A stretch of 64,000 nt of DNA, from contig NKIM01000026.1 in NCBI GenBank assembly GCA_002255955.1, forward strand, positions 1-64,000. Direction: 5' to 3'. A program made the translations under genes and the position numbers. The DNA comes from Burkholderiales bacterium PBB2 (GTDB taxonomy: Bacteria; Pseudomonadota; Gammaproteobacteria; Burkholderiales; Burkholderiaceae_C). The notes under the pieces were generated by a model that worked only from the letters and a program-made list of their open reading frames with translations, had not been told where the DNA came from and did no database searches. This document shows, piece by piece, positions 1 through 64,000 of this stretch; positions within the stretch are counted from its first letter, which is position 1; the number at the start of each line of letters is the position of its first letter.

Positions 1-317
1 TGTGTTCGATGCGGCCGAATGCGACCTCCCGACGACCAGCCGGTTTCTCCGTAGACGTAGGTGTTAGAAGGCTTGTCTTTGGCCAGTGCTTCATAGGCCA
101 AGACAATGATCTCCGCTACTTTTGAGTGCACGTATGTTCTGCCTGCAGCCGCAGCCAACGTGCTGTATGACGTGAAGTTCGGGCCTTCGCTTGGAAGCTT
201 TACCCCACCCTCCAACCGACCATTGCTTACTGTGCCGTAACACTGACTTTCTGCCGCGACGAGTGCTAGCGGTTGAAGCGAAAGGAATGCAGATAGAAGC
301 CATGTGAAGCGGCGCAT
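1..317 (-). CDS. Penicillin-insensitive murein endopeptidase (MepA/M74-like), partial, continues off the left edge
   Basis: Minus-strand reading from ATG at 317 gives MRRFTWLLSAFLSLQPLALVAAESQCYGTVSNGRLEGGVKLPSEGPNFTSYS...GRTYVHSKVAEIIVLAYEAL...YVYGETGWSSGGRIRPHRT: signal peptide plus M74-like motifs. This frame is not in the supplied ORF track. Confidence 0.7.
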   Translation of the reverse strand, partial: MRRFTWLLSAFLSLQPLALVAAESQCYGTVSNGRLEGGVKLPSEGPNFTSYSTLAAAAGRTYVHSKVAEIIVLAYEALAKDKPSNTYVYGETGWSSGGRIRPHRT

Positions 318-558
318 GGGGCTCCCGATGCCGGCTAACGTATTGTAGGGAGACAGGTGTGTCCGCTTATCACGGTCAGCTGTCCCCTTAATGCTGCAAC
401 CCCAACCTGCCTGCAGGGCGCACCAAGTCTGGGCTTACGTTGCATATATGTGTATTTATACAGTATTCTTGATTCCGGCAAGCCCGGCGCCGGCAGTTTG
501 CCAGTCCTAACGGGCTAGATCTTCTTGGTTTGCCCGACGACGGACTGTGTGCCGTTGA

Positions 559-837
559 TTGGAGGCAAGCATGCTCAGTCCGTCAATCACCTTTGCAGGG
601 GGAGCCCGGTCAGTTGCCCGCGGCCTTCTTTGTCCGCCGCCGTCTCAACTGCCTCCGCTGCAGTCGGTCAAGCTGCTCGACCAGGTCCGTGAGCGGATCC
701 GCTACGTGCATTACAGCCGCCGCACCGAGGACGCATATGTGCACTGGTGTCGGGCCTTCATCCGCTTTCACCGCATCCATCACCCTAATGCGATGGGTGG
801 CACTGAGGTCGAGGCCTACCAGTTGATCGGGAAGTAG
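559..837 (+). pseudogene. Truncated integron-integrase-like tyrosine recombinase (N-terminal SAM-like domain only)
   Basis: [49 protein letters not shown] resembles the IntI N-terminal core-binding domain. The frame ends before any catalytic domain. Confidence 0.7.
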
Positions 838-1059
838 CTGCACATCCAGCATCTGCGCAATTCGTTCCCGGGTCAGGTCAAGGCACGATGACAGCACCCT
901 GGTCCAGCTCAACCATTGACACCAGGGACACAGAGTAGATGCATTTACGGTCAGGCCTTTGACCAGCTTGCTCTCCTTGTCAGGGGGGCGTCGCATGACA
1001 CGCCGTTGCACGAACGTTTGCAGTACTAAGCGAATGGACTAAGCGTTTTCCTGACGAGA

Positions 1060-1720
1060 CGACGAACCTGCGCTTTGGCGAAGCCTTCGATTTTTTCGAC
1101 ACGCACGGGAGAAGCACGAGCTAGCGGCACAGATCCTGAATACGATCAACGAGCAACTGCTGAGCAAGGCCGTATTGCTCTGCGTGGGCCTGGTGGTGGA
1201 CGCTCCGATGATCGGCACCCTAAGGTCGACCGATAATGCTGCCGGCGAACTCGAACGTTAGATGGAGCAGAGCAAGAAGGGCGATCCGTGGTGCTTCGGT
1301 ATAGCGGCGCACATTGGCGTGGATGCTGAATCGAGCCTAATGCTCAAGGTGCGCGGCGCGACGGGCAGCCCAAATGATGTGACCGAGGCCAAGGCGCTGC
1401 CAAACGGTGACGAGACCAAAGCTTCCGCGGACGCGGGTTACCAGGGCGCGGACAAGCGAGCTGACGCCAAGCCGGAAAAGCGCTCGAACTTTGCGATGCA
1501 GCCCAGCAAGCGTAAGAAGCTGAGCGAGCTGGGAATCGAATCGGCTGATTGATGAGCTCAAAAGCCTTAAAGCGAGCATCTTACCCAGAGGATCACCCAT
1601 TCCGCGTGATCAAACACCTGTTCGACCATGTGAAGGCGCGCTATCACGGGATAGCGGAGAACACTGCGCGGCTGCCCGCTCTGTTCGCGCTGTCCATCCT
1701 TTGGATGCTGCGGCGCCAAC
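1060..1720 (+). pseudogene. Degenerate IS5-family transposase
   Basis: Fragments in different frames: 1262-1552 (KKGDPWCFGIAAHIGVDAESSLMLKVRGATGSPNDVTEA...DAGYQGADKR) and 1549-1700 (ASYPEDHPFRVIKHLFDHVKARYHGIAENTARLPALFALSILWMLRRQL). Interrupted by stops and frameshifts. Confidence 0.75.
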
Positions 1721-1933
1721 TGGACGGGACTTCAGGGCTCCTGCAAATCTCGAAATCCTCTGAGAAGTCGGCAAACGCATCGCGAAATGCGGAAGAGCCA
1801 GGTGCAAACAGCACAACAGACTTCAATATTCGACTTCAAACCAGGGGCCGCACATATGGCGGCGCTTTGTGCAGACCTTCTAAAAATTAGAGGCTAGGCC
1901 CCGAGTTGAATACCCTCACATTCGGACGGTACG

Positions 1934-2854
1934 CTATTTCGCCTTCGTAGCGCTCATTTCGACCGAGTCGCCAATAATATCAAACTGTTGGCTTGGGAGC
2001 CTTGCGATGACTGCGGTTGTCCAACCGGCGCTTTGCAGTTCTTGAATTGAAACTCTTCCGATCGTCGCACAATTGAAAACCACATCACCCGACACGGGCG
2101 TCCCACGGGGCACCAGTCGATCTGAAGAGCAGTTCACGTTTATACCCGCCGAGTACCCACGCAATCGCACTACCCGACCAGCGCTTTCGGCTTTGAGCTG
2201 AGCAGCACGCTCGACAGCCGCTGCACTTTGGCGCACGGCTTCCTCTTGGCGCGAGTTTTTTACAGCCTTGGCATGCATCTCTTCTTTGTCAACATGAGCA
2301 GCCCACTCATCAGCACGATAAATATTCCGGAAGTACTTATTGCCTCCAGCATAGGAATACATGCTCATGCCCGATAGCTTTTGCTCAGCGCGGGCGCGGA
2401 AACCGTTGCGTTCATCCATGAGCGTGCCGCCGAGTTCACTAACCTGAGGGCAATCGGAGTGCACTTTGGGCGCTACTCCCGGCGGACAAACGAGCAGCAC
2501 CCGAGTTCGGGTGACAAACTTCGCACTGTTCTTCGAAATGATGACTGTGTAAGTATTTCCAGTCGCATCAATACTCTTGACCTCATCAAGGCGCAAGAAG
2601 CTGACTCCTTTTTCATCTCCGTTCTGCACCCAGAGAATGCCAGTCGGAATGTTTTGCGCTGTATGCGCATCAGCCGCCACGCGATTGATCTTGAAGAATT
2701 CGTCTGAAGAATAAGCGAAGTACTGGATGGTTATCGGGGACTCGAGGTTCGTTTGAACCTTGTACGTTGGGGTAGGCGTCGCGCACCCTGCTAACAAAAA
2801 CGAACAAATGGCCGCGGTGATGTACCCACACTTACTCTTGTTCAGCATTCTCAA
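1934..2854 (-). CDS. Hypothetical lipoprotein
   Basis: 306-aa ORF with a lipobox-type signal (MRMLNKSKCGYITAAICSFLLAGCATPTP). Confidence 0.6.
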   Translation of the reverse strand: MRMLNKSKCGYITAAICSFLLAGCATPTPTYKVQTNLESPITIQYFAYSSDEFFKINRVAADAHTAQNIPTGILWVQNGDEKGVSFLRLDEVKSIDATGNTYTVIISKNSAKFVTRTRVLLVCPPGVAPKVHSDCPQVSELGGTLMDERNGFRARAEQKLSGMSMYSYAGGNKYFRNIYRADEWAAHVDKEEMHAKAVKNSRQEEAVRQSAAAVERAAQLKAESAGRVVRLRGYSAGINVNCSSDRLVPRGTPVSGDVVFNCATIGRVSIQELQSAGWTTAVIARLPSQQFDIIGDSVEMSATKAK

Positions 2855-3126
2855 GCCCCCTGATTGGCAGTGGAATTTGTGTATCGAAAAGTCTATGACC
2901 TCGCTGTAGCAGGTGAGGAAAATGCCTCTTCGGTATGCGTGAAAAATTACTGGAAAACGAATTGCGTTCCGGCCCAGGAACAGCAGATCCAGCCTGCAGA
3001 CCAGTTTGTCAAAGCTGAAAATGGCCCACAGCTGAAGGACTGAAGCGAGCTGTAGTCCGGTTTTACGACGACGTTCGCCGACGGACCTAGTTGGCCGCGA
3101 TTCCGTTGCTGATCGTCAACCACCAG

Positions 3127-3189
3127 CTTTAGCTTTGGGCACTTTGCTGACCGACGAGGGGCCGAGTCCGAACGGCTGCAACCAGTCTG
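3127..3189 (+). repeat. Dispersed ~70-bp repeat, copy A
   Basis: CTTTAGCTTTGGGCACTTTGCTGACCGACGAGGGGCCGAGTCCGAACGGCTGCAACCAG aligns to the reverse complement of 6001-6080 and to 11803-11876. Confidence 0.55.
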
Positions 3190-3343
3190 GTGCTAACGGA
3201 CTAGGCACTTTTGCTTTGGGCACATGCTGCCGCTGACGCCTGAAGACCGATCTGCCACTCTGGATCAACTTCGGCCAGGCGCCAGGCCTACTGCAACGCC
3301 ATCTCCGAGCCTCAAGCCGATGCTCAGGATCAGTTACTGGGCC

Positions 3344-3589
3344 TTAAAGCTGTGCGGCCGCAATCAAGTCCGCCAAACTGGTGTCAAGGGCCTGCGCGAT
3401 TTGTGCGGCGAGTACAAGCCCCACGTTCTGCCCTCCGCGCTCGACACTGCTCACGTAAGAGCGGTCAATTCCCGCCTCGTGGGCCAAGCCTTCCTGAGAC
3501 AGGCCAAGGCTCAGCCGGCGTTCTCGGACAGCTGCGCCGAACGCCAACAGTGTTGGTGTTTGAGCGTGACGAGGAGACTTGCGCGGCAT
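3344..3589 (-). CDS. XRE-family helix-turn-helix transcriptional regulator
   Basis: FGAAVRERRLSLGLSQEGLAHEAGIDRSYVSSVERGGQNVGLVLAAQIAQALDTSLADLI is a HTH_3/XRE signature. ORF extends to 3625; MPRKSP start chosen. Confidence 0.8.
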   Translation of the reverse strand: MPRKSPRHAQTPTLLAFGAAVRERRLSLGLSQEGLAHEAGIDRSYVSSVERGGQNVGLVLAAQIAQALDTSLADLIAAAQL

Positions 3590-3827
3590 CCATAAATGGT
3601 TTGCTATTGACGTCAATAGCACCACGGACGATCATCCTCAATCTGCGGTTTGTGCTCGAACGCGGTGCGCGGCACAGATTGAGTTGGCCGAGTTGCCTCG
3701 AGTGCCTTTTTTCTTGCATCCGTAGGGGCGCGTTGCGGCTCGGGCTGCAGCCCGAGCTGCTGCTCGATCTGAACTGGCCGCCTTGGCGTTAGCCCTATCT
3801 GTCTGACCCTGCCTGGAGGGATACCCC

Positions 3828-4307
3828 ATGCTCAAGAAACTACCGCCGGTCTTTTTTCGCATACGCACCGCGCTGATGCGCAGCGGTCGTTCCTCCCATG
3901 ATGCGGACGACCTTGTGCAGGAAGCTTGGGTTCGCCTGGCTTGCTATGAAGGTGAGCAGGTGGTTGCCAAACCTGAGGCTTTCATGATGCGAGCGGCTCT
4001 CAATTTGTCCATTGATGCTCACCGGTCCAGCGTCTGCCACGGTGAACAGCTGATGGTGGATGAGGTGGTTCTGCTCGACACCGCTCCGGGCACCGAGGCA
4101 ATCGTGCTGGCTCGGGAGCGCATGGCGCGTCTGAGTCTCGGGTTAGGGCGCCTGACCGACAAGACCCGGGACATTTTTCTGTCACACCGGATCGATGGTT
4201 TGACCTACCAAGAGATTGCCCAGAATCATGGCTTGAGCATCAGCACGGTGGAAAAGCATGTCGCCAAGGCCACCCTGCAGCTGACTAGCTGGATGGAAGG
4301 TTGGTAG
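3828..4307 (+). CDS. FecI-like ECF RNA polymerase sigma factor
   Basis: SSHDADDLVQEAWVRL (region 2) and LTDKTRDIFLSHRIDGLTYQEIAQNHGLSISTVEKHVAKA (region 4). Followed by a FecR gene with overlapping ends. Confidence 0.85.
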   Translation: MLKKLPPVFFRIRTALMRSGRSSHDADDLVQEAWVRLACYEGEQVVAKPEAFMMRAALNLSIDAHRSSVCHGEQLMVDEVVLLDTAPGTEAIVLARERMARLSLGLGRLTDKTRDIFLSHRIDGLTYQEIAQNHGLSISTVEKHVAKATLQLTSWMEGW

Positions 4308-5413
4308 TGGTTGCTGAGTTTGAGGCTGATCCGGGCAGGGCAGGACGTGTGGACAGTGGGCGTGTTGGGCTTGCTGCGGAAGCGGGAGGACATTCACCGC
4401 CTTTGGTGACGCCTGACATCGCTGCTGAAGCCGCTGTGTGGATCGCGAGATTGCATGGCCCCAGCCGTACGCCAGCTATGGTGCGCGAGTGCTTGGCTTG
4501 GCAGGCCCAGTCACCCGCGCATCGCCTTGCCTTCGAACGGTGTACGGAGACATGGCAGGAAGTTACAAATCTCAGTCTCAGTGCTTATGCAAACACCTGG
4601 AGCAGCGCCGAGAAGGTTTCAGGGCATCGCTTGAGAGTCACCAAGCCTATGCAGTGGGCCTTGGCGGCGGTGTTCCTGGCGCTGGCCTCCGTGCTGGTCT
4701 TGGCGCTGCAGCCATCGCGAACTGGAGAGGTGTACGCCACGGAAGTGGGGGAGCACCGGGTGGTGATGCTCGCGGATGGCAGTCGCATGTCTCTGAACAC
4801 CGCCACGAAAGTTCGGGCAAGTCTAAGTTCGTCTCAGCGGCTCGTTGAAGTCGAGGCTGGGGAGGCGCTGTTCGAAGTGGCCAAGGACGCGAGCCGCCCC
4901 TTTCTGGTGACTGCGGGTGAGACTGCGGTCAAAGCGACTGGAACCGCTTTTCTCGTGCGCTTGCTGCCGAGCATGCAAGAGGTCAGCACGTCGCTCGAAG
5001 TGACCTTGATTGAGGGACAGGTTGTCTTGCGGCCTCAAGAAGGTCTTGTGGGCTTAGCGGCGGGTGCTGGTCCGGTCGAGATGACTGCTGGGGAGCGTGT
5101 GCGCTTTGATGGCGCGATGGCCGCTTCACGGTTTTTAAAGGTGCGAGTTGATCGGTCAAGTCTGGACCGAGCTGTCGCCTGGACACGTGGTGAGGCCTCG
5201 TTTGACGATGTCACCCTCAATGAGGCCGTGGCGGAAATGAATCGCTACAGCTCGAAGCCCATCGTGATCGTCCATGCCGACAGGCTCAAGGCGCTGCGAG
5301 TCAGTGGCCTGTTCAGGACGGGCGACAGTGTGAGCTTTGCGCGAGCTGTGGCAGCGCTGCATGGTTTGGACGTCCGAGAGCACTCTGATCGTTTGGAGCT
5401 GGCGCCGCGCTGA
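4301..5413 (+). CDS. FecR-like anti-sigma/signal-transduction protein
   Basis: WQAQSPAHRLAFERCTETWQEV, one TM helix (MQWALAAVFLALASVLVLAL), FecR core (GEHRVVMLADGSRMSLNTATKVR...GEALFEVAKDASRPFLVTAGETAVKATGTAFLVR), C-terminal STN-like segment. Start codon uncertain. Confidence 0.8.
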   Translation: MVVVAEFEADPGRAGRVDSGRVGLAAEAGGHSPPLVTPDIAAEAAVWIARLHGPSRTPAMVRECLAWQAQSPAHRLAFERCTETWQEVTNLSLSAYANTWSSAEKVSGHRLRVTKPMQWALAAVFLALASVLVLALQPSRTGEVYATEVGEHRVVMLADGSRMSLNTATKVRASLSSSQRLVEVEAGEALFEVAKDASRPFLVTAGETAVKATGTAFLVRLLPSMQEVSTSLEVTLIEGQVVLRPQEGLVGLAAGAGPVEMTAGERVRFDGAMAASRFLKVRVDRSSLDRAVAWTRGEASFDDVTLNEAVAEMNRYSSKPIVIVHADRLKALRVSGLFRTGDSVSFARAVAALHGLDVREHSDRLELAPR

Positions 5414-5641
5414 AGGGCAGCTGCGGCAGCAGCAGGGCAGGGGAGAGGCGGCCCGCTCCCGTGTCAGTGGATGGAGGCTTCAATGCCTTCATGCGTTGTA
5501 TGAACGCGCCCCCTTGCCGGACAGGCCTTCGGCCAGACCGGCACCGCCGACACCCGCCACGCCCGATGCCGGGCCGCCGGAGCGCGTTCAGGCCGACTTG
5601 ATGTCGCGCCCGGGGCGTCACTCGTGCACTGGGCTCAAAAG

Positions 5642-5751
5642 GGTTCGGATGCGGTCCGGATATGGTCCGCTTTTGGTCCGGATACGGTCCGGATACGGTT
5701 CGCTTACGGTCCGGATATGGTCCGGATATGGTCCGGTTTCGGTCCACATCC
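5642..5751. repeat. 11-bp direct tandem repeat, about 10 units, consensus GGTCCGGATAY
   Basis: Units read: GGTTCGGATGC GGTCCGGATAT GGTCCGCTTTT GGTCCGGATAC GGTCCGGATAC GGTTCGCTTAC GGTCCGGATAT GGTCCGGATAT GGTCCGGTTTC GGTCCACATCC. Confidence 0.9.
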
Positions 5752-6000
5752 GCCTGATTGCTGTCGGTTGGCTAGCGACCAGGCTCACCGCGCGCTCGGA
5801 AAGTTAGGCATCGGCGGTGATCTGGGCCTGAAATTCAGCGCCTGGCCGCAGCTTTGAAGACCAAGAACACTAGGAAAACTTGAGTGCAGGATAGGCTAGC
5901 TGCCAGCATTTGGATGCCAATCTTGCCTTTCCGCGCGCTGCTGTGGATTGGGGTTTTGGCGGACCCGGGCGCTATGTTGATCTGATGGATTTAGAAGGCA

Positions 6001-6080
6001 GGTTTAGGCTGGTTGCAGCCAATTGGATTCGGCAATCGTGGGGCAGCAATGTGCCCAAAGCCGAAATTCGCCGACCCCCA
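6001..6080 (-). repeat. Dispersed ~75-bp repeat, copy B, inverted relative to copy C
   Basis: Reverse complement GTCGGCGAATTTCGGCTTTGGGCACATTGCTGCCCCACGATTGCCGAATCCAATTGGCTGCAACCAGCC aligns along its length to 11803-11876. Confidence 0.7.
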
Positions 6081-6164
6081 GCAGTTGCCCTCTGGATTCG
6101 ATAGCGACGCGCTTCTATCATGGTTGTCTACTGACCAATCAATCAGCATCCCTGGGGAGGGCTT

Positions 6165-7376
6165 ATGCGGAGATGGCAAGTTTTGCTGGGAGCGGTGCTC
6201 GCCGGCTGGAGTTTGAACGCCCATGCAGCGGAACTGGGCATCGCGGCGTTCAATATCGCGTGGGCCGGCTCCGAGGCCGATTTCAACGAGCACATCCGGG
6301 TCTGCACCAGCCCGCAGGTGAACTGGTGCGACACGCGCGCCAAGATTGCCAAGGGCGAGACGGCCCCCCCGCCCGAAGAAGACGTCCGCGCAAAGCGGTG
6401 CCAGACGGAGTTCGACACTGCCGCCGGCGGTGCCGGCAAGGGCATGCTCGTTGCACCGTGCAACGCGTACAAGCTCACCGCGTCGAAGTGGAAGAAGGCG
6501 GCGCCCGGGATCTATGCCGAGAAGCTTGACGGGCTGCGCCAGACCGTCGATGGCCTCATCCGGGCGCGGCACGTGGACGTTATCGCTTTCCAAGAGGTCC
6601 GCTCCGCCGGCGTCATCAAGGAGATCCTTGGTAGCCATGCGGCCGACTTCGAGGTTTGCGTTGCGGACCACACGGCGTTCCAGACGGTCGGATTCGCGTG
6701 GCGGCGCTCGGTGACGTCCAAGCCCGGGAAGTGCGCCCCAGAGGCCGGGCTCGCCATCAAAGAGAACCCTCAGGATCCGGCGTCTCTGCGGCACCTGCGG
6801 CCGGGCGTGGCCTTGTCGCTCACCATCGGCAAGGATCCCCTCACGCTGATGAACGTGCACCTCAAGTCAAGCTGCGCCAACCTCATCACCAGCCCGGCCT
6901 TCAAAGGCCATGAACTGACCAACCCAGACTCGGCCTGTCAGGTGCTGAACCGGCAGGTCGCGCCGCTGGAAGCCTGGATAGACGGCGTGGCCAAGACTTC
7001 GCCCCTTTTCGTCGTGCTCGGAGACTTCAACCGCAGGCTGGACGAGGAGGCTGCCAAGGCTGTGGCCCCCAAGGACGTGCGCACGGACCACACGGATCCT
7101 GCGGCACCGAACAAGACGGGCCCCAACGGTGAGGTCAGCTCCAGGTTCCTCTGGCAGGAGCTGTCTGATGGAGACCCGACGCTGGTCCAGGTTCCGCCGC
7201 CGGTGGCGACGGACTGCAAGGGCTTTGAAGGGCTGGACCACATCTTGATCAGTGCAGCGCTGAACAAGCGGCAGACCGGCCCGCTCTCGTCGGAGAAGGT
7301 CAAGGTCGAGCAGAAGGACAAGCAGTTCATCATGACCAGCGACCACTGTCCCCGGATCACCAGACTCACCCTCTGA
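6165..7376 (+). CDS. Endonuclease/exonuclease/phosphatase (EEP) family protein, predicted exported
   Basis: Signal peptide MRRWQVLLGAVLAGWSLNAHA; EEP motifs FNIAW, IAFQEV, VLGDFNRRL, GLDHILIS, TSDHCP all present. Confidence 0.8.
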   Translation: MRRWQVLLGAVLAGWSLNAHAAELGIAAFNIAWAGSEADFNEHIRVCTSPQVNWCDTRAKIAKGETAPPPEEDVRAKRCQTEFDTAAGGAGKGMLVAPCNAYKLTASKWKKAAPGIYAEKLDGLRQTVDGLIRARHVDVIAFQEVRSAGVIKEILGSHAADFEVCVADHTAFQTVGFAWRRSVTSKPGKCAPEAGLAIKENPQDPASLRHLRPGVALSLTIGKDPLTLMNVHLKSSCANLITSPAFKGHELTNPDSACQVLNRQVAPLEAWIDGVAKTSPLFVVLGDFNRRLDEEAAKAVAPKDVRTDHTDPAAPNKTGPNGEVSSRFLWQELSDGDPTLVQVPPPVATDCKGFEGLDHILISAALNKRQTGPLSSEKVKVEQKDKQFIMTSDHCPRITRLTL

Positions 7377-7437
7377 CCTCGCGCTGTCCGGCGAGACCAT
7401 CCACCGGCCAGGCACTGGCCTCACGTTCATTCAAACC

Positions 7438-8619
7438 ATGAAAACTGAAGTTCGCAATGCTGCTGAGCTGGCTGCCTGGTTGACGCTCCCCGGACCTGCG
7501 GTCATCCAGGATCTCGACCTCACGGCCGCGGCAGCGGAGTTCGCCAAGCGCGACCTCGCCGGCTGCGCCTTCCTGGGCTGCGTCATGGCCCCTGACCTGG
7601 CCAAGGCGGCGGGGGAAGCTCACTGTCTGGTACTTCCGCCCATCGAGGCGTCGGACGAAGCCCCCTTCAATCCGTACTCGGTGAGCATGTACACGCCGTG
7701 CGAACTTTACGATGGCTACGACCCGGACGATGTCGGCACCTACGACAGGTATTTCGACCGCAAGGTGTATCTCTCGTACATGTCCCTTGGTCCGCCGGCC
7801 GAGCTCAAGCCGGTGGCGGCCGATGTCCTGCTGCTGCGCCGGATGCATGACGCCACGATTGCCACCGCGCTGGACGCCTTCGTCAAGGGCGCCCAGGGGC
7901 GCATCGTCGCCATCATGGGTGGCCACGATCGTGCCCGCAGCGACGCGCTCTACCTCGAAGTGGCCATGCTGGCGCTGGAGTTGACGCGCAAGGACTACAT
8001 CATCGCGACCGGCGGTGGCCCAGGCCTCATGGAGGCCGCCAATCTGGGCGCCTATGCCGCCGGCTTTGCTGACCCCGAAGCCGTGGTTAAGGCGTCCGTC
8101 GAGCAACTGAAGGCGGCGCCGACCTACAAGGACGCCAACTGGCTGAAAGTCGGCTACAAGGTCTGGAAGGGGCTGGGCAAGCCGGTCGATTTCCAGAAGA
8201 GCCGCAACCTCGGCATCCCCACCTGGTTCTACGGGCACGAGCCGCCCAACCTGTTTGCCACGGACATCGCGAAGTACTTTGAGAACAGCGTCCGGGAGGA
8301 GGGCCTGCTGGCCATCGCGCATTCCGGCGTGCTTTTCGCCGAGGGCAATGGCGGCACCGTGCAGGAGATTTTCCAGGATGCCTGTCAAAACTACTACCGC
8401 ACGTACGCTCAGCTGAAGAGCCCGATGGTGCTGTTGGGGACGGCGTACTGGAACTCGGCCTATTCCGACTACAGCAATCCAGCCGACCGCCGGCGGCCGC
8501 TGTACCCGGTCCTGAAGAAGCTGGCTTTCGAGAAGGGCTTCGCCGACTACGTGCACATCACCGACAGCACAACCGACGCGATCGATTTCCTCGTCAAGCA
8601 CCCGCCGGTCAAGGCCTAG
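7438..8619 (+). CDS. LOG/SLOG-superfamily Rossmann-fold nucleotide-binding protein
   Basis: IVAIMGGHDRARSDALYLEVAMLALELTRKDYIIATGGGPGLMEAANLGAYAAG and LFAEGNGGTVQEIFQDA resemble the LOG GGGxGLM and PGGxGTxxE motifs. Confidence 0.65.
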   Translation: MKTEVRNAAELAAWLTLPGPAVIQDLDLTAAAAEFAKRDLAGCAFLGCVMAPDLAKAAGEAHCLVLPPIEASDEAPFNPYSVSMYTPCELYDGYDPDDVGTYDRYFDRKVYLSYMSLGPPAELKPVAADVLLLRRMHDATIATALDAFVKGAQGRIVAIMGGHDRARSDALYLEVAMLALELTRKDYIIATGGGPGLMEAANLGAYAAGFADPEAVVKASVEQLKAAPTYKDANWLKVGYKVWKGLGKPVDFQKSRNLGIPTWFYGHEPPNLFATDIAKYFENSVREEGLLAIAHSGVLFAEGNGGTVQEIFQDACQNYYRTYAQLKSPMVLLGTAYWNSAYSDYSNPADRRRPLYPVLKKLAFEKGFADYVHITDSTTDAIDFLVKHPPVKA

Positions 8620-8690
8620 GCTGGCTGGCCGCTCACCCTTGGACGGTGAGCGCGGCGAACAACACAACTCGAACACGGAAGAGGGACGGA

Positions 8691-9833
8691 ATGGCCGATA
8701 TCGGAAAGCGCTTGATCCAGCTGCGCGCGCGGCGGGTAGGAGACGATCGCCCGCAACGCACGGCGTTGAGTGCCGCGCAGACGCTCGACGTCATGGCGAA
8801 GTCGCTGTACCAGTCGGACGAGAAGTGGGAAAGGAACCGACAGGCCCGCCCCTACACCGCCTATGCACTGGGTGCGATGCAAGAAGTCGGGGAGACCTAT
8901 ACCAGGGTCAGCGTGGAGGAGGCCGAGCGCGTGGGCAAGCAGCTTGTCCCACGGCTGGCCCGCCGCGGCATTCCTGCTGAGTACCGCCTGCAGGGATCCG
9001 TGCCGCTGAACGTGCACATCCGCCGTGTGAGTGACGTGGACCTGCTGTTGCTGGACACCAGCCATCGGACGTACGACAGGCAAGGCGTCATGGCGGCGAG
9101 CGGCGCCTATCTCTATCAACCTGCGAGGAGCTCGGTAAGCGTGCTCGGCTCGCTGCGCGCGGGGGTGGTATCGAGCTTGAGGGAAGCCTTCCCGGCTGCG
9201 ACAGTCGATTCCTCGGGCGCAAAGGCCGTCACCGTTTCCGGTGGATCGCTGCAGCGCGTGGTCGACGTCGTCTCCTCGCACTGGCATGACACCATCCAGT
9301 ACCAGAGTTCTCGCATGGAGCGGGATCGCGGCGTCACGATTCTCGACTCCAAGAAGGTCACGACGATCGACAACCTGCCATTCCTGCACATCCACAGGGT
9401 GGGAGAGCGATGCGACGGAATATTCGGAGGGCTGCGCAAGTCGATCCGCCTGTGCAAGCAGGTCAAGGCCGACATGGAGATGGAAGGCAAGACGGTCTCG
9501 TTCCCGAGCTTCGACATCGCAGCGACGATGTATCACGCCGACATGGGGCAGCTCCGAATGGGCCTGGTGTACGAGCTGGCCATCCTGGCCGAGACGCAGC
9601 GCTTCCTTGACTATTTGCACCATAACAAGGACTACGCCAGGACGCTGGTGACGCCGGACGGCCTGCGCCGCATCTTCGACGATCCGAAGAAGCTGGACGG
9701 CCTCACCCAACTCTCGGTTGAGATGGACGATCTGCTCAAGCAGGTCGCGCGGGAGCATGGCTACGGCGTTTCCACGTATCTCTCCACGGAAGACCTTCGC
9801 ACCAAGCTCAAACTCACGAACGTCGAGGCATGA
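8691..9833 (+). CDS. CD-NTase-like (cGAS/DncV-like) nucleotidyltransferase 1
   Basis: LQGSVPLNVHIRRVSDVDLLLLD (GS motif plus D-x-D) and a later Asp in GGSLQRVVDVVSSHWHDTIQYQ. GAGGGACGGA Shine-Dalgarno-like sequence precedes ATG 8691. Confidence 0.7.
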   Translation: MADIGKRLIQLRARRVGDDRPQRTALSAAQTLDVMAKSLYQSDEKWERNRQARPYTAYALGAMQEVGETYTRVSVEEAERVGKQLVPRLARRGIPAEYRLQGSVPLNVHIRRVSDVDLLLLDTSHRTYDRQGVMAASGAYLYQPARSSVSVLGSLRAGVVSSLREAFPAATVDSSGAKAVTVSGGSLQRVVDVVSSHWHDTIQYQSSRMERDRGVTILDSKKVTTIDNLPFLHIHRVGERCDGIFGGLRKSIRLCKQVKADMEMEGKTVSFPSFDIAATMYHADMGQLRMGLVYELAILAETQRFLDYLHHNKDYARTLVTPDGLRRIFDDPKKLDGLTQLSVEMDDLLKQVAREHGYGVSTYLSTEDLRTKLKLTNVEA

Positions 9834-9837
9834 CCCC

Positions 9838-10785
9838 ATGGCGGAAATCCCGGAATTTGCAGCGCCCGACCGGCCGCTGCGCGTCTTGACGCTCGATGGC
9901 GGTGGCGCCAAGGGCTTCTACACGCTCGGTGTGCTCACCGAGATCGAGGCCATGGTCGGCGGGCCGCTGCATGAAAAGTTCGATCTGATCTTCGGTACGA
10001 GCACCGGATCCATCATTGCATCGCTGATCGCGCTGGGCCAATCCGTTGACGAGATCCTGACGTTGTACCGCGCACATGTGCCGACGGTGATGTCCGAGAA
10101 GACGCGCGCCGGCCGAACGCGGGCGCTGACCGAGTTGGCCAAGACGGTCTTCGGCGATGCCAGCTTCGCGGCAGTGAAGACCGGCATCGGCGTCGTGACC
10201 ACGAAGTGGTTGACCGAGCGGCCCATGATCTTCAAGGCCAGCGTGGCCCAAGCCCATGGTCGAGCGGGCACCTTCGTGCCGGGATTCGGCGTGTCGATCG
10301 CGGACGCCGTCAGGGCATCTTGCTCGGCCTACCCATTCTTCGAGCGCACCATTGTCAAGACGTCGAAGGGCGAAAGCATCGAGCTCATCGACGGCGGCTA
10401 TTGCGCGAACAATCCGACGCTGTATGCCATCGCGGATGCGGTGCACGCGCTCAAGCGAGACCGTCAGGACATTCGCATAGTCAGCGTCGGCGTGGGCGTG
10501 TACCCCGAGCCGAAGCCGCCGTTCTGGATGCGGCTGGCCAAGAGGTACGTGGTAAGCGTCGAGCTGCTGCAGAAGACGCTGGAGATCAACACGCAGTCCA
10601 TGGATCAACTGCGCCAGGTGCTGTTCCACGACGTGCCCACCGTCCGCATCAGCGACACCTTCGCCCAGCCGGAGATGGCCACGGACCTGCTGGAACATGA
10701 CCTGGCCAAGCTGGACGTGCTGTTCCAGCGCGGTAGAGAGTCCTTCGCGTCGCGCGAGAAGCAGCTGCGCGAGTACCTGATGTAG
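9838..10785 (+). CDS. Patatin-like phospholipase (CapV-like candidate CBASS effector)
   Basis: [23 protein letters not shown] (GGGxKG), [16 protein letters not shown] (GxSxG) and [17 protein letters not shown] (DGG) complete the Ser-Asp dyad signature. Start is 4 nt after the upstream stop. Confidence 0.85.
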
Positions 10786-10799
10786 GGGCAGAGTTCGCC

Positions 10800-11693
10800 A
10801 TGGCCATTCCCGAGTCTCAGTTGGTGACCTGGTCACACCAGGGGTCCATCGCCCAATCGTCGACCACCTACAACAGCATCAAGGGGGTCCTCGAAGGCAA
10901 CGGCACGCCGTACGCGGGCAAGAACTACAAAGTCTTCCTGCAGGGCTCTTACGGCAACGACACCAACATCTGGGCGGAGAGCGACGTCGACATCGTCATC
11001 TGCTTGAACGATTGCTGGCAGCGGGATATTGAGGCCTTGTCGCCAGATGACACGGCCGCGTATCAGGGTGCGTTCGTCGACGCCACCTATGGGCATGTCG
11101 AGTTCAAGAACGATGTGGTTGCTGCGTTGACGGCCCGGTACGGGGCAGACGTCAAGGTCGGCGACAAAGCCATCGCCCTCGCGGCCAATGGTACCCGGCG
11201 CAAGGCGGATGTCATCGCTGCGATCCAGTTCAGGCGCTACTACAGGTTCAAGTCCGCCTCCAATTCGACCTACGACGAAGGCATCTGCTTCTACAACGCG
11301 GCCGGTGAGCGCATTGCAAACTATCCGCGCCAGCACTCGGCCAATCTCACGCAGAAGCACAAGGACACCTCGCAATGGTTCAAGCCCGTCGCGCGGGTCT
11401 TCAAGAATATGCGCAGCCGCCTCGTCGACGACGGCCTCCTCAAACCGGGCGTGGCGCCGTCTTATTACATCGAAGCGCTGCTCCACAACGTGCCGAGCGG
11501 GCTATTCGGCACCAACTACCAGAGCTCTGTCGCCAATGTCATCGACTGGTATCGCAACGAGGCTGACAAGACGCAGCTTGTCTGCGCCAACCACCAGTAC
11601 TACCTGCTGCGCAACGGCGCGCACACCTGCTGGAACCAGGCCAACTGCGATGCGTTCGTCGACGCTGCCGTGGAGCTTTGGCATAGCTGGTGA
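10800..11693 (+). CDS. CD-NTase-like nucleotidyltransferase 2
   Basis: [26 protein letters not shown] (GS-x-DVD) and [16 protein letters not shown] (third acidic residue). Confidence 0.75.
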
Positions 11694-11802
11694 GGGTAAG
11701 AATCAGATGTTCCTTGGGTCACACCCGTTTCTGCTGGCGACCTGCGATATCGACACGCCTAGCAATGCCCGCAACGAAACCCGGTGGGCGGTGTACTCGC
11801 CG

Positions 11803-11876
11803 AGCGAATTTCAGCTATGGGCACATTGCGGCCACTTGCTTGGCGGATCCATGCGACTACAACCAGCCCAAAGGTG
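11803..11876 (+). repeat. Dispersed ~75-bp repeat, copy C
   Basis: GAGCGAATTTCAGCTATGGGCACATTGCGGCCACTTGCTTGGCGGATCCATGCGACTACAACCAGCCCAAAGG, inverted match of 6001-6080. Confidence 0.7.
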
Positions 11877-12397
11877 CGTCTTCCGAGGCTGGTTAGTACG
11901 AGTCAGTACAGGCAAGCAAAGTGGGCAGTAGGAATCGGCACGGATGATCAATGAGGCCGAAAGCCCCAATCTTTGTCCCTGTGAAGCTGGTCGGATCGCC
12001 TAGGAGATGAGCATGGTGCTTAGTGCATAGAGGCTGGAGGAGCAGCGGGGCGCCTCCGCCGAGCTTCGTACACAGGTAAGCACGTCAGTTGAGCGCCGCA
12101 ACAAGGCTCGCGAAGAAATCGAGAAAGCCCGAAGTTTCGAGCCGCTCAACGCAGAGGGGGCAATTGCCGTCCTACAAGAGACCCTCAAGGTCGCCTACAT
12201 CCACGATCTGCACATCACAGCGAAGTACGCCAGCCTGATATCGACCAAAGGGACCCGCCCCATGTCTCCAGACTCAGGGCAGCGACTCTCAACGAAGCCT
12301 TACGCTAGCTAGCGTGCAAGCTCAGCACAAGCCACCCAGGCAGTCGGTACAGTCGCTGTCGGCTTCGTGCTGACAGCTTGTTTGAAGGGAAGAGCCC

Positions 12398-12883
12398 ATG
12401 CCAAAGAACCTGACCACGACCTTGATCCTGTTGTTGGTCTTCGGGCTGGCCATGACGATGATCGCCCTCAAGAGCATGAGCGCTGGGCGCCGCAGGGCCA
12501 GGGGCGACATCCGCGCGCGCAAGCTGCTAACGAATCGAGAACAGGCAATGTTTCACCGCCTGCAGCAGGCCTTCCCTGAGCACATCGTGCTCACCCAGGT
12601 TGCCTTCTCCGCACTAATCACGGCCAAAGACCTACCCACTCGCGCCATCTTCAATCGCAAAGTGGCGGACTTCGTCCTGGCGAGCAAGGCCTTCGACGTC
12701 GTGGCGGTCATCGAGCTCGATGACGCCAGCCACCGTGGCCGGGAAGATCATGACCGCGGGCGTGACATCTTGCTGGAGCGCGCGGGCTATCGCGTGACGC
12801 GGTTCAAAAACGTACCGGACGTTGAAGCAGTCCAGCTCGCGGTGCGCCCGCCTATCGCAGCGGACCCGGCGCTTCGGGTTTGA
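12398..12883 (+). CDS. DUF2726 domain-containing protein with N-terminal TM segment
   Basis: TM TLILLLVFGLAMTMIAL, then RKLLTNREQAMFHRLQQAFPEHIVLTQVAFSALI...FNRKVADFVLASKAFDVVAVIELDDASHRGREDHDRGRDILLERAGYRVTRF. Confidence 0.8.
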   Translation: MPKNLTTTLILLLVFGLAMTMIALKSMSAGRRRARGDIRARKLLTNREQAMFHRLQQAFPEHIVLTQVAFSALITAKDLPTRAIFNRKVADFVLASKAFDVVAVIELDDASHRGREDHDRGRDILLERAGYRVTRFKNVPDVEAVQLAVRPPIAADPALRV

Positions 12884-13047
12884 CGCTGCAGGTAGACGGC
12901 GGTTGTCGCATCACAGGGCCACGCCCCCAGCGCGCAGCGCGTTGGCGATAGCCGGTTGGCTCTCGCTACGCCTCTGCATGATGAAAAATTCTGTTTTGGG
13001 TTACTATTCTTTCAGCAGAAATAAGAAAGAGCACCCAAGGAAGAGCT

Positions 13048-13422
13048 ATGCAAGCCAGCCCCGTAATGGAAGTTGACCGCACCCATGTGCTGGGCAAGGC
13101 CACGCAACGTGCCGCCGAAGCCCTGGGCCTGAACGGCCGCGAGTTGGCACTGACCGTCGGATTCAGTGAGCCGACGGTGTCACGCATCGTGAAAGGTGAG
13201 CGTGGCATCGATCCCACTTCCAAGGAAGGCCAACTCAGCCTCATGCTGGTGCGGGTGTTTCGCTCACTCGACGCGCTGGTGGGCGGCGACGCCGCAAAGC
13301 GTCTAACCTGGATGAAATCGCACAACTCCGCCCTGAACGGTGTTCCGGCGACACTCATCGTCACGGCTGAAGGCCTGGGTCGAACACTGGCCTACCTCGA
13401 CGGCATGCGCGCTCCGATCTGA
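13048..13422 (+). CDS. Xre/MbcA/ParS-type antitoxin
   Basis: LGKATQRAAEALGLNGRELALTVGFSEPTVSRIVKGERGIDPTSKEGQLSLMLVRVFRSLDALVGGDAAKRLTWMKSHNSALNGVPATLI matches the Xre-MbcA-ParS antitoxin layout. Overlaps the RES gene by ATGA. Confidence 0.85.
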   Translation: MQASPVMEVDRTHVLGKATQRAAEALGLNGRELALTVGFSEPTVSRIVKGERGIDPTSKEGQLSLMLVRVFRSLDALVGGDAAKRLTWMKSHNSALNGVPATLIVTAEGLGRTLAYLDGMRAPI

Positions 13423-14147
13423 TGACCACGGCTCCAATCGAAATTCCGTTCGCTTGGGAACCAGCCTGGTTTCAGACTTGCGCGCCGGCCGAAATGACAG
13501 CCTGGCGAGGCGTGGAAAGCCAAGCACAAGTCGCCACATGGCGGCTCGTCGATTCGAGCGCCGAACACGACGCATTGGAAGGAATGCTGGAGGCTTCGAA
13601 GCCACCGCTGCCTGAAGGCTGCCAGGGACTTCACTATTTGCTGTTCACACCGTTTCGATACACCTCGCCCTACCAGTCGCGGTTTCGGCGCCCGAACGAG
13701 GCTGGCATCTGGTATGGCGCCGAATCGGTGGAGACCGTGTGCGCCGAGCTCGCATATTGGCGCCATCGCTTCATTCTCGATTCAGCAGGCTTGGCCAAGG
13801 ATGCCGATGGACTGCTGACGCTGCACACGCTTTTTCAGACTCGTGTCCAAGGTCAGTCAATGAACCTGACTGAGGCCCCTTGGGATGCTGGGCGCGCCCT
13901 GTGGACACACGGCGCCGACTACAGCAGCACACAGGCAGTCGCCGCCGAGGCTCGCGTTCATGGCGTCGAGTGGATTCGTTACGAGTCGGTGCGTTGCCCC
14001 GGGACGCACTGCGCAGCGGTTCTTAGCCCGCGGGCACTGCGCTCAGTTCCGCCCTTCGGCATGCAGGAATGGGTCTGTAGTACAACCCGCGCTCGGGTGA
14101 TCGTCACCCACAAGGACAGCGGCACGACCTTCAGCTGGGATTTCTAG
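13422..14147 (+). CDS. RES-domain toxin
   Basis: TWRLVDSSAEHDALEGML...FRYTSPYQSRFRRPNEAGIWYGAESVETVCAELAYWRHRF is the RES signature; directly after its antitoxin. Confidence 0.85.
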   Translation: MTTAPIEIPFAWEPAWFQTCAPAEMTAWRGVESQAQVATWRLVDSSAEHDALEGMLEASKPPLPEGCQGLHYLLFTPFRYTSPYQSRFRRPNEAGIWYGAESVETVCAELAYWRHRFILDSAGLAKDADGLLTLHTLFQTRVQGQSMNLTEAPWDAGRALWTHGADYSSTQAVAAEARVHGVEWIRYESVRCPGTHCAAVLSPRALRSVPPFGMQEWVCSTTRARVIVTHKDSGTTFSWDF

Positions 14148-14224
14148 CGTCAGATGCAATGCTGCGACGGGGTACTCCTGCAGTTAGACACTACCGTCAC
14201 TGAAATCGGTACCTCGTGCAATTT

Positions 14225-14312
14225 GGCTGGGCTTGTGGGTCAGCACTTATCGTCTGTTCCGTGTCAGTTGGCAGCTTCGTGCCCGAAGTCGAAGTCCGTC
14301 GAATTTCAGCAA
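14225..14312 (-). repeat. Divergent or mosaic copy D of the dispersed repeat
   Basis: GGCAGCTTCGTGCCCGAAGTCGAAGTCCGTCGA parallels GGCAGCAATGTGCCCAAAGCCGAAATTCGCCGA of copy B; adjacent TCGAATTTCAGCAATAGG parallels copy C. Confidence 0.4.
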
Positions 14313-14471
14313 TAGGCTGGTTGCAGACCTTCGCGCCAGGCTTGCCAGGGACTGCTTCCGGCTCAAGCGGACACTCATCATCAGCCGGCCCATGGCCGCG
14401 AGCCGAGTAGCGAGCTGTCCGACGGGAGCCTCAGCCGCAAACGGGGTGGTTTCAGCGCTACCGTGCTGACG

Positions 14472-17400
14472 TTAGGCGCCCGGCCGCTCGGCCGCCTGAA
14501 GCCACTCGCCAAGCATCGAGGTCGGCACGGACAGGAACAAGTCCTGCAGGGCGACGACCCTCCGAAGCATCTCCCCACTGTCCGAAGCCTCGCGCTCTTC
14601 TGCCTCCCTGAACAGAGACGTGAGCAGGGCCCCAAGTGGCTTTGGGTCGTAGAACGGCGTCGTGTCCCGGGCCTTGCAGATGCCGGCAATGATCTCCGCG
14701 ATCTCGAGCGCCTGGTCCGGGTCAATCTCGGCGAAGCGGCTGAGCCACTCGTCAATCCCGGGAGCAAGATTGCCGCCGGGCTCCGGGCCCACGCCACCGT
14801 TAAGGTACACGGAGCGGAACAAACCCAGCGGAATACGCGGTACGGGAGATTGTTCCCGGAACAGTGCGCTCATACGTTGAAGCAGCGGCGCGTGGGCCAC
14901 GGCATGGGAGGCGGCGGCAGTCATCCCTGAGAAGCATTCAGACGCATGGGTGGCGTTGCCTGCGTTGGCGACCCACACCGAGACGGCGCCATCCCATGCG
15001 GATGCCTCAGCACGCTGCGCCAGCTTCTCAAGCAGGACCTGCGAAGCGATCTGCCCCTCAAGCACAGCGAGCGCAGACAGGCGCGCCCAGACCTTCAGCG
15101 CAGTTGGCAGGTCGGAGTGCTCCATCCTGTCGATGTACGGCTTGGCGCGCGCGAAGAGCTTGCCCGTCGCGTAGTACAGCGTGTGAGCTGCGTACTTCCA
15201 AACCCGCTGATCGTTCGCAGAGAACGCCGCATCGAACAGTTCCCAGCCCAGCTCGCTCTTCGTCTGCATATAGGCCAGTTGCTGAACGACTACCGCGCGC
15301 ACGGCAGGATGGCAGTCTTGCGCCAGGCGCCGGAGCGCTGGCGCCAGAAGCGCGGGCAGCTCCCGCCCCTCCTCAAACAGGCGATTCGCCAGCGAGAGGA
15401 GCCCTTCCGCCAGTTCGCCGCGCGAGCTATTGATGGCCGTGAAAATCAGATCATCGTCCTGCCGCTCGCCGCAAGGCGGGTCTTCCGCCCTGATGTGCGC
15501 CGGTGCGAGGAAGGCCACACGCGCCGCGTGGTCGTCGCTCGACGCCACCGATGCGCAGCCAGATAGCGCCGTTGCCCCCTCCCGCCTTCCGGTCCAGAAG
15601 GCCGGGTGCCGCTCCAGTTCCACCAGCAGCAACTCCAGGATTTCCGAGCGGTCGACATCTTCCTTGGCCCTCCACGCCGAGTTCTGGAGGTTGCCGTACC
15701 GATATCGCAGGTAGTGCGCTGCGCCGTCGAATACCGCCCGCTTCGACGGGTCGGGCAGGTCATGCCAACGCAGCGCAAGGAGCTCGAGAAAGCGACGTGG
15801 CGCCTCACTCGAAACCGAGTGCAGCAGTTGATTGACCGACTCGAAGCCGCCAACGAGTTCGTGGAATGGACGGAGGCCGTTCCCGAGGGTCATGCTGCTG
15901 TCCAGCAAGGCAACCAGCGCATCGTCGCTGAGTCCCGTCAGTTGGTCTGCGTGAAACGGAGCGCCCACCATACCGCTTGAGGAATGGATGTCCGGCCGGC
16001 CGTCAGGTGGCGGAAGTTCGACCGCCATGCGGGCAATGGCCGACGTCACGATTGGCGAGCGCAACAACACTGGAATTTGAGTAAGCAACTCATAGCGCTC
16101 GACCTCGACCCAGGGCTTGGACCGGCTCTCGTACTCGCTGAGCCTTTGGAATATGTGCCGTTCGGCAAGTTCGATCGCCTCGCCGAGAAAGGGGGCCACC
16201 GCCCAGATCAATCGACCCAGCTCGTAGCGATCCGTCAGCCGCGGGCGTCGATCATCGGCAAAGAACTGCTTGGCCGCGTCGGCATTGCGCTCCGGGCAGT
16301 CGGTCATTGCCAGAACGCCGATGTAGCGCAAGGCGCCGCAGTCGGCCAGGCAGATCCTGAGTGCGTTGGCGCTCCACCAGCCATCATGAGCCTTCGCGCG
16401 CTGAAGGATGGCGGCCTCGATCGACCGTACCAACCTTTGCAGGGGCGACACATGCCGCACCGCATGATTGGAGTGTGTGACCGAATAGCTCGTCTCTTCG
16501 CGCAGTTCATTGTTTGGCCCTTCTGCAACTTCGCCAGGGGCAGAGTAGGGGCCGAGCGCGAGAGTCCTGCTCCAGGACTCGAGGGCCGACACGGCCAGGT
16601 TCAGCAGAGCATCGGAGTCGGCGAAGCGCTGGAGCAGTTCCTTTTCGTGCCTAAAATTCGATTCATCGCATTTCAGCTTCTCCTCGATCTCGCTGTCCCT
16701 GCTTGGGTTCGTCGGTACGTCTCCGGCGATGTACTTCCAGACGAGGGCGTCGCCCCGAGCATCGTGGCGCGCCCACTGCAGGAGGAAGTCGCCCAGAGAG
16801 TCGTGATCCCCGGACGGCAGACTGAGCAGGCTCTCCAGGAGTGCCTGAGCATCGACCTTCTCGAGATGCTTGAAGCCGCGGACCATGTAGCTGAACTGGC
16901 CTCGAAGGTTCCTCTCCTTCGCCACGCTGGATGCGGCAAGCCGCGTCCAGAATGCAAAGACGCCCGCGGGATCGTCATTGACCCATGCCTGCAATTTCCG
17001 GAAGTGGATTCCAAGCCACCTCGTATCGCCATCGGCATCCAGCATGGGCACCAGGTTACGCATCCAGAAGTGGTGCCAGGCCAATTTGTGGCCGTGGTCG
17101 TACACCGACGCGAAGTGCTCTGGATGTTTGCGGAACAGGTGCCGTACAAGGCTCCAGTCGCGATCATCAGGTTCGCAGGCGGCATACGACTCGCCGATCA
17201 GCCGCTTGATGTGGAACGCCGCGTCGCTGTCGAAGACTGATCGAACCTGCGCGCCGAAGTTTGCACGGTCGGTCAAGCGGAGGTGCGCGAAGAACGCGCG
17301 GATCGCCGGCCTGATGAAGGGCACGGGCTGCAGCGACTGGATGAACTCGAGCAAGCCCAGACCACGGCGGACGCCATCGCGAACCGCAAGCGCATCAAGC

Positions 17401-19052
17401 AGCGTCTGGTGTCCGAAGCCGACGTCGCCGCGCCCGCTCTCGAAAAGCACGTTGGCACTGCACAGGCGGCGCAGCAGGTCATCGCTGGCCTGTACCCTGC
17501 TGCGCCGCAGTTGATGACGGCGCTGGGTCAGCATCTCGTTGGCCATCGTCTCGATGGCAATCATCGCCGGTGTGCCCAGGTTCGAATCCCCGGCAATCAC
17601 GATATCCAGATAGAGGTCGGTCAGTTCCTGTGCGCTGGAGAGGCTCTTCCGCTCGGACTTGGTGGCGACATCCGCAAAGAGCGCCAAGTTGCGGGGATTG
17701 CCGAGCAGTTCCCGCGTTGACGCATCAAGGGCGGCAGTGTCGACGCTGAGCCCGCTCAGCAGCGGCTCGACAACATCGCTCCAATCCAGCAGGCCGATCT
17801 CGACCGTTTGGTCCCAGCGCCGACCTGCCAGATTCCAGTTGTATTGCAGGTCGAAGCTGCGGCAGGCCACGACGACGCAGGCATCAGGAATCATCCTCAA
17901 GCGATCAATGAGGGTCAGGAAATAGGTCAGGCACTGCGTCTCGCGGTTCAGCGAGAGTACGTCCAGTGAGTCGATGATGACGACGACGCGTTTCCATTCG
18001 GACATTGCCGACACCAGCGCAGGAATGTCGGGATCCAGGCCCAGAGCCACGCGGCCCTCCTGGTCGTTGGCGTCGGCGTAGTCGCGCGCCTGCAGGAAGA
18101 GCGTGGCGACGTCGGTGCGAGCTTCCAGTTCCTCCGCGAGTTGCAGCAGCACGCAGGTCTTGCCCGACCCCGGACCGTCGGTCAGCAGGACGCTCCCACC
18201 GGCGGCGATTGCATTCCTCAGGTCCGCCACCGCAGTGCGCTCGACCCGCTTGCCGGCGATCTCGCGCCGCCACTGGCGCCCGATGGCCGACATTCCTCTT
18301 AGCTTGCCCTCTACATCCGCCTGGACGCGTGGGGGGGCAATGGCACACCCCTTGTCCTGGAGAATCTGGAGCAACTCGCTTCGCGAAATGCGATGGGTCT
18401 CGGCGACCAGGGATGGATCGGCCGTGCGGGCGCCCAGCCCATCGAGCACGGTCCAAAGCGCGTTGTAGGCATCGTCCGCACGGGTGACCTGCTGAGCAAG
18501 GTCCAGCTTCAAATGGGTTTGGAGTTCACCTAGCCCGCGGGTCGGGTCAAACCTGATCCTCCGCAGCAGCGCGTGAATGTCGCGCGTGCCCTTTGCAAGA
18601 GCATCCTTCCATGCAGCGTTCAGTTTGGCCAGCTCGGCTGAAAGCGCCTTCGGGAAGCCACTCTGAAATGCAGCCAAGTCTGGCGTCTGATGTGCCCGCT
18701 CAACCAATCGTCCGAGATCGCCGAAGTCTGCTCGCGAGTAGAAGCGTACTTCCACATTCGGCTCAGCCATCAAGTGCTCAGCTGCTTTCTTGAGATCTTC
18801 TTCGAGCTCGGTCACCTTCCAAGCGGTGAATCCAGGCTCGTTCTTTTTGCATTGGCAGCAGATCTCGTGGCCAGAGGCTTGGCCAAGAATGACGTCGTCG
18901 ACTGGCGCCGGTATGCCTCCCGAGATGACTCGGGTCGAGTCGAGTTCCATCCAGACAAGGTCTGGGTCCTTGATCATTCGAATCGCCCAGTCCATGGCGA
19001 CGCAAACTTGGTAGATGTCGCCGCGACTGGAGCGTGTGCCCGCAAGGCTCAT
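14472..19052 (-). CDS. Large (~1526 aa) STAND-type P-loop NTPase with possible nuclease-like N-terminal domain; candidate antiphage protein
   Basis: Walker A LLTDGPGSGKTCVLLQL, Walker B RVVVIIDSLDVLS, ELLGNPRNLALFADVA, long helical C-terminus; N-terminal MELDST...DDVILG...EICCQCKKNE resembles a (D/E)...QxK nuclease pattern. Start at 19052 supported by GAGGGAAG upstream. Confidence 0.75.
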   Translation of the reverse strand: MSLAGTRSSRGDIYQVCVAMDWAIRMIKDPDLVWMELDSTRVISGGIPAPVDDVILGQASGHEICCQCKKNEPGFTAWKVTELEEDLKKAAEHLMAEPNVEVRFYSRADFGDLGRLVERAHQTPDLAAFQSGFPKALSAELAKLNAAWKDALAKGTRDIHALLRRIRFDPTRGLGELQTHLKLDLAQQVTRADDAYNALWTVLDGLGARTADPSLVAETHRISRSELLQILQDKGCAIAPPRVQADVEGKLRGMSAIGRQWRREIAGKRVERTAVADLRNAIAAGGSVLLTDGPGSGKTCVLLQLAEELEARTDVATLFLQARDYADANDQEGRVALGLDPDIPALVSAMSEWKRVVVIIDSLDVLSLNRETQCLTYFLTLIDRLRMIPDACVVVACRSFDLQYNWNLAGRRWDQTVEIGLLDWSDVVEPLLSGLSVDTAALDASTRELLGNPRNLALFADVATKSERKSLSSAQELTDLYLDIVIAGDSNLGTPAMIAIETMANEMLTQRRHQLRRSRVQASDDLLRRLCSANVLFESGRGDVGFGHQTLLDALAVRDGVRRGLGLLEFIQSLQPVPFIRPAIRAFFAHLRLTDRANFGAQVRSVFDSDAAFHIKRLIGESYAACEPDDRDWSLVRHLFRKHPEHFASVYDHGHKLAWHHFWMRNLVPMLDADGDTRWLGIHFRKLQAWVNDDPAGVFAFWTRLAASSVAKERNLRGQFSYMVRGFKHLEKVDAQALLESLLSLPSGDHDSLGDFLLQWARHDARGDALVWKYIAGDVPTNPSRDSEIEEKLKCDESNFRHEKELLQRFADSDALLNLAVSALESWSRTLALGPYSAPGEVAEGPNNELREETSYSVTHSNHAVRHVSPLQRLVRSIEAAILQRAKAHDGWWSANALRICLADCGALRYIGVLAMTDCPERNADAAKQFFADDRRPRLTDRYELGRLIWAVAPFLGEAIELAERHIFQRLSEYESRSKPWVEVERYELLTQIPVLLRSPIVTSAIARMAVELPPPDGRPDIHSSSGMVGAPFHADQLTGLSDDALVALLDSSMTLGNGLRPFHELVGGFESVNQLLHSVSSEAPRRFLELLALRWHDLPDPSKRAVFDGAAHYLRYRYGNLQNSAWRAKEDVDRSEILELLLVELERHPAFWTGRREGATALSGCASVASSDDHAARVAFLAPAHIRAEDPPCGERQDDDLIFTAINSSRGELAEGLLSLANRLFEEGRELPALLAPALRRLAQDCHPAVRAVVVQQLAYMQTKSELGWELFDAAFSANDQRVWKYAAHTLYYATGKLFARAKPYIDRMEHSDLPTALKVWARLSALAVLEGQIASQVLLEKLAQRAEASAWDGAVSVWVANAGNATHASECFSGMTAAASHAVAHAPLLQRMSALFREQSPVPRIPLGLFRSVYLNGGVGPEPGGNLAPGIDEWLSRFAEIDPDQALEIAEIIAGICKARDTTPFYDPKPLGALLTSLFREAEEREASDSGEMLRRVVALQDLFLSVPTSMLGEWLQAAERPGA

Positions 19053-19960
19053 GCTTCTTCCCTCTAGTGCTGTGGGTTGCTGTTCATGTTGTAGCTGGTG
19101 GCCCACCCCATCCAGCCTAGTCCGTTGTACTTCGTGGCGGTGAAGTCTGTTGGGGCCGGAACGCCAGCAGCAGCTCGCTGCTTCGCAGTGGAGCCGAGCT
19201 TACATGTCGTGGCGATGGCACGGTCTCGCTAGTGCCGAGCCACGGCTTCCGCCCGAAGCCATGTCCCGGCAGCGTTGTTCCCGCAAGACTAGCCATTGCG
19301 TTCGGCGACTTGCAGTCAGACGCAGGAAAGCCTGCCGTACCGGTGCAGGCGTTTGGGGTCCTTTTCGCGCAACAGCACGACGTCGCTCTCATCCCGGGTC
19401 GTCTTGTCGAGGAGTTCCAGTCTGGCCAAGTCGCGCAACGAGTCCCTAGAGTTCAATAGGACCTGCTCATAGGGCGCCCGCGCGAGCAAGGTGACGGGCA
19501 CCTGCGCGCGCACAGCCGATCCGACACCGTATTCGAGCTCAGTGGTCGCTGCTTCGGGACAAGCTGGGAGCGCCGAGTGACAGGACCACAGCCGACGCTG
19601 GCGCCGCGGGGGAGAGTGACTGCAACCGCTGCATAGATGCCGACCGACGGCCAACGATGCCTTCAGGCTGATCTGAGACGTTCGACGCCCGAGTCCTGAA
19701 CGGCGCCAACGACGAACACCGGTGATCCAGTGCCGGCGGCCTTTACCGAAAGCGTTACCGCCGATTCTTGTTGCCCGATCAAGGCCGGCCTAGCAAGCCG
19801 GACCGCCCCCCGGATTGCTGCAGGCTCAAGCGACCCTGAGCTGTATGTCAGTCAGGCCGCAACCGTCTGACTTTAACCAACTGGCCTCCGCGGAAACCAG
19901 GGCGGTTCAAGTATGCTCAGTGTTGATGCTTGACTATCCGGATTTCCAGGCCTTCTAGAC

Positions 19961-20218
19961 ATGAGACACGACCGTCGTCTGCCACCATCCGTCTGCAGAC
20001 TATTTGCCGCGCTATTAGTAGTAGTTACTAGCGTTGCAATCTATGCGACCGTCATTGTGGGTCGCGCAATTGCCACTGCCCTTGATAGGGGTTCAGACGC
20101 TCAAGGAGGTCTAAGCGCTCTCTATGTCGTGATTGTTGTTTGCCTCATTTCTGTGTTGGGAGCCGCGTACAGCACGTCCCTGCTATGGCAAATGTCTAAG
20201 AGGCCTTTGAGGTCATAA
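19961..20218 (+). CDS. Small hypothetical membrane protein
   Basis: 85-aa ORF with two predicted TM helices (LFAALLVVVTSVAIYATVIVG, ALYVVIVVCLISVLGAAYSTSLL). Confidence 0.4.
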   Translation: MRHDRRLPPSVCRLFAALLVVVTSVAIYATVIVGRAIATALDRGSDAQGGLSALYVVIVVCLISVLGAAYSTSLLWQMSKRPLRS

Positions 20219-20310
20219 GGTGATCCTGCGTTTCTCGCCCCAGCGAGTTAGGTAGCCCCCTGAATCCCCGGACACGGTCCATCGCTTATCTTCCAGATAG
20301 GCTTAGGGCT

Positions 20311-20688
20311 GTGCGAGAGACCATTGAGGTCAGCACCCGATATCAGTGCAGGCCGCGCTGGTCGGCGGCCGAGAAGGCTGCCTTGGTTCGCAAGACGTAT
20401 GAGCCGGGGCTGATGCTGATTTCGACTATCAACCGCACGCTTCGCAGTTACTTCATCGCTATCGTCGGCGGAGAAATGGTGTTTCGTGCGTTGCCCTTGG
20501 GTACGCATCGCTGGGCTCAGTTTGTGCGTCCCAATGAGCTGGGGAAGCTCGCCGGGGCCTGCGGGTTGCGCACTGTCGAGCAACGCGGCATGGCCTACCT
20601 GCCGGTCATTCATCGCGTTTGGTGGACGCGCGGTATGGCCGTCAACTACATCGCCAGCTACATGAAATCGGCTGCCACCGCGGTTTAA
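20311..20688 (+). pseudogene. Chimeric ORF: transposase OrfA-like N-terminus fused to a UbiG-like C-terminus
   Basis: TRYQCRPRWSAAEKAALVRKTYEPG is typical of IS orfA HTH proteins; LISTINRTLRSYFIAIVGGEMVFRALPLGTHRWAQFVRPNELGKLAGACGLRTVEQRGMAYLPV...VNYIASY is typical of the UbiG C-terminus. Confidence 0.7.
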
Positions 20689-20716
20689 AGTTACTAAAGC
20701 GAGGCGCGCCAGGCCG

Positions 20717-21250
20717 TCAGGGCAGGCGCCCGATCAGCTTCAAGCCGCCCGCATGCGGCTGCAGCACCACGCCCGATCCCGATTCGGGCACCACGCCGGT
20801 CAACGCCGTGATATTGACTTGGTGTGTGACGACCACCAAAACGCCGGGGCCGCGCCAACTCTGAAGCTGGGCCAGCGCCGCTTGTGTTTGTTCCGCTTGC
20901 AACTCACTGCGGCCAAAAAATGAGTTGAATTCCGGACGGTCCTGCCGCTGACCGGGGAAGGCAAGATCGGCGGTCTCACGCGTGCGGCACCATCGCGATG
21001 ACCATACCGCGCCGATCTTGACGCCGCGTTCAACGAACGCGCGCCCGATGCGCTTCGCTTGCTCGCGGCCTGCCTGGCTCAGATTACGCTGGGTGTTGCA
21101 GTCGTCGAGCTTGAACTCAGCCGGATCGCCGCCGCCCGGCGCGAGCGCATGGCGAATCAGCACGACCGAAGCAGGCGGCAGGTCGGGCCAGTCTGAAGCA
21201 GCCACAAGTCCGGGCAAGGTGAGCAAGAGCAGTACGAAGATGCGGCACAT
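20717..21250 (-). CDS. Histidine phosphatase family protein, signal peptide present
   Basis: VVLIRHALAPGGGDP (RH motif), NLSQAGREQAKRIGRAF, VWSSRWCRTRETADLAF, VVVTHQVNITALTG. Confidence 0.8.
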   Translation of the reverse strand: MCRIFVLLLLTLPGLVAASDWPDLPPASVVLIRHALAPGGGDPAEFKLDDCNTQRNLSQAGREQAKRIGRAFVERGVKIGAVWSSRWCRTRETADLAFPGQRQDRPEFNSFFGRSELQAEQTQAALAQLQSWRGPGVLVVVTHQVNITALTGVVPESGSGVVLQPHAGGLKLIGRLP

Positions 21251-21608
21251 GCGCGGAGTATCTGGTGCTTGCAATTTCCCTGCCTGGCCGCCTGTCAATG
21301 TCGCCACCAAGCTCAGGCACTTCTACTTAAAAACCTCATCAATCCGCTGACCCGCTCCAGCATCCAGATGCCGCATCCGCTGCACCGCCTTATCGCTTGA
21401 GTCGATATTGAGCTTTCTATTGGCGTGTTTGAATTGCGTTTGCACGGTGGGGCGGTTAGGTTCGTGGATCCCATTGCCGTGTTGAACATGCTTCGACGCC
21501 ACCGGGCTGTCAAAAGCTTTGAAAATGCCCCGTAGAAACATCGAAATTTCCTGGACGACGAGACTCTCCATGATCGTTCTTGAATCTAGCGCAGCCCCTG
21601 GTCAAGCC

Positions 21609-21869
21609 ATGCCCTCCGTGTTGACAACAAAGTCCCCAACCGATCTTGCCCGCATCATGGAGATGGCTTGGGAGGACCGCACTTCTTTCGAGGCCATTGA
21701 GCTTCAATTTGGCTTGAACGAGTCCGCCGTGGTCGCCTTGATGCGCCGCCAGATGAAGCCGGCGTCCTTCCGGATGTGGCGTAAGCGCATGGCCGGCCGC
21801 CGCACCAAGCACGCCGCCTTCCAAGGTGGCGCCTTGATGCGCCACCGTGCTACTCACACGCGTCCGTAG
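21609..21869 (+). CDS. TIGR03643-family small protein
   Basis: IMEMAWEDRTSFEAIELQFGLNESAVVALMRRQMKPASFRMWRKRMAGRRTKH. Confidence 0.7.
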   Translation: MPSVLTTKSPTDLARIMEMAWEDRTSFEAIELQFGLNESAVVALMRRQMKPASFRMWRKRMAGRRTKHAAFQGGALMRHRATHTRP

Positions 21870-22183
21870 TGGTCTCTCACGCAGCAGTGGGCTGCTGCCG
21901 ATTCGTAGACATCGGCTGAGCTCGATGAGCGTGGTCCAAGCGTACCGGGCTGGCTTAGCTGAGGCTCGAATGACGCCGATCTGGTTTCTAAAACCGCTCG
22001 AAGTCGTCGAACGGCTCCGCCCGTGCTTGGGCGCCTGGCCTGTAGGCCTCGCGTGCACTTCGTTCGGTTTTCATTGAACTGAAGACGCTCACCGTCGCCG
22101 AGTTATCGCGCTCGTGGGTTTCTCGCCTTTTCTCTGGCAATGCCGCAGTCCTTGGCCTACTTGCAGCAAAGATGGTGGCACGT

Positions 22184-23524
22184 TCATGTGCCTGTTGTGC
22201 ATGCCCTCTCTAGCTCCTCTAGTGCTGCGTGCAGCTCGGGCAAGTAGTCGTACGCGTCGTAGTGGCGGTCTTGCACTCCACTGATGCCATGGCTTTGGAG
22301 CCTGCCGCGTGTGTCCTTGCTGATCTTGAGGCTGGCCAGGATGGTCTCCACGCCGCTTCGAATTCGTTTGGTCTGAAAGCAGGCGATCTTGTCGCCCACG
22401 GCATCGCTGGCCCAAGCGCTCAGTGTCGAACTGACGACATGGGTTGCGCCGACGTTTTCGCCCGCGACTGTAGAGATTGCATAGTCACCCGACAGGTCTA
22501 GCTGCTGAATGGCTTCTTGCGCTTTCACGGTCAGGGGCAGGGTATGCCTTCGTGCCGGCCGACCTGGGCGCCCCTTGCCGTCGAAGATCGTGATGCTGTC
22601 AGCGGACACATCAGCAGACTTCAGTCGGACCAGTTGTTCGATTCGCTGCCCGCCTGTGAGCAGGTGCAGTCTGAGCGTCGCGCCCTTGATGCCAGGCAAA
22701 TCCTTGATGCAGTTCCAATAGACCCGCATTTCGTCAGCAGATAGCGGGTTCTTGTCGGCCTTGTTTGCTTCACTGTTGGCGGCGGTTTCAGCTGCGGGGT
22801 TGTGCTTCACTTGGTAGCCCTTGAATGCAACCGGAATTTTGGGATTCGTCTTGGCTTTGCGAGCGACCTCGTAGGCCGCTCCCATATAGGCCCGGAGCTT
22901 GTTGGCTGTACGTTCTTTGCCCGCCTCGATCAGTCTTCGGCTCATGTCCGCCACTTGCTCGTCGGTCACGTCCGCAGCGGGCTGACTTGCCGTTTCAGGA
23001 AAGGCCACTATCGCGTGATTGGTCAAAATGGATTTGGCGTCCTTGTATGAGGTTCGGCCGAGCGATTCAAGATAGAGCCAATAGGCTCTCAGCAATTCGG
23101 CCAGCGTGTATTTGCTCCGCCGATCAAGCTCGGCTTGAGCTTGGGCTAGTGCAGCCGCTTGGTCGTTGATGGCTTTGGCTTGGGCTTCTGCCTTGGCTTG
23201 TACAAGTCCCGCATGCCCACCTTGGCTCTTGGCATCGTCGTGCTGCAAGGCCAGTCTTGCTGCTTCAGCCGTTGCCGCGGCAATAGTCCAGCGCCCGTCG
23301 ATGGGGGCTAGGGTCTTGGGCGGCAACTTACCGTCATACAGGCCAATCTCTACACGATCAGTCCCACCTTTGAATGTGTAGCGCCAGTAGAGTTTCACCG
23401 CTCCGCTGGATAGCTTGCGGGCTTGCAGTGCGCCGTTTGGAATGACCTTTGCCAGCGTGATGAACTGTCCTGGCTTCAGGCCTGCGAGTGTCTCGCCAGC
23501 AGTTTTTTGTACTTTGGTCGCCAT
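22184..23524 (-). CDS. Tyrosine-type site-specific integrase
   Basis: LRLHLLTGGQRIEQLVRLKSADV (catalytic Arg box), C-terminal region ending HYDAYDYLPELHAALEELERA; adjacent to a tRNA-Lys 3' fragment. Some catalytic motifs look divergent. Confidence 0.75.
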   Translation of the reverse strand: MATKVQKTAGETLAGLKPGQFITLAKVIPNGALQARKLSSGAVKLYWRYTFKGGTDRVEIGLYDGKLPPKTLAPIDGRWTIAAATAEAARLALQHDDAKSQGGHAGLVQAKAEAQAKAINDQAAALAQAQAELDRRSKYTLAELLRAYWLYLESLGRTSYKDAKSILTNHAIVAFPETASQPAADVTDEQVADMSRRLIEAGKERTANKLRAYMGAAYEVARKAKTNPKIPVAFKGYQVKHNPAAETAANSEANKADKNPLSADEMRVYWNCIKDLPGIKGATLRLHLLTGGQRIEQLVRLKSADVSADSITIFDGKGRPGRPARRHTLPLTVKAQEAIQQLDLSGDYAISTVAGENVGATHVVSSTLSAWASDAVGDKIACFQTKRIRSGVETILASLKISKDTRGRLQSHGISGVQDRHYDAYDYLPELHAALEELERACTTGT

Positions 23525-23715
23525 CCCTTGCCCCTCCATCTGGTGCCAGTCTGGTGCCAGTCTTGCCTCAGCGATTTGGAGCTGGTGCCAGTCTGGTGCC
23601 AGTTTTGGCGCGATTGATGTTGGAAATTCTAGGACGTTGTTGGCAGCGTTTCTATATGAATCAACAACTTACGATTGATGTGTTGTCCGGCTTCAGCCGC
23701 GAAAATCCATATTTT

Positions 23716-23765
23716 TCGGACTCTTAATCCGTAGGTCGAGTGTTCGAGTCACTCAGGGCCCACCA
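23716..23765 (+). other. tRNA-Lys(CTT) 3' fragment; putative integration (att) site
   Basis: CGGACTCTTAATCCGTAGGTCGAGTGTTCGAGTCACTCAGGGCCCACCA: anticodon arm, T arm GAGTG/CACTC, acceptor 3' strand and CCA. No D arm or 5' acceptor strand upstream. Confidence 0.8.
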
Positions 23766-23785
23766 AAAATTAAGAATGAAATCAA

Positions 23786-23818
23786 CAGCTTAGCGGCGTA
23801 GGTCGCTAAGCTGTTTTT
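23786..23818 (+). terminator. Rho-independent terminator downstream of the tRNA-Lys fragment
   Basis: CAGCTTAGCG-GCGTAGGT-CGCTAAGCTG-TTTTT. Confidence 0.75.
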
Positions 23819-24080
23819 CTTTGTACTTCTGATTTTCGGCCCACGCAGGCACCATGTAGCCGTGGGCACCCGCTGAGGCCGGCGGTTTCTGAGAGCGTGG
23901 AAGGTAGACCTCCAACTCGGCCCCGCCATCGCCCTCTAGACAGCGGTTGCCTGATGCGCTGTCGGTCCTGTCGAGGTATCTCAGCACCGCGCACTTCCCA
24001 GTAGGGGTGAGTCAGGTTGACGATCGAGTGGGAATGATCTCGTGGGCTAGAAACTTAGGTTCAGGCCCCGAGTGAAAGCA

Positions 24081-24108
24081 AAAGGCGGCCTGCAAGGCCG
24101 CCTTTTTT
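24081..24108. terminator. Rho-independent terminator
   Basis: AAAGGCGGCC-TGCAA-GGCCGCCTTTTTT. Confidence 0.75.
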
Positions 24109-24133
24109 GTTTCAAGTCAGCAGCGCTGGAGGC

Positions 24134-25654
24134 TCAGAAGAAACCCAGGGCATTGGGCGAGTAGCTGACCAGCAGGTTTTTGGTCTGCTGATAATGGTCC
24201 AGCATGGCTTTGTGGGTTTCGCGGCCAATGCCGGATTCCTTGTAGCCGCCGAAGGCCGCGTGCGCCGGATAGGCGTGATAGCAATTGGTCCAGACCCGGC
24301 CCGCCTGGATGGCGCGGCCCATGCGGTAGGCGCGGCTGCCGTCGCGCGTCCAAACGCCGGCGCCCAGGCCGTAAGGCGTGTCATTGGCGATCTGCAGGGC
24401 CTCGGCCTCGTCCTTGAAGGTGGCCACGGCCAGCACGGGGCCGAAGATTTCTTCGCGGAACACGCGCATACTGTTCGTGCCCTTGAAGAGCGTGGGCTCG
24501 ATGTAGTAGCCGCCCGCCAACTCGCCCGACATCTGCTTGCGGCCGCCGCCGATCAGCAGCTGCGCGCCTTCCTGCTTGCCCACTTCCAAGTAGGACATGA
24601 TTTTGTCCATCTGCAGGGCTGAGGCCTGGGCGCCCATCATGGTGTCGGTGTCCAGCGGGCTGCCTTGCTTGATGGCGGCCACGCGCTTGAGTGCGCGTTC
24701 AATGAAGCGGTCGTAGATCGACTCTTGAATCAGCGCCCGGCTCGGGCAGGTGCAGACCTCGCCCTGGTTGAAGGCAAACAGCACCAGGCCTTCGATGGCC
24801 TTGTCCAGGAAGGCGTCGTCCTGGGCCATCACATCGTCGAAGAAGACATTGGGGCTCTTGCCGCCCAGCTCCAGGGTGGCCGGGATCAGGTTGCTGGCTG
24901 CCGCCTGCGCAATCACGCGGCCGGTGGCGGTGGAGCCGGTGAAGGCAATTTTGGCGATGCGCTTGCTGGTGGCCAGCGGCATGCCGGCCTCGCGGCCATA
25001 GCCGTTGACGATGTTGAGCACGCCGGGCGGCAGCAAGTCGGCGATCAGCTCGGTCAGCACCAAGATGCTGATCGGTGTCGATTCCGCCGGCTTGAGCACC
25101 ACGCAGTTGCCTGCGCCCAGGGCAGGCGCCAGCTTCCAGGCCGCCATCAGGATGGGAAAGTTCCAGGGGATGATTTGCCCGACCACGCCCAGCGGTTCGT
25201 GGAAATGGTAGGCCACGGTGTGGTCGTCGATCTGGCTCAGCGCGCCTTCCTGCGCGCGCAGGCATCCGGCGAAGTAACGGAAATGGTCGGCGGCAAGCGG
25301 GATGTCGGCATTGAGGGTTTCGCGGATGGGCTTGCCGTTGTCCACGGTCTCGGCATAGGCCAGCAATTCGAGATTGGCCTCGATGCGATCGGCGATCTTG
25401 AGCAGGATGTTGGCGCGGGTGGCGGCATTGGTGGCGGCCCACTGGGTCGTGGCGGCATGGGCGGCGTCCAGGGCCAGCTCGATGTCCTCGGCGGTGGAGC
25501 GGGCGGCGCGGGTGTAGACCTGGCCGCTGATGGGGGTGACGACGTCGAAGTACTCGCCTTTGACCGGCGGCACGAAGCGGCCGCCGATGAAGTTGTCGTA
25601 CTGCGCTTTGTAGGCAAGTGTGGCGCCGGGGGTGTTGGGGCTGGCGTAAAGCAT
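24134..25654 (-). CDS. NAD-dependent (acet)aldehyde dehydrogenase
   Basis: [72 protein letters not shown]: complete ALDH. Confidence 0.92.
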
Positions 25655-25762
25655 GTCGGTCTCCGTGTGTTGTGTTGGGGTCTCAAGGTCTGGGCCCGCT
25701 CCGTCTCCATCCCAGATGCTGAGTTGCGGGGTTGGAGGCAAGCAGGCCAGCCGCAGGATTTC

Positions 25763-25779
25763 TTGCACGGAGCGTGCCA
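25763..25779 (-). promoter_or_regulatory. Candidate sigma-54 (-24/-12) promoter for the aldehyde dehydrogenase gene
   Basis: Minus strand TGGCACGCTCCGTGCAA: GG-N10-GC spacing, 109 bp upstream of the ATG; a divergent sigma-54 activator gene is adjacent. Confidence 0.7.
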
Positions 25780-26072
25780 AGGCCTTGGTTTGCTCGGAAT
25801 TTGGGCGTAAGGGGCTGCTGCTGCGCGGGGCGAAAAGACTGGCCGGTACGGCTGGCTGCGCACCGTGTCGCCCCACTGTCACGAAAGAGGACAGGTGGCC
25901 GCCTCGCATGGCACAGCAGTCCAGCCGCTTGTGCTGGAAGCGGGCAAAACCAGCTCAAGGGCTTGGCAAGCGCCATGAGCCTGTTAAGGTCGCGCTGCGG
26001 CTCGGGTGCCAACACCTGAGCCGCGTCCGATTCAGAGCCCGTTCACAAGGGCCGATCACGGAGACACACGCG

Positions 26073-28127
26073 ATGACTGCTGCCAATGCCTTGATGAGCT
26101 TGCGCACGCCGCCCAGCCGCCTGCGACAGGCGCGCCGGCAGCTGCTGGAAACCGGTGAGCTGGGCGCCGGCTTGCTCGATGCCCGACTCCATGCCAGCTG
26201 GCAGCGCAGCCGGGCCTATGGTCTGGCGCCCGAGGGGCGGCCGCAGGGGGTGCCGCATGCGTCGGCCGCCCAGCTGGCGCGGGCCCTGGAACAGCGCCGC
26301 GCCTTGCTGGCCCAGGCCCGGCCGGTGATGGAGTTTGTGGCCGAGCAGGTGAGGGCCAGCGACAGCCTGGTCATTCTGGCCGACCCTCAAGGCATGCTGC
26401 TGCACGCGCTGGGCGACGATGGCTTTGCCGACAAGGCCGCACGGGTGGCCTTGCGGCCCGGCGCCGTCTGGCTGGAACAGTGGCGCGGCACCAATGCGAT
26501 CGGCACGGCGCTGGCCGATGGCCGGCCTGTCGTCATCAACGGTGCCGAGCATTACCTAGAGCGCAATGGGTTCCTGACTTGCGCCGCTGCGCCCATCGTC
26601 GACCCCAGCGGTGCCTTGCTTGGGGTGCTGGATATCTCCGGCGACCGGCGCGGTTACCACCCCCACACCCTGGGCCTGGCCCGTTCGGCCGCGCGCATGA
26701 TCGAGCACCAGCTGTTTGTGGCCCGCCACGGCGGCGGCCTGGTGCTGCGCCTGCACAGCCGTCCCGAAGGCCTGGACACAGTCACCGAGGGCTTGCTGGC
26801 CCTGGCCGATGACGGCCTCATCCTCGGCGCCAACGGCCTGGGCCTCGAGTGGCTGGGTCTGGCGTCCGGTGCCTTGGGCCGCTGCACGGTGGAGGCGGCG
26901 CTGGGGGTGCGCATGCAGGAGCTGCTGGCCGATGTGCACGGGGCGCATGGCTCGCAGCCGCGGCGCCTGCAGCGGGTGGACGGCAGCTTGATCTACGGCC
27001 GGCTCGATGGTGCCCGGCCCCTGCAGCCCCGCCCACGCGTGGCGCCGCCGGCTGCCTCGGTTTTGCTCACGACGGCGCCGCCAGCGTATGCGCCTGCCCC
27101 TGCCCCGGATGCACTGAGCGCGCTCGACACCGGTGACGCGGTCGTGCACAAGCTGATCGAGCGGGCGCGTCGCGTGCTGGCCAAGCCGATTGCCTTGCTC
27201 TTGCAGGGCGAGTCGGGCGTCGGCAAGGAGTTGCTGGCGCGGGCCTGTCACCAGAGCGGGCCGCGGCGCGCCGGGCCTTTTGTGGCCATCAACTGCGCGG
27301 CGCTGCCCGAGCATCTGATCGAGGCCGAGCTCTTCGGCCACCGGCCGGGCGCCTTCACCGGGGCGCTCAAGGAAGGGGCGCCAGGGCTGCTGCGCCAGGC
27401 GGATGGAGGCACGCTATTCCTCGACGAGATCGGTGACATGCCGCTGGCGCTGCAGGCCCGGCTGCTGCGGGTCTTGCAGGAGCGCCAGGTCTCGCCGCTG
27501 GGCGGTGGGCAGCCGGTGGCGGTGGACTTTGCGCTGATCTGCGCCAGCCATCGGCGCCTGCGCGATGAGGTGGACGCGCAGCGCTTCCGCGAGGATTTGT
27601 ACTACCGCATCAACGGGCTCAGCGTGCAACTGCCGCCGCTGCGCGAGCGCAGCGATTTTGCGGCCCTGGTGCAGCGCCTGCTGGCCGAGGCGGAGCCGAG
27701 CCGCAGTGTGAGCGTAGAGCCCGATTTGTTGGCGCTGCTCGCCCGCCATCGCTGGCCTGGCAATCTGCGCCAGCTGGCCAATGTGCTGCGCACCTGCTGC
27801 GCGCTGCTCGATGCAGACGAGGCGCAGATCGGCTGGAGCCACCTGCCCGACGAGGTGGCCGAAGAGTTGCAAGCCCTGGTGTGGGCAGAGTCCGCCCAGC
27901 CTGAGGAGGAGGAGAAGGAGGAGGCGGCGCCGCTGGAGCTGGACCTGCGCCTGGCCTCCAGCCGCTGCGTTCAGCAGGCCCTGGCCTTGGCCCAGGGCAA
28001 CCGCAGCGAAGCGGCACGCCGGCTGGGCGTCAGCCGCAACACCCTGTACCGCAAGATGCGCGAAGCGGGCCTGGATGCACGGCTGGATGCGCGTCTGGAT
28101 GCCCGGCTGCATGGTCCGCTCGATTAG
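26073..28127 (+). CDS. Sigma-54-dependent AcoR-like transcriptional activator (GAF, AAA+, Fis HTH)
   Basis: [48 protein letters not shown]-terminal Fis [28 protein letters not shown]. Confidence 0.9.
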
Positions 28128-28174
28128 GCTGGCGGCTTCTGGAGCTTTTGTTTTCCGCAGGAGGCGGTTTCTCG

Positions 28175-30124
<1,950 letters not shown>

Positions 30125-30180
30125 TCGCCGGAACCTGCGAGACCCCAAACACGGCCAGGTCCGTGGCTTCGCACCCATCA

Positions 30181-30206
30181 GGGCGCCCGAGAGGGCGCCC
30201 TTTTTT
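30181..30206 (+). terminator. Rho-independent terminator
   Basis: GGGCGCCC-GAGA-GGGCGCCC-TTTTTT. Confidence 0.75.
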
Positions 30207-30650
30207 GTCCGCTCGCCTGCCTCAGGTCGTTGCTTTTGCAGGCACCAGGGGTCGAAAGTGCCAGGGCTGACGCGGGAAAACCCTCCGAAACGCTTGTCGC
30301 GCAAGTGACAAAAGCGATGGATGCCGTGCAATGCGGCGTTGCAGCATGGCGACAGCACGAATCTTTACCTGCTGCCGAGATGGCTCTGAATGGCGCATGA
30401 CCTTTGGCATGGGGTGAGCGTAAATGCTTGAAGAATCAAGCATCTAGCGCTCCAGCGCTGATGTGAAAACGACCATTTTTCAGGCGCGCCGCGCGTACTT
30501 TCCCTAGGCAGCCACCTGGGCGAAGCGCTCGCCAGAATGCGTTCAAGCGTGCGTTCAGCGCACCAGTGCTTTTATCCATCGCTCTGGGTGTGCCGGCCTC
30601 GCTCTGTGTCTATCGACCTCGCCCGCATTCTTTCCTGGAGTTAGCAGTTC

Positions 30651-33374
30651 ATGTTCAAAAAATCCCCGGTCGGCGCCGCTGTTTGGATCGCTCTTGGCGG
30701 TCTGGCGCTGGCCACCTCGTCCGCGCACGCCCAACAACAACTCGAGCGCATCGAGGTCACTGGTTCGTCCATCAAGCGCATGGTCGACACCGACAGCGCC
30801 TTGCCCATCTCCGTCATCTCGGCCGCTGATCTGCGTGCGACCGGTGTCAACTCGGCCGAAGGTGCCCTGGCCAAGATCGCAGCCAGCCAGTCCATGACCG
30901 GCAGCTCGCAAACGATTGGCTCCGGCACGGGTGGTGCGGCTTACGCCAATCTGCGCGGCCTGGGTTCGAACAAGACTCTGGTGTTGCTGAACGGCCGCCG
31001 TGTGGCCGCCTTTGCCTTCAGCTCCGCCTCGGTAGACCTGAACTCCATTCCCTTTGCAGCGATCGACCGCGTGGAAGTGCTGCGTGACGGCGCTTCCGCC
31101 ATCTACGGCACCGACGCCATCGGCGGCGTGATCAATTTCATCACCAAGCGTGATTACCGCGGCATCGACGCCTCGGTGAACTACTCGAAGCCGCGCGAGG
31201 AAGGCGGCGTCAAGAAGGGCATCGCCGTGAGCGGCGGCTGGGGCAATCTGGAGGCCGACGGCTTCAACGTCTGGGCCTCGGTCGACAAGCAGACCAATGA
31301 GCGCGTGCGTGCCGTGGATCGCGACTTTGCCCGCACGGGTGTGATCCCTGATCGCGGCCTGCTCAAGACCTCGGGCACCTCCTTCCCGGCCAACTTCTCG
31401 CAAACCCAGCCGGTGCTGGATGCCGCGGGCAAGCCGGTGCTGGACGAGACCGGTGCCCCTACGTCCGTCTCGTTGTCGGGCAACCCCTCGCTGAAGGGCT
31501 GCGCACCGCCGTTCTCGCTCTACCTGCCCAGCATTTCGACCAGCACCTGCCGTTTTGATTACACGGCCTTCATCGACATCATCCCGGACACGGAAACCAA
31601 GACGGGCCTGCTCAAAGCCACCGCCAAGGTGGGTGGCCAGTACCTGTCGCTGGAACACATGGCGACGGATAGCAGCAATATCGCGCGGGTCGCTTCTGAC
31701 CCGGTGACCGGCCTGAGCATGCCCACCAGCAGCCCCTTCTTCCCGAAGAGCTATGCCGGCATCGACCCGACCCTGCCCATCACCGTGGGCTGGCGCATGA
31801 TCCCTGGCGGTGCTCGCACCAACCAGGCCTCGACCAAGGCCAACCGCACCGTGATCTCGGTGGACGGCAGCTATGGCAACTGGGACTACCGCGCCGGCTT
31901 CTTCAATGCCGAGAGCAAGGGCAACCAGGACATCCAGGATGGCTACGTCAACAAGTCCTTGATCCAAAAGGGCGTGACCGAAGGCAAGCTGAACCCCTTT
32001 GGTGAAGCCGATGCCGCCGCACTGGCGCTGATCGAAGCCGCCAAGATGCGCGGCGTCTACTCCAACGCCAAGGGCAGCAGCCAGGGTGTGGATTTCAATG
32101 CCTCGACCCAGTTGTGGGACATGGCTGGTGGCCCCGTGGGCGTGTCGGTGGGCGCCGAGTTTCGCAAGGACAAGTACCGCAACGACACCATCGACAGCAT
32201 CGTCGATAACGTGCCTTCCCTGGGCGTCGCGCCCTACCACGTCAGCGGTGACCGCAAGATCTCGGCGCTGAGCACCGAGTGGCTGTTCCCGGTGAGCAAG
32301 GATGTCGAGCTGACCTTTGCCGGCCGTTTCGACAAGTACTCGGACTTTGGTTCCACCTTCAACCCGAAGGCTGCCATCCGTTGGACGCCGGCCAAGAACG
32401 TCAATGTTCGCGCGTCCTACAACACCGGCTTCCGCGCTCCCTCGCTGGACGAGGTCTACGGCCCGCAAGCCGTCAGCTTCACCGGTGACCCGTACGACGA
32501 TCCGGTCCTGTGCAAGGGTGGCGTGGTGCAGTCGGGCGGCGTGGAGTCGCGCGATTGCGGCCAGCAGGCACAGATCCAGTCGGGCGGCAACACCGAGCTG
32601 AAGCCGGAGAAGTCCAAGACCTTCTCGCTGGGTCTGGCCTTTGAGCCGGTCAAGGGTCTGACCGCCTCGATCGACTACTGGAACATCAAGATCACCAACT
32701 CCATCTCGGCCGTGTCCGAGCAGGCGATCTTCGGTGACCCGGCCAAGTACGCCTCGCGCTATCGCCGCTGCAAGGACCTGAGCGCCGACGTGCAAGCCAC
32801 GCTGGACCGCTGCAACACGCCCGAGTGGAAGAACTCCAACGCGCTCGGCTATGTGGTGGCCTTGAATGACAACCTCGGCGATGTGAAGACCGATGGCTTC
32901 GACTTTGCTGCAGGCTATGCCTTCCACAACAGCTTCGGCCGCTTCCAGCTCGGTTGGGAGGCTACTTATGTTCGCAGTTATGAGTACCAGCGCGACAAGG
33001 GTGATCCGTTCATCCAGAACGTGGGCAAGTACACCGACTCCAGCCCGGTGCTGCGTTGGCAGCATGCCGTGACGGTGAACTGGCGCCTGGGTGACTTCAG
33101 CACCAACTTCGGTCTGGGTCACAAGTCGGGCTATGTCGATCAGAACGCGGTGGAAGAGCAGTACTTCAACAAGGTGAAGTCCTACACCTTGGCCGATCTG
33201 TCGGTGACCTGGAGTGGGATCAAGCACACCAAGTTCACCGTCGGCCTGAAGAACCTCTTCGACACCAAGCCGCCGTTCTCCAACCAAGGCACCGTGTTCC
33301 AGCAGGGTTATGACCCCCGACTGACCGACGCCTACGGCCGCACCTTGCTGCTGCGCGCCAGCCTGTCCTACTGA
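30651..33374 (+). CDS. TonB-dependent outer-membrane receptor
   Basis: Signal peptide, LERIEVTGSSIKR, plug domain NLRGLGSNKTLVLLNGRRV...IDRVEVLRDGASAIYGTDAIGGVINFITKRDY, C-terminal GRTLLLRASLSY. Confidence 0.9.
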   Translation: MFKKSPVGAAVWIALGGLALATSSAHAQQQLERIEVTGSSIKRMVDTDSALPISVISAADLRATGVNSAEGALAKIAASQSMTGSSQTIGSGTGGAAYANLRGLGSNKTLVLLNGRRVAAFAFSSASVDLNSIPFAAIDRVEVLRDGASAIYGTDAIGGVINFITKRDYRGIDASVNYSKPREEGGVKKGIAVSGGWGNLEADGFNVWASVDKQTNERVRAVDRDFARTGVIPDRGLLKTSGTSFPANFSQTQPVLDAAGKPVLDETGAPTSVSLSGNPSLKGCAPPFSLYLPSISTSTCRFDYTAFIDIIPDTETKTGLLKATAKVGGQYLSLEHMATDSSNIARVASDPVTGLSMPTSSPFFPKSYAGIDPTLPITVGWRMIPGGARTNQASTKANRTVISVDGSYGNWDYRAGFFNAESKGNQDIQDGYVNKSLIQKGVTEGKLNPFGEADAAALALIEAAKMRGVYSNAKGSSQGVDFNASTQLWDMAGGPVGVSVGAEFRKDKYRNDTIDSIVDNVPSLGVAPYHVSGDRKISALSTEWLFPVSKDVELTFAGRFDKYSDFGSTFNPKAAIRWTPAKNVNVRASYNTGFRAPSLDEVYGPQAVSFTGDPYDDPVLCKGGVVQSGGVESRDCGQQAQIQSGGNTELKPEKSKTFSLGLAFEPVKGLTASIDYWNIKITNSISAVSEQAIFGDPAKYASRYRRCKDLSADVQATLDRCNTPEWKNSNALGYVVALNDNLGDVKTDGFDFAAGYAFHNSFGRFQLGWEATYVRSYEYQRDKGDPFIQNVGKYTDSSPVLRWQHAVTVNWRLGDFSTNFGLGHKSGYVDQNAVEEQYFNKVKSYTLADLSVTWSGIKHTKFTVGLKNLFDTKPPFSNQGTVFQQGYDPRLTDAYGRTLLLRASLSY

Positions 33375-33400
33375 TCCTTCGCGGCATCGGTGGCGCCCAA

Positions 33401-33425
33401 ACGCGGCCCTTCGGGGCCGCGTTTT
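33401..33425 (+). terminator. Rho-independent terminator
   Basis: CGCGGCCC-TTCG-GGGCCGCG-TTTT. Confidence 0.7.
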
Positions 33426-33899
33426 CTGTTTCAGAACCTTTCCTTTTCTCACGCAAGACCTCGCGTAAACCCTGATCTGGCGCGTGATGGGAATTGGCTC
33501 GATACCACTAAAATACCAGTGTGGCTTGCCGCTTGTTGAGGATCAAGGCCTGCCGAACGATTGGGCTGTCATGCTCTTGTCAGGTCCTGGGGTAATCCCC
33601 ACGGCTTAGGGGCTTGGGAACTCGTTTATGATCGTAGGCGCTTGTGTAGATGTCCGACTCCGCCTGACGCGGCTTCGGGTGAATGCCAGGCTCAAGCCCG
33701 CGGTCGAAAGCTGACGGGCATTTTTGTTGTAGGTGGTGCTGCAAGTGCCGATAAGCGAACTCAAGTCGTTCTTCTGGGGCGATGAGAGCTCAGAAATTGG
33801 CAAACTGCGGGACCCGAACGTTCGAGACGGGCGCTGCGCAGGGGTGATGAACCCACGTGTCTTGATGAAAGAAATTCGCAGTCTTAAGAAGGAGCGCGC

Positions 33900-34550
33900 A
33901 TGAACTTTGCGCAGGATAAGCAAGGCTCGTCACGCTTCACGGGTATTGGCATCGTGGTCTTGATCCACGTGTTGATCGCGTGGGCGTTGGCAAGTGGACT
34001 GGCCCGGAAAGCCATTGAGGCGGTCAAGGGTCCCATCGAGACCAAGGTGATTGAAGAGAAGGTCAAGCCGCCGCCGGAGCCTGAAAAGGTCGTTCCGCCG
34101 CCGCCGGACCTGAAGGCGCCTCCGCCGCCGTTCATCCCGCCGCCGGAATTCCAGGTGACCGCACCCGCTCCGCCGGCACCGGCTATCCAGTCGACCCAAG
34201 TGGCGCCCCCGGCTGCCGCACCGGTTCGCCCGGCTCCGCCGCCGACTGCGGCACCGGCACCGGCACCGGCCCCGGTTCGCACGGGCCCCAAGACCGCTGG
34301 CATGGTTTGCACCAAGATGGGCAAGCCGGAAGTGCCTTCGGTGAACTGGAGTGGTGAAGCGCTGTACAAGGTCACCGCGACCGTCAAGTCGGGTCGTGTG
34401 GCCAGCATTGAAGTGCAGAGCCTGCGTCCCGGTGTGGATCGCAAGGCCCAGCGCGCCATCATTGCGGCCATCGAGGAAACACTGCGCGACACTTACGAGT
34501 GCCCCGGTGACCACGTGTTCGAGCAGGAATTCCAGTTCCGCATCGAATAA
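33900..34550 (+). CDS. Energy transducer TonB family protein
   Basis: N-terminal TM, Pro-rich linker (PPPEPEKVVPPPPDLKAPPPPF), C-terminal TonB-like domain. Confidence 0.85.
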   Translation: MNFAQDKQGSSRFTGIGIVVLIHVLIAWALASGLARKAIEAVKGPIETKVIEEKVKPPPEPEKVVPPPPDLKAPPPPFIPPPEFQVTAPAPPAPAIQSTQVAPPAAAPVRPAPPPTAAPAPAPAPVRTGPKTAGMVCTKMGKPEVPSVNWSGEALYKVTATVKSGRVASIEVQSLRPGVDRKAQRAIIAAIEETLRDTYECPGDHVFEQEFQFRIE

Positions 34551-34656
34551 GGCCGCGACAGGCTAGAGTTCTGCAAGACCCCAACACTGGGGCAGGGCAG
34601 TGCCCGGCTCCATTTCTCTCAAACCGATTTCGATTTCATTCGCAGGAGTTGACTCC

Positions 34657-35490
34657 ATGATTTCTCGTATTTCCGGCCTGTTCGCCGCCATCGCTTTTGC
34701 TGCGGCAATGGCTGTTTCGCCTGTGCAAGCTCAAGAAGCTGCTGCTTCCGCTGCTGCACCCACCGAGGCAGTTGCTCCTGCTGCCGACGCTGCTCCCGTG
34801 GCCCAAGCCGCTGCCAAGCCTGCTGACAATCCTTACGGCCTGCAAGCCATGCTGGCTCACGGCGACATGGTGTCCAAGGGCGTTCTGGCCCTGCTGCTGA
34901 TCATGTCCATGGGCAGCTGGTACATCCTGATCACCAAGCTGTGGGACACCCAGAAGCTGGCCAGCGAAGCCAAGGACGTGCGCGCCACCTTCTTCAAGAA
35001 GGCCAGCCTGGCCGAAGGCGTCAAGGGCCTGAAGGAATCGAGCGCGTTCCGCTATATCGCGGCCAACGCCATCGAAGCTTCGGAGCACCATGAAGGCGCC
35101 CTGACCGAGAACATCGACCACAACACCTGGGTGTCGACCAACATCGAGCGCTCGGTGGCTGAAGTGCAAGGCCGCGTGCAAACCGGTCTGGGCTTCCTGG
35201 CGACCGTCGGTTCGACCTCGCCTTTCATCGGTCTGTTCGGTACCGTGTGGGGTATTCTGCAAGCCCTGACCGCCATCGGCGTTGCCGGCCAAGCGTCCAT
35301 CGACAAGGTGGCAGGCCCTGTGGGTGAAGCGCTGATCATGACCGCCATCGGTCTGGGCGTCGCTGTGCCGGCCGTGCTGGGTTACAACTGGCTGGTGAAT
35401 CGCAACAAGTCGGTGATGGGCCAAGTGCGTGCCTTCGCTGGTGACCTGCACGGCGTCCTGATGGGCAACCGTCAAGTTGCCAAGCGCTAA
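34657..35490 (+). CDS. exbB: MotA/TolQ/ExbB proton channel family protein
   Basis: GLGFLATVGSTSPFIGLFGTVWGILQAL, GEALIMTAIGLGVAVPAVLGYNWLV. Confidence 0.9.
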   Translation: MISRISGLFAAIAFAAAMAVSPVQAQEAAASAAAPTEAVAPAADAAPVAQAAAKPADNPYGLQAMLAHGDMVSKGVLALLLIMSMGSWYILITKLWDTQKLASEAKDVRATFFKKASLAEGVKGLKESSAFRYIAANAIEASEHHEGALTENIDHNTWVSTNIERSVAEVQGRVQTGLGFLATVGSTSPFIGLFGTVWGILQALTAIGVAGQASIDKVAGPVGEALIMTAIGLGVAVPAVLGYNWLVNRNKSVMGQVRAFAGDLHGVLMGNRQVAKR

Positions 35491-35515
35491 TCAGCGCTGA
35501 CCCGGAGAACCCATC

Positions 35516-35944
35516 ATGGGAATGAACGTCGGATCTTCTTCCGGCGATGATGAAGTGGTCTCAACCATCAACACCACGCCCCTCGTGGACGTGATGTTGG
35601 TGCTGTTGATCATCTTCCTCATCACCATCCCGGCGGTGGTCAGCACGGTCAAGGTTGAGCTTCCTAAGGAAACCAACGTCGTCCGCGTGACCAAGCCGGA
35701 GAACATTGATATCTCGGTCACCAAGAGCGGCGAGATCTACTGGAACACGACCCTGGTGCCTGATGTCGATGCCCTGGTGCAGCGTCTGGGCAAGGTGGCG
35801 GTGCTGAATCCGCAGCCTGAGGTGCATGTTCGTGGCGATGACAAGTCGCGCTACGAATCCGTGGGCCGTGTGGTTTATGCCTGCCAGCGTGCCGGCATCA
35901 TGAAAGTCAGCTTCGTCACCGAGCCGCCTGCGCGCGGTGGTTGA
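35516..35944 (+). CDS. exbD: ExbD/TolR family biopolymer transporter
   Basis: STINTTPLVDVMLVLLIIFLITIPAV. Confidence 0.88.
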   Translation: MGMNVGSSSGDDEVVSTINTTPLVDVMLVLLIIFLITIPAVVSTVKVELPKETNVVRVTKPENIDISVTKSGEIYWNTTLVPDVDALVQRLGKVAVLNPQPEVHVRGDDKSRYESVGRVVYACQRAGIMKVSFVTEPPARGG

Positions 35945-35961
35945 AGCGAGGAGCGAATAGC

Positions 35962-36396
35962 ATGGGAATGAATGTAGGTAGCTCCTCCGGTGGCGACGAG
36001 CCCGAAGTCATGATGGACGTCAACACCACGCCGTTGATCGACGTGATGTTGGTGCTGATCGTGATGCTGATCATCACGATCCCGATCCAGCTGCATTCGG
36101 TGAATCTGGATATGCCTCCGCCTGCTCCGCCGATCGAGAATCCGAAAGAGCCGGTGATTCACACGGTGTTGATTGACTTTGATGGCAAGGTGTATTGGGA
36201 TGAAAACGAAATGCCCAATCACCAGGCCGTAGAAGCGAAGCTGGCTGAAGTTGCTGCTGAGGCAGACCAAGCCGAAGTGCACATCAAGCCCAACAAGCTG
36301 GCCGAATACGGCGCCGTGGCAGCCGTCATGGCTTCCGCTCAGCGACTGGGTGTCAAGAAGATGGGCATGGTCGGCAACGAACAGTACGTCAAGTGA
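35962..36396 (+). CDS. ExbD/TolR family biopolymer transporter (second copy)
   Basis: MMDVNTTPLIDVMLVLIVMLIITIPIQLH. Confidence 0.88.
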   Translation: MGMNVGSSSGGDEPEVMMDVNTTPLIDVMLVLIVMLIITIPIQLHSVNLDMPPPAPPIENPKEPVIHTVLIDFDGKVYWDENEMPNHQAVEAKLAEVAAEADQAEVHIKPNKLAEYGAVAAVMASAQRLGVKKMGMVGNEQYVK

Positions 36397-36434
36397 GACG
36401 GCGCAAGCCGTGAACTGAGACGACAAAAGAACAG

Positions 36435-36468
36435 CGCGCCGTCCGTCAAGGGCGGCGCGTTTTTTTTC
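36435..36468 (+). terminator. Rho-independent terminator
   Basis: CGCGCCGTCC-GTCAA-GGGCGGCGCG-TTTTTTTT. Confidence 0.65.
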
Positions 36469-36487
36469 GCAAAGAGGGTAGAAGACG

Positions 36488-37741
36488 ATGAAGATCAGGA
36501 CATTGGCCTCGGTTGCTATTGGCGCCATGGCGTTTGTGTTGGGCAGCGCCCCCCAAGGCGAACTGGGCTTTGTGCAAGCCCATGCTCAGGCTGAGGGCGT
36601 GCGTCCTCAGGTGGGCAAGGCGCTGAAAGATGCCGTCGCCTTGATCAAGTCCGGCAAGTACAAGGACGCCCTGGCCAAGGTGCACGAGGCAGAAGCCGTC
36701 AGCGGCCGCAACGCCACCGAGAACTACAACATCGAAGCGATGCGCATGGCCGCCGCTTCGGGTGCAGGCGACACCGATTCCATGGTCAAGGCTTTTGAAG
36801 CCCTGAAGGCCAGCGGCAAGCTGTCGGGCGCCGAACAGCTGCGCTACATCGAATCGATCGCAGGCACCTACCTGCGTAACAAGGACAACGCCCGCGCTCT
36901 GACCTGGGCGCAGCGCTACTTCAAGGAAGGCGGCAACAGCCCCACCATGAAGCAGGTCCTGACCTCGGCGCAGTTCAATTCCGGCGACATGGGTTCCATC
37001 ATCAAGGACACCGAGGCCGAGATTGCTGCCGATGAGAAGGCGGGTCGTACGCCTTCGCAGGACAAGCTGAACCTCCTGCTGAGTGCCGCCATCCGTCAGA
37101 AGGACGGCAATGCCGAGCAATTGGCCATTGCCAAGCTGCTGAACTACTACCCCCGCAAGGAGCTGTGGACTCAGGTGCTGTCGGGCATCCAGAGCAAGAA
37201 GGGCTTCTCGGACCGCTTTGCCTTGGACGTTTACCGCTTGAAGCTGGCCACCGGCAACTTGAAGGATGCCAACGACTACATGGAAATGGCTCAGCTGGCG
37301 GCTCAAGCTGGCTTCCCTGAAGAAGGTAAGCAGGTCGTGGACAAGGGCTTTGCCGCCAACGTCCTGGGTCAAGGCAAGGAAGGTGAGCGTCACAAGCGCC
37401 TGAATGACCTGATGGTTAAGCGCATTGGCGAAGCCAAGGCTGCGCTGCCTGAGGTGGAGAAGACCGCTCAGGCCGCCAAGGACGGCAACGCCCTGGTGTC
37501 CCTGGGTCTGGCTACCGCGTTCCGCGGCGATGCAGCCAAGGGTGTCAAGTACATCGAGCAAGGCATCGAGAAGGGCAATCTGGCTCGCCCGGATGATGCC
37601 AAGCTCTACCTGGGTCTGGCCCAGTCCATGGCCGGAGATGCATCCAAAGCGCAATCCACCTGGCGCTCGGTCAAGGGCACGGACGGCTCGGCCGATCTGG
37701 CTCGTCTGTGGGGCATCCACACCCGCAGCGCCAAGCGCTGA
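36488..37741 (+). CDS. TPR-like periplasmic protein linked to the TonB/ExbBD cluster
   Basis: Signal peptide and helical repeat protein (LRYIESIAGTYLRNKDNARALTWAQRYFKEGG...), follows the exbD genes. Confidence 0.65.
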   Translation: MKIRTLASVAIGAMAFVLGSAPQGELGFVQAHAQAEGVRPQVGKALKDAVALIKSGKYKDALAKVHEAEAVSGRNATENYNIEAMRMAAASGAGDTDSMVKAFEALKASGKLSGAEQLRYIESIAGTYLRNKDNARALTWAQRYFKEGGNSPTMKQVLTSAQFNSGDMGSIIKDTEAEIAADEKAGRTPSQDKLNLLLSAAIRQKDGNAEQLAIAKLLNYYPRKELWTQVLSGIQSKKGFSDRFALDVYRLKLATGNLKDANDYMEMAQLAAQAGFPEEGKQVVDKGFAANVLGQGKEGERHKRLNDLMVKRIGEAKAALPEVEKTAQAAKDGNALVSLGLATAFRGDAAKGVKYIEQGIEKGNLARPDDAKLYLGLAQSMAGDASKAQSTWRSVKGTDGSADLARLWGIHTRSAKR

Positions 37742-37811
37742 TCTCGCGCTTCTTGTTGCCTCGCTGTCGCTCAGGCCGGACTTCGGTCGCTTGAGCGAGA
37801 GCACCGTCAAG

Positions 37812-37845
37812 AAAAAGGGCCCTGGCTTTGCGCCAGGGCCCTTTT
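37812..37845. terminator. Bidirectional rho-independent terminator
   Basis: AAAAAGGGCCCTGGC-TTTG-CGCCAGGGCCCTTTTT between convergent genes. Confidence 0.75.
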
Positions 37846-37895
37846 TGCTTGTGCGGTGCCGTAGCGCTCCCGCAACTTGCCGCTGAATTTCCGGC

Positions 37896-38654
37896 TTACT
37901 TCGGTGCCAGGCGGATGGCGCCGTCCAGGCGAATCACTTCGCCGTTCAGCATCTCGTTGGTGATGATCTGGTGCACCAGCTTGGCGTAGTCGGCGGGCGT
38001 ACCCAGGCGCGAAGGGAAGGGCACGCCAGCGGCCAGTGCGTCCTGCACCTCTTGCGGCATGCCGAAGAGCATGGGCGTGCCAAAGATGCCGGGAGCGATG
38101 GTCATGTTGCGGATGCCGTTGCGGGCCAGATCGCGTGCGATGGGCAGGGTCATGCCGACCACGCCGCCCTTGGATGCCGCGTAGGCGGCTTGGCCGATCT
38201 GACCGTCGTAGGCCGCGACCGAGGCGGTCGAGATTAGCACGCCGCGCTCGCCGGTGGGCTCGGGATCGTTCTTGCTCATGGCCTCGGCGGCCAGGCGGAT
38301 CATGTTGAAGCTGCCGATCAGATTGACCGTGATGGTCTTGCTGAACAAGGCCAGGGCGTGGGCGCCGTCCTTGCCGACGGTCTTGGCGGCCGGGGCAATG
38401 CCGGCGCAGTTGACCAGGCCGAAAAGCTTGCCCAGGCTCAGGGCCTTGGCGACCACGGCCTGGCCGTCGGCTTCCTGGCTGACGTCGGCCTTGACGAAGG
38501 CGCCGCCCAGCTCGGCCGCGACGGCCTCGCCACGCTCGACCTGCAGGTCGGCAATCACGACCTTGGCGCCGTGCGCCGTCAGCATGCGTGCCGTGCCTTC
38601 ACCGAGGCCCGAAGCGCCGCCGGTGACGATGAAAACCTTGCCTGCGATGTCCAT
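37896..38654 (-). CDS. SDR-family 3-hydroxyacyl-CoA dehydrogenase-like protein
   Basis: [48 protein letters not shown]. Confidence 0.88.
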
Positions 38655-38757
38655 GTTCAATCCTTTGAAAGAAGGGTTGGTTGACGTTGACGTAAACGTC
38701 AATTATTGGTCAAAAGAAAGCCGCATTGAAGCGGCTTTGTTCGAGAAGGAAAAATGC

Positions 38758-39483
<726 letters not shown>

Positions 39484-39565
39484 CTACGCCAGACTGACGC
39501 AAACCCCGCTTGTTGTCTCAACGTAACCCCGGGCTTCGCAGGAGCCGGGCCTCTATGCCCGCGCT

Positions 39566-40345
39566 TCAGTTGGCGGCCTGGGCGCGAAACACGGCGCGCA
39601 CGCGCTCCAGGTCTTCCGGGGTGTCGACGCCCGGGCCGGGGCGCTCGGCGCTCAAGTGCACCGCGATGCGCTCGCCGTGCCAGAGCACGCGCAGCTGTTC
39701 CAGCGATTCGATCTGTTCCAGCGGGCTGACCTCCAGCTGCGGGAAGCGGCGCAGAAAACCGGCCAGATAGCCGTAGAGCCCGACATGGCGCAAGGCCGAG
39801 CCGGGCCGGGCGCGCGCCACACCTGCGGCCTGGCCGTCGCGCCAGAAGGGAATGTGGGCGCGCGAGAAGTACAGCGCCAGGCCGTTCTTGTCGGTCACGA
39901 CCTTGACCACATTCGGGTTGGCGAACTCGGCCTGGCCTTCGGGTGTGTCGTCCAGCCCATGGGCCACCGTGCTCATCACGCATTCGGGTCGCTGGCGCAG
40001 CAACTCGGCGCAGGCGTCGATCATGGCCGGCTCGATCAGCGGCTCGTCGCCCTGCACATTGACGACCAAGTCCTGGCCGTCCAGGCCCAGCAGCTCGCAG
40101 GCCTCGGCCAGACGGTCGCTGCCCGAGACATGGTCCGCACGGGTCAGCACCGCCTCAATGCCATGGGCGGCACAGGCGTGCAGCACCTCGGGCGCGTCAC
40201 TGGCCACCACCACACGGCTGGCGCGCGACTGGGCGGCGCGCTGGGCCACGCGCACGATCATGGGCAGGCCCTCGATATCGGCCAGCGGCTTGTTGGGCAG
40301 GCGGGTGGAGGCCAGCCGAGCCGGCACGATGACGGTGAAGCTCAT
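39566..40345 (-). CDS. kdsB: 3-deoxy-manno-octulosonate cytidylyltransferase
   Basis: [50 protein letters not shown]. Confidence 0.95.
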
Positions 40346-40548
40346 AGGGCGGCAGGCTTGTGGCTCTCAGCGTCCGGGTCGTAGGCGCGCGCCTCGTTTT
40401 CCAGCATCACGGGGATGCCATCGCGCACCGGGAAGGCCAGGCGGTCGGCATGGCAAATCAGCTCGCGGCCGCCATCGGGGCTGCGCAGATGTTCCAGCGG
40501 ACCTTTGCACAAGGGGCAGACCAACATTTCCAACAAGCGGTTATCCAT
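40342..40548 (-). CDS. Trm112 family protein
   Basis: [54 protein letters not shown]. Confidence 0.9.
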
Positions 40549-40608
40549 CGTCATCCCCATCTTCAACTGCAGTGCATCGTTCATCAATGATTCGTTCAGC
40601 CGTGCCAA

Positions 40609-41745
40609 CTAGGCCGCGGCGGTGGCCAGGCCCAGGGTGTTCAATCGCTCTTGCAAGGCTTGCGCAAAGGCGGCTTCGGGGCGGAAGTCTAGCGCCACCA
40701 CCCAGATGCGCGGGCCGCCTGCGGTGCTCGCCTCGCTGGGGCGCAGTTTGACCGCGTCCTTTTCGGTCACCAACAGATCACCCGGTTCGGCGCCCCAGGG
40801 GCGCTCGGCGAAGTCGTAGTGGTCGGGCAGGGCGTGGCGCGCTTGCAGCGTCAAGCCGCAGGCCTCCAGCATGTCAAAAAAGCGCGCCGGCTGGGCCATG
40901 CCGGCCGCAGCGGCCAGGGGGCGCCCGCGCAAGGCTTGGAGGTGTTTGAGCTGCGCCGGCTTGCCGGCCCACCAGTCCTGCAATGACACCGCACCTGCAA
41001 GTGCGCGCTGGGTCAGAAAACCGGGCAGCGCGGTGCTCGGCCGATCGGCGTTGTACAACACCAGGTGGTCCGGCGGCAGCTGTGCCTGAAAGGGCTGACG
41101 CAGCGGGCCGGCCGGCAAGACATGGCCATTGCCAATGCCGCGGCTGTCGAAGACCAGGATCGAGAGCGCGCGCGGCAGGCGGCCATGCTGCAGGCCGTCA
41201 TCGCTGATCAGCACCTGCAGTTCCGGATGGGCCTGCAGCAGCGCGTGTGCGGCGGCCACCCGGTCGCGGCCCACGGCCACGGGCACGCCGCTGCGCAAAT
41301 GGATCAGCAAGGGCTCATCGCCGACTTGGCGGGCGGCACTGTCACGTTGCACCAGAGCCACCGCATCGTCCTCACGCCCGTAGCCGCGAGAGACCACGCC
41401 GGCCCGGATCCCCCAGCCCTGCAAGAGCTGCAGCAGGGCCAGGGTGGTGGGCGTCTTGCCGGCGCCGCCGACGATCCAATTGCCCACCACGATCACCGGC
41501 ACGGGCAGGGTTTCGGGCTTCAGGAGGCCCAGCTGGTAGAGCAGGCTGCGGCCGGCCCAGAGCAGGCGGTAGAGGCTCGAGAGGGGCAGCATGCTGGCGG
41601 AGAGGGCGCCACCCGTGAGCCACTGCGCTTGCAGGGTCTGCGCCAGGGACGGAGACAAAGGCTGGGGCAGGGGCCGGGGCAAGGGCGCCGGCGGGCGCGG
41701 CGCGCCGGCGGGCGGCGCGGACGGTTCTTGCTCAGCGGCCATCAC
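40609..41745 (-). CDS. lpxK: Tetraacyldisaccharide 4'-kinase
   Basis: VPVIVVGNWIVGGAGKTPTTLALLQLL, VVSRGYGR, ISDDGLQHGRLPR. Confidence 0.93.
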   Translation of the reverse strand: MMAAEQEPSAPPAGAPRPPAPLPRPLPQPLSPSLAQTLQAQWLTGGALSASMLPLSSLYRLLWAGRSLLYQLGLLKPETLPVPVIVVGNWIVGGAGKTPTTLALLQLLQGWGIRAGVVSRGYGREDDAVALVQRDSAARQVGDEPLLIHLRSGVPVAVGRDRVAAAHALLQAHPELQVLISDDGLQHGRLPRALSILVFDSRGIGNGHVLPAGPLRQPFQAQLPPDHLVLYNADRPSTALPGFLTQRALAGAVSLQDWWAGKPAQLKHLQALRGRPLAAAAGMAQPARFFDMLEACGLTLQARHALPDHYDFAERPWGAEPGDLLVTEKDAVKLRPSEASTAGGPRIWVVALDFRPEAAFAQALQERLNTLGLATAAA

Positions 41746-42158
41746 TGGCCGCTGGTTTGCGCGGCGAAGGTCAGGCGGGACAAGCCAGCGCGGCGCGCCG
41801 CGTCCATCACATTCACCACCGATTGGTGGGCGGCCGAGGCATCGGCGGACACGATCACCATGGTCTCGGGCCGGCCCTGGCTGGCCTGGGTCAGCGAGGC
41901 GGTCAGCAACTCCACCGTGCGGCCTTCCACCGCCTGGCCGTTGATCACGTAGCGGCCATCGGCCGAGACGGCGATGATGATTTCCTGCGGCCGCTCCTTG
42001 AGCTGCTCGGAATTGGCCACCGGCAGCGCGATCTGCAGCTCGGTGAACTTCGAGTAGGTGGTGGACAGCATCAGGAAGATGAGGACCACCAGCAGCACGT
42101 CGATGAAGGGGATCAGATTGATCTCCGGCTCTTCGCTGCGGCGCTGTCTGAATTTCAT
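41742..42158 (-). CDS. ExbD/TolR family biopolymer transporter
   Basis: EEPEINLIPFIDVLLVVLIFLMLSTTYSKFTELQIALP. Confidence 0.9.
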   Translation of the reverse strand: MKFRQRRSEEPEINLIPFIDVLLVVLIFLMLSTTYSKFTELQIALPVANSEQLKERPQEIIIAVSADGRYVINGQAVEGRTVELLTASLTQASQGRPETMVIVSADASAAHQSVVNVMDAARRAGLSRLTFAAQTSGQ

Positions 42159-42179
42159 CGTGGCAACTCCGGCGCGGCC

Positions 42180-42803
42180 TCAGGCCGTGTAGCGCTGCAG
42201 CTGGCTCAGCAGGCGCTCGCTGCTTTGCTCCAGCTCCAGCACATACTCTTCCACGCGGCCACGGAAGTAGCGGTAGAACATCAGCGAGGGAATCGCCACC
42301 ATCAGGCCGAAGGCGGTGTTGTAGAGGGCGATGGAGATGCCATGCGCCATCTGCGCCGGATTGCCACCGCCAGGTGTCTGGCTGCCGAAGATCTCGATCA
42401 TGCCGACCACCGTGCCCAGCAGGCCCAGCAGGGGCGCGGCCGTGGCGATGGTGCCCAGGGTGTTGAGGTAGCGTTCGAGCTGATGGATGGCGCGGCGGCC
42501 GGCCAGCTCGAAGACCTGGCGCAGTTTCGCTTCGGCCATCTGCGGCTCCAGCGTCACGGCGCGCAGGCCCGAGGCCAGCAGCTCGCCCAGCAGGGAATGC
42601 TCGGCCAGGCGGTTGACCATATCGGGTGTGGGCAGGGACTGGCTGCTGATGCCGAGCACTTCATCGAGCAGGCGGGGCGGCACGATGCGGCTGCGGCGCA
42701 GGCTGGAGAAGCGCTCGATGACCAGGGCCAGGGCAATAACGGAACAGATCAGCAGGGGCCAAATCGGCCATCCGGCGGCTTGTATGATCGAAAACAAAGA
42801 CAA
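42180..42803 (-). CDS. MotA/TolQ/ExbB proton channel family protein
   Basis: NTLGTIATAAPLLGLLGTVVGMIEIF, ISIALYNTAFGLMVAIPSLMFYRYF. Confidence 0.9.
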   Translation of the reverse strand: MSLFSIIQAAGWPIWPLLICSVIALALVIERFSSLRRSRIVPPRLLDEVLGISSQSLPTPDMVNRLAEHSLLGELLASGLRAVTLEPQMAEAKLRQVFELAGRRAIHQLERYLNTLGTIATAAPLLGLLGTVVGMIEIFGSQTPGGGNPAQMAHGISIALYNTAFGLMVAIPSLMFYRYFRGRVEEYVLELEQSSERLLSQLQRYTA

Positions 42804-43208
42804 CCCCTGTCGTTGAGTGCTGCGATTGCGGAAAAACCTGTCGCGGGGCGGTGCCCTGGTGGAGCCCCTCGCGATTGCGGGCGATTATGGCCCGAAGCGC
42901 GGGGCTTTCAAGCGAGCCTGGGGTTGACCATCAGTTGCCGTGCGCGCTGCGTGGCGGGCGGTGAAAATCGGCGCCGAACACTCATCCACTTTCGCTGTGG
43001 ATAACTTTGTGGGCAAGCTGAGTTTTCATGCCGCCAGGGCCCGAAAATCCAGGCTCCGGGCTAAGTTGCCTCATTCTTAAGCAGAAAAAACACTTGAAAA
43101 ACAAGCGCTTGTGTGCGTATGACGGCGGCGTGACGGGCTCGACTTCCGGCCGGTCCATGATTGCGCTCGCTGTGGAGTTCTCGGCCGCTCTGAGCGAAAG
43201 GGCGACGC

Positions 43209-44519
43209 ATGTTTGACCGCTCCAGCGGCCCGCCGCAGCGCGTGGTCTGGGGTGTGCAGGCCTTGCTGACGGCGGTCAGCGACAGCCTGGCCGCGCGCTT
43301 TTCGGTCTGTGTGGTCGGCGGCGAAATCTCCGGCTTCATGCGCGCGGGCAGCGGCCATTGTTATTTCAGCCTCAAGGACTCCAACGGTGCGGGTGCGGTG
43401 CTGCGCTGTGCCATGTTCCGCCGCGCTGCGGGCCTGCTCGACTTTTCGCCGGGGGAGGGCATGTTGGTCGAGCTGCGCGGCAAGGTCACGCTCTACGAGC
43501 CGCGCGGTGAGCTTCAGTTCATCGTCGAGAGCATGCGCCGCGCCGGCGCTGGCGCGCTGTATGAACAATTCCTGCGTCTGAAAGCGCGGCTGGAGGCGCA
43601 AGGCTATTTCGATGCCGACCGCAAACGGCCACTGCCTGTGTTCCCGCGCCGCCTGGGCGTGGTCACCTCGCGCGCGGGGGCGGCCTTGCACGATGTGCTG
43701 ACCGCGCTGGCGCGCCGCGCGCCCCATGTCGAGGTGGTGATCTATCCCTGCCTGGTGCAGGGTGAGCAAGCGCCGCCGCAAATCGTGCGGGCCCTGGAGC
43801 TGGCCAATGAGCGGCACGAGGTGGATGCCCTGCTGTTGGTGCGGGGCGGCGGCTCGCTGGAGGACTTGTGGGCCTTCAACGACGAGCGGGTGGTGCAGGC
43901 CCTGGCGCTCAGTGCCTTGCCGGTGATTTGCGGTGTCGGCCATGAAACCGATGTCACCCTGGCCGATCTGGCTGCGGACTTGCGTGCACCCACGCCGACC
44001 GCCGCGGCCGAGCTGGCCGCGCCCTCGCGCGAGGCACATCTGGAGCGCCTGGCCGCGATCTCCGATGCCCTGAACCGCCGCCTGGAGCAGCGCCTGGACG
44101 GCCTGGCCCAGCGCCTGGACCGCGCGGCCCTGCGCCTGGCCCGGCCGACCGAGGTGCTGACCCGTCAGCGCCGCCGCCTGGCCTTGCTGGCCCAGCGCTG
44201 GGGTCAGGCCTTGCCTCGGGTGCAGGCGGCCGAGGCGCAGCGCCTGGAACATCTGAGCCAGCGCCACCGCCGTGCGGCGCCGCAGCTGCTGCGGGCGCAG
44301 GTGCTGCGGCTCGAGGCCTTGCAGGCCCGGCTGTCGGTCTTGGACCCGCAGCAGGTGCTGGCCCGCGGCTTCGCCTGGCTGGACGATGGCGAGGGCCGGG
44401 CCCTGATCTCGGTGCAGCAGCTGCAGCCGGGCCAGCAGGTCCATGCCGTGCTGGCCGACGGCGAGGCGCAGATGCAGGTGCTGGCGCCCCGGCCCAAGCC
44501 CGCCAAGCCCGCCGCCTGA
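43209..44519 (+). CDS. xseA: Exodeoxyribonuclease VII large subunit
   Basis: VVGGEISGFMRAGSGHCYFSLKD, VVTSRAGAALHDVLTALARRAP, LLLVRGGGSLEDLWAFNDE, GVGHETDVTLADLAADLRAPTPTAAAELA. Confidence 0.95.
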   Translation: MFDRSSGPPQRVVWGVQALLTAVSDSLAARFSVCVVGGEISGFMRAGSGHCYFSLKDSNGAGAVLRCAMFRRAAGLLDFSPGEGMLVELRGKVTLYEPRGELQFIVESMRRAGAGALYEQFLRLKARLEAQGYFDADRKRPLPVFPRRLGVVTSRAGAALHDVLTALARRAPHVEVVIYPCLVQGEQAPPQIVRALELANERHEVDALLLVRGGGSLEDLWAFNDERVVQALALSALPVICGVGHETDVTLADLAADLRAPTPTAAAELAAPSREAHLERLAAISDALNRRLEQRLDGLAQRLDRAALRLARPTEVLTRQRRRLALLAQRWGQALPRVQAAEAQRLEHLSQRHRRAAPQLLRAQVLRLEALQARLSVLDPQQVLARGFAWLDDGEGRALISVQQLQPGQQVHAVLADGEAQMQVLAPRPKPAKPAA

Positions 44520-44638
44520 AGGGTTATCACCGCCGCCCCGTCAAAGCCAGCCAAGCTGCCTACAATCGTCCGCAACGCTCAGGCCCCGCCTGCCCGAGCC
44601 CAGCTTTCTTTCTCTCAATACAGCCCTGAGGAGTTGAT

Positions 44639-45220
44639 ATGGAACATCTGTTGCCCGCACTGCCCTATGCCAAGGACGCCCTGGCCCCTCACTACAGCGC
44701 CGAGACGCTGGAGTTCCACCACGGCAAGCATCACAACGCCTACGTGGTCAACCTGAACAATCTGCAAAAGGGCACCGAGTTCGAAGCCCTGAGCCTGGAA
44801 GAGATCGTCAAGAAGTCCAGCGGCCCGATCTACAACAACGCCGCCCAGATCTGGAACCACACCTTCTTCTGGAACTGCATGAAGCCCAATGGCGGCGGCG
44901 CACCGACCGGCGCTCTGGCCGAGGCCATCAACGCCAAGTGGGGCAGCCTGGATGCCTTCAAGGAAGCCTTCACCAAGAGCGCCGTGGGCAACTTTGGTTC
45001 CGGCTGGACCTGGCTGGTGAAGAAGGCCGACGGTTCCCTGGACATCGTCAACACCGGCGCCGCCGGCACGCCTCTGACCACCGCCGACACCGCGCTGCTG
45101 ACCATTGACGTGTGGGAGCATGCCTACTACATCGACTACCGCAATCTGCGCCCCAAGTTCGTGGAGACCTTCCTGAACCATCTGGTGAACTGGGACTTCG
45201 CTCAGGCCAACTTCGCCTGA
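44639..45220 (+). CDS. sodB: Superoxide dismutase [Fe]
   Basis: [64 protein letters not shown]. Confidence 0.95.
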
Positions 45221-45244
45221 GTCGCTGCTGACGCGTTCTGCCTG

Positions 45245-45272
45245 AAAGGGCCGGCTGGTGCCGGCCCTTTTT
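45245..45272 (+). terminator. Rho-independent terminator
   Basis: AAAGGGCCGGC-TGGT-GCCGGCCCTTTTT. Confidence 0.75.
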
Positions 45273-45347
45273 CATGGTCGTTTGAGAAGCAATTTGAAAA
45301 GTTGGGGGCGACAGCGGGCGCCGATGAAGCAGCTTTGCGACAGGGTC

Positions 45348-45361
45348 TTGATAAATGTCAT
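45348..45361. promoter_or_regulatory. Candidate FNR box upstream of ccoI
   Basis: TTGATAAATGTCAT (consensus TTGAT-N4-ATCAA), 49 bp upstream of ATG 45410. Confidence 0.5.
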
Positions 45362-45409
45362 GACGAGGCAGGGGGTTCGGGCCTAGATTACGAACACGGC
45401 AGCCGAACC

Positions 45410-47827
45410 ATGACCCCCATTTCCGCTTCAGTTTCCCCCCATTTCCAGCGCGCCGGCGAGGCCGCGGGCGTTTCGCCTGCCTCTGCCACTGCGGGTGCCG
45501 TCTCGGTCGCCACCACGGTTGCCGCCGCAACGTCTGGCGCCGACCAGCCTTTGGACGATCCCGATCTGCTGGCGCCCTTCACGCGCTGGCCCGGCGATGC
45601 TGCGCTGGCGGAGTCGCAGTTTCAGCTCTCCGGCCTGCATTGCGCCGCCTGCGCCGGCATCATCGAGCGCGCTTTGCTGGAGCTGCCGGGCGTGCAGGGC
45701 GCCGTGGTGAATGCGGCCAGTGCCCGCCTGAGCCTGCGTTGGCGGCCGGCTCAGGTCCGTCTGGCCGGGGTCCTGGCACGCATCGAAGCGGCTGGTTATG
45801 GCGCTGCGCCCGATGTGGCCGCGCCAGCCCGTCAGCTGCGTGAGCGCGAGCAGCACCAGGCCGTTTGGCGCCTCTTTGTCGCCGCCTTCCTGATGATGCA
45901 GGTGATGATGATGGCGGCGCCGGCCTATTTTGCCGAGCCCGGTGATCTGAGCCCCGATCTGGAGCGCCTGCTGCAGTGGGCCAGCTGGGTGCTGAGCCTG
46001 CCGGTGCTCTTGTTCTCGGCCGGCCCATTTTTCCGCGCCGCCTGGCAGCAGCTGCGCGCGCGCCGCCTGGGCATGGATGTGCCGGTGGCTCTGGGGCTGG
46101 CGGTCACTTTTGTCGCCAGCAGTGGGGCTTTGTTTGAGCCGGGTGGCCTGTTCGGCCGCGAGGTGTATTTCGACTCGCTGACCATGTTCGTCACATTCCT
46201 GCTGGCCGGGCGCTGGCTGGAACTGCGGGCGCGCCACCGGGCGGCGGGTACGCTGGAGGCGGCCAACTCGGCGCTGCCGGATGCGGTGGAACGCATTGAA
46301 GCCGATGGTTCGGTCAGCCGCGTGGCGCCCATTCGTTTGCGCGTGGGGGATCTGCTGCGCATCGCGGCGGGCCAGGCATTTCCGGCCGATGGCTGCGTGG
46401 AGCGTGGCAGCAGTGCGGCCAATGAGGCCTTGCTCAGCGGTGAGTCGCAGCCGGTGGCCAAGACCGTGGGCGACGAGGTGGTGGCGGCCAGCATCAATGT
46501 GCAGGCGCCGCTGTGGGTGCGGGTCAGCCGCGTTGGCGCTGACACCCGCCACGAGGCCATCCAGCGCCTGATGCGCGAGGCCATGAGCCAGCGCCCGGCC
46601 ATGGTCGAGCTGGCGGACCGGGTGGCGGGCTATTTTCTGTGGGCCGTGTTGCTGCTGGCCGGCCTGGCCGCAGCAGCGTGGAGCCAGATCGAGCCCGGTC
46701 GTGCGGTCTGGGTGGCGGTGTCGGTGCTGATCGTCACCTGCCCCTGCGCCTTGTCGCTGGCGGCACCGGCGGCGCGCTTGGCCGCGACGGGCGCTCTGGC
46801 TCGCCGTGGCTTGTTGCTGGTCCATATGGATCTGCTGGAAACCATGTGCAAGGTCGACACCGTGGTGCTCGACAAGACCGGGACTCTGACCGAGGACCGC
46901 ATGAGCTTGCTGGCCCACGCAGCGGCTGATCCAGCGCAAGCGGCCGAGCTGCTGGCGGCAGCGCGCAGCCTGGCTCAGCAATCGCAGCATCCGTTTTCGC
47001 GCGCCCTGGTGCAGAGCGCGGGATTGCAGAGCGCGCCCGCTCGGGACGACGAGGCTACCGCGGCTGGCCTGTGGTCCGAGGTGCAAGAGCATCCCGGGCA
47101 AGGCCTGCAGGCCCGGGATGCGCAGGGTCGGGTCTGGCGCCTCGGCGCGCCGGCCTGGGTGGCCGCGGCGGGCTTGTCGGGAACCCTGCCTGCCGACTTG
47201 CGCCGCGAAGCGCAGCTGGCCTTTGCCTGCCAGGGCCAGGACCAGGGCCAGCAGGCCGAGGGTCAGGTCTTGCTGATGCAGTTTGGAGAATGCCTGCGGG
47301 CCGATGCGCGCGAAGCCTTGCAGCGCTTGCAGGCCCTGGGCTTGCAGACCTGTCTGCTGTCGGGCGACGCGCCCGCTCGGGCCGAAACCCTGGCCCGAGA
47401 GGCTGGCGTGCAGCGCGCCATCGGCGGCGCCAGCCCGGAGCGCAAGCTGGCTGAGGTGCAGCGTTTGCAAGAGGCGGGGCACTGTGTCTTGATGGTGGGC
47501 GACGGCATCAACGATGCGCCGGTGCTGGCGCGGGCTGACGCCAGCGTGGTGATGGGGCAGGGCGCCATGCTGGCGCGGGCCAGTGCCGATGCACTCTTGC
47601 TGTCCGGCCGTTTGACCGATCTGGCGCAGCTGCGTGAATTGGCCCTGCGCACGCGCCGCATCATCCGCCAGAACCTGGCTTGGGCGGCTGGCTACAACGC
47701 GGCCTGCATTCCCCTGGCGCTGGCCGGTTATCTGCCGCCTTGGGCTGCAGGCCTGGGCATGGCTTGCAGCTCGGTCTGGGTGGTCTTGAACGCGCAGCGT
47801 CTGGCGCGCAATCTGAACGGACTCTGA
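45410..47827 (+). CDS. ccoI: Heavy-metal translocating P-type ATPase, CcoI/FixI-like
   Basis: GLHCAACAGIIERAL, VTCPCALSLAAPAA, DKTGTLTEDRM, MVGDGINDAPVLARADASV; followed by ccoS. Confidence 0.92.
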   Translation: MTPISASVSPHFQRAGEAAGVSPASATAGAVSVATTVAAATSGADQPLDDPDLLAPFTRWPGDAALAESQFQLSGLHCAACAGIIERALLELPGVQGAVVNAASARLSLRWRPAQVRLAGVLARIEAAGYGAAPDVAAPARQLREREQHQAVWRLFVAAFLMMQVMMMAAPAYFAEPGDLSPDLERLLQWASWVLSLPVLLFSAGPFFRAAWQQLRARRLGMDVPVALGLAVTFVASSGALFEPGGLFGREVYFDSLTMFVTFLLAGRWLELRARHRAAGTLEAANSALPDAVERIEADGSVSRVAPIRLRVGDLLRIAAGQAFPADGCVERGSSAANEALLSGESQPVAKTVGDEVVAASINVQAPLWVRVSRVGADTRHEAIQRLMREAMSQRPAMVELADRVAGYFLWAVLLLAGLAAAAWSQIEPGRAVWVAVSVLIVTCPCALSLAAPAARLAATGALARRGLLLVHMDLLETMCKVDTVVLDKTGTLTEDRMSLLAHAAADPAQAAELLAAARSLAQQSQHPFSRALVQSAGLQSAPARDDEATAAGLWSEVQEHPGQGLQARDAQGRVWRLGAPAWVAAAGLSGTLPADLRREAQLAFACQGQDQGQQAEGQVLLMQFGECLRADAREALQRLQALGLQTCLLSGDAPARAETLAREAGVQRAIGGASPERKLAEVQRLQEAGHCVLMVGDGINDAPVLARADASVVMGQGAMLARASADALLLSGRLTDLAQLRELALRTRRIIRQNLAWAAGYNAACIPLALAGYLPPWAAGLGMACSSVWVVLNAQRLARNLNGL

Positions 47828-47829
47828 GC

Positions 47830-48030
47830 ATGGAAGTTCTGTATCTCTTGATCCCGGTGTCGGTGCTCTTGGTGCTGGTGATCGTGGGTGTGTTCGGGTG
47901 GGCAATTAACAACGGCCAACTCGACGATCTGGAGCGCGAAGGCGTTCGTATTCTTGAAGAAGCTGCGGGGGTTGATGAAGGTCAATCCTCCGCTCCGGGC
48001 GCTGGCAAAGAATCGCCCTCGTCAAACTAA
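47830..48030 (+). CDS. ccoS: Cbb3-type cytochrome oxidase assembly protein CcoS
   Basis: [42 protein letters not shown]. Confidence 0.9.
47972..47985. promoter_or_regulatory. Candidate FNR box upstream of ccoN
   Basis: TTGATGAAGGTCAA, 9 of 10 consensus positions, 68 bp upstream of ATG 48053. Confidence 0.6.
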
Positions 48031-48052
48031 AAGCTGCAAGGAGCCAAAAAAA

Positions 48053-49498
48053 ATGGCAAAGACTGCTGCGCCGGACATTGCATCCGGAGGCGTATATGAG
48101 GACGGTGTGGTCCGTGCATTTGCACTGGCCGCTGTTCTCTGGGGTGTTGTGGGCATGTTGGTGGGGGTGGTCATTGCTGCCCAGCTGGCCTGGCCGGAAC
48201 TCAATCTGGGCATTCCATGGCTGAGCTATGGTCGCCTGCGACCGCTGCACACCAATGCGGTGATCTTCGCGTTCGGCGGTTGCACCTTGTTTGCGACCGC
48301 TTACCACGTGGTGCAGCGCACCGGCCAGACGCGCCTGTTCGCGCCCGGCCTGGCCTGGTTCACGTTCTGGGGCTGGCAGCTGGTCATCCTCTCGGCCGCG
48401 CTGACCCTGCCGCTGGGCATCACCAGCGGCAAGGAATACGCCGAGCTGGAATGGCCGATTGACATCCTGATCACCTTGGTCTGGGTGTCCTTCGCCCTGG
48501 TGTTCTTCGGCTCGGTCGGCATCCGCAAGGTCAAGCACATCTACGTGGCCAACTGGTTCTTCGGCGCCTTCATCATCGCCGTGGCCCTGCTGCACCTGGT
48601 CAACAGTGCCGCCATCCCGGTAAGCCTGTTCAAGAGCTACTCGGCTTACGCCGGCGTGCAAGACGCCATGGTGCAGTGGTGGTACGGCCACAATGCCGTG
48701 GGCTTCTTCCTGACCGCAGGCTTCCTGGGCATGATGTACTACTACATCCCCAAGCAAGCTGGCCGCCCGGTCTACAGCTACCGCCTGTCCATCGTCCACT
48801 TCTGGGCGCTGATCTTCACCTATATGTGGGCGGGCCCGCACCATCTGCACTACACCGCGCTGCCGGACTGGGCGCAATCGGTGGGCATGGTGTTCTCTCT
48901 GGTGCTGCTGGCTCCCAGCTGGGGCGGCATGATCAACGGCATCATGACCCTGAGCGGTGCCTGGCACAAGCTGCGTGACGACCCGATCCTGAAGTTCCTG
49001 ATCGTGTCCCTGTCCTTCTACGGCATGTCGACCTTCGAAGGCCCGATGATGTCCATCAAGACGGTCAACGCGCTGAGCCACTACACGGACTGGACCGTGG
49101 GCCACGTGCACTCCGGCGCTCTGGGCTGGGTGGGTCTGATCTCCATGGGTTCGCTGTACCACCTGATCCCGCGCATGTTCGGCCGCACCGAGATGTACTC
49201 GAAGAAGGCCATCGAGCTGCACTTCTGGATCGCGACCCTGGGCATCGTGCTCTACATCGCCGCGATGTGGATTGCCGGTGTGATGCAGGGCCTGATGTGG
49301 CGTGCAGTCAACCCGGACGGCAGCCTGGTCTACACCTTTGTGGAAAGCGTCAAGGCGACCTATCCCTTCTACGTGATCCGTTTGCTGGGTGGCCTGCTCT
49401 ACCTGAGCGGCATGTTGGTGATGGCCTGGAACGTGGTGAAGACGGTGCAAGTGGGCCGTGCCGTCAAGGCACCGATCCCCACGCTGGTGGCCGCCTGA
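48053..49498 (+). CDS. ccoN: Cytochrome c oxidase, cbb3-type, subunit I
   Basis: [70 protein letters not shown]-type heme-copper signature. Confidence 0.96.
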
Positions 49499-49532
49499 AG
49501 CGCTGAACGCGAGATCCAAGGAGAAATACAAA

Positions 49533-50156
49533 ATGGCATCCACAGAACACAAGTCCAGTGGCCACCAACGCATCGAGACCAGCAACTTTCTGATGATCGT
49601 GCTGGTGCTGCTGACGGTGATCGCCGGTGGCGCAGTGGAAATCGTGCCGCTGTTCTTCCAGCGCTCGACCACTGAGGCCACCCCGGGCCTCAAGCCCTAC
49701 ACGCCGCTGCAACTGGCCGGCCGGGACGTCTACATCCGCGAGGGCTGCTACAACTGCCACTCGCAGATGATCCGCCCCTTCCGCTCGGAGACCCTGCGTT
49801 ACGGCCACTACTCGACCGCCGGTGAATTCGTCTATGACCACCCCTTCCAATGGGGCAGCAAGCGCACCGGTCCCGACCTGCACCGTGTCGGCGGCAAGTA
49901 CAGCGATGAATGGCACCGCATTCACCTGAACAATCCGCGTGACCTGGTGCCCGAGTCGAACATGCCGGCTTACCCCTGGCTGGTGGGCGCTCAGCTGAAC
50001 CCGGCTGAGCTGGCCCCCAAGATGAAGGCCCTGCGCACCGTGGGCGTGCCCTACACCGACGCCGAAATCGCCGGTGCGGCCGACGAAGTCAAGGGCAAGA
50101 CCGAGATGGAAGCTGTGATTGCTTATCTGCAGGTGCTCGGCACCGCGCTGAAGTAA
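49533..50156 (+). CDS. ccoO: Cytochrome c oxidase, cbb3-type, subunit II
   Basis: [34 protein letters not shown] (CxxCH). Confidence 0.96.
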
Positions 50157-50176
50157 TAAGCAAGAAGGAGTCCGCA

Positions 50177-50332
50177 ATGGATATCAATAGCTTGAGAACC
50201 GCGGTGACCCTGCTGTCGCTGCTGGTGTTCCTGGTGATCGTGGTCTGGGCCTATTCCAGCCGCAACAAGGCGCACTTTGACGAACTGGCCGGCATGGCCT
50301 TGCAAGATGAAGCCGATGGGAGGCCTCAATGA
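50177..50332 (+). CDS. ccoQ: Cbb3-type cytochrome oxidase subunit CcoQ
   Basis: MDINSLRTAVTLLSLLVFLVIVVWAYSSRNKAHFDELAGMALQDEADGRPQ, between ccoO and ccoP; too short for the supplied ORF track. Confidence 0.88.
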   Translation: MDINSLRTAVTLLSLLVFLVIVVWAYSSRNKAHFDELAGMALQDEADGRPQ

Positions 50333-51246
50333 GTGATTTTTTCTCTGACGGTTGGTCCATGTTCGTGGCCGGCGTGACGGTTGCAGGCCTGATCTTCTGC
50401 ATCATCTTGCTGCTGATCGCCGCCCGCCACCGCGTCATGGCCAGCGACAACAGCACCGGCCATGTCTGGGACGAAGACCTGCGCGAGATGAACAACCCGC
50501 TGCCGCGCTGGTGGGCGATTCTGTTCGTCCTGACCGTGGTGTTCGCCGGCATTTACCTGGCGGCTTACCCGGGCCTCGGCGCCCGCAAGGGCTCACTCGG
50601 CTGGAGCAGTGCCGGCCAGTACGAAAAAGAGCAGGCCGATGCCCACAAGGCCATGAGCGCCCTGTACGCCAAGTTCAACGGCAAGCCGGTGGAACAGCTG
50701 GCTCAGAACCCGGAAGCCATGGCCATCGGAGAGCGCCTGTTCGCCAACAACTGCGCCGGTTGCCATGGCTCGGACGCCAAGGGCAGCAAGGGCTTCCCCA
50801 ACCTGACCGACAGCGACTGGCTCTACGGCGGTTCGCACGACACCATCGTGCAGACCATCACCAACGGCCGCAACGGCGTCATGCCGCCCATGGCCGCCGC
50901 CGTGGGCACCGCTGAAGACGTGCGCAACCTGGCCAACTATGTGCTGAGCCTGTCCGGCAGCGCCCACAACTCCATCGCCGCACAAAAGGGCAAGGAGAAG
51001 TTCGGTGCCTGCGCAGCCTGCCACGGCGCGGACGGCAAGGGCAATCAAGCCCTGGGTGCCCCCAACCTGAGCGACAAGATCTGGTTGCATGGCTGGGGTG
51101 AAGATGCCGTCATGGCCATGATCAACAACGGCAAGAACAATCTGATGCCGGCCCAGTCGACCCGACTGAGCGCGGAGCAGATCCAGGTCTTGGGCGCCTA
51201 TGTCTGGAGCCTGTCCAACAACAAAGCCGTGGCTTCGGCCCCTTGA
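50329..51246 (+). CDS. ccoP: Cytochrome c oxidase, cbb3-type, subunit III
   Basis: WDEDLREMNNPLPRWW and two CxxCH motifs (NNCAGCHGSDAKG, GACAACHGADGKG). Confidence 0.95.
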   Translation: MSDFFSDGWSMFVAGVTVAGLIFCIILLLIAARHRVMASDNSTGHVWDEDLREMNNPLPRWWAILFVLTVVFAGIYLAAYPGLGARKGSLGWSSAGQYEKEQADAHKAMSALYAKFNGKPVEQLAQNPEAMAIGERLFANNCAGCHGSDAKGSKGFPNLTDSDWLYGGSHDTIVQTITNGRNGVMPPMAAAVGTAEDVRNLANYVLSLSGSAHNSIAAQKGKEKFGACAACHGADGKGNQALGAPNLSDKIWLHGWGEDAVMAMINNGKNNLMPAQSTRLSAEQIQVLGAYVWSLSNNKAVASAP

Positions 51247-51256
51247 GTGATCGACC

Positions 51257-52774
51257 ATGACTGAAGCCCGGGCAGTACCGCCGGCGCCCCGCGTCGGACC
51301 GGCCATCGCTTCTGCTCCCTCGGCCGCCAAGGCGGCCGACGGTGAGGATGCCGTGGTGGAAATCATCTCGCTCTACGCAGCGCAGAAAAAGATCTACCCC
51401 CGCGCCGTGTCCGGCCTCTTCGCCTCCTGGCGTTGGGCGCTGGTCTGGTTCACGCAGGTCCTGTTTTACGGTCTGCCCTGGCTGCTCTGGAACGACCGGC
51501 AGGCGGTGCTCTTCGAGCTCGCCAGCCGGCGTTTTTACATTTTTGGCCTGGTCCTGTATCCGCAGGACTTCATCTACCTGACTGGGCTGTTGCTGATCTC
51601 GGCCTATGCCCTGTTCCTGTTCACCGCCGTGGCCGGGCGGCTGTGGTGCGGCTATGCCTGCCCGCAGACGGTCTACACCGAAATTTTCTTGTGGATCGAG
51701 CGCCAGTTCGAGGGTGACCGCCAAGCCCGCATGAAGCTGGATGCCTCGCCCTGGGGTTTCAACAAGCTCTGGCGCAAGGGCGGCAAGCAGGCCGTGTGGA
51801 TCACCGTGGCCCTGTGGACCGGCTTCACCTTTGTCGGCTATTTCACACCCATCAAATCGCTCTGGGCCGAGGCTTTCACGCTCAGCTTCGGACCCTGGGA
51901 ATGGTTCTGGGTGCTGTTCTATGCCTTCGCGACGTATGGCTTCGCGGGCTTCATGCGCGAGCAGGTCTGCAAGTACATGTGCCCCTACGCGCGCTTCCAG
52001 AGCGCCATGTTCGACAAGGACACGCTGATCATCAGCTACGACGCCGAGCGCGGCGAGCCGCGCGGTTCGCGCAGCAAGAAAGCCAGTGTGGACGACGTCA
52101 AGGCCGCCGGTCTGGGCTCCTGCATCGATTGCACCCTGTGCGTGCAGGTCTGTCCGACGGGCATCGACATCCGCCAGGGCTTGCAGTACGAGTGCATCGG
52201 TTGTGCCGCCTGCATCGACGTCTGCGACGGTGTCATGGACAAGATGAACTACCCGCGTGGCCTGATTCGCTACGACACGCAAAACGGCCTGCAGCAGCAC
52301 CTGAGTCCGGCGCAAAAGCTGCGCCGCATGTTCCGCCCGCGCGTGATCATCTACACCGTGGTCTTGTTTGTGCTATGCACGGCCTTGCTGGCCAGCCTGC
52401 TGTTCCTGCGCAGCCCCGTCAAGCTCGATGTGGTGCGCGACCGCGGCGTGTTGGCCCGGGTGGTGGAAGATGGTTATGTGGAAAACCTCTACCGCCTGCA
52501 GGTGATGAATGCCACCGAGCAGAATCACCGTTACCAGGTGACGGTCAGCGGCATGGACGGCATCAAGCTGGAGCAAGCGGCCGAACTCAGCGTGGCACCG
52601 GCCGAGGCGCGCTGGCTGACGCTGTCGGTGCGGGTGCCGCCCGAGACAGCGGCCCGCGCGGCGCAAGATCACAAGGGTTCACACGCGATCGAGTTCCAGC
52701 TGCGCAGCCTCGACGGCGCCAGCAGCGGCGCGACCGTCGTGCATGAAAAATCAACCTTCATCGTGCCACGCTGA
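51257..52774 (+). CDS. ccoG: Cytochrome c oxidase accessory protein CcoG (FixG/RdxA)
   Basis: GRLWCGYACPQTVYTEIFLWIER, CIDCTLCVQVCPTGIDIRQGLQYECIGCAACIDVCD. Confidence 0.95.
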   Translation: MTEARAVPPAPRVGPAIASAPSAAKAADGEDAVVEIISLYAAQKKIYPRAVSGLFASWRWALVWFTQVLFYGLPWLLWNDRQAVLFELASRRFYIFGLVLYPQDFIYLTGLLLISAYALFLFTAVAGRLWCGYACPQTVYTEIFLWIERQFEGDRQARMKLDASPWGFNKLWRKGGKQAVWITVALWTGFTFVGYFTPIKSLWAEAFTLSFGPWEWFWVLFYAFATYGFAGFMREQVCKYMCPYARFQSAMFDKDTLIISYDAERGEPRGSRSKKASVDDVKAAGLGSCIDCTLCVQVCPTGIDIRQGLQYECIGCAACIDVCDGVMDKMNYPRGLIRYDTQNGLQQHLSPAQKLRRMFRPRVIIYTVVLFVLCTALLASLLFLRSPVKLDVVRDRGVLARVVEDGYVENLYRLQVMNATEQNHRYQVTVSGMDGIKLEQAAELSVAPAEARWLTLSVRVPPETAARAAQDHKGSHAIEFQLRSLDGASSGATVVHEKSTFIVPR

Positions 52775-52810
52775 GCTCAGCTCGGCGCGCACACACCGGA
52801 GACGAAACGC

Positions 52811-53050
52811 ATGAGCCAGAACCTCAAGCCCGAAAACGATGCCTCGCCCTGGTGGCGCACCCCCATGATGTGGCTGGTGGTCGGCGGCCCCTTGCTGGTG
52901 GTGGTGGCCAGCTTCATCACCCTGAGCCTTGCCATCGGTCACCCCGATCCGGTGCTGGAAGACAAGGTCGTGGCCAACAAGGCCAGCGGTGCCAAAGCCT
53001 TGATTCCGGCGCGCGAGGCGCGCAACCACGCAGCCACTGGCGGGCAGTGA
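52811..53050 (+). CDS. Short FixH/CcoH-family protein
   Basis: WWRTPMMWLVVGGPLLVVVASFITLSLAIGHPDPVLED...AREARNHAATG, position after ccoG. Confidence 0.7.
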   Translation: MSQNLKPENDASPWWRTPMMWLVVGGPLLVVVASFITLSLAIGHPDPVLEDKVVANKASGAKALIPAREARNHAATGGQ

Positions 53051-53052
53051 TC

Positions 53053-53355
53053 ATGGACACCGCTGATCGTTCCGAATCGGCAGTTCCCAAACAAGGCAGC
53101 CGCTGGGCCATGGCTGTGGCCTGGCCTTCATTTTTCATGGCTGGGGTGATGGAGGCTCTGGTGTTCGCGGTCGTGGACCCCAGTGACCTGACTTGGTTCG
53201 GCGCCGAGCGCCTGGATTGGTCGCGCCAGGCGGTCTACACCGTCAGCTTCATGATCTTCTGGCTGGTTATCAGCCTTTCGGCCAGTGTCAGCGTGATGCT
53301 GGCCACGCTGCCGGATGTGCCGGAGGATGCGCATCCCCGCGGCTGGCCGCGCTGA
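53053..53355 (+). CDS. Hypothetical 4-cysteine-free membrane protein of the cbb3 cluster
   Basis: 100-aa ORF with two TM helices (AVAWPSFFMAGVMEALVFAVV, VYTVSFMIFWLVISLSASVSVML). Confidence 0.6.
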   Translation: MDTADRSESAVPKQGSRWAMAVAWPSFFMAGVMEALVFAVVDPSDLTWFGAERLDWSRQAVYTVSFMIFWLVISLSASVSVMLATLPDVPEDAHPRGWPR

Positions 53356-53412
53356 GGCCGGCCACGCAGACTGCCGCTTCGAATTGGCTCGCCATGATCG
53401 GCGGCGGCCAGC

Positions 53413-53444
53413 AAAAAGGCCTTCGGATGTCCGAAGGCCTTTTG
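53413..53444. terminator. Bidirectional rho-independent terminator
   Basis: AAAAGGCCTTCGGATGTCCGAAGGCCTTTT between convergent genes. Confidence 0.75.
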
Positions 53445-53481
53445 TTTTGCCGAGCCGCTCTTGCTCGCGGCGGCGTCGGGC

Positions 53482-54294
53482 TCAGCAGTTGCTGTTGTTG
53501 ACCAGCTTTTGCAGGCCAGCCTGGTCGAGGATGCGCAGATGGCGCTGCTTCACTTCCAGCAGGCCTTCTTCCTGGAACTTGGAAAAGGTGCGGCTGACGG
53601 TCTCCAGCTTCAGTCCCAGATAACTGCCAATTTCCTCGCGCGTCATGCGCAGCACCAGGGCGGCGGCCGAAAAGCCGCGGGCTTGCAGGCGCTGGGTCAG
53701 GTTGAGCAGGAAAGCGGCCAGGCGCTCCTCGGCGCGCATGCTGCCCAGCAGCAGCATCACGCCGTGGTCGCGCACGATCTCGCGGCTCATGATCTTGTGG
53801 AACTGACGCTGCAGGTCGGTGAACTCGCGCGACAGCTCTTCGAGTTGTTCGAAGGGGATCACGCAGACCTGGGAGTCTTCCAGCGCGACGGCGTCGCAGC
53901 TGTGGCGGTCGGTGCTGATGCCGTCCAGGCCCAGCAACTCGCCGGCCATCTGGAAGCCGGTGACCTGGTCGCGGCCGTCTTCCGAAGACACGCAGGTCTT
54001 GAAGAAACCGGTGCGCACCGCGTAGAGCGACTGGAACTCGTCACCGCTGCGGAACAGCGTGTCGCCGCGCGCCACGCTGCGGCGGGTGGCCACCAGCTGG
54101 TCCAGCTGATCCAGGTCGCCGGAAGACAAGCCCACTGGCAGGCACAGCTCGCGCAAATTGCAGCTGGAGCAGGCGACCTTCAGCGGTTCGAACTTGATGG
54201 GGACGGTGGCATTCATCGTGTGCTTTTTAAGGGATTCGCAGGCAGCAGGCGAAGCAGACTGGGGCTGCGGGACTTCCAGATTTTTCACGGACAT
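53482..54294 (-). CDS. fnr: FNR-type Crp family transcriptional regulator
   Basis: CSSCNLRELCLPVGL (N-terminal Cys cluster), DRHSCDAVALEDSQVCVIPF, MTREEIGSYLGLKLETVSRTFSKFQEEGLL. Start codon uncertain. Confidence 0.9.
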   Translation of the reverse strand: MSVKNLEVPQPQSASPAACESLKKHTMNATVPIKFEPLKVACSSCNLRELCLPVGLSSGDLDQLDQLVATRRSVARGDTLFRSGDEFQSLYAVRTGFFKTCVSSEDGRDQVTGFQMAGELLGLDGISTDRHSCDAVALEDSQVCVIPFEQLEELSREFTDLQRQFHKIMSREIVRDHGVMLLLGSMRAEERLAAFLLNLTQRLQARGFSAAALVLRMTREEIGSYLGLKLETVSRTFSKFQEEGLLEVKQRHLRILDQAGLQKLVNNSNC

Positions 54295-54350
54295 GAGCAT
54301 GATGCACCTCAAACATGGGTGCATTGTTGAGTCGACAATGCGCGCCGAGC

Positions 54351-54364
54351 TTGATCCTTGTCAA
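54351..54364. promoter_or_regulatory. Candidate FNR box in the fnr-hemN intergenic region
   Basis: TTGATCCTTGTCAA, 9 of 10 consensus positions, 35 bp upstream of ATG 54399. Confidence 0.65.
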
Positions 54365-54398
54365 GTCGATCCGCCAAAGCCTTGGCAAAGTGCGGCTC

Positions 54399-55865
54399 AT
54401 GGTACAGAACATTCAAGACCGCAGCCCTCAGCGCGCCGAGACAGCGCCGGCCTCTTCGGCCATGGTGGGGGCACCCGCTGCCGCGCAAATCAATGAAGCG
54501 CTGCTGCGCCGCTTCGATGTTTCCGGCCCTCGCTACACCTCCTACCCGACGGCCGACCGCTTCGTGGAAGCGTTCACCATCGAGCAGTACCAGCAGGCCC
54601 TGACGCAACGCGCGGGCGGTTCGCAGGTCGGTGGCAACACGCCGCTGTCGCTCTATGTCCACATTCCGTTCTGCGAATCGGTCTGTTACTACTGTGCCTG
54701 CAACAAGGTCATCACCAAGCACCATGACCGGGCCACCGAGTACCTGCAGGCCCTGGCGACCGAGATGGATCTGACCCTGGAACACCTGGGCCGCGGCGCT
54801 GCGGTTTCGCAGCTGCATTTGGGTGGCGGTTCGCCGACCTTTCTGAGCGATGCAGAGCTGAGCCAGCTGATGCAGGCCATGTTGGAGCGCTTCCGCCTCG
54901 CACCCGGCGCCGAGGTGTCCATCGAGGTGGATCCGCGCACCGTCAGCGTCGAGCGCCTGGCCCATCTGCGCCAGCTGGGCTTCAACCGCCTGAGCTTTGG
55001 CGTGCAGGACTTTGACCCCGAGGTGCAAAAAGCCGTGCATCGCCAGCAGAGCTACGAGAGCGTCGAAGCGCTGATGGTGTCGGCCCGCGCTTTGGGTTTC
55101 GAATCCACCAATGTCGATCTGATCTACGGCCTGCCGCTGCAAACGCCCGAGTCGTTCGCGCGCACCATCGAGCAGGTGGGGGCGCTCAAGCCCGACCGCA
55201 TCGCGCTCTACGGCTACGCCCATTTGCCGCAGCGCTTCAAGCCGCAGCGCCGCATCAACGAGGTCGAGCTGCCGGTGGCGGGCGACAAGGTCACCATGCT
55301 GGCGGCGGCCATCAGCGGCTTTGAGCGCCATGGCTACAGCTATATCGGCATGGATCACTTTGCCTTGGCCAGCGACTCCCTGGCCGTGGCCAAGCGCCAG
55401 GGCCGGCTGCACCGCAATTTCCAGGGCTACAGCACCCAGCCAGACTGTGACCTGATTGCGCTCGGCGTCTCGGCCATCGGCCGGGTGGGTGCCAGCTACA
55501 GCCAGAACGCCAAGACTTTGGACGAGTACTACGACGCGCTGAACCAGGGCCAGCTGCCGATCCAGCGCGGCCTGGCCCTCTCGCGAGACGACATCGTGCG
55601 CCGTGCCGTCATCATGGCCTTGATGTGCCAGGGGCGGCTGGAGTTCGAGTCCATCGAGTTGGCGCATCTGCTCAGCTTTGAGCAGTACTTCAAGCCCGAG
55701 ATGGAACGCATCCGCGAGCTGGCCGAGCAAGGCCTGGTGGTGCTGGAGCCGGGGGCCATCCAGGTCACGCCCATGGGCTGGTATTTCGTGCGCGCAGTTG
55801 CTATGGTGTTTGACCGATACCTGCAAGCCGACCGCAGCCGTGAGCGTTTCTCCCGCATCATCTGA
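54399..55865 (+). CDS. hemN: Oxygen-independent coproporphyrinogen III oxidase
   Basis: RYTSYPTADRF, LYVHIPFCESVCYYCACNKVITK, HLGGGSPTFL. Confidence 0.95.
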   Translation: MVQNIQDRSPQRAETAPASSAMVGAPAAAQINEALLRRFDVSGPRYTSYPTADRFVEAFTIEQYQQALTQRAGGSQVGGNTPLSLYVHIPFCESVCYYCACNKVITKHHDRATEYLQALATEMDLTLEHLGRGAAVSQLHLGGGSPTFLSDAELSQLMQAMLERFRLAPGAEVSIEVDPRTVSVERLAHLRQLGFNRLSFGVQDFDPEVQKAVHRQQSYESVEALMVSARALGFESTNVDLIYGLPLQTPESFARTIEQVGALKPDRIALYGYAHLPQRFKPQRRINEVELPVAGDKVTMLAAAISGFERHGYSYIGMDHFALASDSLAVAKRQGRLHRNFQGYSTQPDCDLIALGVSAIGRVGASYSQNAKTLDEYYDALNQGQLPIQRGLALSRDDIVRRAVIMALMCQGRLEFESIELAHLLSFEQYFKPEMERIRELAEQGLVVLEPGAIQVTPMGWYFVRAVAMVFDRYLQADRSRERFSRII

Positions 55866-55870
55866 TTCCC

Positions 55871-56581
55871 ATGCTTGACGCCAGCCTGGCCGCGTCCGCC
55901 GCCCTGATGGGGCTGGCGGGCACGCCGCACTGCCTGGCCATGTGCGGCGCCACCTGCGCGGCGGCGGGCGCGCGCTCGCCGCTCGCCTTCCAGTTCGGCC
56001 GCCTGCTCGGCTACAGCCTGGCTGGGGCCGTGGCGGCCGCCAGCATGCAGCTGCTCAGTCAGATGGGCCAGGCCACGGCCCTGCTGCGGCCTTTCTGGGT
56101 GCTCATCCACGTGGCGGCTTTTCTGCTCGGCATGTCCTTGCTGTGGCGGGGGCGCCAGCCGGCCTGGATGGAGCGTTGGGGTCAGGATGTGGCGCGCCAG
56201 GTCGAAGTGCCCGTGGCCGGTTTGCGGCAGGGTGGGGTGGCTTGGGCTGGCTCCAGGCGCGCAGCCCGGGCAGGCCTGGCCGGCCTGGCCTGGGTGGCCT
56301 GGCCTTGTGGGCTGTTGCAGTCGGCCCTGCTGCTCTCGGCCCTGGCCTCGGGGCCGGCGCAGGGTGGTGCGGTGATGGCCAGTTTTGCCCTGAGCTCGGG
56401 TGCCGGTCTCGCACTCGGGCCTTGGCTGCTGCGTCGCCTGCGCCAGTCCAAGGACGGCGGCGCCGAGGGTTTGCGCTGGTCCGTGCGCCTGGGCGGCCTG
56501 GGCCTGGCCTCCGCTTCGGCCTGGGCTTTGGGTCACGGGGTGTGGGCGCAGATAGCCGCCGTGTGCAGCCAGTGGGCCTGA
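55871..56581 (+). CDS. Sulfite exporter TauE/SafE family membrane protein
   Basis: LMGLAGTPHCLAMCGATCAAAG, multiple TM segments, follows hemN near the cbb3 cluster. Confidence 0.75.
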   Translation: MLDASLAASAALMGLAGTPHCLAMCGATCAAAGARSPLAFQFGRLLGYSLAGAVAAASMQLLSQMGQATALLRPFWVLIHVAAFLLGMSLLWRGRQPAWMERWGQDVARQVEVPVAGLRQGGVAWAGSRRAARAGLAGLAWVAWPCGLLQSALLLSALASGPAQGGAVMASFALSSGAGLALGPWLLRRLRQSKDGGAEGLRWSVRLGGLGLASASAWALGHGVWAQIAAVCSQWA

Positions 56582-56703
56582 TTCAGGCGCCGAAATGCCA
56601 AGACTTATATAAGACTTGAGTCCGCAGCCGGCGCCGCTGACTTAGAATCGGCGCCCTAATCGTTCCACTCCTTGGGCCTGAAGATGGCCGATCTGGAAAT
56701 CAC

Positions 56704-58941
56704 ATGACAGCAACGCAGCCGACCATCATCTACACCCTGACCGACGAAGCCCCGCTGCTGGCGACGGCCTCGTTCCTGCCCATCGTGCAGGCCTTCACGG
56801 CGCCGGCCGGCGTTCGTGTCGAGACCAGCGACATCTCCGTGGCCGGTCGCATCCTGGGCCAGTTCCCGGAGTTCCTGAGCGAAGAGCAGCGCGTGCCCGA
56901 CCGCCTGTCGGAGCTGGGCAAGCTGACCCTGAAGCCGGAAGCCAACATCATCAAGCTGCCCAATATCAGCGCGTCGGTGGCGCAGCTGAAGGCGGCGATC
57001 AAGGAGCTGCAAGGCAAGGGCTACCCGATCCCGGATTACCCGGAAAGCCCCAAGACCGACGAAGAAAAAGACATCCGCGCCCGCTACGGCAAGTGCATCG
57101 GCAGCGCGGTGAACCCGGTGCTGCGTGAAGGCAATTCCGACCGCCGCGCCCCCAAGGCCGTCAAGGAATACGCCCGCAAGAACCCGCACAGCATGGCCGA
57201 CTGGAGCCAGGCTTCGCGCTCGCATGTCTCGCACATGCATGGCGGCGATTTCTACCATGGCGAAAAGTCCATGACCCTGGACCGCGCGCGCAACGTCAAG
57301 ATGGAGCTGATCACCAAGAGCGGTCAGACCATCGTGCTCAAGCCCAAGGTGGCCCTGCTGGACCGTGAGGTCATCGACAGCATGTTTATGAGCAAGAAGG
57401 CGCTGCTGGAGTTCTACGAGAAGGAAATCGAAGACGCGCGCCAGACCGGCGTGATGTTCTCGCTGCACGTCAAGGCCACCATGATGAAGGTCTCGCACCC
57501 CATCGTGTTCGGCCACTGCGTGCGCATCTTCTACCGTGAGGCTTTCGAGAAGCACGGCAAGCTGTTCGACGAGCTGGGCATCAATGTCAACAACGGCATG
57601 GTCGATCTGTACAACAAGATCGCCACCCTGCCGCAGAGCAAGCAAGACGAGATCAAGCGCGATCTGCATGCCTGCCACGAGCACCGCCCCGAGCTGGCCA
57701 TGGTCGACTCGGCCAAGGGCATCACCAATTTCCATTCGCCCAACGACATCATCGTCGACGCGTCCATGCCGGCCATGATCCGCAATGGCGGCAAGATGTG
57801 GGGCGCCGACGGCCGCCTGAAGGACGTCAAGGCCGTGATGCCGGAATCGACCTTCGCCCGCATCTACCAGGAGATGATCAACTTCTGCAAGTGGCACGGC
57901 GCCTTCGACCCCAAGACCATGGGCACGGTGCCCAATGTCGGTCTGATGGCCCAGCAGGCCGAAGAGTACGGCTCGCACGACAAGACCTTCGAGATCCCCG
58001 AAGACGGCGTGGCCAACATCACCGATCTGGACACCGGCGAAGTGCTGATGAGCCAGAACGTGGAGCAGGGCGACATCTGGCGCATGTGCCAGTGCAAGGA
58101 CGCCGCCATCCGCGATTGGGTCAAGCTGGCCGTCAACCGTGCTCGCAACTCCGGCATGCCGGTGGTGTTCTGGCTCGATCAGTACCGCCCGCATGAGGCC
58201 CAGCTGATCACCAAGGTCAAGATGTACCTGCACGAGCACAACACGGCCGGTCTGGACATTCAGATCATGAGCCAGGTTCGCGCCATGCGTTACACCCTGG
58301 AGCGCGTGATTCGCGGTCTGGACACCATCAGCGCGACCGGCAACATCCTGCGCGACTACCTGACCGACCTGTTCCCCATCATGGAACTGGGCACCTCGGC
58401 CAAGATGCTGTCCATCGTGCCGCTGATGGCCGGTGGCGGCATGTACGAAACCGGCGCCGGCGGTTCGGCCCCCAAGCATGTGCAGCAGCTGGTGGAAGAG
58501 AACCACTTGCGCTGGGATTCGCTGGGTGAGTTCCTGGCCCTGGCAGTCAGCCTGGAAGACCTGGGCCTGAAGAACAACAACCCCAGGGCCAAGTTGCTGG
58601 CCAAGACGCTGGATGCCGCCACGGGCCAGCTGCTGGACAACAACAAGAACCCCAGCCCCAAGACCGGCCAGCTGGACAACCGCGGCAGCCAGTTCTACCT
58701 GGCCCTGTACTGGGCCCAGGCTCTGGCCGGGCAGAGCGAGGATGCCGAACTGGCCGCCAAGTTCGCGCCCCTGGCCAAGGCTCTGGCCGAGAAGGAATCG
58801 GCCATCGTCGCCGAGCTGGCTGCGGTGCAAGGCAAGCCGGCCGACATCGGCGGTTACTACAAGCCCGACATGGCCAAGCTGGCCGAAGTGATGCGCCCGA
58901 GCGCCAGCTTCAACGCCGCCCTGGCCACGATGCTGGGCTGA
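56704..58941 (+). CDS. NADP-dependent isocitrate dehydrogenase, monomeric type
   Basis: [23 protein letters not shown]...[26 protein letters not shown], 745 aa, IDH-II layout. Confidence 0.95.
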
Positions 58942-59125
58942 TCAGCCACGGCGTCTTGAGCGCCTGACCCGCCGCCGTTTGCACCCTGCAAACGGCGGCG
59001 GCCCCGAGAGAAAGCCGGTGCCCTGCATCGGCTTTTTCATATCCCGGCTTCGTCATTGAATGCCGCTAGAATTTTTGGCTGCCTTCTACGAGAGGGCATC
59101 CCGTCCCCTTCGGAGTACCTCCTAC

Positions 59126-60379
<1,254 letters not shown>

Positions 60380-60420
60380 GTTGGCGGTCCGGCCCTGGCG
60401 CCGGAGACCTGCTGCGCACA

Positions 60421-60449
60421 AAAAAAGGCCCGCATCTGCGGGCCTTTTT
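60421..60449 (+). terminator. Rho-independent terminator
   Basis: AAAAAAGGCCCGC-ATCT-GCGGGCCTTTTT. Confidence 0.75.
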
Positions 60450-60564
60450 GCTTGGGGGACTGAGCCGTGGCACATGGCCGGGTGGCGGGTCCTCTTCGCC
60501 TGGGGTCAGCGGGCTGACCGAGTGCTCAGCGTTTCGCCGGTGCTGCCACCAGCGAGCGCCAGTC

Positions 60565-60813
60565 TCAGGCGGCTTCGCTGAGTTCTTCCTGCGCTTGCGC
60601 GGTCGTGGAATACAGCGGGGTGATGTTCTGGGCCAGCTGGCCTTTGGGGCCTTGCACCAGCTCGTAACTCACCTTGCCGCCTTGTTGCAGGGTTCGAAAA
60701 CCCTCCATCTGGATGGCTGAAAAATGCGCGAACACATCTTCGCCGCCCGCTTCGGGTTCAATAAAGCCAAAACCCTTGGCATCGTTGAACCACTTCACCG
60801 TTCCTATCGTCAT
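60565..60813 (-). CDS. Cold-shock domain protein
   Basis: [39 protein letters not shown] (RNP1/RNP2). Confidence 0.93.
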
Positions 60814-61035
60814 AACGCCTCCGTCCCGGTGTCTATTGCACCGCGGCGGATTTTTGGCGGCGGCCTGTGCGCTGTCAATTCAGGGCCTGCCCGGATGGGG
60901 GAGACCCTTGGGTGCCCGCGCGCGATGAAAAAGCACGGCACGCCGGTTCAATTCGGCTCTTGTTTTCTCCCCAGTCGGCGCAAGATGGATTTCGCAGGGC
61001 CAGCGGGTATCGGTGGCTCTCGATAGAATCAATCC

Positions 61036-61392
61036 ATGCCAGATTTCCCCAGTCAACCGCCAATGCCACCCGGATTGCCGCCCGGGCGTGAAGATGCCGA
61101 CGGCACGACCACTGTTGAGCGCCTGACGCAGAAAACCGAGCCGCCGCGCCTCTACCAGGTGCTGCTGCTCAACGACGACTTCACACCCATGGAGTTCGTG
61201 GTCATGGTTTTGCAGGAATATTTCCGACATGACCTGGATACGGCCACCCAGATCATGCTCAAAATCCACCACGATGGGCGTGGGGTCTGCGGCGTCTTCA
61301 GCAAGGACGTTGCGGCGACCAAGGTCGAATTGGTGCTGGCGGCCGCAAGGCGCGCCGGCCATCCTTTGCAGTGCATTATGGAGGCCGCATGA
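61036..61392 (+). CDS. clpS: ATP-dependent Clp protease adaptor ClpS
   Basis: [49 protein letters not shown]. Confidence 0.95.
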
Positions 61393-63707
61393 TTGCGCAA
61401 GAGCTTGAAGTTAGCCTGCATATGGCGTTTGTGGAAGCACGCCAGCAGCGCCATGAGTTCATCACCGTCGAGCACTTGCTGATGGCCCTGTTGGACAACC
61501 CTTCCGCTGCCGAAGTGCTGCGCGCCTGCTCGGCCAATCTGGACGATCTGCGCAAAAGCCTGACGCAGTTCATCAAGGAAAACACCCCGACCGTGGGTGG
61601 CGCCGATGAGGTGGACACCCAGCCGACGCTGGGCTTCCAGCGCGTGATTCAGCGCGCCATCATGCATGTGCAGTCCACGGGCAGCGGCAAGAAGGAAGTG
61701 ACCGGCGCCAATGTGCTGGTCGCCATCTTCGGCGAGAAGGATTCGCACGCCGTTTACTACCTGCACCAGCAGGGTGTGACGCGTCTGGACGTGGTGAATT
61801 TCATCGCCCACGGCATCAAGAAGTCCGATCCGCCCGAGCCGCCCAAGGGGCAGGAGGGCAGTGCCGGTGCCGAGACCGAGCGCGAAGAGGGCGAAGGTCA
61901 GGGCAAGGGCTCGCCGCTGGAACAGTTCACCCAGAACCTGAACCAGCTGGCCAAGGACGGCAAGATCGACCCGCTGATCGGGCGCGAGCATGAAGTCGAG
62001 CGTGTGGTGCAGGTGCTCTGCCGCCGCCGCAAGAACAACCCGCTGCTGGTGGGCGAAGCCGGCGTGGGCAAGACGGCCATCGCCGAGGGCCTGGCCTGGC
62101 GCATCACCGAAGGCGATGTGCCGGAGGTGCTGGCTGAGGCCGTGGTGTATTCGCTGGACATGGGCGCCTTGCTGGCTGGCACCAAGTACCGCGGTGACTT
62201 TGAACAACGCCTCAAGGCCGTGCTCAAGCAGCTGAAGGACCAGCCGCATGCCGTGCTGTTTATCGACGAGATCCACACCCTGATCGGTGCCGGTGCGGCC
62301 TCGGGTGGCACGCTGGACGCCAGCAATCTGCTCAAGCCGGCGCTGAGCTCCGGCGCGATGAAGTGCATCGGCGCCACCACCTTCAGCGAATACCGTGGCA
62401 TCTTCGAAAAAGACGCGGCCCTGAGCCGTCGCTTCCAGAAGGTCGATGTGGCTGAGCCTTCGGTCGAGCAGACCATCGAGATCCTCAAGGGACTGAAGTC
62501 GCGTTTCGAAGAGCACCACAACGTCAAGTACGCCCTGGGTGCGCTGCAGGCGGCGGCCGAGCTGTCGGCCAAGTACATCAACGACCGCCACCTGCCGGAC
62601 AAGGCGATTGATGTGATCGATGAGGCCGGCGCGGCCCAGCGTATCCTGCCCAAGAGCAAGCAGAAGAAGACCATCACGCGCAGCGAGGTGGAAGACATCG
62701 TGGCCAAGATCGCGCGCATCCCGCCCGCATCCGTGTCCAGCGATGATCGCAGCAAGCTCAAGAGCCTGGATCGTGATCTGAACAGCGTGGTGTTCGGCCA
62801 GGAGCCGGCCATCGATGCCCTGGCGGCCGCCATCAAGATGGCGCGCTCCGGCCTGGGCAAACCGGACAAGCCGATTGGTTCTTTCCTGTTCAGCGGCCCG
62901 ACCGGCGTGGGCAAGACCGAGGTGGCCAAGCAGCTTGCCTACATCCTGGGCATCGAGCTGATTCGCTTCGACATGTCGGAGTACATGGAGCGCCATGCGG
63001 TCAGCCGCCTGATCGGCGCGCCTCCGGGTTATGTCGGTTTCGACCAAGGCGGCCTGTTGACCGAGGCCGTGACCAAGAAGCCGCATGCGGTGCTGCTGCT
63101 CGATGAAATCGAGAAGGCGCACCCGGATGTCTTCAATGTCCTGCTGCAGGTCATGGACCATGGCTCGCTGACCGACAACAACGGGCGCAAGGCCGATTTT
63201 CGCAACATCATCATCATCATGACGACCAATGCGGGCGCCGAGGTGATGAACAAGAGCAGCATCGGCTTCATGAACTCGCGCCAGCAGGGCGATGAAATGG
63301 CCGACATCAAGCGCTTGTTCACGCCGGAGTTCCGCAACCGCCTGGACGCCATCGTGTCCTTCCGTGCGCTCGATGAGGAAATCATCATGCGCGTGGTTGA
63401 CAAGTTCCTGCTGCAGCTGGAAAGCCAGCTGCAGGAGAAGAAGGTCGAGGTCACCTTCAGCGACGCGCTGCGCAAGCAGCTGGCCAAGAAGGGCTTCGAC
63501 CCGCTCATGGGCGCCCGCCCCATGCAGCGTTTGATCCAGGACACCATCCGCCGCGCCTTGGCCGATGAATTGTTGTTCGGTCGTCTGGTCGATGGCGGTC
63601 GCCTGGGTGTGGATGTCGATGGCGCCGGCGAGGTCCAGCTGGACATCCAACCCCTGAGCAAGCCCAAGGACAACAAGCCCAAGGCGGAGCCGGCCACGGC
63701 CAGCTGA
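61389..63707 (+). CDS. clpA: ATP-dependent Clp protease ATP-binding subunit ClpA
   Basis: [15 protein letters not shown] and [15 protein letters not shown] (two Walker A), ATGA overlap with clpS. Confidence 0.96.
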
Positions 63708-63750
63708 GCTTAATGCTGAGGCGCCCCGAGTCGGGCGCCCGAATCACCCA

Positions 63751-63784
63751 AGCCCCGAGCCTGCCTCGGGGCTTTTTCTTTTTC
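63751..63784. terminator. Rho-independent terminator
   Basis: AGCCCCGAGCCTGCCTCGGGGCTTTTTCTTTTT. Confidence 0.7.
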
Positions 63785-63806
63785 GGTGTATTGCTGTTTT
63801 GAAGGC

Positions 63807-64000
63807 TCAGGCCGCCGGGTCTTGCCGGAAGAAGTCGGCCAGCAGGCGGTAGAGCGCCTCCTGCTCTTGGCGCAGCTCGGTGGGTGCTACAAAAAACGCC
63901 TCCACCGCCACGGCGAAGAACTCTTCCAGGCTCTCGGCGCCGTAGGGGTCGATCAGTGTGGCTTCGCCGGCGTCGGCGCGGGCGCAGAAGGCCTGCCACT
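63807..64000 (-). CDS. Zinc-dependent peptidase of the MtfA/M90 family, C-terminal part only
   Basis: Minus-strand reading WQAFCARADAGEATLIDPYGAESLEEFFAVAVEAFFVAPTELRQEQEALYRLLADFFRQDPAA-stop resembles the MtfA C-terminus; runs off the right edge. Confidence 0.7.
   Translation of the reverse strand, partial: WQAFCARADAGEATLIDPYGAESLEEFFAVAVEAFFVAPTELRQEQEALYRLLADFFRQDPAA

Follow-up and report, generated by a model that had tools for sequence, protein, structure and literature searches.

A diverged nuclease-STAND protein of a Burkholderiales bacterium, a probable single-gene antiphage receptor in a family with apparent effector exchange

Which function may be assigned to a very large protein encoded beside a CBASS-like operon and a toxin gene in a Burkholderiales bacterium? 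We have studied its gene in a stretch of 64,000 nucleotides, which we call the window, and in related genomes. The protein has three parts in the order effector, NTPase and sensor, a layout which is a hallmark of STAND immune receptors, AVAST included (PMC12931631). Most probably it is a single-gene AVAST-like immune receptor with a nuclease as its output, for which we infer an antiphage role.

The gene is found on the minus strand in positions 14472..19052, stop codon included, with an intact frame of 1526 aa. A longer form of this open reading frame, 14472-19106, starts from a GTG and would give 1544 aa, but the ATG at 19052 is the better choice: in the alignment every nuclease-type relative has MS at exactly that point, and a Shine-Dalgarno-like GGAAGAAGC is placed directly 5' of it. 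The start originally predicted is upheld in this way, and the motifs cited with it for a protein of about 1526 aa in 14472-19052 are all present and conserved in the relatives. A copy which is 94% identical is found in a betaproteobacterial MAG. Compared with it, dN/dS is about 0.25 for the whole gene and 0.10 over residues 1-110, the nuclease core: purifying selection acts on the window gene, which is intact. The MAG copy has an in-frame stop at codon 149, which may point to a pseudogene or to an error of assembly. The open reading frame and its motifs are not due to chance, given the full-length relatives across the phylum, the relative in the PDB (E = 6e-301) and the dN/dS values. A scan for a promoter and a terminator at the gene found none.

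When the PDB is searched with phmmer, a single protein matches over the full length: 9n00_A (also 9n01 and 9yix), described as an 'AAA family ATPase' of 1523 aa. Residues 1-1524 of the query align with residues 1-1523 of the chain with E 6.1e-301; with the family profile the score is 2200.9 bits. This colinear similarity over the full length places the window protein in the family of PDB 9n00, nuclease-STAND proteins of about 1523 aa. They have the same start, nuclease motif and Walker motifs, although by sequence they are distant; the other full-length relatives are 31-39% identical. A full-text literature search found no paper citing 9n00, 9n01 or 9yix. Since the protein belongs to this family its novelty is modest: it is a further, diverged member of a rare family of putative immune receptors with a solved structure, and with that structure at hand mutations can be designed to test the function without delay.

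As judged from the genomes searched, the family is rare and scattered. Full-length or long relatives (31-39% identity) are found in four further genomes among 399 of the order; there are two more in the phylum sample and three, partial, in the class sample. Three full-length relatives come from IMG/VR contigs and five records from cyanobacterial plasmids. None of 16 other genomes of the genus has the gene, and no match was obtained by a DNA search of E. coli genomes or by a protein search of phage records. One genome of the same bacterial family (G1138) has the gene only as a broken set of separate pieces (L030-L032), a decayed copy. In Nostoc sp. MS1 the nuclease-type relative (L013) is split by an IS630-family transposase gene, in positions 8487-9703 of that locus.

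The first part of the protein, residues 1-250 (18303..19052, minus strand), is supported as a Cap4/LmuA/HamA-type nuclease, which would cleave DNA. An AlphaFold model built from six sequences has a mean pLDDT of 80.5. When it is compared with the PDB by Foldseek, each of the best 16 matches is a nuclease effector of antiphage defence, namely Hachiman HamA, Lamassu LmuA or CBASS Cap4, with E values from 8e-7 to 6.5e-3 and moderate TM-scores, 0.45-0.59. The original prediction of a nuclease-like N-terminus was open to the objection that this region might have no nuclease fold; the same comparison returned nuclease folds. Two kinds of fold had been proposed. The Cap4/DUF4297-like one agrees with the model, with the LmuA and Cap4_nuclease profiles and with hhalign; the Mrr-like alternative, or a generic restriction fold, was dropped, as Foldseek points to Cap4/LmuA/HamA. 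Among the profiles, the PADLOC LmuA model matches eight of nine family members (best 6e-10), with a weak value of 2.7e-4 for the window protein alone; the ninth member matches the caspase model and fits the single caspase-type row of that alignment. Pfam Cap4_nuclease matches four of ten N-termini. The alignment of the family with five Cap4 domains gathered here has in hhalign an E of 2e-5 and a probability of only 77%; it brings together G-x3-Q, the DD pair, Q-x-K-K and then W.

The putative catalytic segment is D52 D53...Q67-C68-K69-K70 (18843..18899, minus strand), with E36 at 18945-18947. D52, D53, Q67, K69, K70 and N71 are invariant in the alignment of 10 nuclease-type members. A nuclease fold is thus accompanied by the DD..QxK active-site pattern of the Cap4/LmuA type. 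In HamA the active-site pair E138/K140 is required for defence (PMC12278908).

The strongest sign that the N-terminus is the effector comes from relatives in which it seems to have been exchanged. Proteins of Nostoc carneum and Tolypothrix plasmids, 1711 and 1709 aa long, share with the window protein the region of its residues 220-1521. They open with a caspase domain, with FFAGHG and DCCF motifs (Peptidase_C14 1.2e-11, PADLOC caspase 5.5e-15). Between the caspase and the NTPase there is a remnant of the nuclease: BLASTP aligns it to the nuclease-type protein of Nostoc sp. MS1 with 47% identity across 64 residues (6e-17) and 55% across 99 residues (6e-32). In this remnant the DD pair has become NN, and Q-x-K-K has been lost together with the segment after it. 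A caspase thus appears to have replaced a functional nuclease, which lost its catalytic residues. Exchange and loss together point to residues 1-250 as the effector and to a catalytic role of DD/QxK. In their C-terminal half the four caspase-type records agree to 95-100%, so that the swap was probably one event in one plasmid lineage.

We lean slightly towards a fuller reading of these proteins: on the cyanobacterial plasmids a caspase would have been added in front and the nuclease would have decayed, catalytically dead but still bridging caspase and NTPase, in a distinct AVAST-like receptor type apart from Avs1-5, whose conserved sensor would recognise a yet-unnamed phage protein. A dead nuclease kept in its place would be a natural experiment, from which the effector part and its important residues can be read. 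The exchange resembles that of effectors in the NLR receptors of animals and plants; with its fossil nuclease it is the part which deserves the attention of specialists. On the Tolypothrix plasmid (L015) the caspase-STAND gene is flanked by genes for a trypsin-like peptidase and a second caspase, in positions 1757-4717 and 10293-14339 of that locus; they recall the protease-nuclease pairs of PMC12799240.

The second part, residues ~255-560, is supported as a STAND/NACHT-like NTPase by motifs which run through the family. Walker A (GPGSGKT, residues 293-299, 18156..18176) has P294, G295, G297, K298 and T299 invariant; Walker B (VVVIIDSLD, residues 356-364, 17961..17987) has I360, D361, L363 and D364. 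They are followed, also on the minus strand, by the STAND GxP-like motif GNPRNLALF (residues 451-459, 17676..17702), where P453 is the only residue invariant across relatives, and by the winged-helix/NACHT-type motif FGHQTLLDAL (residues 546-555, 17388..17417) with an invariant H548. AAA models match nine of nine members and the NACHT Pfam model five of nine; the window protein itself gives in Pfam only AAA/nSTAND matches, which are weak. A structure model of residues 1-642 from two sequences is poor (pLDDT 48.9) and its best Foldseek matches are generic AAA ATPases, so that the NTPase assignment is based on motifs and profiles. The P-loop core and the NACHT/STAND-like GNPRNLALF of the original prediction are in this way borne out.

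The third part, residues ~600-1526 (14475..17255, minus strand), is presumed to be the phage sensor. It is the long C-terminal part already remarked from the sequence, and it is colinear in all full-length relatives. Its identity is 25-39%, also where the effector differs. In Pfam, PADLOC and NCBIfam it has no domain match beyond chance level. A comparison of the C-terminal halves of nuclease-type and caspase-type members could reveal what the shared sensor recognises.

How does this protein compare with known defence systems? Avs3 has an N-terminal Cap4/DUF4297-type nuclease, a STAND NTPase and a long C-terminal sensor. AVAST type 3 has therefore the same layout as the window protein, and one of the relatives (L018) is adjoined by an Avs3a with 1981 bits. 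However no Avs1-Avs5 model of PADLOC 2.0.0 matches the window protein at E <= 1, and hhalign against that Avs3a gives a probability of 0.6%, with 48 columns around the P-loop only. The lengths also differ: 1526 aa against 2090 positions in the Avs3a model. Membership in Avs3 was ruled out by the missing PADLOC match and the weak P-loop resemblance. Of the Avs-type layout first proposed, the order effector-NTPase-sensor stands, whereas the protein belongs to no known Avs type. A literature search for further Avs types found nothing relevant. LmuA, Cap4 and HamA share the nuclease fold of the window protein, and Cap4 also its DD..QxK pattern. These nucleases are driven by a separate SMC partner, cyclic nucleotide or helicase; the nuclease of the window protein has a STAND switch of its own in the same chain. 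The PADLOC candidate PDC-M54A matches residues 145-404, the linker and the NTPase, with E 2.4e-17; as its best stretch covers about 260 of 1621 model positions, it would be a related NTPase and not the same protein. The Salmonella prophage ATPase GiPD474 (PMC12724215) is ParA-like and was set apart as a non-relative by its description.

Our computation shows the layout in three parts, the nuclease fold and the conservation of its active site, the motifs of the NTPase, the swap of effectors, and the placing of the genes in defence islands or prophages. For the steps between them we rely on established STAND biology, by analogy with which ligand binding, oligomerisation, DNA cleavage and antiphage activity would be expected. 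In AVAST the C-terminus binds a phage protein, ATP-dependent oligomerisation follows and the effector is activated (summarised in PMC12724215). At rest the C-terminal half of the window protein would keep the NACHT/STAND ATPase inactive in an ADP-type state. Binding of a phage-encoded protein by this half would lead to ATP loading and oligomerisation, which would join the N-terminal Cap4/LmuA-type nuclease domains. The activated nuclease would then cut DNA, of the phage, the host or both, and infection would be stopped by abortive suicide or by genome destruction.

The same receptor might have a different trigger: DNA damage, foreign DNA or plasmid entry instead of a phage protein. The nearest nuclease folds are those of HamA and LmuA, whose partners sense DNA, and HamAB responds to DNA damage (PMC12278908). 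However the window protein has no helicase or SMC domain, its long C-terminal half has no nucleic-acid-binding match, and proteins are what the STAND receptors of such a layout have so far been found to bind (PMC12931631). We consider a trigger of this kind rather improbable, and keep a phage protein as the preferred ligand.

The setting of the gene bears on whether it serves the host or a mobile element. In the window it lies on an island which carries a tyrosine integrase (22184..23539, minus strand; phrog_1 integrase 8.7e-19, Phage_int_M) and which ends near 24,015: at about this position collinearity with other genomes of the genus begins. Beside the integrase there is a stretch of about 80-106 bases, 23717-23823, with copies 87-95% identical both elsewhere in its own genome and in several genomes of the genus; perhaps it is an attachment or excision site. 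The defence context first noted from the window extends to relatives: one (L016) has as neighbours a CD-NTase, a patatin and a type IIG RM enzyme, another (L017) has PD-Lambda-1 (2.5e-113) directly upstream, and two (L025 and L027) are found among phage genes: terminase, endolysin and repressor, or tail and spanin. The remaining loci (L006, L007, L019, L020, L021, L022 and L028) are without a clear defence neighbour or were scanned partly or not at all. This setting is supportive, not statistical. No neighbour is common to the relatives in the gene calls inspected, so that the system looks single-gene; a conserved partner gene had been considered, as PDC-M54 may be a multi-gene candidate, and was discarded.

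The two prophage copies and the integrase island would also suit a superinfection-exclusion or addiction factor, which serves the competition between mobile elements and not the defence of the host; but other copies adjoin known defence genes, and its mechanism would not differ, so we hold this to be very unlikely. A signalling ATPase without a role in defence, such as a STAND regulator of transcription or development, deserves hardly any credit: multicellular bacteria have many uncharacterised STAND proteins and the NTPase matches are generic, but the N-terminal nuclease has the fold of antiphage effectors and is swapped for a caspase in relatives, and the distribution is rare, patchy and mobile. 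An antiphage receptor is thus the reading we retain.

The CBASS-like operon and the RES toxin, which had been reported as neighbours of the gene, are both found in the window, on the same island as the gene. The first extends over 7438-11693 on the plus strand and has one patatin effector with a different CD-NTase on either side: 8646-9830 is similar to the STING-associated CdnE (6wt9/6wt8) and 10800-11690 resembles CdnE (6e0k). Two cyclases within one CBASS-like operon are unusual. Its first gene, 7438-8616, has a LOG/SLOG-like stretch. The toxin forms a pair with an Xre/MbcA/ParS antitoxin in 13048-14147, also on the plus strand, opposite to the STAND gene. A joint operon of the latter with the RES, DUF2726 and CBASS genes was ruled out, since they are on the opposite strand.

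The segment 3860-5919 of the window, in which genes for a sigma factor and a FecR-like protein are included, has three copies with 84-89% DNA identity in another genome of the genus and one more in its own genome, on contig 27; it resembles a multi-copy cassette. Within 5631-5762 there are 11-base tandem units of the type GGTCCGGATAY. Contig 27 (L040) also has a separate Cap4_nuclease gene, with 59 bits, above the family cut-off.
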